The notes under the pieces were generated by a model. It was given only the letters and a program-made list of their open reading frames with translations. It was not told the origin of the DNA and did not search any database. Position numbers and translations under genes: made by a program. A stretch of 64,000 nt of DNA from Allacma fusca. Its lineage: Eukaryota > Arthropoda > Collembola > Symphypleona > Sminthuridae. Positions 1 through 64,000 of the stretch are shown here, piece after piece. Position 1 is the first letter of the stretch; every line of letters starts with the position of its first letter. The stretch lies in NCBI GenBank assembly GCA_947179485.1, contig OX359248.1, forward strand, positions 57,298,386-57,362,385, given 5' to 3'.

Positions 1-561
1 AATTCCTAAAATAAAATACTGGACGGGAGTCTCTCATAGCTGGAGTCACACTTCAGTACCTTCAAACAGAATCTTACATCAATGAGGGAAATTTTACGCT
101 TGTGCTTCCATGCTTTTACAATGACAAATATTAATATTGTGTAAAATATTGTCATTTTAGCAAGTAATTTTATCCTCACAGAAAGCATTTTTCCTAAGGG
201 GTTCGTTCACAGTGAGAATTCACTTTGATACGAAAGCAGGAACAATTAAGAGAAATCTGTCTGGCAAAATGGCAGGGAAAATTTGGTTCCTATTATTTCA
301 TTGGCTATTAGATTACGTTCTAGTATTTGCCATTTCCATAAATGATCCAATTAGTCTTAGTAATACGACGAGGAAACAATAGAGATTCCTACTACTGAAA
401 AAAACTAACTTCAGAAATACATTCCCTTTAAAGATAAAAAATACCTTGAAGAAACTTGGTTGTAAAATATTTTTATAGATTTGTTTTCCCGTTTTGAAAT
501 TCTTTGACAGGAAAAATTTGAATGACCCTGAAATTTAGAATGATCTTTGTGAAAATTACAG
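1..561 (+). other. Ih: End of an upstream Ih intron
   Basis: No coding signal is seen here. The segment ends with the acceptor of the first visible exon. A degenerate right-hand inverted-repeat end occurs near 25-57 (gagtctctcatagctggag, then cacttcagta); its partner would lie outside the window. Confidence 0.7.
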
Positions 562-867
562 GTCTGGAGGACCTGGCTTTAGTGGTTCAAAAGTACATTT
601 TTCGGGTGACGACGTGAGTCTATACGGAACCCCCAAAGACGAGCCTCTGACTCCCAGCATGACGAATCTGGACAGGTCAGGAGGTCACGCCTCCACCACG
701 GTGGAGCCCAAACCTTCATTTCTACGGAACCAACTCCAAGCCCTCTTCCAACCGACTGACAACAAACTCGCCATGAAACTATTTGGTTCGAAGAAAGCCC
801 TCATGAAGGAAAGGATCCGACAGAAAAATGCTGGACATTGGATTATCCATCCGTGTTCAAATTTCCG
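562..867 (+). CDS. Ih: Ih/HCN channel exon: cytoplasmic N-terminus and HCN domain
   Basis: This internal exon encodes the end of the variable N-terminus and the helical HCN domain that precedes S1 in hyperpolarization-activated cyclic-nucleotide-gated channels. The reading frame gives SGGPGFSGSKVHF, then DDVSLYGTPKDEPLTPS, a run rich in S, T and P, then FLRNQLQALFQP and KLFGSKKALMKERIRQK ending at HPCSNFR. The last part is the highly conserved family block just before the first membrane helix. The acceptor is ...attacag at 560-561; the frame is closed upstream by TAG at 536-538, so earlier coding exons must lie outside the window. The donor is CG|gtaagt at 868. The final two bases CG join the first G of the next exon to complete Arg. 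The pyrimidine tract of the acceptor is weak, so the 5' border is slightly less certain than the 3' border. Confidence 0.93.
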
Positions 868-2940
868 GTAAGTTCTCAATTTTTCTCCTTTCCATTTCTC
901 CTGTCACGGGAGACGTTCTCAAGTCACACGTGATTGCAACAGCTTCATCCCATTTTTTCCTGAGTGTTCAAAAATCCCCGAGAAAAATGTGTGACTGACG
1001 CAAGCACGGTTTTTTTCAACGAATGTTGAACGAAAAAGGATGTGGACATACTTGAACCTGAAATAGGAAAGAGCTGCCTGGAGTTGAAACTTTTGAAAAA
1101 TATATCTAGTCTTAAAACGCCATATCTCCTATTTGTAGTAAAGAATTATTTATCACTTTTTCTTCTTCTAATTTGCAAACTTATTCGTATTGAGAATACT
1201 GCCGCAATATATGTATCATAATTCTCATTTGTTTAGGAATTTGCAACTATGTGTGCAAACATTTGAAGGCACCAAAAATTTGATTTTTGCAATGACACAT
1301 TTTTGTAAAAACCTTCACTACCTTAAATGCCTTAAAAATATTTAAGCAACGTAAAAACCTGGAAAATGTGTTACTGATGGGAAAAAATGTCAAAATTAAA
1401 AAACAGGAGATTGAGCTACCAGTGTAAAAATCGTTCCCGAAAAAATCTGATTTAGTGAATTGGCAGTGTCGTTTTGATGGAAAAGTTGGGGAGTTCAGGG
1501 ATTGCCCTGTCAGTTTGTAGCGTAGCAATCAAAGGGAAATTTCCTTGTAGAACTGGGATACACTAGACTCTCGTTATAAGAGAAGGAATAAAACCAGATA
1601 GGTTGGTTGGTTGGTAATGCTTAAGTGCCCAAATATTTAGTTGTAAATAAAAGCGTTGTTTGTGAGAGTGGTCCCTTATATGGAGAGTAGGCCGTAAGCT
1701 CTGTGGACACCTGCCATGAGGCCAGGAAATATTGGTTGAACAGGACGGCTCCTTGGAATGATAGAGTTGGAAAGGTGAGATCCGTTGGAAGTGTCAGAGT
1801 CAATGTTGGTTCAAGTGTCGTAGGAAAGGCTGACGTCGGGGTGGAAAAAGTTAGTTGAATCTTACGGAGACCCGAACTTGGGATTTTATAGGATCGTGTA
1901 TCATGTGGTTACAAGTTTTTACCAAACACTTGTACCCAGAGGAGAATTCCCAAGACGGGGTGTGGGTCACATAGAGGAAAGCAAAAGCTGGGAATGGAAT
2001 TCCGACACAGATACCTGAGCACGTATCTTTTCCTTTCCTCTCCAGAGATTCCCATTTCCCCCGTCCTTCCCTTCTTAAAAACAACTTTTCAAATAAATAT
2101 CCCAAAGCCAGGCTTTTCTGAGCTCATTACGTTCCTCCACTGAGCCATCAAGTGCCAATGCGTCAGCTCATAGGTACAGTCAAACTTCTGTATTACGGCC
2201 ATCTGCAGCTCCTACGTCATCGATACACTAAAAGCTCCATTGATTTTTTCTAACAGTTACTTTATACATCCCTTAAACCATGAGTTGTTTATAAAATCAC
2301 CAAATCATATAAGATCTCGTCATAACGGATCCCTTTACAACACTTAAACAATCTTGCAAAAACAACAATGCTTTTTAAGCTTATTTCTATTCCGATTAAA
2401 CCTGCCTTGCTGCGTTCAGTTATAAAAGAGTAAAACCTCGATATAACGGACTGCAGTAATTATTGAAAATATCTCAAATAGTAAAAGTGTTACTGAATTC
2501 GACAGTCACAAGGCCCAATGTGTAGTAAATCCTATTATCCTCTACCCTCTACTCTGTAATTTCTTGTAATTGAAGATTTGTGCGGTAAAGAAAGTAAATT
2601 TAGGACCTGGGAAAATTGTGAGTGAATTTCGGGGGGTTTGAATTTGCGGGGAAGGGATTTAAAAAGTGAAAGGTGGTTTTGACTCGGAGGTAATTTTGAT
2701 GGAGAAAGGTCTGAAATCCGCAGGGATCAAGGTATGAGAAAGCCATTATGGAATTTAAATGTGTATTTGTCAAGGGAAGTTTCGCCGGTTGAGTTAAGCC
2801 TGGTTAAGCAAATATAAGCCACTGTAGAGAGGTAAATGCGCCATTCAAATCGCTTCCCCTTCTTCCACATCCCAAATTAAGTCAGGTGAGATATACATAT
2901 ATACAAAGGTTCAATGGAGCCTCCTTCCACGGCATACAAA

Positions 2941-3123
2941 TACACTCGCACCTTGATATAAGGGCTCGCTTAAAGTTAGTCTTTTTAGAGCGGCCAGATT
3001 TGTTTTCATTCATTACCATGTTTTCAAATATTTTTTTCTCTGTATAAACAATAATTGTGTCTGCTAAAGTGTGAAATCTTGATGATCTTCGGAGGGGGTC
3101 CGCTGTAGGGAGATTGCACTGTC
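2941..3123. mobile_element. TIR element (MITE-like), degenerate
   Basis: Left end tacactcgcaccttgatata, right end ggtccgctgtagggagattg then cactgtc. The ends are inverted copies of the family consensus; no protein-coding capacity. Confidence 0.5.
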
Positions 3124-3286
3124 TAAGAACTAATACTCTGCATGCATTATTTTCCCTGACGCACTAGCCCTCGTAATGAAATAAGTTTGAATTTCAGATT
3201 CCATTTTCTCTCTCACCCCTTTTGTACATACGAAACCAAAGCATTTTGGAGGGAAAATTGAAACGGATTCAGTTACCTCCTCAAAT

Positions 3287-3807
3287 TACAGCAAAATCTC
3301 GTTACAAGGGATTTACCGTTATAGCGGACGCCTGTGCTGGGTTCCACTATTCTTTGACAAAGTGCGTTTGAAGCTACTTATATACATATGTATGTACATA
3401 GGATAGGGAAATAGGGAAAATTGAGAAACCCAGCTACATTTTAAACGCCTTATAAAGAGACTTTGTTGTGTTTTGGGGTGCAGAAAACACCTAATGGACT
3501 GGAATTCCAGGGCACTTTTCTGCATTTTTTGGTGAAACACGGAAGTTTTTTTTCCTTTATTATTATTATTATTTTATAGCTTCAATGAGCGTATGAAATA
3601 AAATCAGGGTGAGCAAACCGTTCTGTTAAAGCAAAGAATATATGTGGGATTTAGTCCGTTATAACGAGTTTCTGGGTGATTTAACTGATATCACTTGTAA
3701 TGTAAAAAAATTGGGAGTAAGTTATATGCTGTAAGGACTAAGGACACGGGAGTTCTGCTATTGTGAAAAGGACCTCAGGGTTTTCGTTGTATCCAAGTCT
3801 GACTGTA
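3287..3807. mobile_element. TIR element (MITE-like), long form with internal copies
   Basis: Left tacagcaaaatctcgttaca, right ttgtatccaagtctgactgta (shown without its first t: tgtatccaagtctgactgta). TA at both ends. Internal core copies at about 3316 (accgttatagcgg) and 3654 (gtccgttataacgag) suggest a nested or compound insertion. Confidence 0.45.
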
Positions 3808-6043
3808 TGAAGGTTTTGAAGTAGCACCAAAATATTTAATATCCCTGGGGGTGATAATGTGTATGGAAGAATATTGATTTGGTTTCTTGACGTCAGACTA
3901 GAGTTTTTACTCCTTCGCACTGAAACCTATCCCTCAGCCCTCCGTTTTCTTCCATGAGGGATTTCCTTGTAAAAAGTAAGTCTCATCAAAGCTCCAGCCA
4001 TTCTTTTAAAAATATCTAAACATACACATTTTGCTTTTATTTCCAAGCGCATTGACAAATGTTACGTCCTGTAATTTCCCATATAATGAGTCAGATAATT
4101 TCTAGATTAAAATCATATTGTAAAGGCCGAGGCCCAAAAATACATCTCGTTAAAACATAATTACGAAATTGCACGATTTCACCATGTGTTTTTTAAACAA
4201 TGCTTAAAAATTGCTTTTAAGGGAGCGCTTTTAGGAAGGGCGAACTCCCCTTATTTTCTTTCCTTATAGCGATCCCTTGTAACGAGATTTTGTTTTTCCA
4301 ACGCAAAACTCTATCAAAACATATTATCATAGTTTTTATAAAAATATAAAAGTAGAATAAAAATAGGATTTTTATAAGGGAATATCTTATATCGAGACAA
4401 TCACCAGTACATGCAGAGACAAGCATTCAAAGTAGGGATTATATATATTCGTTGTGTTAAAAATTGCCTTGGAATTCCTTTACCTTTATATTTGGCAAAA
4501 GAAATTCATTTTATTGGACGTTTTGATAAGCCCTGGTTTTGACGTTCCCTTTCTCATGTGTGACTTTGAAAGGGTTTGAAATGAGAGGAGTCATTCTTCT
4601 TTCCTGACATTCATTGTGCGTCCTACTAAAGTTCCTCGGGAGAGCACAACAGTACAATCTCGTTACAACGGCGTTTCTTGAAGCCCCAAAATCTGTCATG
4701 ATAAGAGAGTTCCTTTAGGAGCTAAAACAATTTCAAAGCGCTTACCTGCAGACTTTCCGGATTGTTTTCCAAATATGTAAAATAATGCTGTTCATAGGGG
4801 TGGTATAAAAAGAACTCACTGTTTTGTTTGTTTCTCCGGTTGAGTGTGAAGGTAATGTGAGGACTGCTTTGTTGGATTCATGTGAACGCATTGCCAGTAT
4901 CAAGTATTTCCATGGATTTTTTCCGCTTTGATTGTTTCCATGTGTTGGCAATTTTTTGAGCGGATATTTGAAATTCTAAAAGTCTCAGAAATGAAAATCA
5001 ATGTGTGAGGTAATTCCCAATAATAAAATGCTAGATCTAACATTTTTTTCACTTTCGCATTCAATTTTCTCTCGCAAACTCAATCCTCCCACTCTGGTTC
5101 CATTCTAATTTGCTTTCTTTTCCATTACTTTCGAAAGGAAAGCGTCCGCCTTTGTAACTTCTATTTTTAGCTTATCAAGTGGATTCTACCAATAAGAATT
5201 ATTTTGTTTCCCCAATTTCTTGGGCGTTTGTCCAAAATTGCTTTCCCCATATTTCCTCAAATGTTTTCTTTCCAAAATATTGCCTGAGCCAACTACATAT
5301 GTACATATATAAGGCCAGGCGTGTAAGGAGCAAAATTTTATTCTGTGGTAATAGTTAGTTTTAATAGTTGATTTTATAAAAAATAAAACATGTCGTTGTT
5401 ATAAATGCCAAATTATTCCTTGCAAAATCAAACGAGCACAATGACCTTAAAAGTGGTCCCTTATAGCGAAGCAGTATACTATAAAGACTGAGAAAAATAC
5501 AAGGAAAATTTTGAAACTGACACAAGGTTTCAATCGCTGTAAAAAACTCACTCTTATAAGAAAGTTTTTTCCGTTGGACGAAAATTTCCGTTTGCCCCAA
5601 TTATATTTTTCCCATGTAAAACCATACGGTTGTAGGATTCAACATTTTTGCTCCTAAAAGATCTAAACTGATAAACTAAATGCATGTTTTTGAATGCATT
5701 TACAGTGGAACGTATTGATTGCAGGTTTGCGTGTTCCGAAAAATTGTGCCCTGAGCAATTGATATTTTAAAAGTCAAATTTTGCAAAGCGTACTTGAAGA
5801 AATGGAGTAGCGCCTTATCACGAAGGACATTAGATTTGTGAAGGGATCCGGGCTAACTAACTTTAACTTTACAGTGCTCAAATCAAGCTCATTAGTTGCA
5901 CCTTTTCAGCACTAAATTTTTTCTTGCGTGTCACAAATTGAATAATTGCCCAACATAAATGCCGGAATTGTTGATATATGGGCAAAGATAAAAAAAAGTT
6001 GGAGCAGCCACTTGGCCTTGAATCATCTCTGCTTGAAAGCTAA

Positions 6044-6202
6044 CACAGTGCATTGTTACTAAACCGGCAGCCCTAAAATAACAAAATTTGTTGCTCTTGC
6101 ATTAGACAAATGTAAGATTGTGTCCAATGGGAATAAAATTTTGGATGCCGCTTTTGAGGAAAGATTATTGAGAGGATCCTTTACATGGAGAGTACACTGC
6201 AT
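6044..6202. mobile_element. TIR element (MITE-like), degenerate
   Basis: Left cacagtgcattgttactaaa, right atcctttacatggagagtac then actgc. The terminal ten bases pair well; the inner TIR is diverged. Confidence 0.5.
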
Positions 6203-7218
6203 AAGAATGGAGTTGTCCCGAACGGATTTTTATGTGCTTGTTCAGCTGGCTCGGGAGAATACTCGAGTGACTTATTTGGTTGGCCTGAAAAGGGGAAATT
6301 TGTGTATGAGGGATTGGGGCTGTGGAAGGAAAGAAATATTTGAGGGTTGGGGATATGGAAAGGTGGAAAATATTTTTTCCATTATGGATACAGACCGTGT
6401 TCTGAGGACTATGTAGAGGACGCTTATAAAGGGAAAGGTATCTGGAGATAGAGACAGTATCTGGAGTTTATTTTGCTCGTAAATCTCATGCTTCATTTCG
6501 CTAAAAGCTTACTTGTAACGCCCTTCTCTCCATCCTCCAACAAAACTCTTCCAAAGGGAGATCAGTCTCTTCCAATCTTCATATCGCTAGAGATTTCTCT
6601 CACTAAAGTCTAACTCTGTACCAGAGACCCCTGTACAAAAGCACCTTCGTTATAATAGCCACATTCATTTCCCCTTGAAATGTTCCCGTGCTCTTTGTGT
6701 CCCGTGCTCTGTCATGCATCCCAATTCATAATTCAGCAGAACTTCTTTATTGCGGACCCCCATATGCCATAACCTCTTTATAACGGCCTCGCTGGTTTCG
6801 TTCCAGTCTAACGTTCTACAAAAATAAAGCGACATAATACAAGCACTCGTGATGTCAAATGGTTTGCACAGAAATCCCAATCCCGCCCTTCCACCAAACA
6901 AGTCTAGAGAAAGGACCGTCATAAAGAAGTTTCCCTATGTGAAAAGAAACGAATACAATGAAAGCAATCAGCATGTCAAATCTGTTGTATAGAAATCTCA
7001 ATCGTAACCTCCCACTAAAAATATGTATTGAGCGGGTCCGTTATAAAGAGATTTTCCTATATTTGGCAGAGCTACTTGGAGAGTTGGAAAGAGAAGGGAG
7101 ATTTATGTATGCGGAGGTGATGGTACTTCTAAAAAGAGGAGTAGGCTCCGAGGATGAAGTAGTATCGGGCGGGGAGAGCATTATTTTAAAAAAGTTTTCC
7201 TTCCTCTTACATACTCTC

Positions 7219-7398
7219 TACAGTGTATAGTCTCTTATAAGGGACGCCTTTTCAACTAATTTTCTTTCTAGAGGAAAATGTTTTCCAGTCTTTGCTTTCT
7301 AGGTAGTGTCACTTTTTGTCCCGCACAAGTGCAAATGTGGGGATGAGAATCGAATCTGAATGAATGGCAAGGAGCCGTTATAAGGAGACGAGACTGTA
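7219..7398. mobile_element. TIR element (MITE-like), well preserved
   Basis: Left tacagtgtatagtctcttat aaggga; right gccgttataaggagacgaga then ctgta. TA flanks both ends. At 180 bp it is a typical copy of the family. Confidence 0.8.
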
Positions 7399-8437
7399 TG
7401 AGGGGTAGAAGTTGTGTGTTCGGGAGGACGATTTGAGCGCTAATCGAGTGTCACGATGCTCATTTATTGCTTGGAATTCACCTGACTGGTTTTTATCTCC
7501 TTCCTTGCACAACATACATTGAGCTCATCGATGAATAACCTGAATGTGTTTTGTCACTTTCTCTCCTTTCACTCGTCTCCTCTTTGCCCGACCAACGTCC
7601 CACAAAGGATGAAAGGGAAGCGGGGAAAATCTAAGGATGGAAGGTGTATTCACGAGTTTTCTCTTTCCGTCCTTTCCCCCGCTTTCTCTCTGTCTCGCTC
7701 TCTATTTTAATGACAAGGAAAAATGCTACTGTTCATTCCCCTTAAACCTTTCCGTACTCCACCTGTCACAGAGAAGCTTCGTGACGTCAGCGAGGATTTA
7801 CACACACAATCTTGGCACCACTACTGTGAAGTCTGGTTGTAACGTCCCGACAAAGAAAAACATTTCACTCAACTTAACCTAACTCAACCGAGCAGGTATT
7901 TCAAGGGTTAAAAAATCGTGATAATAGCCAAGAATATCCCAGAAGATTCTTTCCATATGTGAGCGGATCGTTTGTGAAGAGATTTCATTACATATTCTCT
8001 AATATGGAAAAAAAATTAATTGCTTTGAGGTTATATTTTATCTACATTTGTGTTTATGGATAAAATCCTTCACACTATATTACATCGAGTATACTAAAAG
8101 GACAAATATGAATTATTGACTGGCATCCCTTCGGGCGAAAGCTCAGTACAAAATCTCTCCTCCAACGAGAGTCTTATGTTTAGTTAAGTCAAATAGTAAA
8201 TACATAGATGACTCCGTCTCATATTCCAAATATGTTTCAAAACTGAAAATTTTGGTTGGGATGTAACATGATATATTTAAAATGAGAGATTGTTTAAATG
8301 TATATACGGTTGAAATTGCTTGTTAGAGAGTGGTTCGGAGTAAATACCCTTTGAGAGTTTAATAAAGGGAAAACGTTGGAAAAGAGAAAGCGAGGAAATT
8401 TGAGGTAGTGGCTAATGATGAATTTAATTGGTTTCAG

Positions 8438-8601
8438 GTTTTACTGGGATCTTTGTATGCTGCTGCTTCTCGTAGCTAATCTTATAATACTTCCGGTGGC
8501 CATCTCGTTCTTCAGAGATGATCTCAGCATCCGATGGATTGCGTTCAATTGCCTTTCAGATACTATCTTCCTTGTCGACATTGCTGTCAATTTTCGCACT
8601 G
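8438..8601 (+). CDS. Ih: Ih/HCN channel exon: S1 and S2 membrane helices
   Basis: The exon continues the HCN domain into the membrane: [20 protein letters not shown] is S1, [20 protein letters not shown] the short extracellular S1-S2 loop and start of S2, and [12 protein letters not shown] the end of S2. These motifs are diagnostic of HCN channels. The acceptor is gtttcag at 8431-8437 and the donor ACTG|gtaagt at 8602. It enters in phase 2 and leaves in phase 1 (one base of a Gly codon). The translation also runs open into the intron for about 46 codons, but those residues are not family-like and the consensus donor marks the real end. Confidence 0.97.
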
Positions 8602-8965
8602 GTAAGTTCCCTAGTTTTTTTTTCTCTACTCTTTATATGTCACGTTCAATTAGCTCCAAGCACCAATTTATCACTCGTGATGGAACGAATGCCAGCTTCG
8701 AGACTCCATGTGTTCCGTTCTCATCAAATGTGCTCAAATAATAAGTGACCCGCTGATTCAAGTTTATATCATTAATTTTAGTAATTACACGAATGGTATC
8801 CCATTTTCTCCTCCATTCTTATTTTCTTATACCATGTAATGATACAAGCAAGAATAGAGAGCTGTAATCGATGAACACTAGAGGAGGGTTTATTCACAAC
8901 AGTAATTAGCCACCTGTCAAAATAATATCATGCCAAACATCACACTTTGTCTGCACATCTTAATG

Positions 8966-9351
8966 TACAGTAGTCCCTCCTTAGAAAGGCCTTCTCTACG
9001 TCCGTTCAGTTAGTGTTTTCTCCAAAATTATATTCCATGTTAATGCATGGCGACGAAGGATACTATAAAAAATTCTGACACGATAAAACAAAATTCCCTG
9101 ACACAGGGATCCATTACGACCAGAGTTGTAATTATATGTTACTGTCATTATTAATACTGGCAGAAGGAAAACATGGAGAAATTACTCTGACAAAGAGAAT
9201 CGCTAGCAAAAATTCCGTCAAATAGAGGACATTTTAAAGAAGAGTTTTAACTAGACCGGAAAGTAAAAACAAGTAAAGTAGTAAAATATATTGTTTCCAG
9301 GGCGGAGTTAATGATTTTGTAAGGGATCCTGAATAAGGAAAGTGCACTGTA
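8966..9351. mobile_element. TIR element (MITE-like), degenerate
   Basis: Left tacagtagtccctccttaga, right atcctgaataaggaaagtgc then actgta. The terminal TACAGT/ACTGTA pair and the CC/GG-rich inner step match the family; at 386 bp it is longer than most. Confidence 0.45.
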
Positions 9352-10392
9352 CTGAACTAATGGGAAATGCATGAGGAGAAGGTGAGGCCTCTGAGCTTTG
9401 GCTTTGCTAATAATTAGAGGAGAAAGCGTGGACACATGAGATTTCTCTCCATTATAGTAATTATTCGCGCCTTTTCCTCTTTGAGCCTGGTGGGATGTGA
9501 AATGAAGAGTGAGAGTGGTGTTGGAGAGGAATAATTATTTATTCCAGTGGAACAACTCCCATGCTGATAACTGGCAGGAAATGAGAAACTCCTTCTTTCA
9601 CCCACGCCTTTACAAGCCTTCAAATATTGACACAGATCATGATAAATTTCCCAAGGAATTTATTAATCCAACATCTGTCGCACTTCCGGCCTCCCTCTCG
9701 AGTATCCGCTTTCCCTCAGTCTTCAAAATTTCCCAAATCCTTTCCTTATTTTAGATCTATCCTTTTTTATCTACAGTCGGCTCCTACTCTACCAGCACCT
9801 TTAAAATAACCAATTCTTATTTCATTTGCAAGGTGAAATTCTAACTCATTCCAAAAATGATGAACCCATTATTATTATGTAAGGAGAAATATTAGAAGGT
9901 GTGAAAGCAAAACCGTCCAAATTATTTTTCTTATTGAGAGAATTACTTTTGGGACTGCCGTGTCAGGTCTTTTAATTAGAAAAATGGATATATTAATATA
10001 AACAGGAATGTTATTAAAACACTTGGTTCTTTACATTTTTAGAATAAAAGGTTTTCGTAGAGGTAATTATGTTTTGAAGGTGAGTGGAAAGCACGTTTTC
10101 AAGGTTCTACAGTATGTGTGGTAACGTACACACATTTGGCTACTAGTATCTCCAAAAGAATAACTTCAAGGCTGTTTTTGAAAGGTTGGATTGAGTAGAT
10201 ACTAAAATGTGCCGTTGTCTTGGAGACCGTTCGAGCGTAATATTTTTACAAGGTCACTTAAAAACCGTCTATTGGAAAGCTTCTTTCCGGAAGGAACCGG
10301 CTCTAACAAGACTGGCTAAAGAGGCTTTTACAAGTGCCAAGAATCTGTATTGTTTTAAAGTTGGAAGGAAACATTAATATAATAGAGCAAAT

Positions 10393-10502
10393 TGCACAAG
10401 AGAACCTCGCTATAAGAGACCCATTTTCAGTATAATTATTCGTTTTTCTACTAAGAAAAGCATGTCCTTACAGGAGTCATTATAGCTAAGGGTGCACTTG
10501 TC
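10393..10502. mobile_element. TIR element (MITE-like), short and degenerate
   Basis: Left tgcacaagagaacctcgcta taagagaccc; right gagtcattatagctaagggt then gcactt. The extreme CAGT has decayed but the inner arms pair. Confidence 0.45.
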
Positions 10503-12632
10503 GGGCGTTTGTACGAAGTAATTATCGTACTATTTGTATGTAGTACGGTAATTTGCGTGGTACAGATTAGCATGACCAGTCCTGCCCGGATAGCACTACG
10601 TTCATGTATTGTATTGTATTACTCTTTCTTATCGTTTTGCGTAGTGCTTGTTTACCCTTTTGTTATCCTATCTTGCATTTGCATTTATTGTCAGGATCGG
10701 AGTACATATGTATCCACATGTGTTATGCGTGTTAGGTGGTCCTGATCCTACTAATTTAAATTTATTGATTTAATTCCAGGAATCATTATTATTATGTATC
10801 CCCAGGTGTTAATATAGGATTTGGAGATTCGTAGCTCACTGTTTGCAATAGTGGCTACTTTTAGGGAATCAATGCAATTTCCAGGGTTTAAATACTCTGG
10901 GAAACATAAAGCCATTATCCACTAAACTATTGGCTGTTATAGTGTTGAGATCCCTCTTTTGAGACTCGTGGTGTAACTTGTATCTGCCATTATGGCCCCT
11001 TTCATTTTTGCTGCTATATTTTGTAGATATACTACGTTGTAGTTATCATGTAATTATTAAGTGACTAATGCTCTCTCCTAAAAATCTTCCAATTATAAAC
11101 ATTGATTTTATAATGACAAATTTTTCATATTATCCCTCCAGTTTGCAACAATGTAAGTAATTTCATTAATTAATTAAAATGTAATTATAAGTAATTAGTT
11201 TCTCCATATCAGGATTGTTTACTAGATTCAATAAAACATCCAGAATTGTCTAGGAACCAGATTCTGAAAATTAACACTGTCATAAATAGAAACTCATTCA
11301 GAAACGGTCATTGTATTGAGTGAAAATATTTCGTTACCAGGGAATCGGTTAAAAATTTCCACCCAAAATTGGGCTCCGCTTTTACAACTCAATTTTGAAA
11401 ATTTAATTTGGGGAATTAAACAAATTTCGGCCATGTGTTTGCCCTGAGCTAAGGAGAAGGAAAATGAATTGAAACACCTACATTTTTAATGATGTAAAAA
11501 TATTATTATTAAAATACAAGTTTCCGTATCTACTGTTGACGCTCCACGTTGAAAAAAGCGAAGAAAAAGATTCAAATCCTCGCAGACGGGGCTTGTAAGA
11601 AAAGTGAATGAAAAATGTGTGTGAAAGTTTCGTGATTGGTTAAGATTATGCAGATGCAAGAGGGTGGGTTTGAACGTGATCTGGCTCACATCCTTTCTTT
11701 CGTCTCCCGGCTACATAAAGTGCATACTCATTATGTAAGACATCCTCCTAAACTCATTTTATCTGCAGAGTCGAAAAAATTTGCAGACACAAGCATCGTA
11801 AAGTAAAGTAAAAGTAAAATTTTATTTCTTGAACTGGGGTAGCTACAGAATGAAAGAGTCGACTCTATTTACAACGACGCTCCATGAGCAAATGTTTGGT
11901 CCGATGCTTGGACCAGTCGTAGTATATGGCAATCCCTCGGCTTACTATTACAAAAATAGAATTGCGTCCATAAAGTTTAATCTCGTCACCAGCGTTAAAA
12001 TAGCGTCATTTTTTATATTACGCTGGACCTATTAGTTACTCCCTTTAAATATAAGACCCAATTTCTTCACAGTACGCTTCACTGTAAGTGAACCTCCTGA
12101 CGATATTAGTGCTTGCTTATAACACAGGCTCGGTATACAAGAATCCCTTTATAAGATTATTTTCACTATTCGAATATCTATATGTCTGTACTCCAACGGG
12201 ATTTTCCTCCCTCCAACACGGCGTTATTTTACATGTGAAATTAAACTTACTCTTGGGAGCCGGCTGCAGCATGATTGCACTTTAGAAATTATGTAAGTTA
12301 AGGATGAAGGATAGAAAAGTAGGATTTTTGTGATGGGAGAGCCTTAGTGTTGTGTTCGTGAGGGAAAGTTTGGTTGGGTGATGTTAATAAGTTGAGCGAT
12401 TCATTTCCCGCCGCTCATTTTCCCATCATTGCAGGAGTTTTTGTGGGACTCTGTTTTCACTTGTTCGTCCTTCCCTGAGTCTCTTTACTGTAGCCTTACT
12501 TCCTCACCACGCAAAGGAAAGCCATGAGATTGGAAAAGTTGTGGAAGGAAGCCAGTGACTTTCCAATGACTCGCTTTTTCTATTTTCAACTCCCACTCTC
12601 TTTTCCCTCACGTCCCTGTACCAGTCTCACCT

Positions 12633-12824
12633 TACAGTCAAACCTCGTTATAAGGAACCATGTAACACTATTCATCTTTGTTTGACTCTCCGGTAAATTT
12701 TTCCCCTGATAAAATACAGGTCGTAATGAGTTTTTCAAGCACTGGGTATATGAATGAACTGAAAGTGTCCCTTGTAACAAGACGTTCCTGGCAAACCGAT
12801 CAGTTGTAACGACACTTGACTGTA
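12633..12824. mobile_element. TIR element (MITE-like), well preserved
   Basis: Left tacagtcaaacctcgttata agg; right agttgtaacgacacttgact gta. TA at both borders, 192 bp, with an internal diverged copy cttgtaacaagacg near 12773. Confidence 0.8.
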
Positions 12825-15800
12825 CCATCCCATCCTGGCGTCACAAGGAGAAAGTCAAACTTTCTCCACATTTCCTATCCCTCATTTCCTCTCACATCAG
12901 TCCCTGTGGCCTGACGTGCGGGGTCTCTTATAGCGAGACTATCAACAAAATTAACAAAAAAAAATCTTTTCTCGGAGAAAACTCGAACGGCCCAAGGAAA
13001 CTTTCCCAGCCCTAATTATAATATCCAGCACAAGTTTCAGCATATGTTTTTTCCTTTCTTCAGCATTTCTATCTAATTTTTCCCTCGTTAGAATCATACG
13101 TTCTTTCCAATTCTTTTCTTTGGACATAAACGAACCCCTACAAGTAGCGAGCTTTGAATTTTCACTCTGATTTTTTAACTTGATTTATGTATTTGGCCAC
13201 CTACTGTAGTAAAAACCTAGTATAATAACGCTTCTTTAACTGAAGGTTGTATAAGAATATAGAGGGGACTTACCGTTGTCTTGGATTTAAATTTCCACTT
13301 TAATTATTTCTTCTTAAAACCAACATGATAAACTAAGACTCTTCTGGTGCTTTCAAGGATAACGACACAGCGAAAGTCACTGTATAATATTTCTACCAAC
13401 AGCGAAACATAGACCAAGTATTCAATTTTGGTCTCTCTCAACATCCCACTAACAAAAGTTCCTAGCAAATGCATAAGAATATACGGAGATGCAGGATGCT
13501 TCATATTAGTTTTTCTACCCCATTAGGAAATATGTAACTCATAAAATGTTTTAATCCCCCCAGTTAGTAGCAAATTTATTATCAAGTTTTCTAGAATTTG
13601 TTTCGTTGACCTTGGTCAATTAGGAACAAGTTATAATGGCCATAGACGTGAACCGAAGTTGGAATTTTCTCTGAATTTAAATTCAATTTTTCTCTATTCA
13701 ACCATGAATTAAGTTGTACAGGTTTTGGCGAAAACTAACAGACAGGCCTCTATGTTGAGAATTGTGAACACAACCAGTAAAATCAGAGAGGAAAGTTGAG
13801 GATTTCTAGGCAAAGTCCATGTCATTCATAAACGTTTCTTTACATTTCTGTGTCCTGAGACCAGGGGACTTTCCCAGTGGAAAAGAGCGGGATTCTAGTA
13901 ATATTTTAAATAACATAGATAATTACATAGTTTTAGATTTTAACATATTTTAGGAAATGCTTAATTTTAAAATTAAATTCAAAAGGTTAATGTGAAAAGC
14001 TATTTATGCAAGAAATTATTGTGTCCGATCGGACTTTAATTTTTCCTGTCCTATTAGTTCCTCTGGTTTTATTGAACGTCACGGAAAAGGTGCCCTGAAG
14101 GCCGCTCGTATTTGCTAAGCGTAGTGACTTAATCTTTGGCGGAATTTTGAGGAAACCTTTTAAACTCCAAGTTGTTTTCGGTCTTGAGCTTTTTGTTTGG
14201 CTGAGTCAATCAGCCCAAGTTCGGCCAACTTTATGGTCCACAAGATCCAGCTATGACCTTCAGCTATGTTAAGACTGTACCGAAAGAAAAGAAAGTAGCG
14301 CACTTTTTTATATCATTTTTCTGACGTCCCACAAACCCGTAAAAATTCGGGTTGAAGCTCCAGTCCAAAATTTGACTGAATACAGTGACTCCTTTTATGA
14401 CAGTGCCCCTGAAAGAAGCTAAATTGCAGATCTACACTATATACTAGATCTTTCGATGCTACATTTGTGCAAGTAAATATTTCAAATTTAGTCAAATCGC
14501 CTGTCCCTAAAATAAATACACTAGTCCCATTTACGTTTTTTAAAGAACTTCCTAGTTGACAGAGTCCACACTAATTGCTTTTATAAGACATTCTTGTGTG
14601 TCATCGAATAGACTATTAGATATTCATTTACATATTTTATATATATAAATATATTTGCAAATACAAAACTACACTTAAAACAAGTTCAGTCAAGATATTC
14701 CAAGTATGGTAAAGAGGTGCTATATTTAAAGTCATCACAAGCTTGAGAAATAACACTGTACTAAATGGAAATTTCACAGCATGTTTTTGTCCACATTGAG
14801 AAAAATATTCATACAGGGGTTTACAAGTTACAACCAAATTTTAGTGAATATTGTTACATTCACATTAATACAATTTTAATGTCAATGTGGTTTAAAAAAT
14901 TAATATTGTGGTAAATGGGAATTTATTTTAGTGCTTATAGAGAAAGCTTTAGTTTGAAGGGATCTGTAATAGGAATGGCACACTGTAGAAGGATGCGTCA
15001 TAAGAGGGCCGTACAATGCTAGCGTATAGAATATGTAGAAACTGTGTGAAGGTTTTAGGACGGGAGAAGTTGTGGGAGAAAGTTGGGAGAAAGTTAGGAA
15101 TATTGAGTGGAAGAGAAAGTATTGTGTGAAAAATGTGAGATGAAAATATTGGGAAAGTTGGAGGCATATTGGGGATGTCTGTGAAGAGAAAAGAAGGAAA
15201 CAAGACAAATAAGAGGGGGTCAGCAGTGTGGAACAAAAACGACCAGAGAGTTGACGTGATGAATGACCTGTCCAGGGCAAAACTTGCTCCCAGGTCAACA
15301 TGTAATTACATACAGCTCCGTCTCATTTTCCTGTATGTACTCACCACGCTTGGCTACATTCTCTTCCATACAGTGCACGTTTGCTGTAAATCCATTCATG
15401 TAAAAACAAACGTGTATTTTCTCCATTGGGGCAAAAATATTCCAGTAAATTTTACTCTGGTGCTTTCCATGCTCTTTGTATTATCAACTCTATTTTTGTT
15501 TCTATTCAGTTCCTAGTTTGTTAAATTCAGAGTTGCTTGGATAGAGATTGGTCATTGTACTATTAAAATTGTTTGATGGAGCAAGTATCTAGTAGGATTA
15601 GAGGGCGCGTCTGCAAATGCTTTCAAAGTCAGAAAGGGGTTGGGAAAATTTTTGATTTCTCAAGTTTCTACGTGATTTTTTTCCAGGTTGTCAAATACCG
15701 TAACGGGTTCTTAATTTTTATACATGTCCCAATTATTTAATTATTCTATTTCATTTTATTTTATTCCTGAAATATTTTTGCCACTGAGATTTGAAAACAT

Positions 15801-16968
15801 TAAACAAATAATTTAATTGGGGTTCCCCAAATAATTTAACAAAGCTATCTTTATTGAGCTTTCAAATAAAGCAAATTTTCCCAAACTGAGTCTTCAAAAG
15901 AAGTAAACTTTACCGTAATTTTTTTGTAAACTTTTTCACACAGTAAACTGGATTTGTAGCACATTCCACAATGCTGTAAATTCTTTTTAAAAGAATTGAC
16001 AAATTTAGCTTTAAAAATCGCAAATGTGTAAAACTTCGACGCCGAAATGTCTAAAAATTGAAACTTTGGGGTTAAAAAGTGTCGGGACGAGAGTTTGAAA
16101 TAGATATTTAAAAGATTATAAAAAAGTTGATTTAAAAAATGGTGATAAATTTGGCCAACCCTGAAGCTTGGCGTGTGGGAAAGGATGCCTGAGGGGTTAC
16201 GGTGCATATAAGGGGAAAATTCTCACGCTTATTTTGCAGTGAGCTAAATCTGTGTTTTCTGCTCCTGACATGGATACATTTCTCGTGATTGCATCTCTTA
16301 AAGGACTATTCCGCCTCCCACTGTTCTATTTTCCAGGAGCTCCTCATCTATCTCTCTCTTTGGCCCCATCCCGACAGCTTCCTCCTCGCTCTTTCCATTC
16401 TCTTCTTCCCTTCTCTCTCAATCCCCGTCCCATGTGAAAACATCGGGAGAGTGAAGCTTCCCGCACAATTCCCACCATCAATGGAAAAGCGAAAGTGGAG
16501 CAGAAATCAACCTGCCCAACATAATCACCTATTATTTACCCCTGTCCATTGTAATCACACCCAACATAATCCCATTTCCCACCCCAAATTTACAACTCCT
16601 CATACGCTGTCGTCTCGTCTGTCTAATTACTTCCACATGTCTTTACAGTCCAGGCTCTTTACACCAGCAGCCCTCAAAGCCACAACTTGTCCCCCATAAT
16701 CAGACCTTCCTTTCACACTCAATCTTTTACAGCAAATGTGTGGCCAATTATTACTGTATTTCCATCCCTGTATAAAAACGCTCTTACAAATAATACTTTT
16801 GTAGCCTGTAGAGAGCCCATATGCATAATTACCTCTTCTAATTCCATTCTCATGTAATTACGTCTAAGAACCGATTTTTAAATAAATTTTAGTAATAACT
16901 GAAACGCTGAAAATTTACAAGAAATTTTAAAAATTTGTATCTCTTTATTAGAAATTCTGTTCAAAGTG

Positions 16969-17132
16969 TACAGTAAACTCGTCCTATGAAAAGGCTCCTA
17001 GTAAGTAATTTTCTAGAAGGGATTTTAAAAAAATGTGCTTGTCGTAAATATTGATGACTTGATTGGAGGGTGTGGGTATGAAAGCTATATGTATTTCCCT
17101 TAGGGGTGCTGTAGTAGGAAGAATGCACTGCA
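16969..17132. mobile_element. TIR element (MITE-like)
   Basis: Left tacagtaaactcgtcctatg, right ggtgctgtagtaggaagaat then gcactgca. The arms are inverted copies with several mismatches. Confidence 0.55.
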
Positions 17133-17368
17133 CGTGCATATTAGAGGATGACATATGCGATGCATCAGGAAGAAACATTTAAAGGGAACGGTGAGCTTCC
17201 TAATGACAGAAGCAATTTTGTTGGGGAAATGAGGCCTTCTCTCGTCCATGCCGTAACAGAATAATGATAATACTCAACTGCATTAGGAATCAAAAGGAAA
17301 CCTTCCTGTCACTCCGTCATTCCAAATTACTCAATCAATAAGCATTACCCCAGTCCTTACCCTGTCTG

Positions 17369-17573
17369 TGCAGTCCACTCTCTGTGTAAGGACACCTAAG
17401 AGTTCCCAAATTTCACTCATGCAAACACATAGGCAATTGTCGCATCGAGAAAAAGGCAAATTTGGGTCAACCCATAATTCCAATGTAGTCAGTCCAAATA
17501 CTAGTTTGATCGTTCCAAACAGGAATTCTCTTCTGAGGGATCTCTTATGGACCCTACTTTACACTACACTGTA
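17369..17573. mobile_element. TIR element (MITE-like)
   Basis: Left tgcagtccactctctgtgta agga; right gggatctcttatggacccta, ending acactgta. The right arm contains a small insertion. Confidence 0.5.
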
Positions 17574-18328
17574 ATCCTAACTCATGACATTTTCTATTTT
17601 ACTCGCTTCTGTTATGACACAAAGCACACTCGCAAATCTCAATTCATAGATTCCTTCAACTATTTATGCAATCCAAACTCGTTATTACCCATCCCTTCAG
17701 CGGAGCTATACCTTCTTCTTACGAATTTATGTGTCATTGGGTATTTCAATTTCGCTTAAAAAAAACCTTTTTTTCACGTAATAGATTCCGTATCTTTGGC
17801 TTACGTCAATTTTTTTTTCACGTTTTGCCCGCCAATTAATAAAACCCTTAAAATTAAAAGTAGGAAAGGAAAGTAATTACTTAAAATTAAATGATGCTAA
17901 TGATGGGGACGGTTAATTTGTGAGACCCTGTACATGAAAACTGGATGGGAGGAAAAATTTGTAAGCGAGCAGCCTGAGTGAAAAATGTTCGTCTGTACTG
18001 CTGTATGTACATAGCTTGAGGATGAACAGGAATTGAGTGGAGACACGCTCCACAGACACGAGTAATATTTTTTTCGTTAAATCCCATCTATTATTTCCTG
18101 CTTGGAGAAACATTGAGACAAGGAAGGAGAGGATAGAGTTGCGAGAAAAAAATAACATTTGACAGCAAGGCTTTTGGTAAGAGGAGGGAAACGGATCCAA
18201 AGTGAGATGAAAATTTCATCTCGCCCTTGCAAAATGTGAGAATGGAAATGATAGAGAAGGCTGGAGCCCCAAATTTCCTATTCGACCTTATTATCTTTCA
18301 CGGGCATGTTCCAGACTCCTTTGGAGCT

Positions 18329-18545
18329 TAACAGTCAAATCTCAATATGAGGACCCCTACCCCTCAAGCAAGTAACTATACTTTAGAAGCAAATATTCCC
18401 TCAAATTTCCAATATTTTAGTGCAATGTTGTTTCTTGTTTAATTATCTTAGAATTTTAGAATAAAATTGTTGTTAAATTAAAATGTTTTATGCTTAATTT
18501 TGGGGATTATTTTTGGGTGGTGGTGTAGCGAGAGTGCACGGTTGT
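18329..18545. mobile_element. TIR element (MITE-like), degenerate
   Basis: Left taacagtcaaatctcaatat gagg; right tggtgtagcgagagtgcacg gttg. Paired by the family pattern rather than by a clean TA duplication. Confidence 0.4.
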
Positions 18546-20067
18546 AGTAATCTCGCATTTCTTTCCCCCCTTGGGGGAACTCTGCGTATAATAATTCATG
18601 ACAGGTTCATCTTCTCCAGGTGGGATTGTTTCTTTGCCTGTTTCCGTGGCAAGGAATTACTACTCTTGAATACGTACTCTGGAGATTAGGAGAAACTCCG
18701 ATAAGAGCTTCGTTTTTATGACGGCACTCCTCTAAGAAATTAAATTTTACTGATGAATTACAAAGATCAAATACGAGCTAAAATTAAAATTACTGGGGCT
18801 CAAGGGAACGTTTCAAGCATTTTCGCCCCCAAATGAAATACATTTTTAGGGGTCCTTGATGGTCATAACTCACTGTATATTAATGAGAATCTATTTAATA
18901 AGTAAGTCCTGCTGAGCAAGAGTATAATTTATAGACTAAAGGTAGGAGGTAATGCGTGAAGGCTACATTTCCGGATATGAAAAAGAATAAAGGATTGAAC
19001 ATTCTAAGAGCCTTCTCAAATCTCAAATCTGCCTTCTCAAAAGCTAAACCCCAAAATGTCTAGACTTCACATCGACATGTTTTAACAAACGTTGTTCAAC
19101 ACTTGAACAAATTAATTTTGGAAAATGCAGTTAGGAGATTCCTAAATTGGGAAACTTCAAGATTCAGAATGAACACCACATATAATTAATTGAGAAAAAA
19201 TTGAAAATTTCTATCAAATGTTTTTCAGCATAAGCTTCCCTCTAATATGAAAAAGTTGTCTCATGTGATCAATAATTATCGTTAACAAGCAATTAATTCT
19301 AATACAACTTTTTGGCTCAATTTGCCCAAATAATTCCAAAATATCAGATTTATTAGATTTACCATTTCTTACATTTTGTGTTCTCATAATTCCAATTTTG
19401 TGTCATTCGCACTTCCAAAATGCACGAGCCTTTACGGCTAAGTAAAATTAACAATTAGATAACTAAAAATTATCAATTTCAAAATTAATTTTCACAGAAG
19501 TCAATAATATCTTGGCACAGTGTTTTTCAAGTTTCTCAGCATTAGTTGACCAAAATTTGTAACGTTTTGACTGCAAATTAAAAATAGGCTGCAAAAAATG
19601 CTACAAAGACTCAAAAAACTGAAAATAAAAAATGTAACGAAGGTTAGAATTTAGGAATGTTGTTCACTGGAAAGACCACACCCACTTTTGCAAGTGATTG
19701 AGGCGTGAGTATGAAACATTATGCTTGGGAGTCCCTCACTACAATTATTAACATTTTTTGAGAGGAAATATTAATACACGCGAGTTTTCTCATCTCCACC
19801 GGATATTCCGAGTAATAATCATTTCTGAGAATCCTTTCATCCCATACACTAATTTTCAATAGACGTGTTCAGAACCGGAGTGCCCTGCAAATTGATTCCA
19901 CACTCAAAACCAGAACCAGTCTGTTTTCCAATTATTTATGCTCCGTGGGTATAATTACTCTCATTACAGAGTCACACCACAGAAAAACAAACCTTAGGAG
20001 TCATATATGTCATCATTTATGTCCTTTCAAAAAATCAAATCATTTTTTACCAGTAATCCTTTTCATA

Positions 20068-20253
20068 TGCAGTAGACTCCAGTGTATTTCGTTTGCCTGG
20101 AGACACTAAAATTTGACTGCTTAAAAATGATTGATTTTTAAAACATCAAAATAAAATGTATATGGAACGTTTCAAGGAGGATGGGATGACGTTTGGGAAG
20201 AGATAACGAGGATTCTGTTTTCAAAAGGTCTGTTATAAAGAAGGTTGACTGTA
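20068..20253. mobile_element. TIR element (MITE-like)
   Basis: Left tgcagtagactccagtgtat, right gtctgttataaagaaggttg actgta. The right end is close to consensus and the left is diverged. Confidence 0.6.
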
Positions 20254-22994
20254 AATACTATCAACATTGCAAAACTCTTGTAAATGGACGATCTCACAAT
20301 TTCATGAAGGGAATTCCATGAGGGAGTCTGTTATAACAAGTTTTCACTCCAACGACCTGAGGCAACTATAAGCGGATTAGAAATACTTGAGGAGTTAGGT
20401 GTGTGACTTAATTTAGTCCTTTTTTTCTTACTCTCACACGCTCCAATCCGCTTACAAGAGATTCTAACATCTTCAACTCAGTTTCTCAAGAGGGCTCTCT
20501 AAATCCCCAAATCACGCTTCAAATATAATACTCCGTCCTTTATAATAGGATTTACAAAGATGCCAGCATCAAGTTTAGCAAGCAAAATTAGACGTAGGAT
20601 TAGAAGCTTTCCCAAGAAAAATCTCGTGAAAATAAAAAGTACATGCAGTTAGGAAGAAGTTTTGGGGGAAGGGGGGAGGGTTTTCTTTTAATTTCAGATA
20701 CATGTGCGCCAGTGCTGAGTAGTCCCATTTTACACAATCATATTATAATCCTTTCATTTTCCTCAAGGTTTGAAAGTAAACTCTCACTATAGCGGACTCC
20801 CGTACAAGACTACCATTTTCTCTAGCTTAGCACAGAACCCACAACGAGTTCCTAAATTAACAAACGAACGAAAAATCAAGATATCAAGTAATAACTAAAT
20901 ATTATCCCGTATCCCTTATAAACACGTTTTCGCAGAACGTTTCCAATACAGTGCACCATGTCTATGACGGTCGAAATTTTAAGAAAATTGTCTTAAAAAG
21001 AGTCAGCTTTCTTCACTGCAATTCTGCCAATATTTTCAATTCACACAATTTTTTACTTCCGTCTCCAGAAAAATAAACTTGCAGACAGCTATGTCACTTA
21101 AATGCGTCAAATTTTATGTCAAAGTCCTTACAGTCGTTTATTAACTTGGTTCAATTTTTTAAAAAATAGATACTTTCAAGCATTTAGATTTTGAAAATAT
21201 TTTGATAATAAACTGAAGAACGCTTGATGTCCGCCTAAATTAATTAGTTTGTCAAATAATGACAAAAATTAAATCAGTTAATTACATAATATTTTTTGTT
21301 AAAAAAATCGCTTTACTGGAGGCTTTTAGATTTTTAAGAGGAAAAATAAATAAAAATTTGGTCTGTTGAGAATAATATTGGGGAAAATAGCGGGAAGTTG
21401 AAAGGGGAATGCAAACGGAATTATTGGTTGATTTTCTTAAACTCGTTGAGGGAGGAGCGGGGTGGTGAAGGATTAAGATAGGGTGAGGTGAGGGGACCGC
21501 TATAATGAGATGATGATGGAAAAGATGTTCCCGTGACCTTTCACCAATCGTTGAGGAAGGGAGGAAAACCCGCGGTTTGCTTTCTCCTTCTGAATTCGCC
21601 TTTTCCAAGGCTGTCCACGTCCTCAACTCATTTCTCCGCAAGGACTTGGAAGGAACGAGAAAAATTTCCTCTCCTTTATTTCCTACAGCGCTCAATCCTT
21701 TAAGCTCTATGTAATAGCCCCGGTTCCTCCGAACCCTCCCTCACTGTCCCACGCGTTAAACGACGAATAAACTCCTGGGGCCCACATTTTCTCCAACCAT
21801 TCCTACATCCATTTTTACCTTTACTTAGATATACAAAAACGCATTTTATTCCATTTAGCCAATATTCTACGCCTTGCATGTGCAACTGCAATTCCACCCA
21901 CCCTTTTTATACAAGTGAATCTTTGAAAAAACTTAAATAGTAAAATATTTGGATACAGAAGACACCTTAGTAATCTAGTATGCAGCATCTCTTCAATATA
22001 AGGGGCATCTCATGAACAGCTGTACAGAACCATGTAATTAGATAATTGAGTAAATAAACATTTTTGTGGAAAAAATTCCTGAGCTCCTATTTGTACATAT
22101 TTGACCATTTTGTGGGGGAAACAGAATGTGGGAATTGTAAAGGTGCAAGGACGTGAATTGGAATTGGGACGTGTTTTCCAGCGACATAAGCCTTGGCTTT
22201 TTTCGTCTAAGAGTAATGGGACCGGTTGAGGGAAACGTTGTTAAACCAATGAGCACTCGTCACACGGAGGATCAGGAGTAGCCCAAATTGCTATTTTATA
22301 AAAACATTGGCATGGCTAGAGATTCAGGGTTGGACATTTTAGAAAGAGAAAATTTGTATTCTAGGAATGATGGAGATTTTCCCGTTTCCCTTGACTATTG
22401 TCAACATCTGTTAACAAGGGATTTTAGCCCAATTCGGATTCTAATCCCATATTTGAATAATTTGTTCACTCAGGAAATTTGTGAAATTTACAAAAACACA
22501 GCGTCGCACAAATTTATTTAGAATTTATTATTAATTATACTAAACAATATCAGGGATAGATCGACAGTGTCTCGACAAATTTTCCCTTTAGGGATAAATA
22601 CGATTGTAGATGCAAAGGAGTCGTTCTTGAGTGCACTTGATGGGAAAAATGGAAATTTCCAACCCTGGGCGCAAATGCTTTCAATCATTTTATATTACCC
22701 AAATTATGGTTTTTTCCTCCCCAATTAACCGCCCTGTTCCGTCATCTCTCGCCATTGACGGTCGTAAATCCCGGGAATCTTCTACTCCGTCTGCATTTAA
22801 TTTTTACTCCATTCTTTTGATTTTGTTCGTTTATTACCCGGCCTTGTGGGATCCCATTGGTTATCGGAGAGTATCTTCTTCCATGGAGAATTTTTGAATA
22901 CTGCCCCGGAGATTTTATTGGAGCTTGGAGTTTTTCATAGCTTTCGGGCTTCTTGATTGTTTGTTGAATGCTGATGAGATTTTTGTTGTTGCAG

Positions 22995-23143
22995 GTATAA
23001 TGCTGAAGGATAATGCGGAGCAAGTGATATTAGACCCCGTTTTAATAGCAAAACACTATTTGAAGTCTTGGTTTGCTTTGGATCTGATATCATCCATTCC
23101 TTTGGATTACATTGTTCTCATTGTCTGCTACCTCGAATATTGC
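22995..23143 (+). CDS. Ih: Ih/HCN channel exon: S2-S3 linker and S3
   Basis: The first two bases complete the split Gly codon. The translation is [14 protein letters not shown], then [20 protein letters not shown] (the S2-S3 linker and start of S3), then [14 protein letters not shown]. The [10 protein letters not shown] and [12 protein letters not shown] motifs are strongly conserved in the family. The acceptor is ttgcag at 22989-22994 and the donor TGC|gtaagt at 23144, leaving phase 0. The end of the exon, VCYLEYC, replaces the IFNQ-like ending I remember from other arthropod Ih proteins. It places two cysteines just before the extracellular S3-S4 loop. This end may be species-specific or one of several splice choices, since arthropod Ih genes are known to vary in this loop. 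Confidence 0.95.
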
Positions 23144-26100
23144 GTAAGTCCCTTTAATTCATTCAAAACCTTATGTCGTGTAATAAAATCTTTTTAAATC
23201 ACTCATTTAACCCAATGTTGGGGACCTCTTAGAGGAAATAAAAACTGATTCTTCAAGTTAAAGTTGTAAAATCACAATTTACATATTACGGGCGAGTGTA
23301 AAAAATTTTGCAATTATTTTAACCTTAAATGCTCAGTTAGGAGGAACTGTACGGTCCATAATAAAACAACCAGTATTTCAGCATTAATTCAGATTTTCTC
23401 TAAAATTATTACACTTGAGCGAAAAATTAAGTGAAATATGTAAGCATATCTATTTAAGGCAGCTGTCCCTAAGAAAATGGTCAGGAAACACCGAAATCGG
23501 AATAAAATCATACAAGTAATTACTCATTTTGTTGAGGAAATTTTAAGGAGTTGAAATGTGTGTTTGAAATTAGTCTGAATTACACAAGTTAGAAAAAAAT
23601 GTTGTTAACCAGCTTATGGAATTTGTGTGGGATTATAAATTGGTCCAGTGGGGGAAGTTATCATGCTAATTAAAAGTCCTTGGGAATGCAAAGTGTTTCG
23701 AGTCTGAAAATCCGAAAAGGTCTCTGAATGAAAGGAAGGAATTTCCAGGAACTTTTGTTATTCTCAAGCACTTTGTTCCCAGCCCTCTCAATTCCTTGAA
23801 ATGTGTTTTAATGAAAGTGAAACTAATTTAAGACTTGTCTTTGTGGCTCTGCATGACCATTTACAATGGAACAGTCAACTCCGTCTGAATGGCAAGTGAG
23901 GCCTTGAGTTAATTAGATCCTTTTCCAGCTTACACTTCCTTCACAGTCAAAATACAGTAGAACGTCCTTACCCCGCCGGTTAGTTTATAGGGGCGTTAAA
24001 ATTCTATCGTACAAGGAGATTCAATTCTACTGGCTAAAATAATATACCTGTCAAATTTTGCAAGACAAAGGCGCATCGGCCCTTGTGACGAGACAGGTTT
24101 CTCCGGTGGGGCTGTTATAACGAGACTAACTATGTATACATAATTCAAATAAATCCGTAAATTTACCCATGACCGCGTTCTGTCAGGGCTTTGAGGTAGT
24201 ACAGGAGTGCTATTTTAGCCTTCCTTCCCTTATAAACAAGTTCTACTGTGCTGCGGAATAAGCATGCTCCAGGACTTCGGAATTCGACATTATTACAAGA
24301 TTACATTTGAAGTGGTACAAGAAGCATGGAATCTGCATACAATACAGATATATCAGGACAGTCTTTAGTTCCCTACAAGGAAGGCCCTTAATCACCTAAT
24401 TTCATAATTAGTATGCTATTCACTCATCCAAATTGAATAATTGCTTCCCTGGCTTATGTTTTAGGAAGGTCCATTATAAATGTTCTAGAATATTTATTAA
24501 AGCTTCACTGGAGGTACAACTAGCCAGGAGATTCCGCATCGTATCTGGGAAAATAAATTGTGTCATTGTAGCGATCGGTTTATAAATGAGGCCGTTATAA
24601 AGAGGTCCTGCTATTGTAAAGCTTTAGGAGTAAGAATATTAAGCCCAAAATATCTCGCATAAAATTTAATGTAGATACGTCTCTTTAACTAAGTTTTACT
24701 AAGGAGCCCGTAATAAAGAAGTTTAACTGTAGTTGTGAGAGAATTTGCTCTAGTATTTCATTTAGTTGAATTTTAAAGCTCCGGGAAAAGTTTAACCCCA
24801 GCTGACAATATTTCCTCACTTAATTTATTTACTTGTGGGGAATTTTAGTACATGGTAATAAAAGCGGGAAAAATTTGCGACGAAGGTTAGTCTATTGGAA
24901 AACATTCCCGGGAAAAGTTTTTCTTTCTTTTTTCTCTACGCTTGATTCTTTAATTATAAAGTTAGGGGAAATTGTAGGTAGAGAAAGGATTGAGGAGGAA
25001 TTACTGGGCTATGTGTACATTCGAAATTAGAAGGGAGACTGTGAGAGGACGATGTACGCAGGGGAGAGAAATGTGTGTGAGAGAAAGTGAGTGGAAACAG
25101 AAACTTGTCTTCCGATGGTTGTAAATTATCAAACCCCATTAAGGAAATCCTTTATCCTTGTAAACCACATTGTTTCTTTTTCCCTCAACTTTTTTTCACT
25201 GACACCAAATTACTCTCTGGTCTCTATTTGTCCCTCAACAAAACTCTACAGTCATTTATCCATACTCCGGACCTCCCCTCACTCTCTTCCAAAAATCCCA
25301 ACAGCTCACCTCATTTTTTTCCCCCCAACACCTTTCCCATATCGTTCAAAATGTCTCTTCTACAAATAAAATTCCAACGAGTCTCTTTATAGTGGAATAT
25401 ACATTATAAAGTGTAATCTTGATAATTTATCCTTACAATATTGCAATAAAATTATTTTACCCTATTTACCGTTAGTGTTAAAATTGTTGCATTGCAAAAG
25501 GATGTCTTGTTCAAAAGGAAACCATTTGCAAATTCCCAGTACTTCCTTTCTTGCTGAGTGGATATTGTTTTATTTTGAGGTGATTTTAAATTAAACAGAA
25601 AGATTTCACTGTAGATTGGATGGGACGTAGAAACTCCCTCGGTTGTTCACGCCTGGACGAGCAGGACATTCTAGGAATAATGGATCGTAAAGACAAAAGG
25701 AATTAAAAAACAATCCCGCACTTTTTCTTCTTTCACTATTCTACATACTTTCCCTTAATTTACAAGCCCTCCGATGAGAAAATACCAGATCTCATTGCTA
25801 ACAAGGACCCTGCAATTATTTAATTAAAACTTTACCCCGTCTTTGCCCAAATGAACCTTGCTTTGGATTTCAGGGAATGCATGTTAAGCAAAGATTTTTT
25901 GAAAGTTGGATTTTAAGGCAAACTTGGACCGGCATTCATTTTTTCGCAATTTACGAGCTCAGGTTTAAAAAATGACTCGTAAAAAAGCAAAATGAATTTA
26001 GAACGGGTGTGTGTACATGATTTATTTTTAAATTATAAAAATTTATATAAGAGACTTAATAAGGGGTAATACATAGTATGAAAAAAAAAATTTCTACGAA

Positions 26101-26410
26101 AAATGTTTCTGCTTTGAGACGTCAGAATTGAGGAAAATTTGAGTTGCACTGTACTTCACTCTGTTATTTTCCAGTCTGAATAAAACATGTTTCTTGTGTT
26201 GAGCGAAAAGGTTTGGACGCAAAACTTTTTGTGTAAAAAATAGTTCCTGCAGATATTGTGAGCATTGCTTTGGAGAAAATATAATTACAATTTCTCTGTT
26301 TTTCTGATATTGTGTTTTCGCAATGCTGGGGTTGGGTGCAGTCACATTAGACGCCTATACGAAGGTTTCGGAGGAGCTAATTTGTAATGTATTTGCTGAT
26401 TTTGTTGCAG
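23144..26410 (+). other. Ih: Ih intron between S3 and S4 exons (3.3 kb)
   Basis: The smallest intron in the window, gtaagt to ttgttgcag. It holds one paired element (23953-24136) and right-hand ends finishing near 24253, 24618, 24731 and 26163. A micro-exon for the S3-S4 loop could hide here, but I could not find one. Confidence 0.8.
23953..24136. mobile_element. TIR element (MITE-like)
   Basis: Left tacagtagaacgtccttacc, right ggctgttataacgagactaa then ctatgta. 184 bp with TA at both ends. Confidence 0.6.
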
Positions 26411-26557
26411 GATTTCAGCGACAATGTCCACAGCTTCCAGTTCATCCACGCGGGACGTGCTCTGAAGATTCTTCGAATGGTAAAACTGCTGAGTTTGGTT
26501 CGGCTCCTTCGGCTCTCTCGACTCGTTCGTTATGTGTCCCAATGGGAAGAGGTCTAT
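26411..26557 (+). CDS. Ih: Ih/HCN channel exon: S4 voltage sensor
   Basis: Forty-nine codons encode the S3-S4 loop end ([15 protein letters not shown]) and S4. Basic residues occur at every third position (R, K, R, K, then Ser in KLLSLV, then R, R, R, R), followed by [11 protein letters not shown]. The array of positive charges interrupted by one serine, and the S4-S5 linker motif QWEEVY, are HCN hallmarks. S4 moves inward on hyperpolarization and opens the pore. The acceptor is tttgttgcag and the donor TAT|gtaagt at 26558; the exon enters and leaves in phase 0. It has no in-frame stop and is far more GC-rich than the surrounding intron. Confidence 0.97.
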
Positions 26558-27058
26558 GTAAGTCTCATCACTTTCTTATTCTCTCCCCATCCATTTCCAA
26601 CTCATCGACTGTCACCAAAAAATATCTTCACTTTTTTATCTTTTCTTTTCACTTCTCCTTTTCTTTCTGTTACATCTTAATTTTCTCCAGAAAAAATTGC
26701 ATCCGTAGAGATATTTGAAAAGATGAAGCGTTTATATACAATGTGATCCGACATGGAAAGTATATTTGTAAGATTGTTGCTGTACAGAGTTGGATTAAAT
26801 ACTCAGGAAAATTGGTTCCCGTATCTTTACAATGACCCTAATAAGTAGCATAAAATTCTACGTTTTTAGCCCAAATATGTTAATTATATGAATTTCGGTT
26901 GTAGGGATTTTTCCGGATTTCCTAAATAGAGAAAATTCGTTCCATAGAGTAGCGTACGTATACCTATTATAGTGATTAAATAGTTATGTGAAACGTCCGA
27001 ACTACACAAACAGGACAGTTCGTAGTCAAATTTACCCTCAATTATTTAGTAAACAGCA

Positions 27059-27358
27059 TACAGTGCACTCTCTCTCTGTTCGAATACCCGCAACTTCTAC
27101 CCCTATGGAATTTTGGCCAAAGTTTCTACATTTATTAAATATTCGCATAATGTGTTTTTATCATCCTTAAAATATTTTGCCCATATAAGGGAAATGTTTC
27201 TCTGAAATTTATCTACAGTACATATTGTTTAAGTAATTACTTTCCTAAAAGAAACAACATTTTACTGTTATAGTAACTGGTTCTAATGTGAAACGAAATC
27301 CTTAAAATTAAAATATACTGTTCAAAGGGTGTCTCACATATAGCGAGAGTACACTGTA
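27059..27358. mobile_element. TIR element (MITE-like), well preserved ends
   Basis: Left tacagtgcactctctctctg, right tcacatatagcgagagtaca ctgta. Perfect TA borders, 300 bp; the interior has no open frame of note. Confidence 0.8.
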
Positions 27359-27968
27359 TTTAAATATTTAGCACCACTATATACCATACAACACTTTGAA
27401 CCTCAAATGTTATTATAATTTCACGTACAGTACTTTTTTCACAGCTTGGATTTGTTATGTAGACTAAAAATAATTATTTTTGCACCTATTTACATAAATA
27501 CGTTTTGAGTTGGCAACTATTTAGACTAAAATTTTTGTAGCTTCTTTAAACAATTTTGTTTTTTAACCGCCCAAATTTTTGTCCATTGGAAATATTTTGG
27601 CTTGGATTTTTGCGCCTTTTACTATATTTCTACTATTATTTGTAATCCCGGAAATTTTGAAAAATTATATTTACTATTGTTTTCCTTTCATTTGGTTTTA
27701 CTTTGTTAAAATTAATTTTTGAAAAAAATAGATGCCCAGGAAAAGTGACGTACTAGCCGCCAATAAGGTGACATTTTAATTGTAGAACCATTTTTGAGAC
27801 AATTTAATTATTGTACTTTTTGGTGACAAACTATTTTGGGGAAATTGTGGGGGATTGAGGATTCTAATATTTTCCTTTCGTTTGATTTGCACTATTCCCA
27901 ATCGATTTCTCTCTCTGACCAGGGATTATTTTTCCTGAAAGTGAGACTCAATTTTTTATTTATTATCA

Positions 27969-28003
<35 letters not shown>
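27969..28003. repeat. CT microsatellite
   Basis: A nearly pure (CT)n run, 35 bases with two interruptions of TTT. Simple repeat of probable length polymorphism. Confidence 0.95.
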
Positions 28004-28004
<1 letters not shown>

Positions 28005-28496
28005 GTAATGTATAGAAGTTCTTTAAGATAATTATTATGCAATTTATAAATAGACAAAAATGTTAAAGTAGCAGTAATATTATTAATTGGGGTAATTATT
28101 TTTTTGGCAAGTAATTTGTACATTGTGGATATGTGCATAACTACACATATGTACATATAACCGTAGATAAATTTACATGGAGATGTGCTCGGTGAAAGCA
28201 AATGTGAAAGTAGTGCGGATCTTATGAATTTTAAAGCACTTTCTCTCATCTGCTTTTTTACTCCTGCTTTCTTATAATTTGTAAAGCCTGGGCTTCCAAT
28301 GCATTAAGAATAATGGTAGAGTTTTTAATCAAATATCCGAGGCGTTAGAATGGTTGAAAATTTTTTCCCGTATTTTTGGCAACGCTTACAAGGAAGCTTT
28401 GTATTTAATTATATTGTAAATATGCACATGTGTGCAAAACAGTTTCGGCGCCTTACAAAATTTGTTTTGTCTTTGCTTACAAAATTACGTGCTTGA

Positions 28497-29298
28497 TACA
28501 GTCGACTCTCCTTATAGCGTCTCTCCCTATAGAGTCACTCTCCCTATAAAGTCATCCTGGGTTCCTCCCAAGATAAATTATATGCTAATTTCTACCTTTA
28601 TAGCGTCACTCGTTATAACGTCAGTTCCTTTATAAAGTCGCTTTTTGTGCCGCCGTAGGGTGAAAGCGTACCCTTATAACGTCATGTTGACGTTACAACT
28701 CGTCAAACCTAGCTAAATAACATACTGGTGCTGTAATTTTAAAGTTATTTTTATTCTTCAGTTTCACTATAATTGCATTAGCTTATAATGTCTCGACGTT
28801 ATAAAATACTGGAAGGCACGTGTTATTGTAATTGTATGTGTAAGCGTGGTTAACGACATTGATTAATCCCCATCCAGGAAATCCACATTTTCAAGCTTTT
28901 AGGTTTATCTGTATTTTCACATCCAATAAAGAACTGTCATTCACAGCTTTAACAAAATTACAATTTTCACTGTTTGAAAACGTTTGCAAATGTTCTGAGA
29001 AGTCTTATTGAGATTCAGAAAATACTTTATGCAATCCTGACCTTTTTTGTTGGTGTTAGTGGCGTGAGAAACTTCGAAAAATGTTATAATCTATTTATTA
29101 ATATTAATCATTTTTATTCTCATTCTACATAGACAAACATTATGTGCCAAATGAAACGAGACATGACTCCAATTTAACTAAAAACGGAACATTTGCAATT
29201 AAATCGTTATTTATATGATGTGCCTCTATAACGTCGTTCCCTTATAACGTCACTTTTTGGGAGATTTATTGATGTCGTTATAGAGAGAGTCGACTGTA
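28497..29298. mobile_element. Composite 802-bp TIR element with repeated internal units
   Basis: Left end tacagtcgactctccttata gcg; right end gttatagagagagtcgactg ta. These give an almost perfect terminal inverted repeat with TA borders. Inside, the TTATAACGTC / CTATAAAGTC unit recurs at about 28524, 28543, 28598, 28612, 28629, 28673, 28788, 29226 and 29240, in both halves of the element. It is the largest paired copy recognised and the most structured. Confidence 0.75.
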
Positions 29299-29445
29299 TT
29301 TGGATAGTAGAGAAACAACCTGGTCAAATGGCGCCACTTTGGAATTCTTCAAGAAATATTTTCCAAAGAAATTTCCTTACGACGGATACATTTAAAATGC
29401 CATTATCTCCAATTATTACTGGTGACCAATGCTTTCGGAGAAAAC

Positions 29446-29585
29446 TACAAAGTTGAATCTCTTTATAACGGCTTCCCTATAAAATAGACCTCTTGAAATG
29501 AATTTCCAAATCGTTCCAAATATTTTTCCTTACTTGGAGGGAAAATGCATTGATACAGGATCCCTTACATGAGGCGTTCACTGTA
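29446..29585. mobile_element. TIR element (MITE-like)
   Basis: Left tacaaagttgaatctcttta taacgg; right tcccttacatgaggcgttca ctgta. It starts about 150 bp after the composite element. Confidence 0.6.
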
Positions 29586-30238
29586 GAAACCCCTGTAAAT
29601 ATTTATTTTCCAAGGCTGTCAAGTGCTGATTGAAATTTACTACGTGATTGGTGAGTGAAGTAAAAGCAATTCCAAGGCTTGATTGACAGAATGTGATGAC
29701 ATGGTGACATTTAGATCTGGTCACTACGTTCTCAACTCCAATTTGACCTCACATTTTCCTCCTTTTCCAATGAGCGTGGTGTACGTGACCAACAGCTGAA
29801 ATTCTGAATAATGAATTTATTTCCAGCCCGCCAATATAGGGAGAGAGCAGTTGTGGGAAATCAGCAAAAACGGATTTTCTTTCCGACGGACATGCCTGGC
29901 TATTACGGCATCCCTATACGCAATACAATTGACGTATAGATAGATACTAAAATCGAGTTGGCCTTTATCGGGGGAAAATTGAAATTTTGCAGTAGATACA
30001 TGAATGCTACCAACTGGCTTGCCCTAAAACCTAAGATGCATTCTATAAGAGCGTAATTTACATGAAATGCAGACTGAACTCCCGAGAAAATCAATCCCAT
30101 GAATATTGTCCATGAGCTCAGTGGACGGCGTCTGTCTCTGACCATGAAAATTTCATGCACCATAAAAAATTCATAACTCTTGTTGCATTTTGTTGCATGG
30201 GAAAAGTGTGGGATAAGGATAAAAATGTTCAAATGATA

Positions 30239-30404
30239 TAGAGTAGAATCCCTTTATTACTTCCTCGTCCAACCGTCTCAGAGGGATCGATAACACTAGA
30301 TTAATATAATTACTATGTTAGAAGCTTGCAGTATATCAAAACCATTCAAAGAAAAAATATCAATGCAGGGATCCGTCATAAATGGGATGTAGGCACACTT
30401 TGTA
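30239..30404. mobile_element. TIR element (MITE-like), degenerate
   Basis: Left tagagtagaatccctttatt, right gatccgtcataaatgggatg, ending cactttgta. Confidence 0.5.
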
Positions 30405-31264
30405 CAAATCATTGGCAATTCAAAGCTTGCAGTTATATCCCAAAATATGAATGTAAGAAAATATCCAAGATCTACTTTATCCAGGAGAATAGCGTTTTAT
30501 AACGGACCTTTAAGAAGATGGTCTACTGTTAATCATTAAATTTTCCCAAATTGGCTACATTTTCAAATAATTACAATTAATTTTACTGCGAGGAATTTAG
30601 AAGAGAGTTGTGTCTCAGACGGTTGGGTTTCAAGAGGTGACACTTCATCATCAAGACTTGGCAACATAAGCTGTGAAGGGAAATGTGGGAAGGGGAAAAA
30701 TGTCTGCTTTTCTAGACAGAGTGTCTTTTTACACCCAAAGCGCCGCTATAAAGAGGTTCTATTTTTGTTAAATTCGCCAATGTGGATTTAATATTTTGTG
30801 GTAGTGTGAGTAAGAGTCAGGGGAGAAATGTGAGGTGCTTTCACTAGGAGGATGTTACTATGTTAAAGGGGGCTTTTGTAACCAGGTTGGACTGCATAGT
30901 TGATTGGAGGTTTTTGGGGAAGGTGGGGAATTTGGCGCTGTTGGATTTGGATGGAGGAACTCTGGACTGGCTCATTACGTCCGGGGCTGCGAAGGTATTG
31001 TGTGAGTTGTTGGGGTTTTGGGATTGGATCCGTTGGGAAGAATTTCAGAGTCTCAGCACACCTCGCCAATCCATTTTCTCCGTCATTACAACGGTCGCCG
31101 TGAAATTCTTCCGTTTTTCTCCTCCTTGTCTCTCTCGCTCTCTCTTCCTCAACTCCTAATCTCCCCCACCGTTCAATTCTCCTCCTCCTGGACAGCTTTA
31201 TGGCCTCAAATGTTCTCCTTCGTCCGGAGCCTCCAACGTCCTTTTTTCTCTCCAACTCTCCCAT

Positions 31265-31289
31265 TCACACACACACACACACAGACACA
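31265..31289. repeat. CA microsatellite
   Basis: (CA)n with one G interruption, about 25 bases. Confidence 0.9.
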
Positions 31290-32931
31290 GCACTCCCTTC
31301 CTCTGAATACCAAATTCATCCCATTTATCTCTCTTCATCTGTCCCATCTTACCCTTCAATCTTCATCAATACGTGTATACTGTCCAACCTCCACATAATG
31401 ACCGCCTTCAACACACTCTATTTGTTCTGTCCAGGTCCTTGACTTTCAATCACCATAGCTTTCCTCTATTTATTAATTAGATACTCTTTACTCTGAAAAA
31501 TATTTACAAATACTGTCCTTATGTCCTCCAACCTCGTTACAACGAGCCATTCCAAAACATCCAATTTACCTCCCACAATAATTTCCGTTATACTTCCGCA
31601 AATACTCACGCTCTATGATCGAAAATCTTTATAGGGAGCAAGATTTTTATGCATTCCAGTCCTTAAAAAGAATTTATCTTTCAAAATTAAATTCGTTTTT
31701 GTCAAATTTATTACTTGCTCAATCTTCACGCAATTCTTCTCAATAACGGGGACGGGGACTACTAGAGCTAAAATATTGAAAATGTTTGTAATGCAGCTAT
31801 AGGTAGGGTTGCTCCTATAAATGGGATTTACTGTCCATAAAAGTTTGACCTCCTTTCACTCTCCTCTGATCCCATTGAGTATCCGGATTTTTAATGCCCC
31901 TCTTGATTTTATGAGCGGATGTGTGTATTTTGGGAAAAACCTGGAGACAAAAAGGTTTTTATTGAACCAAAGGAAAGGGAAGATTTTTGAGAGAAAGAAA
32001 ATCAACGAAGCGTATGTTTGGAGAGGAAAAGATTAATTTGCAGAAAGTGTTGATTCATCAGGTCTGATTGAACAAAAACTACACATCCTGTAAACATTTT
32101 TTTTTCTTTACTCATATCTTCAGGCAAGAGCTCCAGACAAGAAATAATCCAGACAAAATACTGTAGAGTCTCGTTATCCCGGCACCCCTAAATATAAATC
32201 AACCCAAATTCTCCTCTTAAAATTATACCTTAAAAAAGATGTACATAAGCCCCAAAGAACATTTTATATGTAAACATATTGGTTATTAGCAAGAGCGTTG
32301 GAAAATATGTTTGCGTGAGTATAGAGAAAGGACGATTATGAAAAGATCTGCTGGAACAGGAGTTCACCGTAAGGATCGGCTGTATATAAAGGAACTTGGC
32401 CTATTTAACAAATGGCAAATTGGAGCGGATGAAAGGAGTGAGGGAAATTGTGCGAGGGAATTAAAGATGTGTAAGGCAGAGATAGGATCTGCTCATACAG
32501 TCGGATCTCGCCCTAAGGACAGCCCTGAAAATAGCCAAAATCTCACTCCGAAAACGACATGCTGCTGGCTTCATGGAGAGAGCGTATCAATGTACTGCAA
32601 AGAATGTGCTTAAACATAGATATTCGTTTGTATGTACATACATATGTGCAGAATATTACTAGAAGGGAAGTCCGCTGAAAAGAGAACTGACTTTATTACT
32701 TCCTTTTCATCTCAAGTCTTTCTGCTTTACACGTTTTTTCTCCCCTTTTTTGTTTGGCTTTAGCCCACTCTATACACTTTCCTATTAAAATCCTTGTAGA
32801 GATAGATAGGAGAGATAGGGGAATTTGTGCACAAAAATTTGATAAAGGGCATAAAATGTGATCCTTGTAAAGTGACTCACTCAGTCTGATATTTTCCATT
32901 AAGGGGAACGAAATTCTCCGGTGTTTGTGAG

Positions 32932-33071
32932 TACAGTCATTAGGGAAAGCAGTGGAGCTTTTTTATAGCCACTTTAGACCATCCTAGCATCCATTTCTTT
33001 ACTCTTTTCCTCCCTTTTATAGAGAGGAGGCCGTTGAGGTAGGGTGTCCGTTATATCGAGACCACACTGTA
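32932..33071. mobile_element. TIR element (MITE-like)
   Basis: Left tacagtcattagggaaagca, right gtccgttatatcgagaccac actgta. The right end is strong and the left is diverged. Confidence 0.5.
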
Positions 33072-34909
33072 CATATATACTTTTACAAGAAAAATAACTA
33101 ATAAGCAAAACAACGAAAAGCAACTACCGAGAAATCTTTGCTTAAAAAAAAAGAAAAAATTTTTTGCTTTTAAAGAGTAAGAGCCGTTATAAGGGAAGGT
33201 CCGTTATATGGAAAGTTTGTTCCTGGACTGTTATACAGAGTGGTAGGAATTAAAAGAGTAGTAAATGTGAATTATTTTGATTGTTATGGAGAAATGCGGT
33301 GGTTACATATAATGGAAGAAATATTAATATGGAGGGTTTCCCTCCTAGGCTGTTTTTGACACAGGGAAAAATGAAAGGAGGAGTAAAAAAGGTGAATGTT
33401 TCCAAAGTATTTTGCTCCTCGAGGGAATAGACTAGATTAAAGACGGTCCGTTATGATGGGGTTGTAATGTCCGGGGCTCACTTTCTCCATTGCATTCCAT
33501 GCGGTGAAAGTGGGGATGAAAGGTTTTGTGTGAGGATGAAAGGTGATGCGTTTGGCTGAATTGAAGGGGAAGGATGGAGGGTGAGTCGGAATTCCCCATT
33601 AAATCCCGCTCAATAATCCACTTGTAATTCCTTATTTCAGCTCTCCATCTTCTCCATCCTTTTTCCAGTTTGGAAAAATCATTTAATACATTTTCCAGGC
33701 CTCCACACCATTAATCATTTCTTTCTTCCTGGGCCTGTACGTCGAGAAAAAACTTACCTTTCCCCGTCCTCACTCATCCAAACATCATCCGTTCATTTAC
33801 TTCCCTAAGCTCTCAACTTACCTTCCTGGCTCCAGTAAAACTTCTATATAACGGACCTCTCTGACATTTTACCCTTATTATACTAGCTTCCTCAATTTTA
33901 CCTATTTCAATTAATTAACCACTCATTTTGCATTGGTAAATTTATATCACCTCGATATAACGGTCCGGCTCATTGTAGCGTCCCCGTGTGTGCAACTCTT
34001 TCAAATAATTATACATGAGGATATAGTAGAGTCTCGTTATAGCGGATCGTTTGCAAGACCATGTCTTGATTAGAACGACAATGTTAGTTTTCCATAATAG
34101 CACCTTACAGAAGCTAATAATGGACTTTATGGTAAGGATTGCACATATGTACATACATACATGGTCCATGCGTATACTGGGAGTCGTCAGCTGTGCTTAA
34201 TGACCAGTCCATGTGAGGACTCTATGGCGTAGACAAACCATAGATTTTAATTGTTGCTTCGCATTCACCAAACATTCCCAATTTAAATAAAGTATTTCAA
34301 AAGGGGCTTTCAAAATGTTTTCTCTCTGTGTGGCTCAACATCTGTAGTTAGTGAATGCTCGGGGGTGCAGGGTGCTCACAAAATTTCCACAGGAGTTCCA
34401 TTTCGGGAAATGTTATACAATATAGTTCCGTATTCGAGGAATGTCTTGAACAGAGATTCATAATAGAAGTTGTAAAGAAATGTGGGGGGCGTTTTTTGAG
34501 AGAGTTTGATATTTGGTGGGAAATTCTATTTTGGAATCTTTGTGCAGAGATTTTTACTGACCTGTTTTAAAAAGTTGCAAATTTGGACTATGGCCTTGAG
34601 ATTGCGGATAAAATATTAGGAGCCACCCTGTAACCTGGAAGGAGATTGCGGACAATGACGTTAAATCCCGTGCGGGACGAGGCCTGTAATTTGAAATAAT
34701 GATGAAGGTTCCTGATGACAGTAATTCAAGTGATGAGAAAATAAATAATGCGGGGAATAACATTTCATCCGCATTTTTCTCACCAGCCCTCTTGTCTTCA
34801 TGCGCTTCGCTTCTCCCCAAATCTTCTCCCTCCATTAATTTTCTCCCGTTTCCTCAAAATGTTTTGTAACTGCTGGCTTTCATTGAATATATAATGGGAT
34901 CGTAGTAAA

Positions 34910-35077
34910 TAGTGCACTCTCGATATAAAGGCCCCGACAATTGTTCCCTACTCTTGGAGATTAAGCAAAGTCTCTACAGATGCGCTCAAATTTAAAAACA
35001 TTTGAGGAAAGCGTAAATAAAGACAATGCAAGAAAAAACTTTGCAGAAGGTGTGCGTTATAAAGAAGTTCAACTGTA
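34910..35077. mobile_element. TIR element (MITE-like)
   Basis: Left tagtgcactctcgatataaa ggcc; right gtgcgttataaagaagttca actgta. Both cores are intact. Confidence 0.65.
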
Positions 35078-36170
35078 TTAACGTTCCTACAGTATACTGT
35101 AATTAGTTAAAAAATGTTTTCCTACACATTTGTACGTACCCCTTAAAATGCTTAGTAGGAAAAATGTGTTTGGTGCGTTTATAAAGTGACTGCTTCTATC
35201 TTTTGTTGGGCAATTGGCACGAATGTTCTACTCAATGTATTTTTCCATGAAATTTACTACTGCTTCCAAAATATAGGTTTATAATTAGTAACGTTTAGTG
35301 GATGATTTTTGTGAGTGGAATTGTAACTAGTAGTAGAAAGAAATGCTTGTAATTCTTCTGCCCAAATCCATTGCTTCCCGCCGCCTATTTACCATCTTTT
35401 GTTTACACGATAAAACATCCAGTATGGGAACTGAGCTCTAATGAAGGCATGAGGAGTAATTATTATTATTAAACACGCTAATTTTACTAATCTGTCATTT
35501 CAGTGTAGTTTTTTCCCTACCGCCATGCAGCTTATTACATATTTTTTCCCGAGCAAATTTCCCCCTAAACAATCCCCATGCTTTTACAATGAGGGCTTTA
35601 TTTTAACCATAAATTGTCTCTCAAAAAATGTACAAATATTTTCATTCTTTTTAAAATTGTTTTTGGGAGTGATTTGTTATTTTAGGGAAATTTTCTGCCC
35701 AGTTGCGGCTAAAGTCGTTGGAGAGATTGGAATGAGCGGGAATTTCAAAATTTAAGTGCTTCCTATTTTTCGCGCCAAATTTTTGTATTAGCTACCTAGC
35801 GCTTGACCAACATTTTGTTCCGTCTCGAGCATATAAATGGGTTTGTTGAAAAAATTGAAAACGTTGTCTGTTCTGTTAATTAATCCCTAATTTTTGAAAA
35901 TTTCAGTTCTCACACTCACATTTCGAACACAAGTTGAAAACTTCACATGACATATCTTTAAATATAGGTACAATTATACACTGACATACGGAAATTTGGC
36001 AGGATGTGTAAATTTTCCATTTGCTGTAATATGTATGTGACTGTAGGGAAGCATATTTTGGGGCCATTGTTCCCTTTTCTTGTTATTTCATTTGAAGTGG
36101 ATGGAGCCTGGTGTCAAGTAGGTTGGTTGATGGGCTGGTAGGAGTTACACCTTCATCTTTCACCTTAACC

Positions 36171-36204
36171 TTGACCTTTGACCCTTTGACCCTTTGACCC
36201 TTTG
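36171..36204. repeat. 8-bp tandem repeat GACCCTTT
   Basis: About four units of GACCCTTT; the first lacks one C. Confidence 0.85.
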
Positions 36205-36350
36205 AAAAACATCTATTGTAAATTCATGTTGTCAGACTGTGTTCATCCATGTTGTGAGTGTTCCCCAGTGTTTCCAAATTTATGTTCTGTATTTACTAGC
36301 AACCCTTAGAGTCGGAATAATTGCCTGCATCATAGTATCGTCCCTGGGGA

Positions 36351-36542
36351 TACAAAAAGGACTCTCGGTATAACGGTAACTCCTGGGAGAGACAAAATTT
36401 CATTGGTATAGATAAATGGGGCATGTTAAAAAATTGACATTGTGGTAAATTTGTCTAATCTTATGTCCATGTGATACAACATTGTCCAAATATAATTTCC
36501 ATGCTCTTTAAGGGATGTTTGTTATAACGAGAGTACCTTGTA
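36351..36542. mobile_element. TIR element (MITE-like), abuts the next copy
   Basis: Left tacaaaaaggactctcggta taacgg; right gtttgttataacgagagtac cttgta. Its final TA is also the first TA of the element that follows. Confidence 0.65.
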
Positions 36543-36708
36543 CAGTGCAATCTCGCTGCGGAAGCACCCCTACATAATTATGTATCTCTTGTACAAACAA
36601 CTATGGGCACTCAGGTAGTACGCAGTGTGTGAAATTTGTTGATTGAGCTCAAATTGAAACGAAGCTAATGATCTTACAAGGGGGTCTTTATAGCGAGAGT
36701 ACACTATA
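36541..36708. mobile_element. TIR element (MITE-like), abuts the previous copy
   Basis: Left tacagtgcaatctcgctgcg, right gtctttatagcgagagtaca ctata. It shares the TA at 36541-36542 with its neighbour. Confidence 0.7.
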
Positions 36709-37885
36709 AGAAAAATAAATCCACTGTATTTAGTTTCCTAACCCAAGACATAGGTCTTGATCTACCTCTAATCATGTTCCTATCAAAGTTCCTTCCTTTG
36801 GCTCCATCTGATAAATAAATATTTTTACCCTTCCACGCTTTAATCTTTTATTTATTCCTTAAAACGATTTTATTTTACGGGGAGCACAGAAAAACTTTAT
36901 CTCCTCCCTAACCACGTGAAATATTTTTTTTAAACTTAGGATATGTTATCTGAAACTTGAGGAAATTCAAAATTCAATGTTTCGCCATCCCTTCTCATAT
37001 ATGGGCTCGGGAGGGGGGGTTAAAGAATTTCTTAGCACTTGAAGGATGCATAAATTGGTGGAGGCACGAAAATACGAATTAGATCATTTTCGAGAACCCT
37101 GGTTAGTTACAGGATTAGAAAAATTACGCAAATAATTTTATAACTGGATAAAATATTATTTAAAAAGTATTTACTGAATCTCCCCTGAAAACCTTTCTAA
37201 CGAGATGTAGGCTTGGAATTATTAGCGTGAGACCCGGTAATGCTAACCGATTTCAATCCGTTCAAAAACAATCCGACAGCTGTTTAGGACCCCATCATAA
37301 AAATGTTTTGACTTCATTATCTAACCTGAAATAATTATCTATAGATATTTCAAATAAAAAATTAGCCAGCATGCTCCCAACCAGGACTCAACCTAATCTG
37401 AACTAAACTTGAAACAGGCAACTCCAAAATGAAGCAGCAGTCAAATAACAAATTCAAGTCTCAATTAATCAATAACTGAAGCTCGCCAATAAAACCCAAA
37501 CTAGCCAATTTGAACTGACACTGACCAATAATAACGTAAATTAATATTTACAAACCAAACTAGCTAATAATAACGATAATAATGCTTTTCCACAGTATCT
37601 TAGACCATTTTCTATCTTCAGCCTCTAATCTACCTAGGTATGTAATTCTGTTTAACGAAGGTAGGGAAAGCTCCTTAAAACTAATTGATAACGTTGGAAC
37701 GAAATATCCCAGTTTAACCACAGGTAGTTATAATAATTAGTAAGCTTCAAATAACCAGGAATAACATCACCACTAAAAATCAATATAATCCAATCTAAGC
37801 AAATCTGTAACATCCCAGAAAAACAAAAATCTCCGAGCCATTCCTTAATAACCATATCCATCCGTTGACCTGGCCAAGTCTGTAG

Positions 37886-38033
37886 TACAGTGTATTCTCG
37901 CTATATTGGATCACTCCCGCAACCTGCCCAAATGGTCAATTTTTATTAACAGAAAGGATTTTAAAAACTTGTGCTTCAGCCTCCCCAATGAAAACACATT
38001 TTCAAAGGGTCTGTTATAGCAAGAGTGCACTGT
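37886..38033. mobile_element. TIR element (MITE-like)
   Basis: Left tacagtgtattctcgctata ttgg; right gtctgttatagcaagagtgc actgt. 148 bp, close to consensus at both ends. Confidence 0.7.
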
Positions 38034-38299
38034 TTTTGTAACCTTGACCTTCCTGAGAATGTCTCATCCTTTTATGAATTGATCAACCCTCAAAAAAATG
38101 GATCTGTTAGGAGAAATATTTAATGAAAAAATAGTGAATGAAAATTGTAAAACCCTAAAAATACTGTGATTATTTCCATTCGTATGTACATAATTATTTA
38201 TATTGGTGTGTGACTAGTTTAACCCATCTTAGTTTTCCCATCGTAAAAATGATGTCTGGAGTTGGAGTCCCATTAGTTTCTCCTTGCCTATTGCCATTG

Positions 38300-38469
38300 A
38301 ACAATGTACTCTCTGTATAACGGCTCCCCTACAAGTAACAGCCATAAAAAATCCAATTAGATTCACCAGAACAAATTAAGGGTAGTTTCTCAAAATAAAT
38401 GTGGTAATTTTGTCTCCCCTGTTACATTACTGTAAGTGTGGAGGTCCCTTATGGTGAGAGTTCCATGTA
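38300..38469. mobile_element. TIR element (MITE-like), abuts the next copy
   Basis: Left acaatgtactctctgtataa cgg; right gtcccttatggtgagagttc catgta. The end TA at 38468-38469 starts the next element. Confidence 0.6.
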
Positions 38470-38635
38470 CAGTGTACTCTTTCTATAATGCTTGCCTTAT
38501 AGTAAAAGGGGAAAAGCTGTTTTCCTGTTCAAGCATGGATCATAATAATTATTATAGATGGCCACAACTGACATTAGATTAAATGCTCTTGTAATTATTA
38601 TTATAGGGAGCCCGTTATACTGAGACTTGTTTGTA
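38468..38635. mobile_element. TIR element (MITE-like), abuts the previous copy
   Basis: Left tacagtgtactctttctata atgc; right agcccgttatactgagactt gtttgta. It lies 320 bp upstream of the candidate cassette exon. Confidence 0.6.
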
Positions 38636-38955
38636 GCCGTAGACCCTTATTTTTCTTCAAGTGTGATTTTTGGTTGCTCCTGAGTTGGGAAGCCAAAAGT
38701 GTAAAATAAAGCCTTGATAACCTCCCTCCTCTATTTTGTTACTCTCGAAGGAATTTTTGTGTAAATATACCGTGGATCTCCGTCGTGTCATAGTTTCTGT
38801 GAATTTGGTATTTGTAATGTATCCTTGGTTTCATGTTATTTTTTGGGTCCCGATTGTACAAACTCTTATTTTTGTGGAAAAAATTACTTTGACATGGTTC
38901 GTAAATGGTCCCCCTTTAACCGTCCCTTCTGCATTGTTCGCTGTTTTCTTCACAG

Positions 38956-39054
38956 CTACGTCAAAGCCTGCACCAAAAGCGTACACGTCAACGACGAGAC
39001 TCGACTTCTTCCGGGAAAAAGGAACCTTTCTCGGGCAAAAATCTCATTCTGAAG
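38956..39054 (+). CDS. Candidate cassette exon inserting 33 residues in the S4-S5 linker of Ih
   Basis: Seen: a pyrimidine-rich acceptor (ttttcttcacag, ending at 38955) and a consensus donor (CTGAAG|gtaggt at 39055) enclose exactly 99 bases. They are open in phase 0, the phase required between the S4 exon (ends in phase 0) and the S5 exon (starts in phase 0). The translation starts LRQSLHQKRTRQRRDS and ends FSGKNLILK; it is very basic and holds the protein-kinase-A-like motif RRDS. The stretch is more GC-rich than the intron around it, and it is on the same strand as the gene. Inference: an optional exon that would read ...WEEVY|LRQSL...LILK|FLNMAS.... From memory, some arthropod Ih isoforms carry a basic insert at about this place, but I cannot check it. 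Without transcripts this remains a candidate; the chance of a random 99-bp open exon with good splice sites in a 20-kb intron is not negligible. Confidence 0.6.
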
Positions 39055-39417
39055 GTAGGTTTCAAGCCTCGCCTCCCTTCACTCACACCTTTTAACCCAG
39101 TCAATTCTTCTTCTCTCTCTCTCTCTATTCCATTTTTTATTTATTTTTTAGCCCCCACCCGTCTTCCAAACTTATTATTTTCACCTATTTTTTTTTACAT
39201 TTCTACTATTTATTTTTTTTCCAGAATTTTTACACGATTTTACTTTTTTTTTTTGCCAGATGTCACACCTCCCAACTCAATTTTCTCACACTTGATTTCC
39301 CTTCCGCTGCGTCTTCCCCAATTTGACTTGTCCTATTACTATTCATTAAGCTCCACATTTTTTTCTTGCCTTCTGTTTTGCCTTCAAATTACATGTGACG
39401 ACAAGGGGCTATGTGTA

Positions 39418-39750
39418 TACAGTACACTCTCTTTATAAGAGCATCCCTAAAAAAGTAGCAGCAGTAAGACCAAATAAAGGGAGTCAAGTATTGGAGTTTT
39501 CCATACAGTAGTTTCTTCTTTATAACGGCAGTTTAAGGATAATCAAGGGACAGAGTATGGAATACTATACAAAAGGGCATTAAATCCAAGGGAATTCTTT
39601 TCAAGGGCACCCATCCCAAACATTAAATTCCGCTGTATACAGCCACACTCAGGAACATTGTATCAAAGGGCACTGTTTGATTGACATTATGCAAAAGATG
39701 GAAATTTTGCTACTTCTACAGGGGTGCCCTTATGAATAGAGTGCACTGTA
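39418..39750. mobile_element. Nested TIR elements (MITE-like)
   Basis: Left tacagtacactctctttata agagc; right gtgcccttatgaatagagtg cactgta. A second left end (tacagtagtttcttctttat) near 39505 indicates an insertion within, or a second copy that shares the right end. It begins 360 bp after the candidate cassette exon. Confidence 0.5.
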
Positions 39751-41539
39751 TTGATACAGGGATGCCCTCTGAAGGGTTCGGAATGCAAGAGTAAATTATA
39801 CGCGACAAAAAGAATTATTCTAGAAGACAGGTTTCCATTTGTATAGTAAAAAAAAGGGTGCCGTTCAAAAGAGGATAAAATATGTAGGACCACCGTAAAA
39901 ATGAGGATGGGTTTTTGAAGGGCTGTAGTAAAGGGGATTAAGTGAAAGCCGTTATACAGAGGTTCTACTGGAAAATGTGACTTCTCTCATGAGAAATGTG
40001 CCTACGGGAACATGATAGAAAATGTCTAAAAACGCTGTTGATTAAAATGAAAGGAGTGTATATTATAAGGAGAGTGCGCTGTATGCATACAAGATGATTT
40101 GATACTTTCAGATTCTCTTCTGTCTCTCTTTTTGTGTGATGATGAGATGGAATGAAATTTGCATGGCGTGGGAAATAGTGCATGTGCTTTTAAATATTGT
40201 TGTTGTTTGTGTACAAAAACGTGATCCGTCCATTTACCTCAATGTGTTTTCGATTTGGTGAGAGAAATTCATCGGGGCTCATTACCCGCGACTAGACTGA
40301 CGGGCTGCTGTCTGCATGACAATTATTATCATTTCTCTACTTTTTTATTTTCCCTTCTCTTCTGTTGCACCAAATTTATATACTCGTCCAGATATGAATG
40401 TGCCTGCCGCTGCGGGATGCTCCGCAACTATTTTTTATCTCAAGCTTTTCGTCTTTTCCCCACATGGGATTCCAACTCTTGAGTCCTCAATGGATCCATC
40501 AGTGCCGTCACCCACACAAGTTTTCATTTTTCCACCACCAAAATATCTAATTACACAAATACTCACAAAAATTAACTTTCAGGATCATTGGGACCAGCCC
40601 ATGACAAATCAAAACCAAATCACAACACACAAACACTCACGCTCAAATTCCTAAATTCCAAGGCCACCCGTCAAATTTTACGCTCATTCCTATGGTAAAT
40701 ATTTAGAGTGCACCCTTTTTTCAAGCACATCCTTACAACAGGAGAAAAAATTTAACGGAAAACGATACACTCGTATCAGAAAAAATAAAACTGGGTTCAA
40801 TCAACAATTCACATTGAACAAGACAAATTCACTGTGATGGGCGTCCCCTTAGAGGGAGTACCAATTATAATTGGTAAAGCTTTTAAAGAAACATTTCTAG
40901 TAATTATTATTTCCCAATTTGACAACTCTGACCAATGTTTTCTTTGTGAATGTAAAATTTAGGAGCGTTATTTTCCAACAAAGGTTAAAGTTTTTAGAAT
41001 TATGGGAAAAATAAATATTAATTCTCAGAAAATTACGATTTATATTTTGGGGGCTTTGAAGTACGTTTGATCCCAAAATGGGAGAAATTAGGATGTCTTT
41101 TTCCTGCAGAAATTTGAAACTTTATTGCTTGAAACCACTAATTTGAATTTTTATCACAACTTGGAAATTTTGTACTTTTCGAAAAAAAATATCAAGCTTT
41201 TCCACATTTGCTCAGTGGTGAAGACATTTATTTATACTTTTACACTGTCCTTGAGGCAACCCATGAAAGCAATTCAGTAAATACTGTGGAGCCCAATACA
41301 AAGGGACAACACTCAACGTAGGAAACCCTTGGTGGGTTTAGGTTAGGAAAAATGGGAGACAAGGGAATGTTGAAAGAGTATTTGTGGAGCGATGAGATCA
41401 GGAAAATTTGGTAGAAAGTAAAAGGGCAAAAAGTTAGGTGAAATGGGGATTGGGTGAGATCAGTCGTGAGAGCTAAAAAGCAAGTAGAAAGTTTCCCCGC
41501 ACTTGCTAATAGTGTTACTGCTTGAGCTACATTTTTTCC

Positions 41540-41781
41540 TACAGTGCAATTCTTCTACGAAATCCCCCTTAAAAGGAGTAAGATTTCGTTTATTATATTC
41601 ACTAATATTTCCACTTTATACTCAACATTGGTAATTTATTATTACGCAAAGAAAATATATTGAAGCAAGTACGAATTAGACAAAATATTTTTCCTCCAAT
41701 ACAAAACATCCTCTTACAACGGGGCCGGCAATGGTGAGGATATTTGTGTTTTGAACAAGCCCTTATAATACGATTCTACTA
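41540..41781. mobile_element. TIR element (MITE-like)
   Basis: Left tacagtgcaattcttctacg, right gcccttataatacgattcta cta. TA borders on both sides. Confidence 0.5.
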
Positions 41782-43071
41782 AAGTCCGACGTTTTTGTTG
41801 GAACACAAGGCCATGGGAGTTTTAAAGGAGCAATTCAAAATACTAAATAGTTGTCTTGTAGCTCAATTGGTTCCGTTTTAACCAAACCCTACTGTAATAA
41901 TTCCGCTCCCAAACGTTTCGAAAAGTTGCTACAAAAGAAAGTCAGGACAGGAGTTTCCCACGTATTATGCCTAGGGTAAAAATTTGCTATCTTAGAGTAA
42001 AAATGTTATTGGGATTTTTGAGGGGTCCGTTTTATTCAGGCCTCACAGTACCCTCTCTTGAAAAGTAACCCAAACAAGCAATCTGGAGATTCCCAAACTT
42101 AGCACTGTACATGAATTATGCGGGAAGTTACGTAGACCCTAGAAAATAAAAAGTTTTCTTCAATTGAAATAGCCATCAGAGTTTATTCCCTCTCTAAACT
42201 TACGGATTGTAGGTTAAAAAGGGGGCAAAATATTCTCCGTAATTTCTACAGTCTTCTGTCGCTATGTAAGAAATTCTCTTTTTACGACAATTTAAAACCA
42301 TCCGAAATTCAAGGCATACAAATTATACCTTAAAGCATTTTTCTCACAAAGAATGAAGAAGAGCACGACAAGCACAAGTTTATCGTTTTTAGGGCTCTCT
42401 TGTCAAATTTGTGACTTCACGGTTGAATCCAATTATCTTCCTCAGTATTTTCTTACACAATTAAGAGCAATAGATAACATTTTGGAGCTTGGGAACAGTC
42501 TGGCGATTTTCATTTTATTATTTCTAACAACTTCTAAGAGGCCAGTAATATGTGAAAAAAGAGAGAAAATGAGTGGAAAAATGGTTTAAAACAGGATTTT
42601 TATCAACCTTAATACCCCTTTAATGGACGCAAACTTTCACCCCTTGTAACAACATTGTATTACAATACTCAAGGGCTGTTTTAAAAAGGTTCCACAGTAT
42701 TTGAATATATTATGAAAAGGGAGAGAAAAACCTTGTGCTAAAAATATTGTAAATTGTGAATGTTTGAAATTGTTGAGAAATAATTCCCGCTCGGTTGTTT
42801 AGAAACATTCTCCTCACGTTTTCCTCTTTAAAGCATCCGTGGAAATAATAAGAGAGCAATCCGTACCGAGCAGAATTCCTAAACAAGCAAATTTACCTGT
42901 AAAAGGGAAACATTGCAAGTAAGAATGAGTGGGGAAAAAACTGTAATTTGAAGACATTTTGTCCCATTAACCTTTTTACTAGTTTTAATTAAAGCCATTC
43001 TGGGGAATCCTGGAAAGGAAATACGTCAAAGGCAGTTTGTGTTTGTCAATGGAGCGGTCGTAATTTCCTGC

Positions 43072-43211
43072 TATAGTTGAACCTCTTTAGAACGGCCTCC
43101 GTAAAACCCCGTATTTTATCCGCATAAAATAACTTTGAGGGAAAATCACGCCCCCGTTGTAACATGGGTGTTTATTTATTCTAAATGTCCTTGTAAAGAC
43201 GTTCTACTGTA
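43072..43211. mobile_element. TIR element (MITE-like)
   Basis: Left tatagttgaacctctttaga acgg; right gtccttgtaaagacgttcta ctgta. It belongs to the GAACCTC sub-type of the ends. Confidence 0.7.
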
Positions 43212-43421
43212 CATGTTGCACCTATATGCATATATCATTGTTGTACATTTAATTACACTCTTGAAACCAACCAACTGGGAAAGTGTTTAATGACTAAAAT
43301 ATGCTAATTTTGTGATCAAAACGCAAAGCCCAATTTCCAATGTGTTCTCTCACTTTAATGTTTTTCCACACCAACAACACCGTTAGATGTTTTTACCCCT
43401 TTTTCTCAATATCCCAAATCA

Positions 43422-43637
43422 TACAGTCAACTCTTGCTCTAAAAGCCCCACGTAAAATGAGCCTAATTTTTTTATCCGAATCCCTGCATATGCTTTCAAA
43501 TGGTTGAAATTTGAATTCGGGCAGAAACGAGTGTTAAAATTAATTTATGTATTTTGGCGTAAAATGAGAATGAAAAATAAAAATTTGCGAAAATGCTGAA
43601 TGAGAACTTTGAGGCTTTTATAGCGAGAGTTGACTGA
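43422..43637. mobile_element. TIR element (MITE-like)
   Basis: Left tacagtcaactcttgctcta aaag; right ggcttttatagcgagagttg actga. The long arms pair over about 25 bases. Confidence 0.7.
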
Positions 43638-44430
43638 CAGTATTGCCCTAGAAAATTTTATTCACAGAACTTACACAGGGTGAGATATTTGCCTGCAAGA
43701 CTTCAACCTTCTCCCGTACAAAAGAGTGTCATGTATTTTGAGCACGATCTTGACTTAATTTGTTTTGTTGACGACGCCAGCTGTTTGGAACAATTCTGAC
43801 AAAGTGGGCGGAGATGATTGACAATTTTAAGCCCGAATCAGCAGCAGATTTTGACGGTGCAAATATTTACATATATATTTACTTTCACTTCAGTGTGTAC
43901 TCACCTTTCATTCCAAATTATTCCTGTCGTCATTGTATTGTCCTTCCAGTCTGTCTCTTATAGCACATAATCAATACAATGCATTCTCTCTACAACAAAT
44001 CCCCTCAAAACTCTCAACGTTTATAATTCATAAAAACTTCCTAATCAAATTTATCTTTACAAATCCAAATTTTGTTTTGAAAGTAATTATATTTTTCTCA
44101 CAAAGAAGCTTACATTTTATTCTACGTTGTGCCAAATCTTGAGGTAAAAGAATCAAATTTTGCCCTGAAAAGAATTCAAATATTAATTATTATTAATGGA
44201 TTCTCAGAAAGGTTAATTTAACCTAAAGCGAATTAAATAATCTTGCTAATTTTGCCCTTTAAAGTGGAGAGAATATTTTCTGCCCACATTAAATTTGTGT
44301 TATTAAAGAGAATTGTGATAGGGAGAATGGAAGGTATTTCCTAATTTTACATAATACGTATTTCTACATTTAAATTTACAGATCTGTAGCGAATATACGT
44401 TTTTTCATTTATGATTATCTACATTTGCTT

Positions 44431-44552
44431 TCCAGTTGAACCTCTTTATTAGGACCCCTTGAAATACCGTCAATAAGATTTTTAAAAGTGTCAAAATTAA
44501 GTAAAAATTAGAAAATATTGATGGTTCAATTCTAACAAAGAGGCTTGACTAC
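44431..44552. mobile_element. TIR element (MITE-like), short
   Basis: Left tccagttgaacctctttatt agga; right attctaacaaagaggcttga ctac. 122 bp. Confidence 0.55.
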
Positions 44553-45820
44553 AAGAAATTTTTTACCCCTTGTGCATAGTACTTTAAGTGAAGTTGAGTT
44601 TAATTTGAACGGATACCACATAACAGCTCATATTCATTACCAAATACATGCAATTACGCTTTTCGATTTTACGAGCCAACATTTTCTTTGAACAAACAAA
44701 TTTGACAAACATACGCAAGAAACATTTTTATGACATTTTCAACCCCAATTTTTTAATTCTAATTTCATTCCAAAAACATTCTAATCAATAAAGGCAGACA
44801 AGCTTTACTCTACGTTTTGATGTATGTACGCAAATAGGTGCAGTAGTTTATCACTTGTAAATGGCTTCAGTTCAAAACAATGCGTCTGAATGGAAATGTT
44901 GTTCAATTCGGTGTGTGGAAGGATCAAAAGTGTATTTGTGAGTTTAGACATCAACTAGTGTTGGCAGGATATATTGAGGCAGCACAAAATTTTATCACGA
45001 AGATATTTTCAATAATTTGCAAGCATTTTACGAAGTATACCAAAACGTTTTAAATTTTAGTAATAGAAAAATAAAGTTATTACTTTTGCTACAGTATGGG
45101 AAATAAAAAATGTAAAACATTAATAGGCAATCCAAAACTGGGAAATTTATCCAACACAAATATTATTGTCACAAAACGTTTTAAAACTCAGGTGCATAAT
45201 TTGTAGGTTCACACAAGGACGAACTACAGATAGACTGCGAAAGCTTTGTCAAGCATTATTAAATTCAGCGACCGTAATTTCGTTGCCCGAATTATTTTTT
45301 ACAAGCACCCTGGATATTTTTTGCTCTCATTTTCACAAGAATATTTGCTTATTATAAGCTCAAAATTCCATATGATTTTTCACTAATTTATTTCCTGCAA
45401 TTTTAGTTCATCAAATTGCCTTGTTAAAATTTCCATTCAGACAGGAAATTTTAACTTTTACAATTTTTGTTAATTAATCCGCAACATTTGATCACGAGCA
45501 CGCGATATTTTCTCTCCATGAGTAGTTTTTTTCTTTTCAATAACTGTGCATTGCCCTTTTTTTTGCATTCAAGGTCAAATTTTGACCGGGCTTTTTAGTG
45601 ATACTAATGAAAGCATAGACAGTAGCAAATGTGACATGGTAGAAGATGAGAGACAATCATTCAATTGGCCCTCTTAAAATGTTATTATTTAATTGAAGTA
45701 ATTTTTTTATTATACGCATTTTACTTATTTTCTGGAAAATGCAGTCCGCCAAATTCGCTATTTGTTATTTTAGTGCAATTTATTTGTTGTGTAATTTCTA
45801 TCTGCTCTCAAATGAGTTTG

Positions 45821-45977
45821 TACAGTGCACTTTTTCTATAATAACAACCTTAAGGGTGAACATATTTAAACTTTTGAAATTTTGAAGACACTCAGCAAGT
45901 TAAGTTGAACTTGAAAACTTGCTGTTTCAACTGAAAATCTTCATACCCTGAGTCCTTTATAGGGAGAGTGAACTGTA
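45821..45977. mobile_element. TIR element (MITE-like), best-preserved copy
   Basis: Left tacagtgcactttttctata ataa; right gtcctttatagggagagtga actgta. TA at both borders, 157 bp. It could serve as a reference copy for the family. Confidence 0.85.
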
Positions 45978-46416
45978 TGATCATCTGAAACAATTTTAAG
46001 TTCAAAACTGGTAAAGAGAGGAGGCTGCGCCAAAAACCCTAATTTTAAGACTCTCTAAAAATTGACCGTAATTTCCGTAGCGTTTTGATAAAATTGAACG
46101 TTGTGAACCCTATTGATTTTAAAAGGTTGAAGTTGCCGTAAAAACAGTTATGAATTTTTATAATAAGTAATGGTTAGTGGATTGACGAGTATTGTTGAAA
46201 ATTTAATGCGTGAGTAAAGTTAAAATTGTATGTAATCAAAAATGAGTGCGTTTGCGTAATATGGTGTATTGTAAGTTGAAAATACTTTGGAAATATCGTT
46301 GTAAAAATATTCAGATTATTTTGCTATTACTTATATTTTATGCCAAATTGGATGCAAATATATTTTAACGTAAAACGTAAGAGTAATTTTTTAAAGGTTT
46401 GCAAAATGTTAGGATG

Positions 46417-46587
46417 TGCAGTCCACTCTGGCTATCCGGGCACCTCTAAATCCCGGGAAATTAGATTTTTATATTGGGTTTCGGCTTCGGAAGGTGACAT
46501 TTTTTTTCTAAATGGATACATTGGTACACATATTTTTCCCACAAAATTGTCCATGCCAGGGGCCCTAATAACGAGAGTGAACTGTCA
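46417..46587. mobile_element. TIR element (MITE-like), just before the S5 exon
   Basis: Left tgcagtccactctggctatc cggg; right ggccctaataacgagagtga actgtca. It ends about 150 bp before the S5 exon acceptor. Confidence 0.65.
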
Positions 46588-46740
46588 GTTATTATTAATT
46601 TTGTATTTGGTAAACGTTTGAGGTAAAATTTTGAGAGTACTGTGATTTAATAATTAGTTCTAAATTTGGAGTAGATCTAAAGCCATGAAATTTGTAAATT
46701 GAGGAATGTTGATAATGATGTGTGTGCTTTTTTGTTCCAG

Positions 46741-46890
46741 TTTCTGAACATGGCATCAGTTTTCATGCGGATATTCAATTTGATATGCATGATGCTCCTA
46801 ATTGGGCATTGGTCTGGTTGCCTACAATTTCTTGTGCCTATGCTCCAGGGATTCCCATCCAACTCTTGGGTTGCAATAAATGAGCTCCAG
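46741..46890 (+). CDS. Ih: Ih/HCN channel exon: S5 and pore turret
   Basis: Fifty codons: [20 protein letters not shown] begins S5, followed by [18 protein letters not shown] and [10 protein letters not shown], the extracellular turret before the pore helix. [11 protein letters not shown] is one of the best-conserved HCN segments. The acceptor is ttttttgttccag ending at 46740; the donor CAG|gtaaaa at 46891 is slightly off consensus. Both borders are phase 0. Two inverted-repeat elements (45821-45977 and 46417-46587) sit within the 1 kb before its acceptor. Confidence 0.97.
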
Positions 46891-49800
46891 GTAAAAAAAA
46901 CATCAAATATTCATTTATTTCACATCATTTCTCTACACGACCCATTTACAAGGCATACGAAAATTACAGTCCTTGTTGTATGCAGTCGAATCCACAATTC
47001 CCCATTTTAACGCCGCCAATTACCTTCCATACTAATTTACTAGAGAAAAACAACCTATGTAGAAAATTTATCCTGGTCATCCAGGAATGCAACTAACGCT
47101 CCATTCCAATGCTAACATTAAAAACTCCCATTAAAAGTTACACTCAAAAATTTGGTCAAAAATCTTCAATACTACCCCCAAAATTTCTATGGACATCCAC
47201 ACTTAAGTAATTATATGTAATTAAGTACACCTGAAAACTACCTTTAAACATTGACATAAAATTCCCTTAAAAAATGTCAAAAAGTTCGCTTCTAAGCTGA
47301 CTACTGTATAGGTTGATCTAAAACTATCCTGAAACTGACAAAAGAAATGTACTACAAAACGCCGCAAAACCTGGATCAAAACTGCCCCTAATATGTACTA
47401 GTCCATAAAATTCGACCTCCAAAATGTTCCCATATATTGCCCTAAAAATTGACTCGTAATAGCTGCTCTTTAAGCAGCTTAAAACTCTCTAAAAAACGCT
47501 TTAAAATTCACAGCCCTTTTTAAAAGTTGTAGTTAAAATGGTTCCCACAATTTATGTCCGTTGGCCGGAAAGCGGGGAATTTGAAATGCGTGCTTGAAAA
47601 GTGTTGTTGAAAATGGGGAGGAAAGACTAAACCCAGGGGAAATTGTAGGACTCGTGTTGCTCCGTTGTATGAGATGCGGGTGGAGGAGTTCTAGGTAAAT
47701 TTGAAGGGGCGAAAACATTGGGGTTAAGGCTGGTCATATTTGCAGGAGCCAGTTGTGGGTTATAAATTGGTCCCGGGGGAGCCAATGGGCTGGAAATGGG
47801 AAATTCTCATAAGAGGAGAACAGAGAGGTCGTAATTTAGCATCTCGCGAATGTCTCACTGGACTATTTCTCCCGAGGCTTGCCGCAGCTCCAAAATGGCC
47901 CTTTCAAATATCCTCGGGCCAACGCTTTGTTTTTCCGGATGTCTCAAACCGCATTTAATGTTGTCCGAAGTATAGAGGTTAAATCCTTCAATTATTATAG
48001 TGCCTTCTTGTTACAACAGCAACCTCAAAAGCCCAAACATAGACTCGTGAAATCCCCTTCAAGTATATTCACTTAACAATAGATACTTAACATTCCAGTA
48101 AATCCCATCATGTCTCTTTATTTTCCCGTAACATTTTTCCTCCGAAGGATCGCCGCTATATCCACAGTGCACTGTCACATAGGAATTTCCAATGCCGTCA
48201 TCGTACTCCCGACTTGCGGAGCACACAAGGTGCCAACTTGTATCCATTAAAATCCTTTGCGTATTTCCGAATGTTTCCACATAGATAGATAGATACTCGT
48301 AGAATGCAGAAGAACTACAACCCAATCTCTTTACGACAATCTCGAAAATAAATAGAACTAGAACTGACCAAGTAGAGCTATTGAAAGGAATTTTCCAGCT
48401 CAGATTTAGTACTCGAAGCATACGAGCTATGAAGAAAGCAATATGGGCCCGTTGTACAGTAGTGAGGTTCGTTCTACACTCTTTGACTGTACACAATTAG
48501 AATTAGATACATGTCCCAGTCGGAGGAATTCCCATTGGGATCAAGGGATGTATAAATGCCGGTGTTAAAATTAGTTTGGAAATGCGGGACACAAGCTTCG
48601 GGGATTACAACCCTCAAACTAAGCCTAATTTATACGGGACTTTCTGTGGGACTGTCCCACAGCTTACAACACATCCGTCCCCCATCCAAGTAACCACAGT
48701 CCTTAGTCCACCAAAATTCCCTAATTGTAAGTATCTACTTACATGGCAGGACAGACAAGTCCGGTGGTAAAGTATCTATCTTCCACCTCCACGCAATCCT
48801 CACATCCAGTCCACCTCAACCTTCCACAATTAGAAACCCTTGTGTCCAACACAACGTCCCTCTCCATACTAGTTAGCACACTCAAGTTAAGCAAATTCTA
48901 ACAAATATATATAATTACATAAAGTACCTATAATTATATGTATAATTATATGTATGTATGCTAGCTTATATATCTAGATGCATAGTGAATGGAAAAAATG
49001 TCTTAAGTGGAAATCAGTGAGTTATTTGACAATAAAGCAATTACACTACATATGTATAGATATAATTACATGATTACATATGCTCTTACAAGGAAATCAA
49101 ATAAGATGGATCTGTAGGAGAATGTCACCGTCACATTTTAGCAGACCAATAGGAACAGACGTCTTTATTAAGGAGTCTCTTATAGTGACCACACTCAACA
49201 TAATTGATGATAATTCTAAAGTTACAAGTACCCATAGCCTTTCCACAGACGGTGCACACTCCCCAAAAGAAAATTCACAATGTATTTTGATATTTCCTAT
49301 TTTAGATTCATTGTCGAACAGAATTTTCGAAAAGATATTTTTACACGAAGGGAATACTGAAATAAGGAGAGTCCATGATTAGCATAAGAGTAAGTCGGAG
49401 CAGAAGTTAGGAAATTGACAAGTTAGAAAGTTGAGTGAATGTTGTTGGAGGTAAAATCCAGAGGTGTTTTCAACATGAGCTGTAGAGAAAAAGGCGACGT
49501 TGTAAAGTCTTTGATGATAAGTACATAGTGATGGCTTATGCTGTATAGTGCGGATTCGGTGTGGAATGTTTATCCCAGCGTTTGTATGTATACTGTACAA
49601 GGGGATTTTGTAGTATACGTTGAATTGTCCCATGTTCTTGTCCCACCACCTTTCATTCCATTCACTTTTCCAGGGCTCAACATTGACATTGTGGGGAAGG
49701 GAACCTCAGTACTCTCTTTGAATTGCTAGAGCAAATCTTGTGACAGGGGGTAGGTTACAGTCATCGTGTCCTGCAATTCCTCTAAAACATACTTTGTGGG

Positions 49801-49961
49801 AGATGTTGTGTGTGAAAAAATTACTATTCGTTGGAAGTGGTGAATTGGTATTTTGATATTCTTGTCAGGGATTGTGTTTCCCCCTCTCTTCCATATCAAC
49901 TTCAAAGCCCCATCAATACCATTCCACCAACATTTCCGCCCACCACCTCCTTTCAACACCA

Positions 49962-50023
49962 GTCACCACCTAAATTTCACCCGAATTTCACCAGAATTTT
50001 ACCCAAATTTCACCCGAATTCTG
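49962..50023. repeat. Near-tandem TTTCACCCGAA repeat
   Basis: Four diverged units of about 14-16 bases containing AATTTCACCCGAA or AATTTTACCCAAA. Imperfect, short array. Confidence 0.75.
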
Positions 50024-51079
50024 ACCCCGAACAAATCCATTCCAGTCCTACAGTCCACTTTCTATCTTCACCCCTTTCCAAAAAATACTTTCATTCAATT
50101 TTCCTTTACTGGAAGGTAAGTCACCGTAAGGCACCCCCTAAAAGACACACTATACATGCAGTGCATCACCTGCTTTACGGACTCCTCACTTTTATCATTT
50201 TTGTCCCTTTGAAGCTTCTTCCCTTATGAAGTTTCTCTAGGACTTTGTATTTAACTTCCTTTGGCAAAAGATTCGTCCACATTCATGGAATTTAGGACTC
50301 CCATTCAATTTCATCCATCCAAATCTCATTATTCCATTCATATATTTTCCAACTCATCCAAATTTGTTTTCCTTAGTCCTTCTATTTTCCTTGAGCCTTT
50401 TTTCCTTGAGCCCGCCGTTACAGAATAGTTTCAGTGGATATATTAGGGGAAGAGAAACAATGGATTTTGATAGTAGTTTTATGACTTTCATATTTCTCCT
50501 TTTGTTTGACATGATGCACTGGGGATGGGATTTCATTGGGGGAAAGAAAGGTTACAGTGAAAGATTGTTATGTCACAGTCTGGGGATTGGCGAATTAGAG
50601 TGAGTAAAAATGAAAGAATTGTTATTGACAAATGAGAATTAATTTGGGGAAATATTGAGGAAAGGAAATGTTGGGGAATTAAAGTTGGTGAGAGTTTAGA
50701 GAGCGCCTGTGATAAGCACTTTTCATCTCAATCCCCTCAGTCAGCTAAATATTTCCATTGAGTCAATTCCCACCTTTCATTTTCTCCTTTAATCTCATTT
50801 CGCAAATTTCAAACGTCATTGTAGGTCTGGGAGCAGAATCTCCACTTGAATTGGCTAGGTTGGAGTAGAATAGGAGAATAGACTCACCTCATCCCACACT
50901 TAAAATATCCACTTTCACAATACAGTCGGACCTTGTTATAGTGGGGGAGTCTATTATAATTCCTGCATATATAATGTCCCCATTGATTTTTTCCATGCAG
51001 AGCGGAAGTGTCTAGACACATTTTTGTCGCTGTAGATCTCAAGCACTGTGACGACCATAGAGAAAGGGGGTCAGGATGA

Positions 51080-51269
51080 TACAGTGCGCACTCTTTATGC
51101 AAGATCCTCAAATAAGAACTCTCTCTCCACAAACGCTGAATTTGTTAAATCGGATTTAGCACAATGGGAGATCTATTGTTCGAATCCTTCCCTATACATC
51201 GTGTGTACACAAATACACTTTTGAATTCGACTCCTGTTGTAGAGGTGTTCTTATACGAGGGTCACTGTA
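51080..51269. mobile_element. TIR element (MITE-like)
   Basis: Left tacagtgcgcactctttatg, right ggtgttcttatacgagggtc actgta. TA borders, 190 bp. Confidence 0.7.
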
Positions 51270-51610
51270 TTTATGTACATCCTCCTTCCTCATTCCTCTC
51301 ACGGAAATCTGACTGAGGGAGATTCCATTGTGAGCTGTTGTTTACAAGTCCTAGGGAGAATACATTTCATTTTAAGTGAATAACTCGGGAGTAGATGCAG
51401 TCCAATCTTTTTATAACGGCCGCTGCGCTACTCCCAAAATTCCTCTTGAGGCTCTGGGATTAAAGTCCCGTTGTGAAAATGCTTGACTTTATTCCCTCCC
51501 AATGCATCAATATCGAAAACTGGGAAATCAATTGAGGGACGTGAGGGAAAAGCTGACAATGACAGTATGGATCCTATTGGACCGTTAGACAAAAGTATAC
51601 ACATTGATAG

Positions 51611-51856
51611 TACAGGCAGACCTCTTTATAACGGAACTACTTTTGAATTTGAAAGGAATTTGATGTTTTTAAACGTGGAATTGAATACGGTAGAAAAGGT
51701 GAGGGAAATGTGAATGGAAATATCTACGAGGGGAAATGAATAAATATTTGTACGGTGGTCATATAAAAAGGATTTGATGGAAAAGGTGGAGAAGCTTAAG
51801 TGGGATAGTAATAGAAGGGTTTTTATGAAAGACCGTCATAAAAGAGTTCCACTGCA
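51611..51856. mobile_element. TIR element (MITE-like)
   Basis: Left tacaggcagacctctttata acgg; right gaccgtcataaaagagttcc actgca. Arms of the ACCTC sub-type. Confidence 0.6.
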
Positions 51857-51963
51857 TGTATAAGCAACTCCTGCTACTGGGAAAATATTATCCTAATTTC
51901 CGGGTTGGAGAAACTTCAAAATAAACTTTTCCTCCCTTTGTTGTAATTACTAGTAGCACTTCG

Positions 51964-52163
51964 TACAGTGTATTCTCCCTATAACGGCTATTTTAACTTA
52001 TAGTCAAACGCCCAGTCGAAAACTGTTTTTTTCAAGTCCTGGGCAAATTTTCAATGAGGACCTGGACTTTTTTAATTGATTGGAAAAGAGCGCTGGCTCT
52101 TTCTTGTCCCTGTAAATAAGATGATGGTACAAAGGGGGTCTGGTATAGCTGGAGGACACTGTC
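51964..52163. mobile_element. TIR element (MITE-like)
   Basis: Left tacagtgtattctccctata acgg; right gtctggtatagctggaggac actgtc. It starts about 100 bp after the preceding copy. Confidence 0.6.
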
Positions 52164-52342
52164 CACTCGCACGAGGCTTACTTAACCCAGGAAAAATATT
52201 GCCTTGGAAAAGGAAGAACAAAGGGAAGGAAGAGCAGAAGAGAAAATTAATCCAGGGCTAAGATATATGATGACAATTATTCCTTCGCAGTTCCACACTC
52301 CCTCCACAAACTTAATTCTCATTGGATTACGTAGCACAGAGA

Positions 52343-52528
52343 TACAGTGCAGGCTGTCTGTGGAACAACACCTCGTCCCAACACTCTTCTTCTGGAAAGG
52401 GCCAAAAGTATTTGCGAAATTCCCTCAACTCTCCCACTACACACATTTCCCCTATGAATGCAGATATTCCTGTACGAGTCAAACATCTGTGTTTTTTCAG
52501 GAGGCTCCTATAAAAAGACTCCCCTGTA
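52343..52528. mobile_element. TIR element (MITE-like), degenerate left end
   Basis: Left tacagtgcaggctgtctgtg, right ggctcctataaaaagactcc cctgta. TA borders, 186 bp. Confidence 0.55.
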
Positions 52529-53043
52529 GTTTGTAGAGAAAGATGTTAAGGAGGAAGTTGCTTTAGGAAGGAATCCCAGCTCGCACAAAGGAAGGCAGGA
52601 ATTGCATCAAAACATTTTTCTAATTAATTATTTCTCCTGTCTCCATTTCCTGGCTTTTCTCCATGTCCATTTCACCTGACAACATTTCCAGCCATTTCTT
52701 TCTAACATCCATTAACTCACTCACAATTTCAGTGTTGTTAAATATTTTCCCTATCCCTTTAGTACGTCAAATCTAAACAAATTCCCATTATTATCGCATC
52801 AGTAGATACCCATAATAATACCAGCTGAAATGGGATGCTCCATGGGTGTCCTTACACCGAGAGGGCACTGTATCTACTTATATAATTATAGTGTGAGCTT
52901 AGGATGACTTTACAGATAGGATTCCCTCCGTACTTGGCTAAAGTAGGAATTTCGTAAATTAAGAGGAACGAGTATGACAATTTCTACGGCGTCTCTTTCC
53001 TTTAAAGAAGCATTGTGGGACAGTAGAGAAATGAAGAAGAAAG

Positions 53044-53110
53044 TAAGAAAATCGGGAAAATAGAGAAAATAGAGAAAATAGGGAAAACAGTGAAAATAAG
53101 GAAAATAGGA
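53044..53110. repeat. Imperfect 9-bp tandem repeat GAAAATAGA
   Basis: About seven units of GAAAATAGA with drift to GAAAACAGT and GAAAATAAG. Purine-rich on the + strand. Confidence 0.8.
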
Positions 53111-53261
53111 AAAGAGAGAGTAAAAGGAGGGATGAAAGTAAAGTAAATTGATGTGACCTCTGAGATTGTTTGTAAATACTACGTGCTCAGACACAACTCG
53201 TCCGCTTCTTGGCAAATATGCTCCAATTAGGGAGATTGCAAAAGCAGGGAAGATCAGTGCA

Positions 53262-53413
53262 TACAGTGAGCCTTTCTTCTAACAGCACTCCTAAACACAT
53301 CAACCTTAACAAAATAGAACATTCTGGTCCATTCTTAGCTCTTGGAATATTGCACTTGCTCCTGCAGAGACTATGCTTTCCTAAAGGGTCCGTAATAGGT
53401 AGAGCCGACATTA
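53262..53413. mobile_element. TIR element (MITE-like)
   Basis: Left tacagtgagcctttcttcta aca; right ggtccgtaataggtagagcc gacatta. Confidence 0.5.
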
Positions 53414-53482
53414 TGCTTTGTCCCCAAGGACTAAAAACATACTAGTAGCGGGTGCTGGAGTGTTTTTCCTTTTTAAACAAAG

Positions 53483-53602
53483 TACACTCGCAATGACGTT
53501 CCTTAGAACGGGAATTCAATAATTATTATAGAAAAACAGCCCTTGCCTAGTAGAGACCGTATACTTTTTTAAGGGCTCTCTTATATCCAGACTTTCACTG
53601 TA
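53483..53602. mobile_element. TIR element (MITE-like), short
   Basis: Left tacactcgcaatgacgttcc, right ctctcttatatccagacttt cactgta. 120 bp. Confidence 0.55.
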
Positions 53603-55690
53603 CAAGCTCTTATTACAAGAAAACTTTGAAAAGAATTTAATCCTATTGAGCGTAAATGTATACTAAAGTCCAACTTCACACTAATGTTTTAAAAAGGGGA
53701 AATTTGTCAAATAAGGAAATTTTACTGTATACTTGTTGGAAGGAGTCCGTTATAGCATAAGGGATTGTTTATAGTATGTAACTTTGATTGAATAATTATA
53801 CTTGCATGAAATCTAAGTACGATGAGAAGTTGCTTGGAAAATACTTATGAGGAATTAGTCCTATAAAGAGAGATTCCCTAAGAGCGAGATTGCATTGTAC
53901 ACACTCCCATAAGAAGATGAGTTAAAAGGCTGAAAGGATTAAAGGGGATTTAAATCATTTAATTCTCATTGAGACACTTGAGTTTTAAAAGTTGCCTTGT
54001 AGGGAGACTTCTATTGCATTCTGCTATTCTGCCCACAAGAGATTACCTCTCATTCAATCATTTCATCAGATAATATTTATCTTTGTCCAATCAGACATAA
54101 AAAGTGACAGCTAATACTATCTGATTACTCGTATGGACCAGGGAGCCTTATCAGATCGATGTGACTGTACTTGAACTAACCTTGAAGCTATAATTTAATT
54201 AAGTTTCGTTACAGAAGCTATCAATTGTAAATTAGCCGGAGCGTGCTTCACAGGGAGTACATGAAACAGTAACTTCCCATTCCTCTCTGTAGTTATTAAT
54301 GGACCTGTTTTTGACAGCCAGCCATGTACAGTCAAATCCTCTCATACAGGACTCTCTAAACGAGCAGCGTCTCTACCATGAGAAAATTATTCCCACCGTT
54401 CCCATTGAACAGGATGGGAATTCCTGCAGGAGAGATCATCTCCTTCGGAATTTGAAAATGACCTACTCGAATTGAGATACTGGGACAAATATCGGAGACT
54501 GTACGAATGTACACACACATTAGATAGAAAGCGGATTGGGATGAATAATGTGGGATTTTAAGGGAGAGCTCTCCACCTTCCTTCCGGCTATTCTTTTATC
54601 TTTCCTTCAACCCAGTCTGCATCTATTTTCACGCTTTTCTTCCAAATCCCCCGTCCTGTCTCTGGCCATGAAAATAAAGTGGGACTTCGTTACAATCTTC
54701 CTCTCTCTCCCACCTCATTTCTCTCCGGTCCATTCTCTCCTAACACACACTCCCGTCTTCCTAAAACACCCAAATTAACCCTTCCGTAGCTATACTTTCA
54801 AGAGAAGCCAAGCTCCTGTCGTAAACACAGAGGGTCTCGTTGTTGTAGCGGTCCAACTTCACTCTGACATTTACAAGGAGCTCTTCTTGCCAAAGACCAA
54901 TTATTATGGAATTGGAGTGTGAGAGGAAATTGTAACTATTTTTATACACGGAGGGAGGGATTTTGGAGGAGGCCGTCATATCCACCTTCCACTGGTTAAG
55001 GACTCATTAGTTCATAAATGATGAGGCTGTCTGTGTGCTTCAATGCGTGCCAGTTTTTGGGGGAAATGAAATGAAATGATGACAGCAGTCAACACACTTT
55101 GTATTTTCACCATCAAAAGTGCTCCGAGGAATCCCAACTTTCTCTGGAAGAATGTGTGGGTGAAAAAGGGACGCAGCAGCAGGTTTAGATAAAATTTGTC
55201 TCGAGGCCAGTATGGAGTCCATGTGGCAATTTCTTTCCGACTCCTTCAATTAACTCCTATGTCAGCCCCATATTTCCCTCGTCTCGTTCATACAGTACAT
55301 TGTCAGTATAAAGTAAACATGTAATTAATAATATTGGTGAATATAATAAAAGATGATGTTGTAACATAAAATAAATGTAATAATTAGATAGTTAGTAGTA
55401 ATTAGTATTAGGGAGTTTTGTGGGTGGGGAAATAGTGTGGGAAATAAATTGAAGTGATGGGATTTGTGATTTTTTGTGGAGGCTGGGACGAAATGGTTGC
55501 AGGGCTGTGGTTGTGTTGTAAGAAGTATGAGAAGTGAATGTAAAGTAATTGGTTGCGTATATGGAAAGGGGGAAATGGTTGTGGGACTGTGGTGAGTGGG
55601 ATTCGGAGGGAGAGGGGTTGTTGTTGTGTGGTGTGTTGGATGGGATTTGATTGATTTGTTTTGGTGTTGTTTTGGTGTTGTTTTTGTTAG

Positions 55691-55909
55691 GACGCCTTCT
55701 GGCTGGAGCAGTACTCATGGGCGCTGTTCAAGGCGATGTCACACATGTTGTGCATCGGCTATGGACGGTTTCCTCCGCAGTCCCTGACGGACATGTGGCT
55801 CACCATGCTGTCCATGATCTCCGGGGCAACTTGCTACGCTCTTTTTCTAGGTCACGCCACCAATCTCATCCAGAGTCTGGACTCCTCCCGAAGACAGTAT
55901 CGCGAGAAG
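55691..55909 (+). CDS. Ih: Ih/HCN channel exon: pore helix, selectivity filter and S6
   Basis: Seventy-three codons: [20 protein letters not shown] is the pore helix, CIGYGRFPP the selectivity filter (the GYG signature with preceding CI, as in HCN channels that pass both sodium and potassium), [20 protein letters not shown] the S6 gate helix, and [16 protein letters not shown] the exit into the C-linker. The acceptor is tttttgttag ending at 55690. The donor GAGAAG|gtcagg at 55910 is a poor match to consensus beyond GT. It is nevertheless required, because REK joins LKQVEEY of the next exon in phase 0 exactly as the family alignment demands. This is the most GC-rich exon in the window. Confidence 0.97.
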
Positions 55910-56232
55910 GTCAGGTCACTTTCCAATCATCTTCCTTGTCTCGTTCATTAGAATTAATTTTAATCCCTCCTCAATTGTCTTGTTGAAATATATTTCTTTT
56001 TGCTTTCTTATTCTTTACAATAAAACAATACTGACGTCATTATTTCATGAAAGTTACTCCGTTGATGTGAGTCTCAACATTTTTATTTTACTAACAAAAA
56101 AAATGCAAATGTCGTATTCGCCTCCTCACTCACTCAACTCCCAACAAAATTATCTATTTTACATTATGCCAGCTTCTTAAGCCGTACCTGTCTCTTCTCA
56201 TCTCAGCAGCCCTCTGCACAGTTCAGGGCATC

Positions 56233-56531
56233 TACAGTCCACTACTCACTATAACAGCATCCAATCCCAATCCCAGTCACTTATCAAATTCTCCCATTAA
56301 TGTCAATAACAGTCATTTTAATAACAGCTGATAATCCCATTCATTATTGTATTTACGGGAACGTGGAGAAAGTACCACTTTCTCCAAATATATCACCTTC
56401 AAATCTGGACCTTGAAAACCTGAACCTACTGTAGATAGAATATTTTTACAGACGAATTTAATGAGGGTCATCCCTTGTAGGAGGGAAGGGGATTTTTTGT
56501 GGGAGTGCTTTTATACTGAGTGTGGACTGTA
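56233..56531. mobile_element. TIR element (MITE-like)
   Basis: Left tacagtccactactcactat aaca; right agtgcttttatactgagtgt ggactgta. TA borders, 299 bp; it is the nearest copy after the pore exon. Confidence 0.7.
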
Positions 56532-58492
56532 ATTACTATCTGTCTCCTTTGCAACAGCTCCTCACTTGTTTACATCACTCTTGGCTGTCTCACTGCGTTT
56601 CCACGTACTCTCGTATTTTACTGTCTCTATCTTTGTCTATGTTCCCAAAATTTGGTTGTTCATAGGCTGGGTTGGCGTAGGGAAAGTTGGGCTCCATTTC
56701 ATTGGTTTCTACATATGTATGTAATTACATATGTAGATACATAGATACATGTGTGTTTTATAGGACTCACTCACAACTCATTCCTTTGCAAGGGCGCATA
56801 AAGTTTCTCATCCTCGTTAGGATGGTTCACAAGTGTAATTCCATTTAACGCTCCTCTTCTTATGGCCACACAATAATTCTTATAAATACGTTCCAATACC
56901 CACGCTCATGCATACAGATAGTCCTCTAATGTATTTTTGTTCCTATACAGGAGAACCCTTCATTAGGGCTCCATACAAGTCCCAATCCAGACACCAAATT
57001 TACCAATTGTATGCATCCTAGAGGCAGTCCTATGCACACATGCTCTTCATTGGCTACTACTGCAAAAATATAACTGGGCAATCGAATAATTATACACAGT
57101 GTGTACAATTCCAATGTTAAAGGCCTTCGCTATATGCAGGGTCCACATTAACAACTTTTTAATGTCACTTGGAGGAGTTTATTGGGAAAGGACCGTACAG
57201 GATTTGGTCCTCTTCCAACACACTACTCTATACAGTGCACTCGGATTGTCAAAATAACTGGGAAAAGGTGCATTTACTCCTATACAGAAATCATTGAGTT
57301 ATTTCATATAATGTGATCCTTTCACATTTGAGTAAGCACAATTATTTTCATGTTTTCGCCCACATTCTATATCTACGCACACGGAATGTGCTCTCAGCAA
57401 AGGGAGTCTCGAATAATGAATGGGCACTTTAATTGGTTGAAAGTTGATACTACGGTGCAAAGTCCTATCAGAGACAGACACACATTTACGTCACAACAGA
57501 ATATTTCAATTCCTTCCGCCCTTTATCACAATGTTAACTTTTCCCCTTTAAAAAGTACAAAGGGTTGCAGTAGGTTCTTTCTAAAGCAGCACTCCTAGGC
57601 AGAGCCAATTGTAATTATTTTGTCAGTGGATTTTATTAGAGCCAATGAGTTGATTTGTTGTGGGGATTTAATTTGCGTGGTTGGAAGAACCAGTATGGAG
57701 CGGAACTGGCTGTCCCAGACCCCCTTTTAAGAAAAATGTCTCTTTGGAGGCTAAATTGTATTGTGTGCCATGGGAAGTTTCGGGTTGAGTTGGTGTAAAT
57801 AATGGTAAATAGATGTTGGAAAAATGTTGGTGTTTCGAGGGGTGCTGTGATAAAGTGAAGGGTTTGGAGACTAGTGAAAGTGGGGTTTGGGAGCCATAAT
57901 TCCTTGCGTATCGATTGAAATAAAGTAAAATCCTTCCTGATGGTTCGTTCAACAAAGGCTTAAGAAGATTCGCGGAGCCGAGCCCATTTTGGCAATTGTA
58001 ATTTCAATGGATAAAAATTCCAGGGCGGGTTCTGCGAGTACCAGTTATGGCCTTTTCCTTTCTACTAAATGCACAAAGCCTAAATTCCAAATTTGCAAAC
58101 CACTGTTGAATCTGACGGGATTGGATATTGTAATTATTATTATGGCTACGAAAGAAATTACTAGAATTTACAAACCGGCCTTGGAAGTATGTACTTTCTT
58201 TTATGAGCTCCATTACTTTGAGTACACTTGTACCTACAGTGGGCCTCGTCCCATGACACACCCCTGTAAAATCCCAACATTTCACGCAAAGGATTACATT
58301 TGTTTTCAAAACAGACGATAACACCTTGTAACCAAAATATTTTCTGCGGAGGGACATTTTTAGAAATGATTTTTTCCAAACGTGTTTCGTTATAGCGAGA
58401 GTCCTTGCACATGGGTTTAAAGGTACAGACAAGCATTTTTATTGTAGTAGATACAACACATGCTCTCGCTATAGGAGACCCCATGATTGTAG

Positions 58493-58986
<494 letters not shown>

Positions 58987-61900
58987 TTAAAAATAACGCA
59001 CCCTTTAAATGCATAACCTTGGAACCACAACCACACGTCACGTATTATTTATGCCTCTGTGTGAAATACATGGTGAGAACAAGGAATGGTATGAATCACA
59101 CCAAATTCTTCAACAACTCATGCGCACTCACCTTCAAATTATACTTAAAACCTACAAAATGAATATTTTGAATCTCGGCTTGAGTTTTCCAATTCCTCCT
59201 ACCATCAATTAAACTACGGATTTCAGACTACCGCTCATAGCTCCAATTGAGGAATATCTAAACCCCTCTGAAATTCCACGCCAAGAAAAGGAGAACACCC
59301 GAGACAAAATCACCAGAATAGTAAGAGAAACCTTTCAAACCACAGCTGGAAATATTCATGTGCTAAACACAGTCAGGCAAATACGTAAAACTAAACAACT
59401 TTCCATATTACCACCAAGTTCCCATTATAATGGCCAAATTCAAATATCATGCAAACCACCAACTAATAAAAACTTGTTCTTACGTTCAACTGCAAACTAC
59501 GACAAGGTCCGACTTTACATTTACAAGAGGAATAAAAGAAAATTCCAAGAAATAAATTCATGGGAAAATCAATGAAGGAACTCTCCGAGATATTTATCCC
59601 ATCATCCCATCCAATCACATTCACTAAATATAAAACACATTGTCCAATCCTTCCCATTAATTGCTATTCAACTACAATTCCAACTCTACCAGCACTTCCC
59701 ATTCTATTCACATCTACCTTTTTCAAATCAAAGTCTCTTCATCATTAACTTAAGCAAAACATCAATCATTAATAATCCTAATAATTTTCAAACAACTTTC
59801 CATTTCCCATCAACAATATCTACCTTGACAAATGCACGTTGAAAACGCCTTTTCCAGCAAGCATTTATCTACTCTTCTTACAGCACAAGAAGATGCAAAT
59901 CAATAATGGGAGAACAATTCCTAACTAATTATCGTACAAGCAAATGCAATTAATAATTCAAATACTGAAAAATTAAAAGAGAACAGACCGAAGAGTACAA
60001 GTGCCCAGAATAGACACGTAACAACGTTTCAAATCCCTAAACAAACAATTGACATAATCGATCAAGAAAATCCAAACTACGAGAACGAGAATTGGATTCG
60101 TATTCAATGTGTGGAGAAAATATGAAATGTCAATGGGAAATTTGTTAGAAATTTCAAATGGACGTCATTCTAGCAACAGTAAGAAGAATTAAAGGTTTCT
60201 GTCCAAACTTGGAAGTTTCTAAAGAATTGATTCCCCGGATGTACAGAACAAATTCCAATTCATGCTGTAAAAATGCCACATGGGAAAAACGTAGGGAAGA
60301 GGTTAATGTTCAAGTTCAGCAGCATACAAATACAACATCAAACGAAGGACCGACGGAGAACGTCAATCTGTGTTTTACCTTAAATATTTGTAATACCATC
60401 AGCCAATCATTTCTAATACCTCAACAATGTTTGCACAAATTATCATTACAATTATTTTTTATGTTTCAATTTCAAAATATTCCAAAAATATTTGTCCATG
60501 TATTTGAAAGGAAATGGAGGAAATGTGAAAGGCCGTCCGTTGTAGTAGGAGTGCACTGTTGTCAAAGTTAAAAATGACCGGAGTAATTCAAACAGAATTT
60601 TGAGCTGCCTATTTTGATTAATGCGTTTGGATTGATCCACTTGCGTTGACTAGAATTTGGTAGTTTTTTGAGATTGTAGCGTCTCCTCAAATGAACTGGA
60701 TCGCTTGAATTTACTCCTATAAAATGTACTACAGAAACAAATGCATTGATTTACATAGGAAATCCCATAACGTTTTCATATTGAACGACTCAGAAAATAT
60801 TCCTAATAAAAATATCGTACCACTAGATACATTAATCCCATTACCATTGTTTTTCCATTTGAAATAAAATAAAAATAAAATAAAATGTAAAGGCTATATT
60901 TGAAGATGAGAGAAAATTCAATGTTGATATTTCTCTCTCTTGAGTACATTATATTCTCTTCATATTGTTATAACTTATTGTGGAACTAATACTTTGATGC
61001 GTGGGCATTTGGTGAAATATATAACGGGATCCTGCACGGTACTCCCACATTATGCAGGCTTCCACAATTTCCCTTGTAGTCTGGAGCTCATTTAATATTT
61101 CACTATAGATGGCTTTTATTTATGTGGGGTGTCTGAGCATTCGCCATTCTTCATAAAATCTCCAATAGATCTTCATTATAGAGGACCCCTACAAATCTGA
61201 ATTTACATTTGACTCACGAAGTGTTCTTTCCGAGGATTGAGTTACTTTTTTTATTCCTGTGGGGACTCATGAGGGTGCGTACTATAAGTGCACTATTAGC
61301 AATGGGGAATTTGCGGACTGACGAGGTGGGCGTAATAAAGAGGTTTGACTGTAGCCCTGTGCCCTCATCCAGCCATAATAGAGGATGATTGTTGGAGCGA
61401 GAGTGAAAAAGGCCATAAATACAGAGAAGGTTACGTCCACAACTCCATTTGATTCTCCCTCCTCAATTTTATTCCTCCCGCTAATGCCTCTCCATCCTTT
61501 TTCTAATTTCCTCCGCTCAAGACATTCCAACGTTCGGAAGGGGCAAGTCAATCGCAGGGGAAAAAACTCCAGTCGCAAAATGTATAAAGGTCACTTTTAG
61601 AGCTTGCCAAAAGGTCAATATTCCAAGTTTACGATCCGGAAATAAATTTATGAGAATATTCGATAGCCATGCAGAAAAAGTAGGGGATTGATTTACAAAG
61701 CTTCTGCATTCCACATTCTCTGTATCTACGGTCTGTTCAAGTTATAAGGGACACCGTTCCAGTACAATGTCCAGCAGGTGTATCAATATCTATTAATTTA
61801 TTATTCAAATTATAAATCCTACAACGAACATGTCATCTATGCTTTTCCCAACTTCACAAATATTTATGGCCGTTATAGCGAGGGTGCTGAACTTTGGGGT

Positions 61901-62284
61901 TCCTTTATAATATACATAATTACATATGTATATTGTAAACATTTACATCCATGTAAATGTGCTCACTGTAAGATTTTGGTTAGAGGGAAAAAATGGTAGG
62001 GTGGCTATAACGAGGTTCTACAGTGTAAGAAGTTAATGTATACTAAAGTTACTGAGATTAAAAACAAATTTCATGAAATATTTGCTGGTAAATTTAGATT
62101 TAATTAGTTATTTTGATTTGCTGGTATTTCCTGTTCCCGTAGACTCTTTCTTGTAGACCCTTTTGCATGACGCACTCATTTATGTACATAGATGATGTAG
62201 ATAAGTGTTGTGTGTGCTCTTTGTGTTGTTCGGGACTCAAGATGGGATGCTAATCTGAGGTTTTGATTGATATGGTTATTGCAG

Positions 62285-62431
62285 CTGAAACAGGTGGAAG
62301 AGTACATGGCATATCGAAAACTTCCAAGAAATATGAGAGCTCGAATCACTGAATACTTCGAACATCGTTACCAAGGAAAGTTCTTCGACGAAGATGCCAT
62401 TCTTGGCGAGTTGTCCGAAAAATTACGCGAG
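62285..62431 (+). CDS. Ih: Ih/HCN channel exon: start of the C-linker
   Basis: Forty-nine codons: [49 protein letters not shown]. These are the first helices of the C-linker, which forms the tetrameric ring that passes cAMP binding on to the S6 gate; EHRYQGK and the FDED region are family signatures. The acceptor is ggttattgcag ending at 62284 and the donor GAG|gtaaga at 62432; both are phase 0. The next expected exon (end of C-linker and cyclic-nucleotide-binding domain) is not found before 64000. Confidence 0.96.
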
Positions 62432-64000
62432 GTAAGAATTTTTACTATTTTCATTTCCCCCCAAAATATCTATTTCATCACCTATTTTTTATTTTTACAA
62501 ATTTCCAATAATTATTTAACCCTTTGGAAAAATTTTCAACGTAATGCTTTCAACTTTTCCGTGCAGGTAAAAAATGAGAGGAAAAGTTTTAATTAATTGT
62601 TACAGATTTTGTGAGTTGTAATTTGAAAAGGGGGAATAATAATTCCTTGGGGTTTATTTTCCAAGGGGCTTTATGTCCCATGGCGGAAATTGCTATCTTT
62701 ATAATGCTTCACTGCTCCCTCATAATAAGGTCTTTGATAAATAATTTTTGGATTGATATAAAGAGGGAGGGAAATTTGAAGATATGGAAAATATATGAGA
62801 GCTCAAGGGTCTGAAGAAAACTTTGATGTTTAGTGAATAGCCACTTCTTTTTAATATCCTCTGGATATGCTCCACCGACCCTCTTCTGCCCTCAGCTCCC
62901 AACATTTTTCAATCCAAATGGCTTCCTCCATCGATGACGATATACAGTCGAACCTTCTTAGGAGGGAATCCCTATCAGTAGAAAATCTAGTCTTACAATC
63001 AACTTCACAATCCTCTTCTAACTACATACAAAAAATTCAAAAGAAAATGCTATAAATGTGTACAGTAGATAAAATCAACTCGAGGGCGTATGTAATAGGA
63101 AAGGTAGACTGTAAAAGTATGGGCATATGTAATTACCATGCCAGATTCATGGACAGCTTTTACTTTTCACTCCCAAATCCATTCAGACTTTCCAGCTGCT
63201 CCGTATTACCCAACCATATTTTTCATCGTAATTACAGTATTCTCTACCCATCACGGACCTCTTTATAAAAACTTCCTAGAAAAATATTAGGGCACATTTG
63301 ATTGTATCCAAATTAGTAATTATTCCTTTCACTTTACAAGCAAGAGAAAGTGAGGAAAATAATTTCAATTTTTCTCGTAATGTAGTATAACTATTATAAA
63401 TTAAGGATTTTCTAAAAGGTTGACGCTACACCGAGAATGTACAGTTTATAGCGTTTGTGCACCACAAAACTAGGAAGAGTATACCTCCGCTCAGTATCAG
63501 AGTAAATAGCTCCGGGGAAAGAGTCCATTGATCCCTGTGAATATCAATAGTACGAGTATCAGTGTACATTACGCCGTGAACTCTCGCTAGAAAGGCCCCC
63601 TTGTCAATTAATTGCCTTGAATGGATCAAAATAATTTATACACATTTCAATTTTTGCTACCTCATAAGTAATTTCTGGTGCGGGGATAAGCGGATGGATA
63701 GTTTGTTCAAAGTACGTCTTGAGAGGATGCTGTCATAGTGAGATTGGACAGGATCCCCATGGAATTTTGATAGGTGGACCAGGTAGTACCACCTACCCTA
63801 CTTTCTTAAACGTGTCCTGCATATGTTACCATATGGGAAATTTGTTGAGGTATTTTGAGAAATATTTGTTGAGCCACTTTGGATCGGGTGTATTGGCTTC
63901 AGTATCTACATACAATGAGTGTCTCGTTATAAGGGCGTCCCCTAGACCCGACCCATCCAAGGCTACAAGGGAACAAACATTAACGCTGTTGTATTTGGAA
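62432..64000 (+). other. Ih: Start of the next Ih intron
   Basis: Begins with gtaaga after the C-linker exon and runs to the window end. One clear inverted-repeat element lies at 62943-63113, with single ends near 63237, 63425, 63720 and 63917. The expected next coding block (the C-linker after LREDV and the nucleotide-binding fold) is not present. Confidence 0.75.
62943..63113. mobile_element. TIR element (MITE-like), well preserved
   Basis: Left tacagtcgaaccttcttagg, right gtatgtaataggaaaggtag actgta. TA borders, 171 bp, in the intron after the C-linker exon. Confidence 0.75.

Follow-up and report, generated by a model that had tools for sequence, protein, structure and literature searches.

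An HCN channel gene of Allacma fusca

The window analyzed here, a stretch of 64,000 nucleotides from the springtail Allacma fusca, carries an HCN (Ih) channel gene on its plus strand, with eight exons if the 99-bp block discussed below is included. The N-terminal exon (positions 562 to 867, borders checked) encodes the ion-transport N-terminal domain (Pfam PF08412) and ends with ...HPCSNFR. It is followed by the exons for S1-S2 (8438 to 8601), S2-S3 (22995 to 23143), S4 (26411 to 26557, ending with WEEVY in phase 0), S5 (46741 to 46890, starting with FLNMAS in phase 0), pore-S6 (55691 to 55909), and the C-linker (62285 to 62431), all on the plus strand. These exons were placed by their borders, the joined reading frame, and alignment to HCN4, and those of S4 and S5 were additionally supported by a genome search. 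AG/GT borders were found at the seven HCN exons, which join into a single stop-free frame, whose length is 460 codons if the block is included and 427 codons if it is left out. The exons encoding the cyclic-nucleotide-binding domain lie downstream, past the end of the window, in the genome piece L034.

The reading frame at 539 to 871 matched Ion_trans_N (PF08412) with an E value of 1.1e-25, and Ion_trans (PF00520) was recovered with an E value of 4e-22. Similarly, the cyclic-nucleotide-binding domain PF00027 was found in L034 (E of 5.8e-10) and, under the curated cut-off, in the piece that follows (E of 0.0074). The core from S1 to the C-linker, without the block, aligned to HCN4 over 325 residues (E of 1.3e-130). 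Among the best 60 of 92 matches of this core to solved structures, HCN4, HCN3, and HCN1 came on top, and CNG and KCNH structures ranked after the HCN matches, from about 1e-25. Judged from its Ion_trans_N and Ion_trans domains, the downstream cyclic-nucleotide-binding domain, and its closest structures, the gene is an HCN (Ih) channel, and it is intact on both sides of the block. A search of the S4-S5 peptide against the whole genome (E up to 0.001) recovered the S4 and S5 exons only, and no second copy of an HCN gene was found.

Several other features were observed along the gene. At the junction of the S2-S3 and S4 exons (22995 to 23143 and 26411 to 26557), alignment to HCN4 needed gaps of 8 and 1 residues, and the S3-S4 loop of the springtail is therefore longer than that of HCN4. 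The intron between the S5 and pore exons harbors an imperfect 9/27-bp tandem array (53038 to 53119; GAAAATAGG), and the intron before the C-linker exon harbors a perfect 9-bp tandem array with 17.9 copies of TTTCCCCAC (58677 to 58837). Just upstream of the window, the piece L032 contains two GC-rich minisatellite arrays within positions 8344 to 9147 (8344 to 8539 and 8857 to 9147), built of CGGGGACAA... units of 30 to 82 bp. After the binding domain, L034 carries a long Thr/Ser/Pro-rich repetitive reading frame (6600 to 8180) that starts with an RLNKIGKNPN stretch and contains TTSGTVP-like repeats.

A candidate 33-codon exon between S4 and S5

The S4 and S5 exons are separated by a phase-0 intron of 20,183 bp, and inside it lies the block of interest, a candidate exon of 33 codons on the plus strand (38956 to 39054, 99 bp; LRQSLHQKRTRQRRDSTSSGKKEPFSGKNLILK). 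The acceptor ttttcttcacag ends at 38955, and the donor gtaggt begins at 39055. Both junctions, the end of the S4 exon and the start of the S5 exon, are in phase 0, and the length of the block is phase neutral. The block had been proposed as a cassette exon in a first-pass annotation, whose coordinates, acceptor, donor, phase, strand, and translation proved exact when the sequence was read again. Its placement of the 33 residues between WEEVY and FLNMAS agrees with the exon ends and with the 0/0 phase. The block had also been described as GC-rich, and indeed its GC content is 0.485 compared to 0.357 for the intron, a value reached by 3.1% of the 20,084 intron 99-mers.

Two further statements had to be toned down. 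The block had been called open in the one phase that fits, and the fitting frame is open, but this does not discriminate: a second sense frame contains no stop at all and the third has one at its last codon only, so that openness counts as weak evidence. Likewise, "mostly basic" overstates the composition of the peptide, in which 10 of 33 residues are K or R and two are D or E, giving a net charge of +8. The peptide contains one RRxS motif (RRDS) and ends in an NLILK-like stretch ahead of FLNMAS. In this it resembles some insect Ih isoforms, which carry an insert ending like ...NLILK before FLNMAS.

Splice signals of the block and their surroundings

Splice sites were scored in bits with matrices representing a generic metazoan consensus, set down from general knowledge and not trained on Allacma fusca. 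Intron candidates had to be in phase 0, stop free, and 30 to 300 bases long, with at least 3 bits at each site. With these matrices, the block scored 22.1 bits (acceptor, 11.7; donor, 10.4), which was the best among 11 phase-0 candidates of its intron, the runner-up reaching 15.3 bits. Each of the seven remaining HCN exons in the window had a lower sum of acceptor and donor, between 12.6 and 17.2. Within the intron, the donor (AAG/GTAGGT, 39055 to 39060, plus strand) ranked second among 1,073 GTs and the acceptor fourth among 1,022 AGs. When five other introns of the gene were scanned on the sense strand and in the proper phase, no candidate attained 17 bits (best, 16.9). In particular, the intron at 23144 to 26410 held no phase-0 candidate of at least 12 bits for an S3-S4 cassette of the kind described in flies, exons of at least 30 bases being scanned.

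The acceptor region (38794 to 38955, plus strand) comprises an AG-free zone, a yUnAy site (ttaac) at -37, a polypyrimidine tract, and the terminal cag. The zone before the acceptor AG is free of AG for 160 bases; only 2 of the 1,023 AG gaps of the intron are that long or longer, and the AG-free stretches at the six other exons from S1-S2 to the C-linker measure 14 to 74 bases. Long AG-free zones accompany real, often regulated acceptors. Downstream of the block, a pyrimidine-rich tract (39103 to 39130, plus strand) contains a (CT)n run that begins about 59 bases past the donor; the intron has three (CT)5+ runs in total, this one included. From its sequence, this tract could be a site for a PTB-type splicing regulator, and the (CT)n run could be a repressor site. 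No UGCAUG (Fox-type) motif was present in the 300 bases flanking the block on each side.

Alternative versus constitutive inclusion

With a consensus acceptor and donor on the strand of the gene and a phase-neutral length, the block bears the signature of a cassette exon, and we consider it probable that it is alternatively included and that both channel forms are made. The alternative of a real but constitutive exon, in which case the channel would always carry a 33-residue loop and the short junction would be absent or rare, draws on the splice sites themselves. Indeed, the block acceptor is stronger than that of S5 (11.7 versus 8.8), the block donor is stronger than that of S4 (10.4 versus 6.4), and the block lies closer to the S4 donor than the S5 exon does (12.4 kb versus 20.2 kb). 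Such strong sites suggest that skipping would not be frequent, and since they outscore the S4 donor and the S5 acceptor, the longer channel could be the one made by default. On the other hand, skipping the block is phase neutral, and the long AG-free zone and the nearby CT runs are, by general knowledge, features of regulated exons. Furthermore, the junction left by skipping, WEEVY/FLNMAS, is the one known from other arthropod species. Finally, a passage of PMC4382183 states that splicing gives the Drosophila Ih channel S3-S4 and S4-S5 loops of different length. We consider constitutive inclusion unlikely, and alternative inclusion is the reading that we retain.

Assessment of a chance resemblance

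The block might also be a decoy, a cryptic sequence of this long intron that resembles an exon by chance and is spliced rarely or never. In simulations, a candidate attaining 22.1 bits was present in 11 of 1,500 order-1 Markov introns and in 9 of 1,500 order-3 introns (20/3,000 together, about 0.7%), and in a separate run 1 of 300 introns attained the score of the block. Chance can therefore produce an equally good candidate, albeit at this low rate. However, the simulations leave the 160-base AG-free zone and the contrast in T content unscored, and both favor an exon. The block contains little T while its flanks are rich in it, a contrast matched by 0.05% of 19,783 intron positions, and its purine excess over the flanks is equaled by 0.5% of intron positions. 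The T contrast supports an exon but does not decide for it, since the true exons of the gene display it unevenly and some not at all.

We then widened the scan to the window plus 24 ten-kb genome pieces on both strands, amounting to 608 kb counted by strand. Only two phase-0 candidates of at least 22.1 bits were found, the block and an exon of a Ras family gene, so that the sole other candidate of this strength is itself an exon. A third candidate (20.2 bits) lies on the minus strand of the window and has no Pfam match.

Codon statistics were neutral, which leaves some room for a decoy. In a test trained on 1,057 codons of the same HCN gene, the log-likelihood per codon was 0.05 bits for the frame of the block, and the two remaining frames scored 0.06 and 0.20, so that the frame was not singled out; the score of the block was reached by 5.95% of 3,343 open intron 99-mers. 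This test has little power here, because scores of only -0.22 to 0.40 were obtained for six true HCN exons.

Similarity searches with the block peptide returned no match in the PDB up to an E value of 10 and none in Pfam up to an E value of 1. In collections of bacterial/archaeal and viral contigs, 13 and 4 pattern matches, respectively, were obtained, none of which was confirmed as a relative. A literature text search with peptide strings of the insert, its junctions, and NLILK-type ends gave no match. Two possible origins were considered and set aside. No second copy was found that could form a mutually exclusive pair with the block: in the genome search the peptide matched only itself (E up to 10), and no related repeat of at least 30 bases was detected within the intron either. 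The same protein-level search, with no other genome match up to an E value of 10, speaks against an origin from a transposon or repeat.

Weighing these data, we regard a chance decoy as very improbable. A non-coding element of the intron that merely resembles an exon, such as an enhancer, a small RNA, or the exon of an unrelated transcript, can practically be dismissed, for although three open or nearly open sense frames do not force a coding role, both splice sites lie on the strand of the gene and phase and length fit. The splice scores, simulations, genome scan, AG-free zone, and composition bear out the central part of the first-pass reading, an in-frame exon at the S4-S5 junction, and on the strength of its sequence the block is, with high probability, a genuine exon of the springtail gene.

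Predicted effect of the insert on the S4-S5 turn

The exon would be inserted after Y and before F, within the S4-S5 turn. If the block is skipped, the junction would read ...QWEEVY/FLNMAS.... The stretch from S4 to S5 is QWEEIFHMTYDLAS in HCN4 and QWEEVYFLNMAS in the short springtail form, which is 2 residues shorter; the aligner sets this two-residue gap two residues past the insertion point, but its exact placement is arbitrary. If the block is included, each subunit carrying it would gain in this turn a 33-residue, probably flexible loop with a net charge of +8.

Structural work on HCN channels argues that coupling occurs via lateral contacts between S4 and S5 and not through a rigid lever. 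According to passages of PMC10317503, S4 and S5 are also coupled by side contacts, and HCN channels severed between these two segments retain their coupling. Passages on split HCN (PMC10317503) and EAG (PMC7174612) channels describe a covalent S4-S5 link as dispensable for voltage gating. Those split channels are laboratory constructs in which the link was cut, whereas the natural loop of the springtail would loosen it. Because side contacts couple S4 and S5 and cut channels still couple, the insert may tune the gating signal and not transmit it.

Counting the contact residues of HCN1 onto the springtail alignment placed W and E on the S4 side of the insertion and R and N on its S5 side, and all four are kept. 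Since the HCN1 contacts between S4 and S5 flank the insertion point on both sides, a channel with the insert should be able to assemble and to gate, with altered voltage dependence or speed, and with these four residues kept around the insertion, we infer that the channel would accept a flexible 33-residue loop, which would tune the coupling. A further HCN1 contact residue, a D, reads N in the springtail. At the start of the S5 exon (46741 to 46758), the position of HCN1 D290 is occupied by this N, and that of Y289 falls in a gap of the HCN4 alignment. The D290-K412 contact described for HCN1 in a passage of PMC10317503 would therefore be absent in the springtail.

The basic loop could rest on the C-linker or on acidic lipid of the inner leaflet. 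In a channel made of four long subunits, about +32 charges would be added at the inner face of the membrane. The RRDS motif, presumably a PKA-type site, could be a target for phosphorylation. A more far-reaching proposal, which we consider quite unlikely, is that the long form is the default channel and that its basic, phosphorylatable loop (RRDS) puts kinase signaling directly on the coupling of sensor to gate. In that event, a kinase route would stand beside the usual cAMP route via the binding domain.

Comparison with Ih channels of other animals

The S4-S5 region of mammalian HCN1-4 is equivalent to that of the springtail, apart from the two residues by which the short springtail turn falls behind HCN4. 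We know of no mammalian insert exon at this position. Among arthropods, Ouyang and colleagues are said to have reported in 2007 that alternative splicing alters Ih channel properties in the spiny lobster (PIIH). The lobster resembles the springtail in being an arthropod with an Ih gene.

The closest parallel considered here is Drosophila. It has a single HCN gene, DmIh, as the springtail appears to, and in the fly the length of the S4-S5 loop is changed by splicing. A passage of PMC3344876 gives this single gene potentially at least 12 isoforms, which share S1-S3, and both that source and PMC4382183 cite Gisselmann et al. 2005 for Ih splicing in the passages concerned. The parallel suggested in the first-pass annotation, basic inserts near this point in some arthropod Ih isoforms, is backed by the relevant passage of PMC4382183 as regards the variation in S4-S5 length. 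The springtail insert sits exactly between the S4 and S5 exons, and that passage places the DmIh variants within the S4-S5 loop. We reverse complemented the isoform primers given in that part of PMC4382183 and read them by eye, and none could be placed in the S4-S5 loop. By analogy with the fly, the candidate S4-S5 exon is a further case of the Ih loop-length variation already reported in Drosophila and not a new kind of variation.

If the exon is used, the S4-S5 length variation of Drosophila would reach the springtail lineage, and the exon would provide a natural test of the weight of the S4-S5 turn in HCN channels. Its use would also suggest an old hexapod or arthropod device by which two pacemaker channels are made out of one gene.
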